DNA of 32,973 nucleotides, taken from assembly GCA_011526275.1 (NCBI GenBank), contig WTJP01000140.1, forward strand, positions 1 through 32,973. Reading direction: 5' to 3'. Shown here piece after piece: positions 1 through 32,973 of the stretch. The stretch comes from Candidatus Arcticimaribacter sp. GTDB lineage: Bacteria; Bacteroidota; Bacteroidia; Flavobacteriales; Flavobacteriaceae. The position numbers and the translations under genes are program-made. The first letter of the stretch is position 1, and every line of letters starts with the position of its first letter. The notes under the pieces were generated by a model. The model did not search any database. It was not told where the DNA came from and was given only the letters and a program-made list of their open reading frames with translations.

Positions 1-842
1 TTGGGGTTTTCTTTTACAAATTGCACCATTTCACCAATCGCCTCATCGAAGTCTTTAAACTCACTAATGATGTACCCTAGATCGTTGGCATGCCCTCCCC
101 AATCAATTTGAGAGCCTTCAATCATTAAGAAGAAACCATTCTCCCCTTGGCTTAGTTTTTTTAGCATACTAGAAGTTGCGGCTTGAAGTCTTGGTTTGCG
201 TCCTTCGCGGATGGGAAGTGGTTCGTCGTCGTTGGTGAAATAACCCACACGCTCATTCGTTGAAGCATCAAAGGCTTTAAGGTTGTTGGTGAATTCCCAA
301 TCGGTCATTTCTTTCAACAAGTTTCTGCGGTCGGCACGACGAATAAAGTGTTTTTTTCCTCCAGCAATAAAATAATCTACATCGCTCGAACTAAATTGAA
401 AGGCGATGTCTTCATATTTTTTTCGTGAGATAACATTTGCGTAAAAAGAAGCTGGCGTTGCATGCACCACACTTGAAGTGGCAATGAGACCTGTTTTGTA
501 ATCTTTTTCTTTACTCAATTCTAATATGGAAGAACGGTATTCATTGGACATGCTAATTCCAATGACACCATTGAGTGTTTTTACCCCACAAGCCATGGCG
601 GTTCCACTAGCTGCCGAGTCGGTGACCAAGGCATTGGATGAATGCGTTTTTGAAAGTCCTATTACTGGAAATGCTTCTAAGTGGGTTTTGTTTCCATTGG
701 CATACATCCCGGCGGTAATTTGCGACAAGCCTGTACCGTCTCCAATCATTAGGATAATATTGGTAGGTCCTTCTTGACAAAAGCTGAAGTGGGTACTAAA
801 TACCGTGAGAAATAAGAGTAAATAGGATCGCATAATATTCAT
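1..842 (-). CDS. Alkaline phosphatase family protein, secreted (3' end truncated by window start)
   Basis: Reverse-strand translation from ATG at 842: MNIMRSYLLLFLTVFSTHFSFCQEGPTNIILMIGDGTGLSQ...LVTDSAASGTAMACGVKT; signal peptide plus alkaline phosphatase DSAASGTA motif. ORF runs off the left edge. Confidence 0.9.
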   Translation of the reverse strand, partial: MNIMRSYLLLFLTVFSTHFSFCQEGPTNIILMIGDGTGLSQITAGMYANGNKTHLEAFPVIGLSKTHSSNALVTDSAASGTAMACGVKTLNGVIGISMSNEYRSSILELSKEKDYKTGLIATSSVVHATPASFYANVISRKKYEDIAFQFSSSDVDYFIAGGKKHFIRRADRRNLLKEMTDWEFTNNLKAFDASTNERVGYFTNDDEPLPIREGRKPRLQAATSSMLKKLSQGENGFFLMIEGSQIDWGGHANDLGYIISEFKDFDEAIGEMVQFVKENP

Positions 843-990
843 AGTTTCAATTACCTAAAGTACGCATTATCGCGTATTGATTGCGAATTTACACATAAAT
901 TCTCACTGTTTATGACTGGTTGGTTCTTCACCTAGAAAACTACTGTGGAATATTTCCAGTTCCATTTTAGCTCGGGCTAGTCGCTTTTTT

Positions 991-998
991 TACTTTTG
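991..998 (+). promoter_or_regulatory. Bacteroidetes-type -7 element (TACTTTTG, TAnnTTTG consensus) for the DegT aminotransferase
   Basis: TACTTTTG 15 nt upstream of the ATG at 1013; no convincing -33 TTG. Confidence 0.5.
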
Positions 999-1012
999 AC
1001 AAAAATTGCGCT

Positions 1013-2143
1013 ATGGAAACCATCCGTATGGTTGACTTGAAAAGTCAATATTCACTCATTGCAGAAGAAGTCCAGTCGGCTTTAAGTGAGGTAATTGAGA
1101 GTACTGCTTTTATCAATGGTCCTGCCGTTCAAGAATTTCAAGCCAACTTGGAGCAGTATTTAGATGTAAAACACGTCATTCCTTGCGCGAACGGAACCGA
1201 CGCCCTGCAGATTGCCTTGATGGGGCTAAAATTAGCACCAGGTGATGAAGTCATTACTGCCGATTTTACTTTTGCTGCAACAGTGGAAGTGATCTCATTA
1301 CTGCAGCTTACTCCTGTTTTGGTGGATGTAGATCCTCAAACCTTTAATATAGATCCCAAAGCCATAGAAGCTGCGATTACCCCAAAGACAAAAGCCATTA
1401 TTCCTGTGCATTTGTTTGGTCAAGCTGCTAATATGGAGGCCATCAATGCCCTGGCTGAAAAACACCAGCTTTATGTAGTCGAAGATAACGCCCAAGGCAT
1501 TGGAGCAAGTTATACGTATGCCAACGGGACAAAAGCAAAAACAGGGACTTTAGGCCATATTGCAGCGACTTCCTTCTTTCCCTCGAAAAACTTGGGCGCT
1601 TATGGCGATGGGGGAGCGATTTTCACCAACGACGATGAGTTGGCTCATTTTATTCGCGGTATTGTAAACCACGGAATGTATAAACGATATTACCACGATG
1701 TTGTGGGGGTGAACTCTCGTTTAGACGCCATGCAAGCTGCGGTATTGAATGTCAAGTTGAAGTATCTCGACTATTATAACGAACGCCGAAAAGAAGCGGC
1801 TATTCGGTACACTCAATTGTTGGAGAACCATCCCAATATTGTGACACCCTATCGAGCTGCCGACTGTTCTTCTCATGTTTTTCACCAATACACTTTGCGC
1901 ATTATTGATCGAGATCGAGATGCGCTCGTTCGTTATTTAAACGACAACGATATTCCGTGTGGAGTGTATTACCCAGTGCCTTTACATCGTCAAAAAGCCT
2001 ATGCACAACCGGGGACGAACGAGGCACAATTTCCTGTTACTAATCAACTGGTAAAAGAAGTTATTTCTCTACCCATGCACTCGGAACTTTCGGTAGAGCA
2101 AATCGAATACATTGCTGAGAAAGTGCTAGATTTTTTAGCTTAA
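1013..2143 (+). CDS. DegT/DnrJ/EryC1/StrS family PLP-dependent aminotransferase
   Basis: 376 aa ORF with PCANGTDALQIAL and FFPSKNLGAYGDGGAIFTND motifs typical of sugar aminotransferases. Confidence 0.9.
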   Translation: METIRMVDLKSQYSLIAEEVQSALSEVIESTAFINGPAVQEFQANLEQYLDVKHVIPCANGTDALQIALMGLKLAPGDEVITADFTFAATVEVISLLQLTPVLVDVDPQTFNIDPKAIEAAITPKTKAIIPVHLFGQAANMEAINALAEKHQLYVVEDNAQGIGASYTYANGTKAKTGTLGHIAATSFFPSKNLGAYGDGGAIFTNDDELAHFIRGIVNHGMYKRYYHDVVGVNSRLDAMQAAVLNVKLKYLDYYNERRKEAAIRYTQLLENHPNIVTPYRAADCSSHVFHQYTLRIIDRDRDALVRYLNDNDIPCGVYYPVPLHRQKAYAQPGTNEAQFPVTNQLVKEVISLPMHSELSVEQIEYIAEKVLDFLA

Positions 2144-2976
2144 TCAGTCAAGAAACTCACAATGCGGTCTAAGACCTCTGGTGTTCGTAAAATGCGATAA
2201 TGGCCGGTGTTGTGAACTTCTTCAAAAGTGGCTACCGACCAGTTCGAAGCAACTTCTTTCGATCGCCCCACGGGGAGCACGCGGTCGTTTACATCGTGTA
2301 AAAGCAAGGCCTTTTGAAATGAAGATTTAGGCGCATAGTCTTGAACGTTGACCTTGTCTACTTCAATGTCGTGATTGGCTTCTATTTTTTCGATTAAACG
2401 TGTAACCACAATGTAGGGTAAGCCTAAATAGGCTGCTATTTCTTCTAGTCGTTCTCTTAATTTATTGGGTACGGTTACCCCTACATATTTTTCCAATTTC
2501 AGTTCTGGGTGACTTCCTGTAGAAATCAAGGCAGCAACACTACCGAAAGAATGGGATACCAAATGTTGTGGTTCGAACTTTTGAATGAGGGAGGTCACCA
2601 AGTCAGTAAATTCAAAAGAAGATGTTTTTCCTTTACTACTTGCGCCATGAGACGGACCGTCGAAAGCGACTACACTAAAATTTTTCGCAAGTAGAGGCGG
2701 GACTAAATCTGCGAAATTCCCCGCATGCCCTTCCCAGCCATGAACGAGTAAAACGCTTGTTGTTCCCGTACCCCAGCGGTAGAGTTGTATATCAAAGCCA
2801 TTAAAGGCCAAAGTTTCTTTTTCCGCCTGATTTAAAACCTCGGTTTCGTGGGGTCGAATTTTAAATACCATGGGGGTGGTGAGGTATTGGTAGGCTTTAC
2901 GAACAAAAATAGCGGGGAACAGTCGGGCGATAACCCACACGGCCTTTTTTATCAAGAGATTTAGTTTTAAAATCAA
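2140..2976 (-). CDS. Alpha/beta fold hydrolase
   Basis: 278 aa ORF; VLLVHGWEGHAGNF oxyanion region, HSFGS nucleophile elbow, C-terminal NTGHYRIL His. Confidence 0.85.
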   Translation of the reverse strand: MILKLNLLIKKAVWVIARLFPAIFVRKAYQYLTTPMVFKIRPHETEVLNQAEKETLAFNGFDIQLYRWGTGTTSVLLVHGWEGHAGNFADLVPPLLAKNFSVVAFDGPSHGASSKGKTSSFEFTDLVTSLIQKFEPQHLVSHSFGSVAALISTGSHPELKLEKYVGVTVPNKLRERLEEIAAYLGLPYIVVTRLIEKIEANHDIEVDKVNVQDYAPKSSFQKALLLHDVNDRVLPVGRSKEVASNWSVATFEEVHNTGHYRILRTPEVLDRIVSFLTD

Positions 2977-3021
2977 AAATACATTAGAAAAGTTCTATCT
3001 TGAAGCAAAACAATACCGATT

Positions 3022-4296
3022 ATGAAAAAAATAAGTTTTTTGTTGAGCTGCTTTTTTAGCTTAAGTCTATTTGCTCAAACCACCTATTTGCATTGTGGGA
3101 AAGTATTTGACAGCAAAACAGGAAAAATCAAGAAAGAAATGACCCTAATTGTAGAGGGGGATAAAATTAAAGCTGTGGAAAAGGGCTATGTTGTTCCAGT
3201 AGCAGGAGCCACTGCCATCGACTTAAAAACAAAAACCGTTTATCCTGGTTTTATCGATATGCATGTTCATATTGAAAGCGAAAGTAACCCCTCACGTTAT
3301 CTCGACCGTTATCGTTTAAACGACGCCGATGTTGCTTATGATGCAGCTAAGCACGCCCACAGTACCCTTATGGCAGGATTTACTACTGTTCGCGATTTAG
3401 GCGGTTCTGGGGTAAATATTTCTTTACGCAAAGCCATAGCTGCAGGGAAAGTCCCTGGTCCACGTATTTACACTGCGGGTAAAATCATTTCTTCCACAGG
3501 TGGGCACGGTGATCCAACCAATGGGAATCGCGATGAATTGATGGGTGACCCAGGGCCAAAAGATGGGGTGGTCAATTCCCCTGCCGATGCTAGAAAAGCC
3601 GTACGTCAGCGCTATAAAAATGGCGCCGATTGGATTAAAATCACCGCCACGGGAGGTGTGTTGAGTGTGGCAAAAAGCGGTCAAAATCCTCAATTCACCG
3701 AGGAGGAAATCAAAGCCATTACCAGTACAGCGAAAGATTATGGTATGCAGGTTGCAGCCCACGCCCATGGTGATGAGGGTATGTACCGCGCAGTAGCAAA
3801 CGGGGTAAAGACTATTGAGCACGGTACTTTGATCGAAGAGAAAACCATGAAATTAATGATCCAGAAAAACGCCTTTTTGGTACCCACTATTAGCGCTGGG
3901 AAGTATGTTGCTGAAAAAGCAAAAATCCCGGGATTTTATCCGGCCATTATAGTGCCTAAAGCCATTGCCATTGGGGCACAAATTCAAGCGACTTTTGCTA
4001 AGGCCTACAAAATGGGTGTTCCCATTGCCTTTGGAACCGATTCTGGTGTATCCTTACACGGGGACAATGCCAAAGAATTTGGATTTATGACCGAGGTGGG
4101 GATGCCAGCGAGCGAAGCCATTCAAACCGCAACCATCGTCAATGCTGAAATCCTGAAAGCTGAAAACGAGCTGGGACAATTAGCCCCTGGTTTTTACGCT
4201 GATATTGTGGCCTCTGATGAAAATGCGTTGGAGAATATCGCTACCCTTGAAAACATCACCTTCGTGATGAAAAACGGGAAGGTCTACAAGCAATAA
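3022..4296 (+). CDS. Secreted amidohydrolase family protein (imidazolonepropionase/prolidase-like)
   Basis: 424 aa; signal peptide MKKISFLLSCFFSLSLFAQ; GFIDMHVHIE metal site, AAHAHGDEGMYRAVANGVKTIEHGT, AFGTDSG. Confidence 0.9.
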   Translation: MKKISFLLSCFFSLSLFAQTTYLHCGKVFDSKTGKIKKEMTLIVEGDKIKAVEKGYVVPVAGATAIDLKTKTVYPGFIDMHVHIESESNPSRYLDRYRLNDADVAYDAAKHAHSTLMAGFTTVRDLGGSGVNISLRKAIAAGKVPGPRIYTAGKIISSTGGHGDPTNGNRDELMGDPGPKDGVVNSPADARKAVRQRYKNGADWIKITATGGVLSVAKSGQNPQFTEEEIKAITSTAKDYGMQVAAHAHGDEGMYRAVANGVKTIEHGTLIEEKTMKLMIQKNAFLVPTISAGKYVAEKAKIPGFYPAIIVPKAIAIGAQIQATFAKAYKMGVPIAFGTDSGVSLHGDNAKEFGFMTEVGMPASEAIQTATIVNAEILKAENELGQLAPGFYADIVASDENALENIATLENITFVMKNGKVYKQ

Positions 4297-4313
4297 AGTA
4301 AACCGCTTAAGTA

Positions 4314-5198
4314 TTACTCGATCGCTCCTGAGTTCGTCTCGACTGAGCGATCGATTTTTTTTACCAACCCTTGAAGTACTTTTCCTGGTCCGACTTCAGT
4401 GAACTCGCTAGCACCATCTTCCAACAATTGTTGCACACTTTGGGTCCATTTTACAGGAGCCGTGAGTTGGGCAATGAGGTTGGATTTTATGGTTTCCGCA
4501 TCGGTCACTCCCGAAGCGGGAACATTTTGGTAAATCGGACAAATAGGGGATACAATGGAGGTGTTTTCTATTGCAGCGGCAAGTTTTGTCTTAGCAGGCT
4601 CCATTAAAGGGGAGTGAAAAGCTCCACCCACAGGAAGGGGTAAAGCACGACGTGCTCCTGCAGCTTTTAATGCTTCACAGGCTGTTGCTATGGCTTGTTT
4701 TTCTCCCGAAATAACCAACTGACCCGGACAATTGTAATTAGCAGCAACCACTATACCCTCGGTTTGGGAGCAGACGTCTTCAATCACTTGATCTTCGAGA
4801 CCTAGTACTGCCGCCATGGTACCCGGAATTTCATCACAGGCAGCCTGCATGGCCAGTGCACGTTGGTGTACAAGGCTTAAACCATCTTCAAACGAAAGTG
4901 CTTTCGCCGCTACCAGGGCTGAAAACTCCCCTAGGGAATGTCCAGCAACAGCGTCTGGACGAAAACGATCTCCCATTACTTTGCTTAAAATAACCGAGTG
5001 AAGAAAAATAGCCGGTTGAGTGACTTGGGTTTGCTTTAATGCTTCGGCATCTTCGCCAAACATAATATCGGTAATTGAAAACCCTAATATTTGGTTGGCG
5101 GTTTCGAAGAGGGCCTTTGCTTCACTTGAGCCCTCATATAAATCTATCCCCATTCCGGGGAATTGTGCTCCTTGTCCAGGAAATAAATAGGCGTGCAT
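4314..5198 (-). CDS. fabD: Malonyl-CoA:acyl carrier protein transacylase (FabD)
   Basis: 294 aa; FPGQGAQFPGMG N-terminus, AGHSLGEFSALVAA active-site Ser motif, GGAFHSPLM. Confidence 0.95.
   Translation of the reverse strand: MHAYLFPGQGAQFPGMGIDLYEGSSEAKALFETANQILGFSITDIMFGEDAEALKQTQVTQPAIFLHSVILSKVMGDRFRPDAVAGHSLGEFSALVAAKALSFEDGLSLVHQRALAMQAACDEIPGTMAAVLGLEDQVIEDVCSQTEGIVVAANYNCPGQLVISGEKQAIATACEALKAAGARRALPLPVGGAFHSPLMEPAKTKLAAAIENTSIVSPICPIYQNVPASGVTDAETIKSNLIAQLTAPVKWTQSVQQLLEDGASEFTEVGPGKVLQGLVKKIDRSVETNSGAIE
4318..4362 (+). terminator. Rho-independent terminator for the amidohydrolase gene, embedded in the 3' coding end of fabD
   Basis: Perfect 10-bp stem TCGATCGCTC (4318-4327) / GAGCGATCGA (4345-4354) followed by T8 (4355-4362) on the + strand. 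Confidence 0.8.
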
Positions 5199-5200
5199 AT

Positions 5201-5731
5201 TTATTGTTTTTCGTAGGTGATAAATGAATAGTTATACGGTTGGTCTTCGCTAGCGAAGATATCTTCTCGGGCTACTTCCTTCCATTGGGTTAAATCAATT
5301 TCCGGGAAATACACATCGGCTTCAAAGTCGTGGTGTACCCGTGTTAATTCGATACGGTCGCAACGCTCCATGAATAAACGATAGATTTCTCCACCACCAA
5401 TGATAAAAGGTTGAGCATCTCCTTTGATTTGCTCAAGCGCTGCTTCAATGCTGTGGACTACTGTTGCCCCAGCTGCTGTAAAATCTTTTCTCGTCGTTAA
5501 TACGATATTGGTACGGTTGGGAAGGGCTTTTGGCATTGACTCAAAGGTCTTTCTTCCCATAATAATGGCGTGTCCAGAGGTAAGCCGCTTAAAGCGTTTT
5601 AAGTCATTTGAAATATGCCATATAAGGTCGTTGTCCTTACCCAGAGCGTTGTTTTTGCCTGCTGCTGCGATTAGGGTTAGGATGCTTGTAGCGTTTTGTT
5701 CGTTCAACTGTATTGCTTTTTCGTCTTCCAT
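5201..5731 (-). CDS. folA: Dihydrofolate reductase (start moved to internal Met36 of the supplied ORF)
   Basis: ILTLIAAAGKNNALGKDNDLIWHISNDLKRFKRLTSGHAIIMGRKTFES...; a candidate promoter element lies inside the 5' part of the longer ORF, so MEDEKAIQ... is the likelier start. Confidence 0.85.
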   Translation of the reverse strand: MEDEKAIQLNEQNATSILTLIAAAGKNNALGKDNDLIWHISNDLKRFKRLTSGHAIIMGRKTFESMPKALPNRTNIVLTTRKDFTAAGATVVHSIEAALEQIKGDAQPFIIGGGEIYRLFMERCDRIELTRVHHDFEADVYFPEIDLTQWKEVAREDIFASEDQPYNYSFITYEKQ

Positions 5732-5870
5732 AGCATACAAAAGACCGTTGTTTTTTGCTTTGATTGTTTCAGTATCCAAGGTATGAATTATCAAATTGAA
5801 AGGGCAAAAATAAAGTATATTATTGATTGAAAACACATTTCACCAAGACTTAAAAAGTTTTAATTCCTGT

Positions 5871-5878
5871 ACTTTTGA
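5871..5878 (+). promoter_or_regulatory. Bacteroidetes-type -7 element (TACTTTTG)
   Basis: TAnnTTTG match 13 nt upstream of ATG 5891. Confidence 0.45.
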
Positions 5879-5890
5879 AAAAAGCCAAAC

Positions 5891-6925
5891 ATGCGACAGG
5901 ATTTTCCGCTACTCGACCAATGCCTCTATTTCAATACTGCTTACACTGCCCCTTTATCCAAAGCGGCAATGGACTGGCGTAAAGAAGATGATCTGGCCTA
6001 CTTCGATGGTGGGGATCACTATAAACTGGGGAATGAGAAAAACTATTTTAAAGAAGTAAGGGAGGCGCTAGCTACTTTTGCAGGAGCAGACAAAGAGCAC
6101 ACCTTTATCAGTTCGAATTTTTCGACTGCCCTACAGAATTTCTTGATTCAATTGCCGCGGGATTATCGTTTTTTAAGCTTAAAAGAAGAATATCCTTCCC
6201 TCACAGGTGTGGTGCAAGATTTGGGTTTTGAAACAACCCTACTCCCATTAACTGCAACGGTAGAGGAAGATATATGGGAAGCCTTGCAGCAAAATCACTA
6301 TGATGTTTTGGCCATCAGCGCTATCCAATATTCCAATGGATTTATTATTGATTTTAAACTTTTAGAACGGATCAAGGCCGCCTTTCCGTCTGTAATTATT
6401 TTAATAGACGGGACTCAATTTCTTGGAGCAGAAGCATTTTCCTTGAAAAACAGCCCTGTTGATGCTCTTTTTGGCAGCACCTATAAATGGCTCATGGCCG
6501 GGCATGGAACGGGGTATGCACTTATTTCTCCCTCATTGCTTCAACGTTTAGACCTAGGGCAAGAACGATTGGAAAGGGTGTATGACCGCGGTCAATTGTC
6601 TGTCAAAGCTGTGGGGACTTTATTGTTTTCTTTAAAGAAATTATTAGCCGCAGATTTTCAGGCCTTACTTCAGTTCAAAAAAGAATTATCACGACAGTTA
6701 TTTGAGGGCTTAAAACAACGAAAACTGTTGGATGAAGCTACCTTAAGCCGAAAAAATCATTCCTCCATTTTTATTATACAGGTGGGCGATGAGGTGTATA
6801 AAGAATTACTCGAAAACAAGGTGCGTTGCATTAAGCGCGGCTCGGGTGTGCGCTTATCGGTTCACTTTTACAATACCCAAAAGGACGTAGAACAACTATT
6901 CGTAATCCTAGATAATATCCTTTAA
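5891..6925 (+). CDS. Class V-type aminotransferase (cysteine desulfurase-like fold)
   Basis: 344 aa; N-terminal [33 protein letters not shown] and [19 protein letters not shown] (PLP Lys region). Confidence 0.8.
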
Positions 6926-7761
6926 ATAGCAACAGCCCCTTTAATGAGTGGGTGGGGGTTATAGTCCAACAATTCAAAATCGTCATAGGTGAAAGCAAAC
7001 AAATCTTTCACCTCTGGATTAATGCGCATGGTGGGGAGTGTACGAGGTGTTCTGGTCAATTGCAATTCGATTTGTTCCTTGTGATTGGAGTAAATATGTG
7101 CATCGCCAAAGGTGTGGACAAAATCTCCAGCCTCAAGTTCACAAACCTGTGCCATCATCATGGTGAGTAGGGCATAAGAAGCGATATTGAAGGGAACGCC
7201 TAAAAAGACATCGGCACTGCGTTGGTAGAGTTGGCAAGACAGTTTTCCGTCGGCGACATAAAACTGAAAAAAGGCGTGACAGGGGGGGAGTGCCGCTTTG
7301 TTGTTAGCGACATTTTCAGCAAAACTTTTAGAAGTGTCGGGCAGGACACTGGGGTTCCAAGCCGATACTAACATTCTTCTACTATCGGGGTTGGTTTTAA
7401 GGGTGTGGATGATGTCTTTAATTTGGTCGATTTCTTCACTGTTCCAGTTTCGCCATTGGTGCCCATAAACAGGACCAAGGTTTCCGTTTTCATCGGCCCA
7501 TTCGTTCCAAATACGCACCCCATTTTCTTGGAGATACGCAATGTTGGTGTCCCCTTTTAAAAACCAAAGCAGCTCATGAATAATCGACTTAAGGTGCAAT
7601 TTTTTGGTGGTAACCATGGGGAAACCTTTGGAAAGATCGAAGCGCATTTGGTAGCCAAAAACACTTTTGGTTCCGGTGCCTGTTCGGTCGGTTTTAGTTA
7701 CACCATTGGTTTGAATGTGACGAATGAGGTCCAAGTACTGTTGCATGGAAAAGCTTTTCAT
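6922..7761 (-). CDS. thyA: Thymidylate synthase (start uncertain: 7779, 7761 or 7746)
   Basis: [68 protein letters not shown]...[12 protein letters not shown]; canonical ThyA. Confidence 0.95.
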
Positions 7762-7836
7762 CAAAAATAGCAACTCCAAGCAGGGAATTTAAAAGAAGTA
7801 GGAATTGTTTTTCAACAGCTTGGTTGATAACCTCAC

Positions 7837-8460
7837 TTATTCGTCCAGCTCTCCGCGTTTTGAAAGCTCATCACGAACTTTAGCTGCCCCTTCATAGTCT
7901 TCTTTTTTGACCAGTTGGTCGAGGAGTTTTTTTAATTCTTTGGTTTGCACTTTGGGAAGATTACCCATGACATTTTTCTCTGGATTTTGTTCCTCGATAA
8001 AATTCTTAATCCAGTTTTCATCGTTTTGACCAGTGCCGCCACTTTGAGCTCCCTCGGTAAAACCTGCTTTAGATAAAATATTCTCGTAGGTAAAAATAGG
8101 GGCGTCAAAACGTATCGATAGGGCTACAGCATCGGAAGTTCGCGCATCGATGATTTCTTCAATCTCGTCTCGCTCACAAATTAAGCTGGAATAGAAAACC
8201 CCGTCCACTAGCTTGTGAATGATGATTTGTTTCACCACAATTTTATAGCGTTCAAAGCACTGGGCCATTAAATCGTGTGTAATGGGGCGTGGTGGATTGA
8301 TTTCTTTTTCTAAGCCAATGGCAATGGATTGTGCCTCAAAAGCACCGATAATAACGGGTAAATTACGATTACCTTCTACCTCGCTTAAGATAAGGGCATA
8401 GGCGCCGCTTTGGGCTTGACTATACGATATTCCTTTGATGGTTAATTCAACAAGTACCAT
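7837..8460 (-). CDS. Bifunctional nuclease family protein (DUF151) with C-terminal UVR motif
   Basis: 207 aa; LPVIIGAFEAQSIAIGLE and RTSDAVALSIRFDAPIFTYENIL (DUF151), then LKKLLDQLVKKEDYEGAAKVRDELSK (UVR-like). Confidence 0.88.
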   Translation of the reverse strand: MVLVELTIKGISYSQAQSGAYALILSEVEGNRNLPVIIGAFEAQSIAIGLEKEINPPRPITHDLMAQCFERYKIVVKQIIIHKLVDGVFYSSLICERDEIEEIIDARTSDAVALSIRFDAPIFTYENILSKAGFTEGAQSGGTGQNDENWIKNFIEEQNPEKNVMGNLPKVQTKELKKLLDQLVKKEDYEGAAKVRDELSKRGELDE

Positions 8461-8563
8461 AATGCATTTGTAGCGAATACAAAGAAAACGATTTTAGATG
8501 AGAGCAGTCAAATTTTATAGAGAAAACAAAGTGAATTCAGACGAAAAATATGAGTTAAAACCT

Positions 8564-8571
8564 TAAATTTG
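8564..8571 (+). promoter_or_regulatory. Bacteroidetes-type -7 element (TAAATTTG)
   Basis: TAnnTTTG match 20 nt upstream of ATG 8591. Confidence 0.45.
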
Positions 8572-8590
8572 CACCTAGAATAATGAAACC

Positions 8591-9577
8591 ATGAAAACAA
8601 TACAATTTAGAGAAGCCATCGCACAGGCAATGTCAGAAGAAATGAGAAAAGATGAAAGCATCTACCTCATGGGAGAAGAAGTTGCCGAATACAATGGCGC
8701 CTATAAGGCATCCAAAGGAATGTTAGATGAATTTGGTGAAAAACGCGTTATCGACACCCCTATTTCAGAATTAGGTTTTGCCGGTATAGGCGTGGGTTCA
8801 ACCATGACGGGAAATCGTCCTATCATTGAGTTCATGACATTTAACTTTGCACTAGTTGGGATAGATCAAATCATTAACAATGCTGCGAAAATTCGTCAAA
8901 TGTCTGGAGGTCAATTCCCTTGTCCTATTGTTTTCCGCGGTCCAACCGCCTCAGCGGGTCAATTGGCAGCCACGCACTCACAAGCATTTGAAAGTTGGTA
9001 CGCTAACTGTCCGGGCTTAAAAGTAATTGTTCCCTCTAATCCATATGACGCCAAAGGTTTACTAAAAGCAGCCATTCGCGACGATGATCCAGTAATTTTT
9101 ATGGAGTCAGAGCAAATGTATGGCGATAAAGGTGAGGTGCCTGAAGATGAATACATTTTACCTATTGGTGTTGCCGACATCAAACGCAAAGGAACAGATG
9201 TTACCATCGTTTCTTTTGGAAAAATTATCAAAGAGGCCTACACCGCAGCTGATGAATTAGCCAAAGAAGGGATAGAATGTGAAATCATTGATTTGAGAAC
9301 CGTGCGCCCTATGGATCACGAAGCTATTTTTGAATCAGTGAAAAAAACCAACCGTTTGGTAATTTTGGAAGAAGCATGGCCCTTTGGTAATGTAGCGACT
9401 GAGATTACTTACCAGGTACAAAGTCAAGTATTCGATTACCTCGATGCGCCTATCGAAAAAATAAATACAGCCGATACCCCGGCACCATTTTCTCCTGTTT
9501 TATTGGCAGAATGGCTACCCAATAGCGATGATGTAATTAAAGCTGTGAAAAAAGTACTTTACCACAAGAATAATTAA
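8591..9577 (+). CDS. pdhB: Pyruvate dehydrogenase E1 component, beta subunit
   Basis: 328 aa; REAIAQAMSEEMRKDESIYLMGEEVAEYNGAYKASKGMLDEFGEKRVIDTPISELGFAGIGVG; canonical E1-beta. Confidence 0.93.
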   Translation: MKTIQFREAIAQAMSEEMRKDESIYLMGEEVAEYNGAYKASKGMLDEFGEKRVIDTPISELGFAGIGVGSTMTGNRPIIEFMTFNFALVGIDQIINNAAKIRQMSGGQFPCPIVFRGPTASAGQLAATHSQAFESWYANCPGLKVIVPSNPYDAKGLLKAAIRDDDPVIFMESEQMYGDKGEVPEDEYILPIGVADIKRKGTDVTIVSFGKIIKEAYTAADELAKEGIECEIIDLRTVRPMDHEAIFESVKKTNRLVILEEAWPFGNVATEITYQVQSQVFDYLDAPIEKINTADTPAPFSPVLLAEWLPNSDDVIKAVKKVLYHKNN

Positions 9578-9643
9578 TTCTTAAAGGGTAGTTCAAAACA
9601 TTTTTGTTAGCTTCGCAGGTGATTTGAATTTTTACATTTTTTT

Positions 9644-12019
9644 ATGGAAGCTAAGATTATTTATTTGCCTCTTCTACTCTCTTTGGTAGGGCTTGTTTAC
9701 ATGTTAATCAAGGCCAGTTGGGTGAGGAAGCAAGACGCTGGAAGCGAGCGTATGGTTGAGATTTCAACCGCAATTAAAGAAGGGGCTTTAGCCTTTTTGA
9801 ATGCCGAGTATCGTCTATTGTTTGTATTCGTTCTAGTTGCCTCTGCAGCTTTATTTGGAATTTCTACTGCCGTAGAAACAACAAGCTGGATGATTGTTCC
9901 CGCTTTCGTCATTGGAGCAATTTTTTCTGCGTTCGCAGGTAACATAGGAATGCGAATTGCCACCGAGGCGAATGCACGTACTGCTGAAGCTGCTAAAACA
10001 AGTTTACCAAAAGCACTACAAGTGTCCTTTGGTGGTGGAACGGTAATGGGACTAGGTGTTGCAGGTTTAGCTGTACTTGGACTGACTTTATTGTTTTTGT
10101 TCTTTGTAGGACAATTTATGGGACAAGAGGGTTCCTTCTACGATAACATGACGGTAGTCTTAGAGGCCTTAGCTGGTTTCTCACTAGGAGCAGAGTCGAT
10201 CGCATTGTTTGCCCGTGTGGGAGGTGGTATTTACACCAAAGCCGCTGATGTTGGGGCAGATTTAGTGGGTAAAGTGGAAGCAGGTATTCCTGAAGATGAT
10301 CCACGTAACCCAGCAACCATTGCTGATAACGTAGGAGATAACGTAGGGGATGTTGCAGGTATGGGAGCCGATTTATTCGGTTCTTATGTCGCCACAGTTC
10401 TTGCTGCCATGGTGCTTGGAAACTATGTTATCCGCGACATGTCTACAGAAGTAGCATACACAGATGCTTTCAATAACATGGGTCCTATTCTACTTCCTGT
10501 TGTTATTGCAGGTGTTGGTGTTTTAGCTTCTATCATTGGAACCTTGTTTGTTAAGATTTCCGATAACAGTGCCAAAGAAGCGAAAGTACAAGCTGCACTT
10601 GATTTTGGGAACTGGGCCTCAATTGTAATCACCCTAATAGCAAGTTATTTTTTAATTGATTGGATGTTGCCTGAAACGCTAACCATGAATTTCTTTGGGG
10701 AAGGAAACAAGGCAATTCCATCAATGAATGTGTTCTTTTCTGCCTGTATCGGATTAGCTGTAGGTGCATTTATATCTATGGTTACCGCTTACTATACAAG
10801 CCTTGGTAAAAAACCGGTATTGGATATCGTACAAAACAGTTCGACTGGAGCAGCGACCAACATTATTGCTGGTTTAGCCGTTGGAATGAAGTCAACCTTA
10901 CTTTCAGTTGTGTTATTTGCAGCTGCTATTTATGGTTCTTATGCTTTGGCCGGTTTCTACGGTGTAGCACTCGCCGCTTCTGCCATGATGGCGACAACAG
11001 CCATGCAGTTGGCCATCGATGCTTTCGGTCCTATTGCTGATAATGCAGGGGGAGTAGCTGAAATGAGTGAACTCGATCCTGAAGTACGTGAACGTACCGA
11101 TATTTTAGATTCTGTTGGAAACACCACTGCCGCAGTTGGTAAAGGTTTTGCCATTGCTTCTGCAGCGTTAACAGCTTTAGCCTTGTTTGCAGCCTATGTA
11201 ACCTTCACCGGTATTGATGGAATTAACATCTTTAAAGCTGATGTATTGGCCATGTTGTTTGTTGGTGCAATGATTCCAGTTGTCTTCTCAGCTTTGGCCA
11301 TGGAGTCGGTTGGAAAAGCAGCCATGGAAATGGTGGAAGAAGTACGTCGTCAGTTTAGAGAGATTCCTGGGATTATGGAAGGGAAGGGCACACCAGAATA
11401 TGCTAAGTGTGTGGATATCTCTACCAAAGCAGCCTTAAAAGAAATGTTGATGCCCGGTTTAATTACCATTATCACCCCTATTCTCATTGGACTATTCTTT
11501 GGTGCTGAACCATTAGGAGGCTATATGGCAGGAGTATGTGTTAGTGGTGTAATGTGGGCCATTTTCCAGAACAATGCTGGAGGTGCTTGGGACAACGCTA
11601 AAAAATCGTTCGAAGCTGGTGTTGAAATTAATGGAGAAATGACCTTTAAAGGATCTGATGCGCACAAAGCCGCCGTTACTGGTGACACCGTGGGAGATCC
11701 ATTTAAAGATACTTCAGGACCATCCATGAATATCTTGATAAAATTAACCTGTTTAGTAGGATTGGTAATTGCACCGCTTTTGGGATCACATGCTGCACCA
11801 CAACATGCAGAGGTGGTTAAAGAAGAAGTGCGTAAAGAAATTCGTGTAGAAGTTAATGCAGATGATAGTGGTCAAGTAGAAGCTGTCATTCAAACAACGA
11901 CTACTGAAAATGGAGAAACCACTACGGAAGAAAAAGTAATTACGGGTACAGAAGAAGAGGTGAAAGCCGCTGTAGCTGAACTGAAAGAGGTTGATATTCA
12001 ACTCAACAAAGAAGAGTAG
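9644..12019 (+). CDS. hppA: Membrane-bound (V-type) ion-translocating inorganic pyrophosphatase with charged C-terminal extension
   Basis: 791 aa; [47 protein letters not shown] catalytic motif; [10 protein letters not shown] (Ala at the position typical of K+-dependent enzymes). Confidence 0.95.
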
Positions 12020-12037
12020 ATTATCTTTTACATAAAC

Positions 12038-12067
12038 AAAAAAGCCGACCATTTGGTCGGCTTTTTT
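12038..12067. terminator. Bidirectional rho-independent terminator between hppA and the deoxynucleoside kinase gene
   Basis: AAAAAAGCCGACC ATTT GGTCGGCTTTTTTT; poly-A/poly-T on both sides between convergent genes. Confidence 0.92.
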
Positions 12068-12083
12068 TATGGGTGTAATTGGT

Positions 12084-12698
12084 CTAAAATAGACCGTTTA
12101 TTTCGGCGTCAATCATTTCAATGATTTTCCCTAAATCCTCTGGTTGATTGACAAAATCGAGATCGTCAACATCGATAATCAAAAGCTTACCTTTGTCATA
12201 ACCTTCAATCCATGCTTCATAACGCTCATTTAAACGACTCAAGTAATCGATGCTAATCGAGTTTTCATATTCTCTTCCGCGTTGATGGATTTGTTTTACT
12301 AGGTTGGGAATACTGCTGCGCAAATAAATCATTAAATCGGGGCCAGTAACGAGGGCCTCCATGAGGTTGAACAGTTGCCGATAATTTTCAAAGTCCCTTT
12401 TGGTGAGCAAACCCATGGCATGCAGGTTGGGTGCAAAGATGTAGGCGTCTTCATAGATGGTTCTATCTTGTATCACCTTTTTACCACTGCGTTGAATGTC
12501 GAGTAACTGCCCAAAACGACTATTTAAAAAGTAAATTTGAAGGTTAAATGACCAGCGTTCCATCTCGTGATAAAAATCATCGAGGTAAGGATTTTCAACT
12601 ACTTCTTCATAGTGTGCTTGCCATCGGTAGTGTTTAGACAATAGCTTCGTTAAGGTTGTTTTTCCTGCGCCAATGTTACCGGCGATGGCTATGTGCAT
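12084..12698 (-). CDS. Deoxynucleoside kinase
   Basis: 204 aa; MHIAIAGNIGAGKTTLTKLLSKHY P-loop, QDRTIYEDAYIFA, IYLRSSIPNLVKQIHQRGREYE. Confidence 0.9.
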   Translation of the reverse strand: MHIAIAGNIGAGKTTLTKLLSKHYRWQAHYEEVVENPYLDDFYHEMERWSFNLQIYFLNSRFGQLLDIQRSGKKVIQDRTIYEDAYIFAPNLHAMGLLTKRDFENYRQLFNLMEALVTGPDLMIYLRSSIPNLVKQIHQRGREYENSISIDYLSRLNERYEAWIEGYDKGKLLIIDVDDLDFVNQPEDLGKIIEMIDAEINGLF

Positions 12699-12813
12699 AT
12701 TGAGAAAATTTAAGTTCTAAGCTCAGTTTGTTTACTTGCTTAAAAATAATTCCTTTTTTTAAAAGGGGAAAACAAATTAATGAGAAGACCATAGGATATA
12801 CTGCATTTAGGTA

Positions 12814-12844
12814 TTGTGCAGCTTAAAAAAAGCATTTATCTTTG
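12814..12844 (+). promoter_or_regulatory. Promoter of the metK-metF operon (TTG -33, TATCTTTG -7)
   Basis: TTG 12814-12816, 20-nt spacer, TATCTTTG 12837-12844; transcript would begin just before the riboswitch aptamer at 12857. Confidence 0.75.
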
Positions 12845-12856
12845 CATAAATATTAA

Positions 12857-12907
12857 CGAGGAAGGATTTGACTGATTGCAAACCTCGAGAAAAAAATGCT
12901 AAAACAG
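12857..12907 (+). ncRNA. SAM-II-type riboswitch aptamer in the 5' leader of metK
   Basis: CGAGG-AAGGATTTGACTGATTGCAAA-CCTCG-AGAAAAAAATGCTAAAACAG. P1 = 12857-12861/12883-12887; pseudoknot pairs GCA 12878-12880/TGC 12897-12899 and CTG 12872-12874/CAG 12905-12907; conserved GATTT...ATTGCAA...AAATGCTAAAA segments match the remembered metX SAM-II architecture. Confidence 0.82.
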
Positions 12908-12909
12908 AA

Positions 12910-12956
12910 TTGCTTTCGTTGAACGAGCGAATCTTCAAAATCCTTCCAGAAAGCAA
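12910..12956 (+). promoter_or_regulatory. Candidate expression-platform hairpin between the aptamer and the metK start codon
   Basis: TTGCTTTC (12910-12917) is perfectly complementary to GAAAGCAA (12949-12956), 6 nt before ATG 12963. Confidence 0.5.
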
Positions 12957-12962
12957 ATTTAA

Positions 12963-14219
12963 ATGGCCTATTTTTTTACCTCAGAATCTGTAAGCGAAGG
13001 ACACCCCGACAAAGTTTCCGACCAAATTAGCGACGCGTTAATCGATCACTTTTTAGCTTTTGACCCTGAAAGTAAAGTTGCTTGTGAAACTTTGGTGACC
13101 ACTGGTCAAGTGGTATTAGCTGGCGAAGTGAAGAGTACAACTTATCTCGATGTGCAAAAAATTGCCCGAGACACCATCAATAAAATTGGGTACACCAAAG
13201 GAGAATATCAGTTTTCCGGCGACTCTTGTGGAGTTATTTCATTAATTCACGAACAATCACAAGACATCAATCAAGGGGTTGATCGTGCAGAGAAGAAAGA
13301 GCAAGGAGCTGGTGATCAAGGAATCATGTTTGGCTATGCTTCCAACGAGACCGATAATTACATGCCTTTAGCGTTGGATCTATCGCACAAACTTTTAATC
13401 GAGCTTGCGGAGCTAAGAAGAGAGAATAAAGACATTACTTATTTACGCCCCGATGCTAAATCACAGGTAACCCTCGAATATGACGATAATGATGTACCTG
13501 TTCGCATTGATACGATTGTGATTTCGACCCAACACGACGCATTCGATAGCGATGACGATCGCATGTTAGCGAAAATCAAAGAGGATATCATTTCCATTCT
13601 GATACCGCGTGTAAAGGCGCAATTACCAGAACGCATTCAGGCATTATTTGATGACAATATTACCTACCACATCAATCCAACAGGAAAATTTGTGATTGGT
13701 GGGCCTCATGGCGATACCGGATTAACTGGTAGAAAAATTATCGTGGACACCTATGGAGGAAAAGGCGGTCATGGAGGGGGTGCTTTTAGTGGAAAAGATC
13801 CGAGTAAAGTGGACCGTAGTGCAGCCTATGCAGCACGTCATATCGCTAAGAATCTAGTAGCTGCAGGAGTTGCTGATGAACTGTTGGTTCAGTTGAGTTA
13901 TGCGATTGGGGTAGCTAAGCCTACTTCCATTGCAGTAAATACCTATGGAAAATCTAAGGTCAATTTAACCGACGGTGAAATTGCAGAGAAAATCCAATCC
14001 ATCTTCGACTTAACGCCTTACGGGATTGAGCAGCGTTTAAAATTACGTACACCCATTTATTCAGAAACAGCGGCCTACGGCCACATGGGAAGAACACCTG
14101 AGACCGTTACCAAAACCTTTACATCGCCCTACAGCGGTGAAGTTAGCCTAGAAGTAGAACTCTTTACTTGGGAGAAACTCGATCAAGTAGAGCAAATTAA
14201 AGCAGCATTTAACCTTTAA
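12963..14219 (+). CDS. metK: S-adenosylmethionine synthetase
   Basis: 418 aa; [61 protein letters not shown]. Confidence 0.97.
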
Positions 14220-14222
14220 TTC

Positions 14223-15173
14223 ATGATTCTTTCCCCGAGTACATCTAAATTACAACACCTGCGGTTGACCAATGGTCAAGCCTTGAGTTACCAGCATTTT
14301 GGGCAAGACTATCTCAGTGCGCCCGTGGTGGTCATTAACCATCCGTTAACTGCGAATTCATGCGTTACTGGGCCCGATGGTTGGTGGAGTGATTTAGTAG
14401 GCGAAGGGAAAACGATCGATACCAACCGTTACGCCATAATTGCTTTTAATATTCCTGGAAATGGTTATGATGGCTTTTTCTTGGAGAACTATAAACATTG
14501 GCATACCGGAACTGTAGCCGGGTTCTTTTGCGCTGGATTACGTCAGTTGGGCATTGAGAAAGTTCACACTTTAATTGGTGGATCTATTGGAGCGGGTATT
14601 GCTTGGGAAATGGCCGCGTTGAGCCCTAGTTTTATTGAACGCATGATTCCTGTGGGGGGCGATTGGAAATCCTCCGACTGGATGATTGCCAATACTTTTA
14701 TTCAAAGCAAAATACTCAATAGTGATTCAAAACCACTACAAACTGCGCGTATGCACGCTATGATGTGCTATCGCACTCCTGAGTCTTTCAAGTTGCGTTT
14801 TAATCGAACGAAAAACAAAGAGTTAGGGATGTATAATGTAGAATCATGGTTGTTGTATCACGGTGAAAAGCTGAATGAACGTTTTGAATTACAAGCCTAT
14901 AAAACAATGAATCATTTACTGGGGAGTATTGATATTACCCGAAATGGAAAGTCTTTCGAAGAAAACATTCAAGGCATACAGTCAGAGATTCATATTGTAT
15001 CCATCAATAGCGACATTTTCTTCCCCTTGAACGAAGATTTGGAAACTGTTGCCTTGGCAAAAAGTGCAGGGGTTAAAATTGAACACCACATTCTTGAGTC
15101 CCCTTACGGACACGATGCCTTTTTGATGGAGCCCAAGAAAGTACGCCTCATATTAGAAAAAATAATGCAATAG
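14223..15173 (+). CDS. Alpha/beta hydrolase fold, homoserine O-acetyltransferase (MetX)-like
   Basis: 316 aa; NHPLTANSCVTGPDGWWSDLVGEGKTIDTNRYAIIAFNIPGNGYDG, LIGGSIGAGIAWEMAAL, C-terminal YGHDAFL; first gene after metK in a methionine operon. Confidence 0.8.
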   Translation: MILSPSTSKLQHLRLTNGQALSYQHFGQDYLSAPVVVINHPLTANSCVTGPDGWWSDLVGEGKTIDTNRYAIIAFNIPGNGYDGFFLENYKHWHTGTVAGFFCAGLRQLGIEKVHTLIGGSIGAGIAWEMAALSPSFIERMIPVGGDWKSSDWMIANTFIQSKILNSDSKPLQTARMHAMMCYRTPESFKLRFNRTKNKELGMYNVESWLLYHGEKLNERFELQAYKTMNHLLGSIDITRNGKSFEENIQGIQSEIHIVSINSDIFFPLNEDLETVALAKSAGVKIEHHILESPYGHDAFLMEPKKVRLILEKIMQ

Positions 15174-15180
15174 AATTAAG

Positions 15181-15609
15181 ATGAAAGTACAATTAGAACG
15201 CATTAACAAAGATTATTTATTTGAAGTTCGCAACGAAGCCGGACGCAGCGTCATTTTAGACAACAAGTCTAAAACCGAGGGTGTTGTGGCAGGTATCAGT
15301 CCCATGGAGCTGGTGCTTATGGGGGTTGCTGGTTGCAGTAGCATCGATATAGTTGCCATTTTAGGGAAACAGAAGATTAACCCAGACAGCTTGCGTATGG
15401 AAGTACATGGTCTTCGCGAAGAAGGTGCAGTACCTGCTTTGTTTCACACCATCGAAATTACCATTCATTTAGAAGGGGAGAACATTACACCCGAAAAAGC
15501 GACCCGTGCTGCCAAGCTGTCTTATGAGAAATATTGTTCAGTGTCCAAAATGATCGATTCGGTAGCTGATATTAATTTTAAGATCGTCTTAAACGGAAAA
15601 GCCATATGA
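15181..15609 (+). CDS. OsmC family protein
   Basis: 142 aa; SPMELVLMGVAGCSSIDIVAIL (OsmC Cys), AAKLSYEKYCSVSKMI (second Cys). Confidence 0.88.
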   Translation: MKVQLERINKDYLFEVRNEAGRSVILDNKSKTEGVVAGISPMELVLMGVAGCSSIDIVAILGKQKINPDSLRMEVHGLREEGAVPALFHTIEITIHLEGENITPEKATRAAKLSYEKYCSVSKMIDSVADINFKIVLNGKAI

Positions 15610-16775
15610 GCCATAAACTAGAAACCAAGGCCATTCGCACCCAAATGGAGCGCTCGCAATACCTAGAGCATTCCACTCCTTTGCACCTCACTTCAAGCTT
15701 TGTTTTTGAAGATGCAGAGGAAATGCGTGCAGCCTTCGCAGAAGAAAAAGAAAGGAATATTTACAGTCGTTTTACCAATCCCAATACATCAGAATTGGTT
15801 GAAAAGGTAGCCGATATGGAAGGCGCAGAAGACGGCGTAGCCTTTGCCACAGGTATGGGGGCTGTTTTTGGTACGTTCGCTGCTCTACTAGACAGTGGCG
15901 ATCACATTGTCTCGGCGCGCTCAGTATTTGGATCTACCCACACTTTGTTCACTAAGTTTTTACCCAAGTGGAATATTGAAACTTCCTATTTTAAGGTAGA
16001 TGAACCAGAAAAAGCAGAAGCGCTTATTCAGCCCAATACTAAAATTTTATATGCTGAAACACCCACCAATCCGGGGGTTGATGTGTTGGATTTGAGCTAT
16101 TTGGGTGATTTAGCCAAGAAGCACAATTTGATTTTGGTCATAGACAACTGCTTCGCCACTCCCTATCTGCAGCAACCCATTCAGTTTGGCGCAGATTTGG
16201 TTATCCATTCGGCAACTAAATTGATCGACGGTCAAGGCCGTGTTTTAGGCGGGGTTACTGTAGGCCGAAAAGATTTGATTCGAGAAATATATTTATTTGC
16301 GCGAAATACAGGATCATCGCTATCTCCATTCAACGCTTGGGTGCTTTCAAAAAGTATGGAAACACTTCCAGTACGTGTCGATCGCCATTGCCAAACAGCT
16401 TTGACTGTAGCTACTTTCTTGGAAGAACACCCTCAAGTGAATTGGGTAAAGTATCCTTTTTTGAAATCGCATCCGCAATATGAATTAGCGAAAAAGCAGA
16501 TGAGTCAAGGAGGAAGTATTATCGCTTTTGAGGTAAAAGGTGGATTAGAAGCAGGACGCCAATTTTTTGATAACATCAAATTATTATCCCTTTCCTCTAA
16601 CCTTGGCGATTCAAGAACCATAGTAACGCATCCCGCCTCAACGACCCACAGTAAACTTTCGGTTGAAGATCGTTTAGAGGTTGGTATTACCGACGGAATG
16701 GTGCGTCTTTCTATTGGACTTGAGCATCAGGAAGATATAATTAACGATTTAAAGCAAGCTTTAGAAGCAAAATAA
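15606..16775 (+). CDS. metZ: Trans-sulfuration PLP enzyme, O-succinyl/O-acetylhomoserine sulfhydrylase type
   Basis: 389 aa; YSRFTNPNTSELVEKVADMEGAEDGVAFATGMGA, VIHSATKLIDGQGRVLGG PLP-Lys motif; 4-nt ATGA overlap with the upstream OsmC gene. Confidence 0.88.
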   Translation: MSHKLETKAIRTQMERSQYLEHSTPLHLTSSFVFEDAEEMRAAFAEEKERNIYSRFTNPNTSELVEKVADMEGAEDGVAFATGMGAVFGTFAALLDSGDHIVSARSVFGSTHTLFTKFLPKWNIETSYFKVDEPEKAEALIQPNTKILYAETPTNPGVDVLDLSYLGDLAKKHNLILVIDNCFATPYLQQPIQFGADLVIHSATKLIDGQGRVLGGVTVGRKDLIREIYLFARNTGSSLSPFNAWVLSKSMETLPVRVDRHCQTALTVATFLEEHPQVNWVKYPFLKSHPQYELAKKQMSQGGSIIAFEVKGGLEAGRQFFDNIKLLSLSSNLGDSRTIVTHPASTTHSKLSVEDRLEVGITDGMVRLSIGLEHQEDIINDLKQALEAK

Positions 16776-17777
16776 ATGACACCCATAGAAACAGCTTTGC
16801 AGGAAAAAATTTTAGTGCTTGATGGTGCCATGGGGACCATGTTACAAGCCTATAAATTTGAGGAGGAGGATTTTCGTGGGGAACGATTTAAGGACCACCC
16901 TTCACCTTTAAAAGGGAACAATGATTTACTATCATTAACACAGCCCGAAGCCATTAAAGCAGTACATCGAGAATATTTTGAAGTAGGTGCCGACATCGTT
17001 GAGACCAATACCTTTTCTTCTACTTCTATAGGAATGGCCGATTATGCCATGGAAGATTTGGTTTATGAACTTAATTTTGCCTCTGCTCAACTGGCAAAAA
17101 CAGTGGCTGATGAGTTTACTCAAGCCAACCCACACAAACCACGTTTTGTAGCGGGTTCTATTGGACCAACTAACCGTACAGCTAGCATGTCGCCCGACGT
17201 GAATGATCCTGGTTATCGAGCCGTTACTTTTGATGAACTCGTGGAGGCCTACAGCGAGCAAGTTCGGGGTTTAGTCGATGGTGGCGCCGATGTCCTTTTG
17301 GTGGAAACCGTTTTTGATACCTTAAATGCAAAAGCCGCCTTGTTTGCGATTGATGTCTTAAAAGAGGAAAACAATTGGGATATCCCAGTCATGATTAGTG
17401 GAACCATAACAGATGCCAGTGGAAGAACTCTCTCCGGTCAAACGGTAGAGGCTTTTGCGGTATCGGTATCGCATATTCCTTTATTGAGCATTGGTTTTAA
17501 TTGCGCTTTAGGAGCCGATCAATTACTCCCTTATTTACGCCGACTATCGAATACAACAGAAACATTGGTTTCTGCTCACCCCAACGCAGGCTTACCCAAT
17601 GCCTTTGGGGCTTATGATCAAACCCCAGAAGAAATGCGGGATTTGATTCAAAAATATTTAGATGAGAATTTGGTCAACATCATTGGTGGATGCTGTGGTT
17701 CAACCCCAGAGCATATCCGTCAAATTGCAGAGGTGGCCATGCAACACAAACCCAGAAAAGTTTCTTTGAACGCCTAA
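16776..17777 (+). CDS. metH: Methionine synthase N-terminal module (homocysteine S-methyltransferase domain), separate ORF
   Basis: 333 aa; [72 protein letters not shown]. Confidence 0.93.
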
Positions 17778-20452
17778 TGGAAGCACGCTATTTAAAACTT
17801 TCTGGACTTGAGCCGCTGGTGGTTACCCCAGAGTCGAACTTTGTCAATGTGGGGGAGCGTACCAATGTAACAGGATCGCGTAGATTTTTACGCTTAATTG
17901 AGCAAGGAGATTATACGACAGCTATCGAAATTGCCCGCGACCAAGTAGAAGGAGGCGCGCAAATCCTAGATGTCAATATGGACGAGGGAATGATCGACGG
18001 AGCAAAAGCCATGACCACCTTCCTCAATTTATTGGCGGCAGAACCCGACATTTCCCGTATCCCAATCATGATTGATTCCTCGAAATGGGAAATCATTGAG
18101 GCAGGCCTTAAAGTAGTGCAGGGGAAATGCGTTGTCAACTCCATTAGTTTAAAAGAAGGAGAAGCCAATTTTATTCAGCAGGCGAAAACCATTCGTCGCT
18201 ATGGCGCAGCGGTTATTGTGATGGCCTTTGACGAAGCAGGACAAGCCGATACCCTAGACCGCCGGATTGAGATTTGTAAACGTTCCTATGATATCTTAGT
18301 GGAGAAAGTAAATTTCCCTTCAGAAGACATCATCTTTGATCCTAATGTTTTTCCCGTAGCAACCGGAATGGAAGAGCATAAGCTCAATGCCTTGGACTTT
18401 TTTAAATCGGCCAAGTGGATAAGAGAAAACCTCCCAAATGCTCATGTGAGTGGCGGGGTGAGTAATGTTTCTTTTTCTTTTCGTGGGAACAATCGTGTGC
18501 GTGAGGCCATGCATTCCGCATTCCTCTACCACGGCATTCAGCACGGGATGAATATGGGGATTGTAAATCCTACCATGTTAGAGATTTACGATGAAATCCC
18601 GAAAGACTTGTTGGAATATGTAGAGGATGTTTTGCTTAATCGTAGAGACGACGCTACCGAGCGTTTACTCGATTTTGCCGAGACCTTAATCAACGACCAG
18701 AAGGACAAGAAAGTTGAGGTTAAAGCATGGAGAAACGATGCTCTTCAAGATCGCATTACCCACTCTTTGGTAAAAGGAATCGACGAATTCATTGAAGAAG
18801 ACGTAGAAGAAGCAAGACAAAGCGTACATCGCCCGATTGAAGTGATCGAAGGCCACCTAATGAACGGGATGAACGTGGTGGGTGACTTGTTCGGTTCAGG
18901 GAAAATGTTCTTGCCCCAGGTGGTAAAATCTGCTCGAGTAATGAAAAAAGCAGTGGCCTATCTTTTACCCTATATCGAAGCAGAAAAAGACGGAAAGCAA
19001 GAAGCTGCTGGAAAAATTTTGATGGCAACGGTAAAAGGCGATGTGCACGATATTGGAAAGAATATTGTGGGCGTTGTGCTGGCTTGCAACAATTATGAAA
19101 TCATCGATTTGGGTGTTATGGTTCCCCCAGAAAAAATCATTGAAACCGCTGTTAAAGAACAGGTAGATATCATTGGTTTGTCGGGACTTATTACCCCTTC
19201 TTTGGATGAGATGATTTATATCGCACAAGAATTAAAGCGTCAAGATTTAGACATTCCGCTCTTGATTGGTGGGGCGACGACTTCCAAAGCCCACACAGCA
19301 GTAAAAATTGCTCCTGAATTGGATTCTTCCGTTGTTCATGTGAACGATGCCTCTCGTGCGGTTACAGTAGCGGGAAGTTTACTCAACAGCGAAAGTTCTG
19401 CTGACTATAAAAACAGTATAAAAGAAGAATACACTGCTTTTCGCGCCAAGTTCTTGGACCGACAAGAGACCAAAGAACACATTGACCTTGCAACTGCAAG
19501 AAAGCGAAAACTACAGTTGGATTGGGAAAATTTCACTCCTTTTACACCCAAGCAAACAGGAGTTCAAATCATCGAGAATCAAGATTTAGATGCCTTGGTT
19601 CCCTACATCGATTGGAGTCCTTTCTTCCGTTCTTGGGATTTACACGGGCGTTATCCCGATATTCTCAATGACGCTATAGTGGGAGAACAAGCGACCGATT
19701 TATTTGCCGATGCCCAGGTTATTTTGACCGAAATTTTGGACAAAAAGCTCCTTACAGCAAAAGCTGTTTTTGGTTTATTCCCTGCCAATGCGGTTGCCGA
19801 CGACGATATTGAAGTGTACACCAATGACCAACGCGAGGAAGTGGCGGTCAAGTTCTTGACCTTACGCCAGCAACTCAAAAAACGCGAAGGAAAATCCAAT
19901 GTAGCTTTGGCCGATTTTATCGCACCAAAAGCCAGTGGAAAACCCGATCACATAGGCGCCTTCTGCGTCACAGCTGGTTTTGGAACGGCAGAATTGGCAA
20001 AACAATATGAAGAAGCAAACGACGACTACAACGCCATTATGGTGAAAGCATTGGCCGACCGTTTGGCCGAAGCCTATGCGGAGTATCTGCACGAACAGGT
20101 GAGACGTCAGCACTGGGGTTATGCCGCAGAAGAGCAGCTCGATAACGAAGCCCTCATCAAGGAATCTTACAAAGGCATTCGCCCAGCACCGGGCTATCCT
20201 GCCTGCCCCGATCATTTGGAAAAAAACACCATTTGGGAACTGCTCAAAGTAGAAGAAAATATAGGCGTAAGTCTAACCGAAAGTTTGGCCATGTGGCCGG
20301 CTGCTTCGGTTTCGGGCTACTATTTTGCCCACCCGGAAGCACATTATTTTGGCGTGGGAAAAATTACCCAAGACCAAGTGAAGAGTTTTGCAGAAAGAAA
20401 GAATATTGCTGTGGAAGAAGCAGAGAAATGGCTTCGCCCAAACCTTAAATAA
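17777..20452 (+). CDS. metH: Methionine synthase C-terminal modules (methyl-THF, cobalamin-binding and reactivation domains)
   Basis: Start at the ATG in TAATG (17775-17779): [14 protein letters not shown]...; [49 protein letters not shown] (B12 DxHxxG), [15 protein letters not shown] (activation domain). Confidence 0.95.
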
Positions 20453-20459
20453 GTAGAAA

Positions 20460-21416
20460 GTGAAAGTAACAGAACACATCGCTAAAGCGAAAAACGCGAC
20501 CCAGTTTACCTTTGAAATTCTCCCTCCATTAAAAGGGCAGAACATTCAATCCATCTACGATGCCATTGATCCCCTCATGGAATTCAACCCTCCGTTTATC
20601 GATGTCACCTATCATAGAGAGGAGTATGTGTATAAAGAATTAGACAACGGACTTTTAGAAAAGCACGTCATTCGCAAGCGTCCGGGAACGGTGGGTATTT
20701 GTGCAGCATTGCAACACAAGTACAATGTTGATGCGATTCCGCATATTTTGTGTGGAGGCTTTACCAAAGAGGACACAGAGAACTTTTTGATCGATCTCGA
20801 TTTCTTGGGGATCGACAATGTGGTTGCCTTGCGGGGGGATGCCGTAAAAAGTGAGGTTTATTTTAAACCCAACAAAGACGGTCATGCCTATGCCAACGAA
20901 TTGGTTGGGCAAATCACCGACTTAAATCAAGGGAAATACCTAGATGAAGAAATTGGGAATACCGCCAACACCGACTTTTGTATAGGAGTTTCCGGTTATC
21001 CTGAAAAACACATGGAAGCGCCCAGTTTAGAAAGCGACCTTCACTTTTTAAAGAAGAAAATTGAAGCGGGTGCCGATTATATTGTGACCCAGATGTTTTT
21101 CGATAACCAAAAGTTTTTCGCCTTTCAAGAAAAATGCAAGGAAGCAGGGATTAACGTACCTATTATTCCGGGCTTAAAACCCTTGGCAACTAAAAAGCAA
21201 TTGAATGCTTTGCCGCATCGTTTCCATGTAGATTTACCCGATGATCTCATCCGCGCGGTTATCGATTGCAAAGACAATCAAGCAGTGCGACAGGTAGGAA
21301 TTGAATGGTGTATTCAGCAGAGTAAAGAACTCAAAGAAGCGGGTGTTCCCTTCTTGCACTATTATTCTATGGGGAAATCAGACAACATTAAAGCGATAGC
21401 AGAAGCGGTTTTTTAG
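20460..21416 (+). CDS. metF: Methylenetetrahydrofolate reductase
   Basis: 318 aa; FEILPPLKGQ, FIDVTYHREEY, GIDNVVALRGD, GADYIVTQMFFDNQKFFAF. Confidence 0.94.
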   Translation: MKVTEHIAKAKNATQFTFEILPPLKGQNIQSIYDAIDPLMEFNPPFIDVTYHREEYVYKELDNGLLEKHVIRKRPGTVGICAALQHKYNVDAIPHILCGGFTKEDTENFLIDLDFLGIDNVVALRGDAVKSEVYFKPNKDGHAYANELVGQITDLNQGKYLDEEIGNTANTDFCIGVSGYPEKHMEAPSLESDLHFLKKKIEAGADYIVTQMFFDNQKFFAFQEKCKEAGINVPIIPGLKPLATKKQLNALPHRFHVDLPDDLIRAVIDCKDNQAVRQVGIEWCIQQSKELKEAGVPFLHYYSMGKSDNIKAIAEAVF

Positions 21417-22303
21417 GAAGTCAACTGCTTAAACAGCTCGGCTAAATTCTCGTTCTTTTGTTGTAGGGAGAGGATTTTAAGTTGATTGTCGTGAGCAAAG
21501 TCAAACACCTTTGGGCGAATGTCTTCTTGTTTGGAACAAGTCAATTCATATTGGAAGTCAAAGGTATTGACCACCTTTTCTACGCCTTCAATTTTACTTA
21601 AAGCTTCGGTTTCCACACGATAGTCAAATTCAACTTGAACGATTTGTTGTTGCCCCTTGCGTAAACTTTCCAAGGCTTCATCGGCGACAACTTCCCCTTT
21701 TCGAATAATGATTACGCGATCGCAAACACTCTCTACTTCCGAGAGAATATGGGTAGAGAGCAAGACAATTTTCTCCTCCCCAAGTTGACGAATCAATTTC
21801 CGAATATCGATGAGTTGGTTGGGGTCGAGCCCTGTAGTGGGTTCGTCCAAAATGAGAATTTCCGGATCGTGTAGTAGCGCAGCGGCTAGTCCCACCCGTT
21901 GTTGGTAACCTTTAGACAGGCTACTTATTTTTCTGTTTTTCACCTCAATCAGTCCTACTTTTTCAAGTATACTGTCAAAAGGGGCGTCTTTGATGCGGTA
22001 AATCGAAGCGACAAAGGCCAGGTACTCCAGCACAAAAAGATCAGGATAGAGCGGGTTATTTTCGGGTAAATAACCCGTGACCTGCTGTATAGCTTTGGTC
22101 TTTTCCCGCAGTTCTTGTTCTCCATAACGAATATTTCCTTCCCAGTTTTTGATGTAGCCTGTAAGGATTTTCATCAAGGTCGATTTCCCAGCACCGTTTG
22201 GGCCTAGCAAGCCGACCACTTCCCCTCGGTGAAGCCTAAAGGAAACGCCGTTAAGGGCCTTTAGTTCGTTGTAGGATTTTGAAATATCGTGTAGTTCAAG
22301 CAC
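21413..22303 (-). CDS. gldA: ABC transporter ATP-binding protein, GldA-like
   Basis: 296 aa; GLLGPNGAGKSTLMKILTGYIKNWEG Walker A, LSKGYQQRVGLAAALLHDPEILILDEPTTGLDPNQ signature/Walker B; GYLPENNPLYPDLFVLEYLAFVASIY typical of GldA. Confidence 0.85.
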   Translation of the reverse strand: MLELHDISKSYNELKALNGVSFRLHRGEVVGLLGPNGAGKSTLMKILTGYIKNWEGNIRYGEQELREKTKAIQQVTGYLPENNPLYPDLFVLEYLAFVASIYRIKDAPFDSILEKVGLIEVKNRKISSLSKGYQQRVGLAAALLHDPEILILDEPTTGLDPNQLIDIRKLIRQLGEEKIVLLSTHILSEVESVCDRVIIIRKGEVVADEALESLRKGQQQIVQVEFDYRVETEALSKIEGVEKVVNTFDFQYELTCSKQEDIRPKVFDFAHDNQLKILSLQQKNENLAELFKQLTS

Positions 22304-22330
22304 TTTTTTCTTTTGGTTAAAGATAAAACT

Positions 22331-23047
22331 TTAGAGTCGTTTGTACACCCCTTTTGGCAAAAGGGAAAGTAATCGACCAATGATTACCCAGCGTTTGCTG
22401 ATGTAGGCAACGGCTTTTTTCTTTTTGATGGCGCGATAAATTTGTTTTGCGGCTTTTTCTTTTGAAGCAACCCAAAACAGACCGTCGCCTTGTGCCATAG
22501 CAGTATCGACAAAGCCCGGTCGAATATCGGTGATGTGAATATTGCGGTTTTCAGCAAACATTTTTTGGTGTAGCCCTTCCAAATAATTCGTTTGGTAGGC
22601 CTTGGAGGCATTATAGGCAGGGGCAAGTTTGCTGCCGCGATGTTGGGCAACCGAAGAAATATTGACCACATGACCATGGCCTTGCTTTTGAAAAAAAGGA
22701 ATGATCCAGCTCATGATTTTGGTGAAGGCAACTACGTTGAGTTGATTGGTGCGATTTTCTAAATCATAGCCTAGTTTTTCGTTGAGGTAGCCCACCCCAG
22801 CCGAAAAAATAAAGAGATCCAATCCGCCCAAATTTTTAATAAGTTGGTCTAAATCTGCCGTGGCAGTAGCTTGGGTAACATCGGAAGGTAAAATATGAAT
22901 TGCCTCTGGCTTGACCTTTTGAATTTCTTCCAATTCCTTTTTTCTCCGTCCGGTGATTCCAACCGAATAATCCTGCTTGACTAGCCCGATGGCTAGGGCT
23001 TTTCCAATCCCTGAACTTGCGCCAACAATGATGGCTTTTTTAGACAT
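22331..23047 (-). CDS. Short-chain dehydrogenase/reductase
   Basis: 238 aa; IVGASSGIGKALA, NISSVAQHRGSKLAPAYNASKAYQ (Ser-Tyr-Lys). Confidence 0.92.
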   Translation of the reverse strand: MSKKAIIVGASSGIGKALAIGLVKQDYSVGITGRRKKELEEIQKVKPEAIHILPSDVTQATATADLDQLIKNLGGLDLFIFSAGVGYLNEKLGYDLENRTNQLNVVAFTKIMSWIIPFFQKQGHGHVVNISSVAQHRGSKLAPAYNASKAYQTNYLEGLHQKMFAENRNIHITDIRPGFVDTAMAQGDGLFWVASKEKAAKQIYRAIKKKKAVAYISKRWVIIGRLLSLLPKGVYKRL

Positions 23048-23048
23048 C

Positions 23049-24140
23049 TTATAAACTTAAATGGGTGTCGTCGCAAAAAGGACCTTTTTTGGTGGCCTTG
23101 CAATTACAAAGGCGCACGGGACCAGTGCGTTTAGCGGTAAACTTGAGGGGTTTAATTTTTGTTCCATGGTGTGATCCATCGCAAAAAGGCTGCGTTTGAC
23201 TGCGCCCACAGGCACACCACAAGTATTCTTTTCCTTTGGTTAATTCTACATTTAAGGCCTCTTTTGTGGCAGTGTCTTCGTGTTTAAAATCTCTGTGCCA
23301 CTCACTTCTTTTGTCCTTCGAGCTAACAAAAGGGTAGAAGTAAGCCGCTGTCCAATCGTCTTCGGTTTTGCGGTGTAAGCCATAGGCCTCTGGATAGCTG
23401 GTTTGAAAGGTAGCGGTGCCAAAAAGTTGGTCCCATAAGCTAAACATATTGCCAAAATTCCCATTGGGATCACTTGCCTTGTCGAGCATGGAAGTCCCGT
23501 GGTGCGAATGGTGAAAAGAAGGCGTTATGATGATGCGTTCCACCACTTTGATAATGGGCTTAAGCGCAGCGTATTTGTAAAAAGGTTTATCCCATTTTAG
23601 GGTACTGTGCGAGCTAATAATGATCAATTGTTTAATGACTAAGCCCAAAGCAACGGCTTTAGCTCCGCCGGCATAAACCACAAATCCAACCCACCAAATA
23701 TTGGGCATCATCATGTAGTAGAGCATTGCATTGCGGTAGGAAACAAAGTAACCCATTTCTTCTGCTTGGTGGTGACTGCGGTGCAGTTTCCATAAAAATG
23801 GATACTCATGAGCAGAGCGGTGGTACCAATATTGAAGTACATCGTCGAGGAGAATATACCCGAAGAATAGAGGTACAAAGGAGAGAGACTTTAAAAGTTG
23901 TGTTCCTTCGGGATAGAGGGAACTACCCATAAAATAGACCGTTGCGACAATTGCTGGTTTAATCCCGGTGGAGAGGAAAAGAAAGCTAAAAACCTCTTGA
24001 ATCCAGTCGCCTTTCGAGCGTTTTGAATTGGCTAAAAAACCCGAAATGGATTCCATTAAACCAAAACCAATGAGGATGCCTAGAACGAGATAAACGTCAA
24101 AATTTTCGATTGCGAGTAGAGAGGAGAGGAGTTGCTTCAT
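23049..24140 (-). CDS. Sterol desaturase/fatty acid hydroxylase-like membrane protein with C-terminal tandem CDGSH iron-sulfur motifs
   Basis: 363 aa; YWYHRSAHEYPFLWKLHRSHHQAEEM and SFHHSHHGT His clusters; C-terminus CACGRSQTQPFCDGSHHG and CNCKATKKGPFCDDTH. Confidence 0.9.
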   Translation of the reverse strand: MKQLLSSLLAIENFDVYLVLGILIGFGLMESISGFLANSKRSKGDWIQEVFSFLFLSTGIKPAIVATVYFMGSSLYPEGTQLLKSLSFVPLFFGYILLDDVLQYWYHRSAHEYPFLWKLHRSHHQAEEMGYFVSYRNAMLYYMMMPNIWWVGFVVYAGGAKAVALGLVIKQLIIISSHSTLKWDKPFYKYAALKPIIKVVERIIITPSFHHSHHGTSMLDKASDPNGNFGNMFSLWDQLFGTATFQTSYPEAYGLHRKTEDDWTAAYFYPFVSSKDKRSEWHRDFKHEDTATKEALNVELTKGKEYLWCACGRSQTQPFCDGSHHGTKIKPLKFTAKRTGPVRLCNCKATKKGPFCDDTHLSL

Positions 24141-25723
24141 TATTCTTCGTCATTTTTTCTAAAGGTGGGTACGATACGTGCTTTTGTTTTTTGTTCAAAA
24201 CCATAGGCTATTTCGATGAGGGTGGGTTCACTCCATGCACGTCCAAAAATGGAGAGCCCAACGGGAAGTCCGTGAATATTCCCCATGGGTACAGTAATGT
24301 TAGGGTAGCCTGCCCATGCAGCTGGGGAGGAACTGCCGATGTGGTAATTGTCTCCGTTAAGCCAGTCGGTGCTCCAAGCTGGGCTTCCAGTGGGAGCGAT
24401 AATGGCATCGAGTTGGTGTTCATTCATCACCCGATCCATTCCCTCTTGCTGACTCATGCGTTGTAAATTGGACAAAGCAGTTAGATAGGCCTCGCTATCG
24501 AGCCCTTCTTTTTCTTGCGCCATTTTTAAGTAAGCTTGATTGTAGTATTTCAATTCAAGGCTGTCTTGCTCATTGAAAGCGATGAGTGCTTCTAAGTTTT
24601 CAATAGCGGCTTTTTCACCTAAAGAGGAGAAGTAGTCGTTTAGTCCAGCTTTGTATTCATGCAACATCACTTGAAAAGAGTGCTGCCCTGTACCACGGGG
24701 GGCAATTTCATCGATTTCAATAAGGCTAGCCCCTGCTGCTTTAATCAAGCGAACCGATTGTTGCACCAAAGAATCTACCTGCGGATTTGCACCTAGTGGA
24801 GCGGTGTAAAGTGCGATGCGTTTACCTGCAAGTCCGTTGGGCTTAAGGTAGGGGGTGTAGTCATCTAAGGCCTTATTTTTACTCGCTGCAGTTTTGCTGT
24901 CTTTGGTATCGATGCCTGTTAAGCCACCCAACGCAATAACCGCATCGGTAAGGGTGCGTGCCATGGGGCCGGCAGTATCTTGTGTAAATGAAATGGGGAT
25001 GATGCCTGAACGACTGATAAGCCCAACAGTGGGTTTAATGCCTACAATACCATTGGCGTTCGATGGACACACAATCGACCCATTCGTTTCTGTCCCAATG
25101 GCTAAAACGGTGAGGTTGGCCGAGACAGCAACGCCAGATCCCGAGCTTGAACCGCAAGGGTTTCGCGTTAAGACATAAGGATTCTTGGTTTGACCATTGA
25201 TACCACTCCAGCCACTTGAAGAATGTTGCCCGCGAAAATTGGCCCACTCGCTTAAATTGGCTTTCGCTAAAATTACCGCTCCTGCTTCCCGGAGTTTTTT
25301 CGCGACATAACTGTCTTGTAGTGGTTTAGAGTTTTGCAGTGCGCGTGAGCCTGCCGTAGTATTCATTTTATCGTGGGTATCAATATTGTCTTTTAAAACC
25401 ACAGGAATACCGTGTAAAGGTCCGCGTATTTTTCCCGCAGCCAACTCCTTGTCCAACTGTTCTGCTATGGAAAGGGCATCGGGGTTGATCTGAATGATGG
25501 ACCGTAATTGTGGGCCACTAAAATCGACCTCCTCAATGCGCTCGAGATAGGCTTGGGTGATTTCTTTGATGGTGAATTCCCCTTCATGATAGCCCTCTTT
25601 TAAGCCTTGAATATCGATTTCCATATATTCAAATTCATTGGGATCGTGTTCTATTTTTACTTCCGCTGTAATACAACTAAACAGGAGGAATGGGAGGAAA
25701 TAAAAGAGGCGTTTCGGCATCAT
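24140..25723 (-). CDS. Amidase family protein, probable lipoprotein
   Basis: 527 aa; lipobox-like FLPFLLFSC; GIPVVLKDNIDT, NPCGSSSGSGVAVSANLTVLAIGTETNGSIVCPSNANGIVGIKPT amidase signature. Confidence 0.92.
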   Translation of the reverse strand: MMPKRLFYFLPFLLFSCITAEVKIEHDPNEFEYMEIDIQGLKEGYHEGEFTIKEITQAYLERIEEVDFSGPQLRSIIQINPDALSIAEQLDKELAAGKIRGPLHGIPVVLKDNIDTHDKMNTTAGSRALQNSKPLQDSYVAKKLREAGAVILAKANLSEWANFRGQHSSSGWSGINGQTKNPYVLTRNPCGSSSGSGVAVSANLTVLAIGTETNGSIVCPSNANGIVGIKPTVGLISRSGIIPISFTQDTAGPMARTLTDAVIALGGLTGIDTKDSKTAASKNKALDDYTPYLKPNGLAGKRIALYTAPLGANPQVDSLVQQSVRLIKAAGASLIEIDEIAPRGTGQHSFQVMLHEYKAGLNDYFSSLGEKAAIENLEALIAFNEQDSLELKYYNQAYLKMAQEKEGLDSEAYLTALSNLQRMSQQEGMDRVMNEHQLDAIIAPTGSPAWSTDWLNGDNYHIGSSSPAAWAGYPNITVPMGNIHGLPVGLSIFGRAWSEPTLIEIAYGFEQKTKARIVPTFRKNDEE

Positions 25724-25779
25724 AATAGTCGTTCAATCAGTTGTAAATTACGGTTTTTTGCAAAAAAGGAAAGAAAAAT

Positions 25780-25809
25780 TTGTTTTTATCTCTGGAGATA
25801 GTAGTTTTG
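25780..25809 (+). promoter_or_regulatory. Promoter of the pheA operon (TTG -33, TAGTTTTG -7)
   Basis: TTG 25780-25782, 19-nt spacer, TAGTTTTG 25802-25809; predicted start just before the leader ORF. Confidence 0.75.
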
Positions 25810-25827
25810 CAGGGTTATTAAACAAAA

Positions 25828-25896
25828 ATGAACAATACGTTTTTTTACTACAACAGCTTTTATTTCTTCTATCAAGAGGAGAAAGGGACTTTGTAG
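25828..25896 (+). CDS. Phe/Tyr-rich leader peptide of a transcription attenuator
   Basis: ATG AAC AAT ACG TTT TTT TAC TAC AAC AGC TTT TAT TTC TTC TAT CAA GAG GAG AAA GGG ACT TTG TAG = MNNTFFYYNSFYFFYQEEKGTL*; 5 Phe + 4 Tyr in codons 5-15, using both synonymous codons of each. Confidence 0.88.
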   Translation: MNNTFFYYNSFYFFYQEEKGTL

Positions 25897-25920
25897 TGAA
25901 TGAACGCTAAACCATAAATG

Positions 25921-25952
25921 AAGTCCTGAATATTGTTCGGGACTTTTTTTTT
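25921..25952 (+). terminator. Attenuator: intrinsic terminator between the leader peptide and pheA
   Basis: AAGTCCTGAA (25921-25930) pairs with TTCGGGACTT (25936-25945; one G-U), loop TATTG, followed by T tract to 25952; 8 nt before the pheA ATG with no other upstream + strand gene to terminate. Confidence 0.9.
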
Positions 25953-25960
25953 GAATTAAG

Positions 25961-26788
25961 ATGAAAGAAAAAATCGCCATACAAGGAATTAAAGGTTCAT
26001 TTCACCATGCGGTGGCTATGGACTATTTTTCTCCTGAGGTTGCTTTAGAAGAATGCCTTAGTTTCGACGCTGTAGTCGATGCACTTTTGAGCGGGAAAGT
26101 AAAGCAGGCGGTTATGGCATTGGAGAATTCCATTGCAGGATCGATTATCCCCAATTATGCGCTCATCGATCATAACAACTTGACCATAGTGGGGGAGTAT
26201 AACTTGAATATTCACCACAACTTAATGGCCTTGGAGGGGCAAGGCATTGAAGAACTTACCGAGGTGCACTCGCACCCGATGGCACTTCTACAGTGTAAAG
26301 CTTTTTTCAAGCAATACCCACACATTAAACTCATTGAAGCATCCGACACAGCCGATGTTGCCCGTAAAATTTCAGAGGAAAAATTACTTGGAATAGCGGC
26401 CATTGCCCCAAAAGAAGCTGCGCATATTTACGGCTTAAACCTTTTGGCAACTTCTATACAAACCATTAAAAACAATGTAACCCGTTTTGTGGTGGTGCAG
26501 CAAAAAAATGGAGCTTTACCCAAAGACCAAGTCAATAAAGCTTCGTTAAAGTTTGTCCTCGACCACCAGCGGGGAAGTTTGGCTGCTGTGCTCAATGTAA
26601 TGAGCGATTGCCTGTTAAATTTAACCAAGATACAGTCCCTCCCAGTCATTGAAACCCCAGGGAAGTATGCCTTCTTTGTGGACATGACTTTTGACACCTA
26701 CGAACAATACGACAAAGCACGCAAGATTTTAGCCATCATGGCGTTAGAATTTAAAATATTAGGCGAATACGCCGACGCAAAAAAATGA
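25961..26788 (+). CDS. pheA: Prephenate dehydratase (monofunctional, ACT domain C-terminal)
   Basis: 275 aa; IAIQGIKGSFHHAVAMDYF, VMALENSIAGSIIPNYALI, NNVTRFVVV (TRF motif), ESLPV-like SLPVIETPGKYAFFVD. Confidence 0.93.
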   Translation: MKEKIAIQGIKGSFHHAVAMDYFSPEVALEECLSFDAVVDALLSGKVKQAVMALENSIAGSIIPNYALIDHNNLTIVGEYNLNIHHNLMALEGQGIEELTEVHSHPMALLQCKAFFKQYPHIKLIEASDTADVARKISEEKLLGIAAIAPKEAAHIYGLNLLATSIQTIKNNVTRFVVVQQKNGALPKDQVNKASLKFVLDHQRGSLAAVLNVMSDCLLNLTKIQSLPVIETPGKYAFFVDMTFDTYEQYDKARKILAIMALEFKILGEYADAKK

Positions 26789-27939
26789 AGATGATTACCG
26801 CTACACGATTGGAAAGCGTTAAAGAGTACTACTTCTCCAAGAAATTGCGCGAAGTGGCAGGCTTGGTACAACAAGGGAAACCCATCCTCAACATGGGAAT
26901 TGGTAGTCCCGATTTGCCTCCGCACCCCTCGGTAGTCGAGGCATTGCAAGCGGGGTTAAGCCACCCCAAAGCACATATGTACCAAAGTTATCAAGGGCTT
27001 CCTGAATTGCGTCAGGCCATGGCCGATTTTTACCAACGCAACTATGCCGTTGATTTGGATCCCAACCGAGAAGTACTGCCTTTAATGGGCTCGAAAGAAG
27101 GGATCATGCACATTTCCATGGCTTTTCTCAACAAAGGCGATGAGGTCTTGATTCCTAATCCGGGTTATCCAACCTACAGCTCGGTGACACAATTGGTCGA
27201 GGCGCGCCCTGTTTTTTATGACTTAAACGAGGCAGCGGGCTGGCAACCAGATTTTGAAGCCTTAGAGCGACTAGATACCACAAAAATAAAGCTGATGTGG
27301 GTCAATTATCCACATATGCCGACTGGGACAAAGGCGCAAGCTGCAACCTTTGAACGTCTAATTGACTGGGCTAAAAAGAATGAGGTATTGTTGGTCAACG
27401 ACAATCCCTATAGTTTTATCTTAAACGAGGAGCCCCAAAGCCTTTTGAGCTTTCCGGGAGCCAAAGCCGTTGCTATGGAACTCAACTCTTTGAGCAAATC
27501 CTTCAATATGGCTGGCTGGCGTGTAGGACAACTTTCAGGGAATGCAGAAAATATTCAAGCGGTTTTAAAGGTAAAAAGCAATATGGATTCGGGTATGTTC
27601 TACGGGATTCAGCAAGGGGCAATCGCTGCGCTCAATGCGCCGTCTTCTTGGTTTGCTGAATTGAATGCTACCTACCGCAAACGCCGCAGTTTGATTGAAA
27701 CTTTGGCGACTTCCATGAATACCACTTTTGATCCGAACAGTGTTGGACTCTTTGTTTGGGCCAAGCTCAACGACGATCGCCTCACTGCAGAGGCTTATAT
27801 AGACGAATTGCTGTACGAGAAAGACATCTTCATTACCCCAGGAACTATTTTTGGTTCCCAAGGAGAAGGCTATGTACGCTTTTCTTTGTGCGTGACTGAA
27901 GAACAAATACAAACTGCTATAAACCGAATGCAAGCATGA
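26785..27939 (+). CDS. Class I/II PLP aminotransferase (probable aromatic/aspartate type)
   Basis: 384 aa; NMGIGSPDLPPHPSVVEAL, NPGYPTYSSV, SLSKSFNMAGWRVG; ATGA overlap with pheA. Confidence 0.9.
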   Translation: MKMITATRLESVKEYYFSKKLREVAGLVQQGKPILNMGIGSPDLPPHPSVVEALQAGLSHPKAHMYQSYQGLPELRQAMADFYQRNYAVDLDPNREVLPLMGSKEGIMHISMAFLNKGDEVLIPNPGYPTYSSVTQLVEARPVFYDLNEAAGWQPDFEALERLDTTKIKLMWVNYPHMPTGTKAQAATFERLIDWAKKNEVLLVNDNPYSFILNEEPQSLLSFPGAKAVAMELNSLSKSFNMAGWRVGQLSGNAENIQAVLKVKSNMDSGMFYGIQQGAIAALNAPSSWFAELNATYRKRRSLIETLATSMNTTFDPNSVGLFVWAKLNDDRLTAEAYIDELLYEKDIFITPGTIFGSQGEGYVRFSLCVTEEQIQTAINRMQA

Positions 27940-28793
27940 AAATTTATGTAATTGGTATCGGTTTAATTGGTGGTTCCATGGCTTTGGATCTAAAAGATCT
28001 TGACCCTGCCCATGAAATTATTGGAGTTGATACCAATGCTGCTCACTTAGACGAGGCCCTTTCTTTAGGGATCATCGATCAAAAGGCTACCCTAGATACG
28101 TTGAATGAAGCCGATCGTGTGATTTTAAGTATTCCGGTAAAAGACAGTATGCGTTTACTTCCTGGACTACTCGATCAATTGCACCAAGATGCTTTGTTGT
28201 GGGATGTAGGTTCGACCAAAGAGCAATTGTGTAAGGTAGTGGAAAACCACCCAAAACGCGACCAATACCTCGCAGCGCATCCCATTGCTGGAACGGAATT
28301 CTCGGGCCCCAAGGCGGCGCACAAAGGCTTGTTCTCTGGAAAACCACAAATCTTGTGTGAAGCCAAGTCAACCCGTTCTGACTTGTTAATTTGGGCCAAA
28401 ACAGCTTTCCGTCAAATGGGCATGTACCTGCGCTTTATGGATCCGAAGGAGCACGATCGCCACATGGCTTGTGTTTCTCACCTATCGCACATCAGTTCTT
28501 TTATGTTAGGGAAAACGGTACTTGAACAAGAAGCCGATGAACAAAATATTTTTGACTTGGCGGGCAGTGGATTTGAATCGACGGTGCGTTTGGCCAAAAG
28601 TTCTCCCGAAATGTGGACCCCAATATTTGAACAAAACAAAGCCAATGTGATCGATATTTTGAGCGATTACATTGATAACTTACAGAATTTCAAACGCAAA
28701 TTGGAAGACGATCAGTTCGATGATTTGCATCAACAAATGAAAAATACGAATCAATTAACCACCATTCTTAACGGAATTAAACACAACAATTAG
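27936..28793 (+). CDS. tyrA: Prephenate dehydrogenase
   Basis: 285 aa; IYVIGIGLIGGSMALDL, DVGSTKEQLCKVVE, AAHPIAGTEFSGPKAA, HDRHMACVSHLSHISSF; ATGA overlap with the aminotransferase. Confidence 0.93.
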   Translation: MKIYVIGIGLIGGSMALDLKDLDPAHEIIGVDTNAAHLDEALSLGIIDQKATLDTLNEADRVILSIPVKDSMRLLPGLLDQLHQDALLWDVGSTKEQLCKVVENHPKRDQYLAAHPIAGTEFSGPKAAHKGLFSGKPQILCEAKSTRSDLLIWAKTAFRQMGMYLRFMDPKEHDRHMACVSHLSHISSFMLGKTVLEQEADEQNIFDLAGSGFESTVRLAKSSPEMWTPIFEQNKANVIDILSDYIDNLQNFKRKLEDDQFDDLHQQMKNTNQLTTILNGIKHNN

Positions 28794-28795
28794 AT

Positions 28796-29878
28796 ATGGA
28801 AAATTCACCCGCAATGCGCCAATGGTTAGATAACTTTGGACTTTCACACCCACTGGTTATTGGAGGACCTTGTAGCGCCGAAACTGAAGAGCAAGTCATG
28901 AAAATTGCTCATGAACTCAAAGATACCGATGTAACGGTTTACCGTGCCGGTATTTGGAAACCAAGAACGCGCCCTGGAAATTTTGAAGGGGTAGGTGCTA
29001 TTGGATTAAAATGGCTACAACGTGTTAAAGAAGAAACGGGTCTTTTGACGGCTACAGAGGTTGCCAACAAAGACCATGTTAAGTTGGCTTTAGAGCACGA
29101 TATCGATATTCTATGGATTGGTGCACGTTCTACTGTGAGCCCATTTATCGTTCAAGAAATTGCAGACGCATTGGAAGGAACCGATAAAATTGTATTGGTG
29201 AAAAACCCTGTCAATCCTGATGTTGCCCTTTGGTTGGGTGGTATTGAGCGTTTGTACACAGCCAATATCAAAAACCTTGGTCTCATCCATAGAGGATTCT
29301 CTTCTTATGGAAAATCAAAATACCGCAACAACCCAGAGTGGCAGATTGCTGTTGAGGTACAAAATCGTTTCCCCGATTTACCGCTCATTTGTGATCCATC
29401 GCACATTACAGGAAAACGCGACATGATTTTTGATACTTGTCAAATGGCGCTAGACCTCAACTTCGACGGTTTAATGGTGGAAAGTCACTGGGATCCAGAC
29501 AATGCTTGGAGTGATGCTGCACAGCAAGTTACCCCTACGGCTTTAGTGCAAATCATGAAAGACTTGAAAATTCGCGAGGCTACTACCGATGAGGAAAATT
29601 ATCAGACCGAGTTACAAAACTTACGTGCACAAATTGATATTGCCGATCAGGCTATACTTGACACCCTTGGAAAACGCATGAAAGTTGCCGAGGCTATTGG
29701 GGAAATTAAAAAAGCCAACAATGTAGCAGTATTGCAAAATAAACGTTGGAATGAAATCCTAGGAAAAATGGTTCTCGAAGGAGAAGAACGCAACCTTTCT
29801 GAAGAATTTATTCTACGCTTGTTTAAAGCCATTCACCAAGAATCGATCAATCATCAAGAGCAGATCGTGAAAGGATAA
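28796..29878 (+). CDS. Bifunctional DAHP synthase / chorismate mutase (AroQ type)
   Basis: 360 aa; VIGGPCSAETEEQVMKIAHEL, VYRAGIWKPRTRPGNFEGVG, CDPSHITGKRD; C-terminal LRAQIDIADQAILDTLGKRMKVAEAIGEIKK (AroQ). Confidence 0.95.
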   Translation: MENSPAMRQWLDNFGLSHPLVIGGPCSAETEEQVMKIAHELKDTDVTVYRAGIWKPRTRPGNFEGVGAIGLKWLQRVKEETGLLTATEVANKDHVKLALEHDIDILWIGARSTVSPFIVQEIADALEGTDKIVLVKNPVNPDVALWLGGIERLYTANIKNLGLIHRGFSSYGKSKYRNNPEWQIAVEVQNRFPDLPLICDPSHITGKRDMIFDTCQMALDLNFDGLMVESHWDPDNAWSDAAQQVTPTALVQIMKDLKIREATTDEENYQTELQNLRAQIDIADQAILDTLGKRMKVAEAIGEIKKANNVAVLQNKRWNEILGKMVLEGEERNLSEEFILRLFKAIHQESINHQEQIVKG

Positions 29879-29884
29879 ACGAAG

Positions 29885-29910
29885 AAAACCGCCAATTGGC
29901 GGTTTTTTTT
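29885..29910 (+). terminator. Intrinsic terminator of the Phe/Tyr operon
   Basis: AAAACCGCCAATTGGCGGTTTTTTTT immediately after the DAHP synthase-chorismate mutase stop codon. Confidence 0.93.
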
Positions 29911-29936
29911 TATCTTGATTCAAAACGCGAATAGTT

Positions 29937-30521
29937 ATGTCTTTTTCGAATCTTCAATTGATGCGTGAAACACGTCAATTACTCGCTCCACACTGGGGAG
30001 TGGGGGTATTAGTTGCCTTTGTTTATCTCCTCATTTTGGGTGGTCCCTCCAGTGCCTTAGATGAGGTTTGGGAAGTTGTACCGCTTTTATTTACTGGACC
30101 ACTAAGCTTGGGATTTGCCTTGTTCTCTTTAGCGATTGTTAGGGAAGAACAACCGCATTTTAATCAGTTGTTTCAGGGCTTTTCATCCTATTTAAAAACA
30201 TTCTTGGCCTATTTCATGATGCTGGTGTTGATTGTTGTTGGTCTTGTCTTTTTTATCGTTCCGGGAATTGTTATCTCGCTCGCCTTTTCCATGACCTTCT
30301 ACATCATGGCCGACCGACCTGAACTTTCATTTAGCGAATGTCTTTATGAGAGTTGGACACTCACCAAAGGCTATCGTTTGAAATATCTAGGCTTGTCTCT
30401 CCGTTTTATTCCTTGGTATTTTCTTGGGGTCTTGGCTTTAGGTGTTGGGGTCTTTCTTGTACTTCCGTGGCACGAAGCAACAAATGCTCGCTTTTATGAA
30501 GAGATTAAGCGACAAAAATGA
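29937..30521 (+). CDS. Membrane protein, DUF975-like
   Basis: 194 aa; several hydrophobic segments; GFALFSLAIVREEQPHFNQLFQGF, SECLYESWTLTKGYRLKYLGLSLRFIPW, terminal ATNARFYEEIK. Confidence 0.7.
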   Translation: MSFSNLQLMRETRQLLAPHWGVGVLVAFVYLLILGGPSSALDEVWEVVPLLFTGPLSLGFALFSLAIVREEQPHFNQLFQGFSSYLKTFLAYFMMLVLIVVGLVFFIVPGIVISLAFSMTFYIMADRPELSFSECLYESWTLTKGYRLKYLGLSLRFIPWYFLGVLALGVGVFLVLPWHEATNARFYEEIKRQK

Positions 30522-30536
30522 ATGACTTAATTAAAT

Positions 30537-30565
30537 AAAAAAACCGCCCTAAAGGCGGTTTTTTT
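30537..30565. terminator. Bidirectional intrinsic terminator between convergent genes
   Basis: AAAAAAACCGCC CTAAA GGCGGTTTTTTT. Confidence 0.92.
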
Positions 30566-30583
30566 ATTGGGTAAGGACGGCTA

Positions 30584-31774
30584 TTATGCCAATGCTTTAG
30601 CAATTCGTCCAATGGCTTCTTTAATATTATCTACCGAAGCGGCATAGGAAATACGAATACAGTCTCCGTTACCAAAAGCATCACCAGTAACGGTGGCGAC
30701 ATGTGCTTCTTCTAGGAGATAGAGTGCAAAGTCTGATGCATTTTCAATGTTTTTTCCGCGTAAGGTTTTTCCAAAATAAGCCGATACATCTGGGAAAACA
30801 TAAAAAGCCCCTTGAGGTTGATTGAGTTTAATCCCTGGGATTTCAGCGAGTAATGAGATGATTAATTCGCGACGGCTTTTAAACTCATCGACCATATATT
30901 GAATATTGCTCACAGGTGCTTCCAAAGCGGTGATGGTAGCGCGCTGTGCTATACAGTTGGCTCCTGAGGTGATTTGTCCCTGCATCTTGTTACACGCTTT
31001 AGCAATCCACGCTGGAGCACCAATGTATCCAATGCGCCAACCGGTCATGGCAAATGCTTTGGCCACTCCGTTTACCGTAATGGTTCGGTCGTATAATTCA
31101 GGGATAGCAGCGAGACTAAAGTGAGGTGTACCGTAGTTGATGTGCTCATAAATCTCGTCAGAAAGAATATAAATGTCGGGGTACTTTTCCAAGACTTTTG
31201 CCAATGCTCGGTACTCCTCTTCCGTATAAATTGTTCCACTCGGGTTGTTGGGCGAGTTGAACATGATGAGTTTTGTTTTGGGTGTTATGGCCGCTTCCAA
31301 TTGCGCTGGCGTGATTTTAAAATCATCCTCAATACTGGTTGGGATAATGGTTGATTTTGCCTCAGCTAAGGTGGCAATTGCAGAGTAGCTCACCCAATAC
31401 GGTGCGGGTAAAAGTACTTCATCGCCAGGGTTGAGTAACACCATACACACATTGGCGATTGATTGTTTTGCTCCTGTGGAAACGACAATTTGATTGGCCG
31501 CATAGTCCAAACCATTGTCTCGTTTGAATTTAGTGATGATGGCTTGTTTTAAGTCAGCATAACCGTCAACAGGGCTATAGGAATTGTAGTTGTCGTTTAC
31601 GGCTTGGATAGCCGCTTCTTTAATGTATTCTGGTGTGTTGAAATCAGGCTCACCTAGACTCAACCCAATTACATCAATGCCTTCGTTTTTTAACTCACGG
31701 GCTTTTGCCGCCATGGCCAAGGTCGCCGAAACAGGTAAACTGTTTATTCGTGCTGATAATGCCTCCATAATCAA
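30584..31774 (-). CDS. Class I PLP aminotransferase (aspartate aminotransferase type)
   Basis: 396 aa; GLSLGEPDFNTPEYIKEAA, APYWVSYSAIATLA, MFNSPNNPSGTIYTEEEY, NGVAKAFAMTGWRIGYIGAP. Confidence 0.92.
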   Translation of the reverse strand: MIMEALSARINSLPVSATLAMAAKARELKNEGIDVIGLSLGEPDFNTPEYIKEAAIQAVNDNYNSYSPVDGYADLKQAIITKFKRDNGLDYAANQIVVSTGAKQSIANVCMVLLNPGDEVLLPAPYWVSYSAIATLAEAKSTIIPTSIEDDFKITPAQLEAAITPKTKLIMFNSPNNPSGTIYTEEEYRALAKVLEKYPDIYILSDEIYEHINYGTPHFSLAAIPELYDRTITVNGVAKAFAMTGWRIGYIGAPAWIAKACNKMQGQITSGANCIAQRATITALEAPVSNIQYMVDEFKSRRELIISLLAEIPGIKLNQPQGAFYVFPDVSAYFGKTLRGKNIENASDFALYLLEEAHVATVTGDAFGNGDCIRISYAASVDNIKEAIGRIAKALA

Positions 31775-31781
31775 TAGTTTT

Positions 31782-32888
31782 TTATGCGGGTTGAACCCCC
31801 ATCTTTTTCAAATGTTTAAAGTGCGAAAATAAGGCACTTCGGGTAGTTTTGTGTTCGTTGTAGGGTAAATTAAACTCCAAGGCTGTTTTTTTCACAATTT
31901 TCGCAATATCTGTGTAATGTATATGTGAAATATGCGGGAAAATATGGTGTTCAATTTGGTGATTGAGTCCGCCTGTAAACCAGTTCACTAATCTATTCTT
32001 AGTGGAAAAATTAACGGTTGTAAAAAGTTGATGAATCGCCCAAGTGTTTTTCATGCTCCCCGTTTCAGTATCGGGCAAGGGCATTTCGGCATCTTCAATC
32101 ACATGCGCTAACTGGAAAGTTAGGCTTAAAATGAGACCAGCGGTGTAGTGCATGATAAAGAAACCGAGTAAAATTTGCCACCATGGGAGTTCCATTTTCC
32201 AAAGTGGAAGAATTATCCATATACCTGAATAGAGCAGTTTTGTGCCAATCAGAATACTCCATTGACGAAGCGGTTGTAGTTTTTTACGGTAGGTCAATTT
32301 CTTCTTTAAGTAGCGTGAGATTTGTCGAAAGTCAGAACTAATCACCCAATTGATGGTAAGCAACCCATAAACGAATACCGCATAATAATGCTGAAAACGG
32401 TGGAAGGGAGACCAGTCGCTGTGCTTTGAAAAACGGATGATGCGACCAGCGTCTAAATCTTCATCATGCCCTTGAATATTGGTGTAGGTATGATGCAAAA
32501 TATTGTGTTGTACTTTCCAGTTGTGCACATTACCGGCAAGAATATAGATACTCGCTCCCATGAGTTTATTCACCCAATCATATTTAGAGAAGGAACCGTG
32601 ATTTCCATCGTGCATTACGTTCATGCCTACCCCAGCCATGCCCACTCCCATGACTACAGCCAACAATAGTTTTATCCACGGGTTTAATCCCGTAAGCAAT
32701 ATTAAAAAGTAAGGAGTGAGAAGTAAGGAAAACATAATGACTGTTTTTAGATACAGTCGCCAGTTCCCTGTTTTTAATGCTTTGTTCTTTTGAAAGTGTT
32801 CATTGACCCTTTTGTTTAGTGTTTGAAAAAATTTTTGTGGATCTTTTCGCGAAAAACGAAGGGTTTTAAAAGAAGATGGTGATTTCAT
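31782..32888 (-). CDS. Fatty acid desaturase (acyl-CoA/front-end desaturase-like, no cytochrome b5 domain)
   Basis: 368 aa; His boxes HDGNHGSF, HNILHHTYTN and NHQIEHHIFPHI. Confidence 0.92.
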   Translation of the reverse strand: MKSPSSFKTLRFSRKDPQKFFQTLNKRVNEHFQKNKALKTGNWRLYLKTVIMFSLLLTPYFLILLTGLNPWIKLLLAVVMGVGMAGVGMNVMHDGNHGSFSKYDWVNKLMGASIYILAGNVHNWKVQHNILHHTYTNIQGHDEDLDAGRIIRFSKHSDWSPFHRFQHYYAVFVYGLLTINWVISSDFRQISRYLKKKLTYRKKLQPLRQWSILIGTKLLYSGIWIILPLWKMELPWWQILLGFFIMHYTAGLILSLTFQLAHVIEDAEMPLPDTETGSMKNTWAIHQLFTTVNFSTKNRLVNWFTGGLNHQIEHHIFPHISHIHYTDIAKIVKKTALEFNLPYNEHKTTRSALFSHFKHLKKMGVQPA

Positions 32889-32901
32889 GAAATAGAAAGA
32901 A

Positions 32902-32909
32902 TATCTTTG
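32902..32909 (+). promoter_or_regulatory. Bacteroidetes-type -7 element (TATCTTTG) pointing out of the window
   Basis: TAnnTTTG match 24 nt upstream of the candidate TTG start at 32933. Confidence 0.45.
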
Positions 32910-32932
32910 ATTTTAGATTAAAACTACAAATT

Positions 32933-32973
32933 TTGAAGCGCATTGCATACTATTTTCCGGAGCTTTCTAAACA
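32933..32973 (+). CDS. rsmG: Start of a probable 16S rRNA (guanine527-N7) methyltransferase (RsmG/GidB), partial, TTG start
   Basis: TTG AAG CGC ATT GCA TAC TAT TTT CCG GAG CTT TCT AAA = (M)KRIAYYFPELSK, resembling RsmG N-termini as remembered; only 13 codons visible. Confidence 0.42.
   Translation, partial: MKRIAYYFPELSK

Follow-up and report, generated by a model that had tools for sequence, protein, structure and literature searches.

Ribosome-mediated attenuation via a leader peptide is a textbook principle, of which pheL of Escherichia coli is the familiar case, and the same organism has multi-amino-acid attenuators for linked pathways in thrL (Thr/Ile) and ilvL (Ile/Val/Leu), with initiation driven by Shine-Dalgarno pairing. 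Attenuators that make use of Tyr codons seem to be little described. A 2005 comparison of Actinobacteria credits Phe control elsewhere to attenuators and Tyr control to T-boxes (PMC1262725). For Flavobacterium psychrophilum, the main text of a 2021 transcriptome study reports strong indications that leader peptides attenuate transcription ahead of amino-acid operons, describes a structured 5' element upstream of pheA that is conserved in the family, and notes in its introduction that flavobacterial translation initiation relies on sequence properties other than the Shine-Dalgarno sequence (PMC9723704); a map of Bacteroides thetaiotaomicron mentions leader-like short ORFs (sORFs) (PMC7366714). 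No open-access account of a class-wide spread, a codon-anchored antiterminator, or tandem copies of such leaders was found, the supplements of PMC9723704 and Lopatovskaya et al. 2010 (Mol Biol 44:128, cited in PMC4833913) lying outside the scope of this search.

The leader examined here lies upstream of pheA in a window of 32,973 nucleotides (the whole stretch of DNA that was analysed) from a Flavobacteriaceae genome that was assembled from metagenomic data and belongs to the Candidatus Arcticimaribacter group (1.68 Mb, 174 contigs, 80% complete). It resembles E. coli pheL/pheA (and pheM/pheST) in having a short ORF rich in the regulated residues, overlapping alternative helices, and an intrinsic terminator before pheA. 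Unlike pheL, this leader has Tyr codons among its Phe codons, and its operon covers both branches of the pathway together with DAHP synthase; no sequence homology between the two leaders is claimed. As in thrL and ilvL, one leader peptide contains several amino acids of linked pathways, although the amino acids are others and flavobacterial initiation is not Shine-Dalgarno driven. The leader shares its gene and its family with the structured element of F. psychrophilum, and three Flavobacterium leaders in the present set (L101, L104, and L107) have the same anatomy; in contrast to the present analysis, the main text of that study has no pheA leader sequence, antiterminator, or codon analysis (PMC9723704).

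A scan of the leader against Rfam gave no element at the gathering threshold and no T-box up to an E-value of 10. The Phe_leader model (RF01859), built on enterobacterial pheL, aligns end to end over 25827-25951 with 25.3 bits against a gathering threshold of 55 (E 0.03, in a search of 301 bases). The leader would work like Phe_leader but does not score as a member of RF01859. Elsewhere in the window, a SAM-II riboswitch (RF01726) is found above threshold at 12852-12912 on the plus strand (74.1 bits).

The leader ORF and its operon

The genes and the first elements of the leader are as follows.

24140-25723, minus strand: amidase, the upstream neighbour, divergent from pheA
25779-25809, plus strand: promoter, read directly, with TTTG at 25779-25782, a 19-nt spacer, and TAGTTTTG at 25802-25809
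25828-25896, plus strand: leader peptide ORF of 22 codons, MNNTFFYYNSFYFFYQEEKGTL and stop, read directly and conserved 5' of pheA in relatives
25840-25872, plus strand: control codons 5-15, FFYYNSFYFFY, 9 of 11 aromatic, read directly and subjected to shuffle, sORF, and selection tests
25961-26788, plus strand: pheA, prephenate dehydratase (PF00800, E 1.2e-55)
26785-27939, plus strand: class I/II aminotransferase, second gene of the operon (PF00155)
27936-28793, plus strand: tyrA, prephenate dehydrogenase (PF02153 and PF20463; NF006307 above cut-off)
28796-29878, plus strand: DAHP synthase/chorismate mutase (DAHPS/CM) fusion (PF00793 and PF01817)

Domain matches of all four genes confirm the pheA-aminotransferase-tyrA-DAHPS/CM operon named in the first-pass annotation, and the amidase is on the minus strand, divergent as that annotation had it. 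The same gene order occurs in 76 of 80 named Flavobacteriaceae loci, and this content fits a Phe/Tyr attenuator. The annotated promoter, TTG-N19-TAGTTTTG, likewise holds (TTG at 25780-25782), and its downstream element agrees with the flavobacterial sigma-A box TAnnTTTG. Since that box sits at -12 to -5 (PMC9723704), transcription is expected to start near 25814, giving a leader RNA of about 139 nt that ends at the T tract (25952). In relatives, TAnnTTTG lies mostly 22-27 nt before the ORF with TTTG preceding it, and the layout AAAATTTGTTTTT...TAnnTTTG is found 5' of the sORF in 54 of 94 leaders, where 0.03 matches are expected per stretch. The fold of the leader RNA is 7.0 sd below shuffles, that is, more stable.

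The 22-codon ORF with nine Phe or Tyr among eleven codons is present as first described, and the antisense ORF across it that had been called spurious (25786-25980, minus strand) exists merely as a mechanical ORF. When the 237-nt intergenic region was shuffled 3000 times with dinucleotides preserved, the density never rose above 7 F/Y per 11 codons, against 9 in the real sequence. Related DNA (789 kb, pheA leaders excluded) holds about 12,300 other ATG-started sORFs, and not one of them has even 8 F/Y per 10 codons. Across the 1.68-Mb genome, the exact 33-nt F/Y codon pattern has a single match, the pheA leader. A genome-wide search allowing up to two mismatches was dropped: its control patterns gave nearly as many matches as the real one, so the exact match alone is informative.

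Selection on the ORF was assessed with 35 same-length leaders (34 relatives and the window). pN/pS is 0.25 in the aromatic block versus 0.84 in the tail, and third codon positions of the block are T in 189 cases, C in 183, A in 11, and G in 2. These third-position counts indicate that the constraint is on which amino acids are encoded and not on T richness, as the first-pass annotation had argued. The leader ORF is likely to be translated. Its tail, by its pN/pS, appears constrained as RNA rather than as protein; the Gly/Arg-Thr-Leu residues there are probably conserved because their codons build RNA strand 2, described below.

Among 111 Flavobacteriaceae sequences (110 pheA loci, many of them represented in both of two collections, and the window), all but one (L024) have an aromatic-rich short ORF 5' of pheA, and a terminator follows 18-46 nt past the ORF in 95 of 95 distinct ATG-started leaders; because the relatives share ancestry, these counts overstate independent support. 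The aromatic ORF is apparently TTG- or GTG-started at L076 and L106. The comparison proposed at the outset, a search of relatives for an F/Y-rich ORF and terminator with synonymous divergence, therefore came out in favour of the attenuator. Additionally, a leader RNA model finds one match per genome, just before pheA, in 19 of 19 genomes of the genus and in one outside it.

The exception, L024 in genome G031, is the sole Flavobacteriaceae locus read without an aromatic ORF. In its 260 nt before pheA, a repeat that has the hairpin TAATCCCGCC...GGCGGGAT is present twice, and it looks as if the leader has been replaced by the repeat.

Alternative helices and their spacing

Downstream of the control codons and partly within them, the leader RNA carries the following pairing elements.

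25846-25852, plus strand: strand 1, Tyr codons 7-8, pairing with 25892-25898 (1:2 helix) in the RNAalifold consensus of 30 leaders
25866-25879, plus strand: small inner hairpin CUUC...GAGG of the 1:2 structure, 25866-25869 with 25876-25879, 98.3% of cells paired in aligned leaders
25885-25892, plus strand: strand 2, the antiterminator 5' strand GGGACUUU, inside codons 20-22 and starting 12 nt past the last aromatic codon
25920-25931, plus strand: strand 3, the terminator 5' arm, read directly, whose GAAGUCCU (25920-25927) can by computation pair with strand 2 instead
25935-25946, plus strand: strand 4, the terminator 3' arm (loop 25932-25934), read directly
25944-25952, plus strand: T tract of the intrinsic terminator, read directly; hairpin and T tract occur in 95 of 95 distinct leaders

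The terminator, GAAGTCCTGAAT-ATT-GTTCGGGACTTT (25920-25946, with Ts to 25952), is the hairpin with T tract that had been placed before the pheA ATG at 25961, and its stem ends 14 nt 5' of that start codon. Strand 2 is complementary to GAAGUCCU in the terminator 5' arm, and this pairing is the antiterminator. In the 1:2 helix, Tyr codons 7-8 pair with the end of the ORF and its stop codon. In 30 aligned leaders, 97.1% of its cells are paired and the wobble base of Tyr codon 7 covaries with stop-codon position 3 (C-G 15, U-A 8, U-G 7). Shuffle and slide controls back the helix, although kinship among the sequences inflates counts of this kind. Antiterminator and 1:2 helix form the core of the mechanism and are present here, though absent from the first-pass annotation.

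Covariation within the genus alone says little on the terminator and antiterminator, strands 2, 3, and 4 being nearly invariant there, and for this reason clades were compared instead. Complementarity of strands 2 and 3 exceeded that of shuffles at p<=0.05 in 76 of 95 Flavobacteriaceae leaders. Between clades the three strands change together, from C/G/C to T/A/T and elsewhere from G/C/G to A/T/A; in this cross-clade count strand 2 was picked by complementarity, which favours pairing. A less biased test fixed the position of strand 2 in advance and scored full 5-bp pairing to strand 3. Such pairing peaks 11-12 nt past the last aromatic codon, and does so within all four sequence classes of strand 3. 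The offset is 12 nt in 60 of 95 leaders and 11 nt in 16, and no other offset accounts for more than 4. Measured from the end of the stop codon, the start of strand 2 varies between 31 nt upstream and 12 nt downstream. When a codon occupies the A site, the ribosome covers roughly 10-12 nt past it, so strand 2 begins at the edge of a ribosome stalled on the last aromatic codon.

Folding was simulated under ribosome footprints, with the ribosome assumed to cover 12 nt past the A-site codon. For RNA ending just past strand 3, the 1:2 helix formed with a probability of 1.00 and the antiterminator with 0.00 when no ribosome was present; a ribosome on codons 5, 7, 11, 13, or 15 gave antiterminator probabilities of 1.00, 1.00, 0.99, 1.00, and 0.86, and one at the stop codon gave 0.00. 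As soon as strand 4 has been transcribed, the terminator is favoured over the antiterminator at equilibrium in every ribosome state of the simulation, indicating that the decision of the switch must be kinetic, that is, co-transcriptional.

Under the proposed mechanism, RNA polymerase would start near 25814 and a ribosome would begin translating the leader ORF some 14 nt from the 5' end of the RNA. Were Phe-tRNA or Tyr-tRNA scarce, the ribosome would stall on one of codons 5-15, covering strand 1, opening the 1:2 helix, and leaving strand 2 free; strands 2 and 3 would then pair, no terminator would form, and pheA, the aminotransferase gene, tyrA, and the DAHPS/CM gene would be transcribed. With both tRNAs charged, a ribosome at the stop codon would cover strand 2, the 3:4 hairpin would form, and transcription would end near 25952. 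It would also end where no ribosome is present, with the 1:2 helix sequestering strand 2. This starvation response, the stalling at uncharged Phe or Tyr tRNAs, and the direction of control are predictions from the leader sequence.

The pheA leader is very probably a classical ribosome-mediated transcription attenuator. It has a short leader ORF with clustered codons for amino acids that the operon makes, an intrinsic terminator between this ORF and the first gene, an antiterminator that excludes the terminator and uses a strand near the ORF end, and, in the genus and its nearest relatives, a 1:2 helix that overlaps control codons and competes with that antiterminator. The coordinates in the first-pass annotation all hold, and its attenuator reading is strongly supported by conserved ORF and terminator, 2:3 and 1:2 pairing, geometry, and operon.

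The sensed amino acids and rival explanations

Sensing of both Phe and Tyr would be consistent with the presence of both residues in 95 of 95 Flavobacteriaceae leaders. It is possible, though rather unlikely, that the leader is an attenuator in which just one amino acid matters, for example one where Phe alone causes stalling and the other residue is tolerated, TTY and TAY codons being one step apart. F and Y do swap freely at codons 12 and 15, two genomes without a detectable tyrA (G030 and G252) have leaders that carry both residues, and a third such genome (G059, 83% complete) has Phe-only leaders. Against this stand the presence of both residues in all 95 Flavobacteriaceae leaders, with at least two of each in 92, and the nearly constant identity of two other positions, where codon 13 is Tyr in 33 of 35 and codon 14 is Phe in 34 of 35. 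A quite different kind of stalling, by an arrest peptide that senses a free ligand in the manner of TnaC and depends on the nascent chain instead of uncharged tRNA, would accord with conservation of the aromatic block as protein (pN/pS 0.25). Arrest peptides usually need fixed residues, whereas the order and length of the block are degenerate between genera and what is conserved is aromatic identity at a roughly constant spacing from strand 2, which is what codon-by-codon stalling would predict; this explanation is very improbable.

The conserved peptide could also be a small hydrophobic protein with a function of its own, next to a hairpin that is an unrelated terminator or a 5' stabiliser, and leader peptides with roles in trans are known, as described for peTrpL (PMC7298713). 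The constraint on the tail as RNA (pN/pS 0.84) and the match of strand 2 to the terminator 5' arm in every major clade speak against it, and a peptide of about 22 residues in which Asn, Asp, and Lys occur within the block or close to it would be unlike a membrane helix; the chance of such a protein is minimal. No greater likelihood attaches to control of the operon by a T-box or metabolite riboswitch with the F/Y ORF incidental: a structured leader and a terminator do exist, but Rfam gave no match of either kind in the leader, the best sub-threshold match was the Phe leader, and the F/Y ORF is far above chance. The T-box, riboswitch, and free-standing small protein explanations were rejected on this evidence.

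Aromatic leaders across the Bacteroidia

Sixty further pheA loci from the order and class were sampled. An aromatic-rich ORF lies 5' of pheA in about 47 of them, in many families of the Bacteroidia, and 54 aromatic ORFs were examined; a terminator was found in 52 of these and 2:3 pairing at p<=0.05 in 31, with strand 2 mostly 9-14 nt past the last aromatic codon. Judged from these sequences, a putative aromatic leader ORF precedes pheA in most sampled Bacteroidia families. In four genomes, the 450 nt before pheA hold a tandem array of two or three aromatic leader ORFs, every one of them followed by a terminator.

L131 and L209: tandem leaders of G059
L163 and L228: tandem leaders of G246
L164 and L229: tandem leaders of G200
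L178 and L236: tandem leaders of G169

The second ORF is weaker in L164 and L178, and the three leader ORFs of G059 all have Phe codons and none has Tyr. Of the 95 Flavobacteriaceae leaders 26 have Trp codons, as do 16 of the 40 other leaders, and Trp stands inside the Phe/Tyr block (e.g., YYNWFYFFF) in Winogradskyella, Olleya, Flagellimonas, and others (e.g., L054, L074, and L061). Leaders with Trp codons may sense all three aromatic amino acids, and because many relatives add Trp codons, 'aromatic amino acids' is maybe a better label for the wider group.

Short leader ORFs were also seen at other operons. Upstream of hisG in other genomes of the genus (L187-L190), His-rich leader ORFs (e.g., MQQILIHNHHHFTNSNEL) are followed by a terminator and likely represent a histidine attenuator. 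Upstream of trpE, short Trp-Trp leader ORFs occur in the genome that contains the window (L194 on contig C150; MKTINHSTNWWNE) and at L192, L193, and L195-L197, followed by the terminator-like AAAGGCTTGTCATCACGACAAGCCTTTTTT; these are likely a tryptophan attenuator. Since hisG and trpE leaders also occur, attenuation looks like a general style of amino acid control in the genus.

On balance, it is somewhat probable that the aromatic attenuator (Phe and Tyr, often with Trp) is an old, class-wide form of pheA control in Bacteroidia, that a 'ribosome ruler' sets strand 2 at 11-12 nt past the last control codon and not at the stop codon, and that some lineages have duplicated the attenuator into two or three copies in series. 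Constant spacing of strand 2 behind the last control codon is a simple, testable geometric rule and offers a route to annotating many unannotated leader peptides. It is very likely that textbook attenuation controls the synthesis of aromatic amino acids in a major class of bacteria whose ribosomes start translation without Shine-Dalgarno pairing.

Follow-up and report, generated by a model that had tools for sequence, protein, structure and literature searches.

The leader of the pheA-aminotransferase-tyrA-DAHP synthase/chorismate mutase operon reads, very probably, as a ribosome-mediated transcription attenuator that would sense charged tRNA-Phe and tRNA-Tyr. In the window (the whole stretch of 32,973 nucleotides of Candidatus Arcticimaribacter sp. 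DNA that was analysed) the element belongs to a known, classical type of switch, ribosome-mediated transcription attenuation of a Phe-Tyr operon. We computed the attenuator parts, their mutually exclusive pairings, their conservation and their covariation. The nearest named relatives of the window were 'Candidatus Arcticimaribacter' and other Flavobacteriaceae. The operon contained the following genes:

25961..26788, + strand: pheA, prephenate dehydratase, the first structural gene of the operon (Pfam PF00800, 188 bits)
26785..27939, + strand: PLP-dependent aminotransferase class I/II, overlapping pheA (Pfam PF00155); from its context, probably an aromatic amino acid transaminase
27936..28793, + strand: tyrA, prephenate dehydrogenase (NCBIfam NF006307 above cutoff; PF02153 and PF20463)
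28796..29878, + strand: fused DAHP synthase-chorismate mutase (PF00793 and PF01817)

The ends of these four genes overlap or almost abut. Judged from gene content, the predicted products make both Phe and Tyr, and the name "pheA leader" understates the scope of the operon. The upstream neighbour is an amidase (24140-25723) that is divergent from the pheA operon, so the terminator before pheA does not serve it. The promoter and leader features were as follows:

25780..25809, + strand: predicted Bacteroidota-type promoter, TTG (-33), 19 nt, TAGTTTTG (-7 element 25802-25809), from the pattern TTG N17-23 TAnnTTTG
25828..25896, + strand: leader peptide ORF MNNTFFYYNSFYFFYQEEKGTL, stop codon TAG 25894-25896, from translation
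25838..25872, + strand: region 1, the Phe/Tyr codon run and 5' side of the 1:2 hairpin (25838-25906), from the MFE pairing table
25885..25891, + strand: region 2, GGGACTT, alternative partner of region 1 (1:2) and region 3 (2:3), from folding and from covariation with region 3
25919..25931, + strand: region 3, the terminator 5' arm with core AAGTCCT (25921-25927), from the terminator scan and pairing
25935..25946, + strand: region 4, the terminator 3' arm GTTCGGGACTTT, from the terminator scan and pairing
25944..25952, + strand: U-tract of the intrinsic terminator, nine T, from the sequence

Nine of the 22 codons of the window leader specify Phe or Tyr, all between 25840 and 25872, and none specifies Trp; the TAG stop codon is followed by an in-frame TGA. 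The terminator scan showed a single terminator-like site in 25600-26100, with its stem at 25920-25946. The pheA translation start sits right behind this terminator, with 8 nt from the end of the U-tract to the ATG (25944-25961). From the promoter pattern, transcription is expected to start at about 25814-25817, and the leader ORF should therefore begin roughly a dozen nucleotides after this start. A similar -7-like element was found in 103 of 110 relatives at a median of 18 nt 5' of the leader ATG, and 75 of these also had a TTG at suitable spacing. The -7 elements of the family (for example in loci L006 and L030) were mostly TACTTTAG or TACATTAG, unlike the match to the TAnnTTTG consensus in the window.

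To determine the occurrence of the element, we searched 251 genomes of the family for prephenate dehydratase and examined the upstream regions of the best 110 of 230 hits; among the homologues with lower scores, G178 was examined as a spot check and has a leader. In all 110 of these best hits, pheA was preceded by a Phe/Tyr-rich ORF with an ATG start and then by a terminator. A separate collection of named relatives showed the Phe/Tyr-rich leader and the terminator in 80 of 80 genomes, with an ATG start in 79; in the single exception (L186), inspection by eye suggests a TTG start. Beyond the family, in the order and the class, the element recurred with other leaders and other arm sequences. 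About two thirds of the class-level loci examined (L220-L244) had a leader, and the terminator of two of them (L225 and L243) was missed by the scan yet visible in the sequence. Some class-level relatives (L220-L224, L227, L231, and L235) were without the element. A long open frame in L221 and L222 (aroA-like by eye) ends a few bases before pheA, which places pheA inside another operon there. One locus (L139 at about 1220-1500, in genome G275 of family f14) carries two Phe-rich leaders in tandem before the pheA homologue, and each leader has a separate terminator; from the sequence this is possibly a double attenuator. Stretches of His codons were sought in the genome of the window with 25 matches, and no His leader was seen among the ten loci inspected.

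Leaders of 76 representatives averaged 39.5% Phe plus Tyr. The pooled leaders were composed of 26% Phe, 15% Tyr, and 3% Trp, with Trp present in 54 of the 76. Asn was also frequent (9%, found in 75 of 76). The fold energy of the leader was below that of synonymous recodings in 75 of 76 relatives, with z = -4.0 for the window. In three genomes (G161, G224, and G172) region 2 lies after the stop codon of the leader and yet at an unchanged distance from its start, which argues that the RNA is conserved and not the end of the peptide. These observations bear on a reading in which the leader peptide works through its nascent chain, by metabolite-induced ribosome arrest as in TnaC, and not by stalling at hungry codons. 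A leader peptide is indeed conserved in the whole family, and motifs such as YFWNGFYFYFFF recur in it. However, its length, order and flanking residues vary freely across the class while the Phe/Tyr richness is kept, its C-terminal residues follow the needs of the region-2 RNA (GTGLL, NETLYV), and region 2 can even lie past the stop codon, so that we regard arrest by the nascent chain as very improbable.

The 146-nt leader folded at -43.5 kcal/mol (z = -6.65), and none of 200 shuffled sequences folded equally well. All five strings quoted in the original prediction were found at their positions; GGGACTT at 25885-25891 is identical to the 3' arm of the terminator at 25939-25945, as had been pointed out, and pairs with AAGTCCT at 25921-25927 through six Watson-Crick pairs and one G-U pair. 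The prediction had also described a weak upstream hairpin at 25857-25885 that merely abuts region 2. Folded alone, this hairpin is weak (-6.7 kcal/mol), but it is only a fragment of a hairpin at 25838-25906 with -25.6 kcal/mol, stronger than 3:4 (-14.0) and 2:3 (-11.5). This 1:2 hairpin, a protector hairpin overlapping the control codons, does not abut region 2 but overlaps and sequesters it, pairing six of its seven bases together with the leader stop codon. The larger hairpin strengthens the attenuator model, as it keeps region 2 concealed in the absence of a ribosome. Within it, the Asn codon at 25852-25854 is partly paired with 25891-25892, and the folding suggests that this codon may serve RNA pairing rather than sensing. 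Across relatives the mean probability of region 2 pairing with region 1 was 0.27, and the mean P(2:3) in free RNA was 0.62. Since the dominance of 1:2 over 2:3 is weaker in relatives than in the window, the state without translation may differ among species.

We modelled the ribosome as a mask blocking the 5' part of the RNA up to 14 nt past the first base of the A-site codon, with the RNA extending to 25930. In free RNA of this length 1:2 formed and P(2:3) was 0.00. Every stall position tried on a Phe/Tyr codon gave a P(2:3) of 0.96-0.98. The stall on the last Tyr codon (mask to 25884) leaves exactly region 2 free, with the edge of the mask just reaching it. Stalling one codon past the last Tyr lowered P(2:3) to 0.42 and two codons past it to 0.00, and with the ribosome at the stop codon only 3:4 was left. 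Constrained folding thereby reproduced both outcomes that had been proposed, termination with a ribosome at the stop codon and a free region 2 forming 2:3 with a ribosome stalled on Phe/Tyr codons. When region 4 was added base by base, 2:3 persisted to about 25942 and was then overtaken by 3:4. In full-length RNA at equilibrium 3:4 beat 2:3 in every ribosome state, and the antitermination decision must therefore be kinetic. The E. coli pheL control (L255), folded under a like protocol, went through the folding states in the same order; masked up to nt 45, it too favoured 3:4 at equilibrium in the late stages. This like calculation suggests that kinetic antitermination would also apply to E. 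coli pheL.

Covariation of region 2 with region 3 was measured by an alignment-free test, in which the best Watson-Crick helix was scored between the 3' part of each leader and its own or a swapped terminator 5' arm. This test was used instead of column-wise pair counts on a MAFFT alignment, in which a one-column shift of region 2 in the GTCTC-armed clade made the 2:3 covariation look smaller than it is. RNAalifold on alignment A1 recovered the 3:4 helix alone, as expected because of the competing alternatives; each of the eight core 3:4 pairs was retained in at least 72 of the 76 representative sequences. For the 76 family representatives the own-arm score was 16.5 against 13.1 ± 0.38 for swapped arms (0 of 5000 permutations). 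The GTCCY-armed subgroup alone showed 16.9 for own arms against 15.9 ± 0.27 (0 of 5000 permutations), and the GTCTC-armed subgroup alone showed weak covariation, with 346 of 5000 permutations as good. In the control with the first 45 nt of the leader, own and swapped arms were no different in the family test. At the class level, 30 diverse loci gave an own-pair score of 18.4 against 12.5 ± 0.5 for swapped pairs (0 of 20,000 permutations). The pairs of region 2 and region 3 at this level included GGATTGT/ACAATCC, AGCGGGA/TCCCGCT, GAGCGGTC/GACCGCTC and ACGGGAGG/CCTCCCGT, and further matched examples across the class were TCAGGATTGT/ACAATCCTGA and AGGCGGGA/TCCCGCCT. The permutation statistics do not remove kinship; the arm changes were nonetheless repeated in separate families.

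The covariation also contradicts a constitutive intrinsic terminator whose only role is to damp readthrough into pheA, with the GGGACTT repeat due to chance and a spurious small ORF. Such a terminator would agree with the equilibrium folding, where 3:4 always wins, and with the finding that 3 of 200 codon-shuffled leaders of the window sequence reached the observed 2:3 helix score. Region 2, however, tracks region 3 across dozens of species with altered arms, and the ORF is kept in all the family genomes examined, with a promoter-like element in nearly all; we give constitutive termination even less credence than arrest by the nascent chain. The attenuator reading with four regions, as originally proposed, is supported by constrained folding, by its presence in practically all family members examined and by the covariation of regions 2 and 3. 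A lack of competing 2:3 pairing in folding or covariation had been named as the outcome that would speak against it; 2:3 was seen in both, in the family and in the class.

In the mechanism that we infer for the window leader, RNA polymerase would initiate at about 25815 and a ribosome would start translation of the leader at the AUG at 25828. With plentiful Phe and Tyr, the ribosome would reach the stop codon at 25894 and cover region 2 (25885-25891), region 3 would then pair with region 4, and transcription would end at the U-tract. With Phe or Tyr in short supply, the ribosome would stall at one of the nine Phe/Tyr codons (25840-25872) and break the 1:2 hairpin. This would free region 2 and allow a kinetic commitment to 2:3 before region 4 is made, so that the polymerase would enter pheA. 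If no ribosome is loaded, 1:2 would conceal region 2 and the terminator would form.

We compared the element with known systems. Attenuators of trp, his, and other amino acid operons of Proteobacteria (Yanofsky type) form the ribosome-mediated class; the window element shares this mechanistic class, but differs in amino acid, host phylum, and leader. Vitreschak and colleagues reportedly mentioned attenuator candidates in Bacteroidetes/Chlorobi in 2004. The enterobacterial phe attenuator (pheL-pheA; Rfam RF01859, Phe_leader) has in common with the window a Phe-rich leader peptide, a competition of four regions and a U-tract terminator directly before pheA. In contrast, its sequence is unlike that of the window, where the leader reads Tyr besides Phe, with Trp a frequent addition among relatives, and where tyrA and DAHP synthase belong to the operon as well. 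RF01859 was the best sub-threshold match to the window, spanning the whole element (25827-25951) with 25.3 bits (E = 0.03), below the gathering score of 55. The seven relatives that we tested likewise stayed below this gathering score, while E. coli reaches 132 bits, and no Rfam model matched the pheA leader of the window at its gathering score. Control of the alternative helices by a protein, a small RNA or a direct ligand (riboswitch, T-box) and not by a ribosome, which could equally have mutually exclusive terminator and antiterminator helices as its output, is as remote as constitutive termination, given that the region matches no Rfam family at its gathering score and that the conserved information is a Phe/Tyr-rich reading frame, needless for such mechanisms.

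A flavobacterial transcriptome study (Guerin et al., 2021, PMC9723704) has described a structured 5' transcript region preceding pheA in Flavobacterium psychrophilum that is shared with further genera of Flavobacteriaceae and absent from Rfam, and the same study reported 'strong clues' of leader-peptide attenuation before amino acid biosynthesis operons. For this pheA element, the main text of PMC9723704 gives no leader peptide, pairing or covariation. Relative to that main text, the leader peptide, pairing and covariation for the window and its relatives are new here, as is the extension outside the family.

The attenuator hypothesis extends beyond the window. We see about an even chance that much of the class Bacteroidia shares a separate attenuator lineage which senses Phe together with Tyr, and Trp too in many species, working in a phylum where translation initiation is mostly independent of Shine-Dalgarno sequences, and that the conservation of this lineage implies tight transcription-translation coupling in Bacteroidota, at least in these leaders. 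Ribosome-mediated attenuation requires a ribosome close behind RNA polymerase, and an attenuator kept through much of the class would therefore be indirect evidence of such coupling; to our knowledge there is little direct evidence of it in Bacteroidota. The arms turn over in sequence while the pairing is preserved, and the leader is a ready reporter for tests of coupling. With this element, Phe/Tyr synthesis gains a defined regulatory model. It is also a candidate Rfam family, conserved in much of a class that has no recorded RNA family model for it.

Elsewhere in the window, a SAM-II riboswitch (12852-12912, + strand; Rfam RF01726, 74 bits against a gathering score of 44) lies directly 5' of metK (12963) and of a methionine gene cluster reaching to about 21416. 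Methionine synthase is seemingly split there into two overlapping ORFs, 16776-17777 and 17690-20452 (window 16776-20452, + strand).
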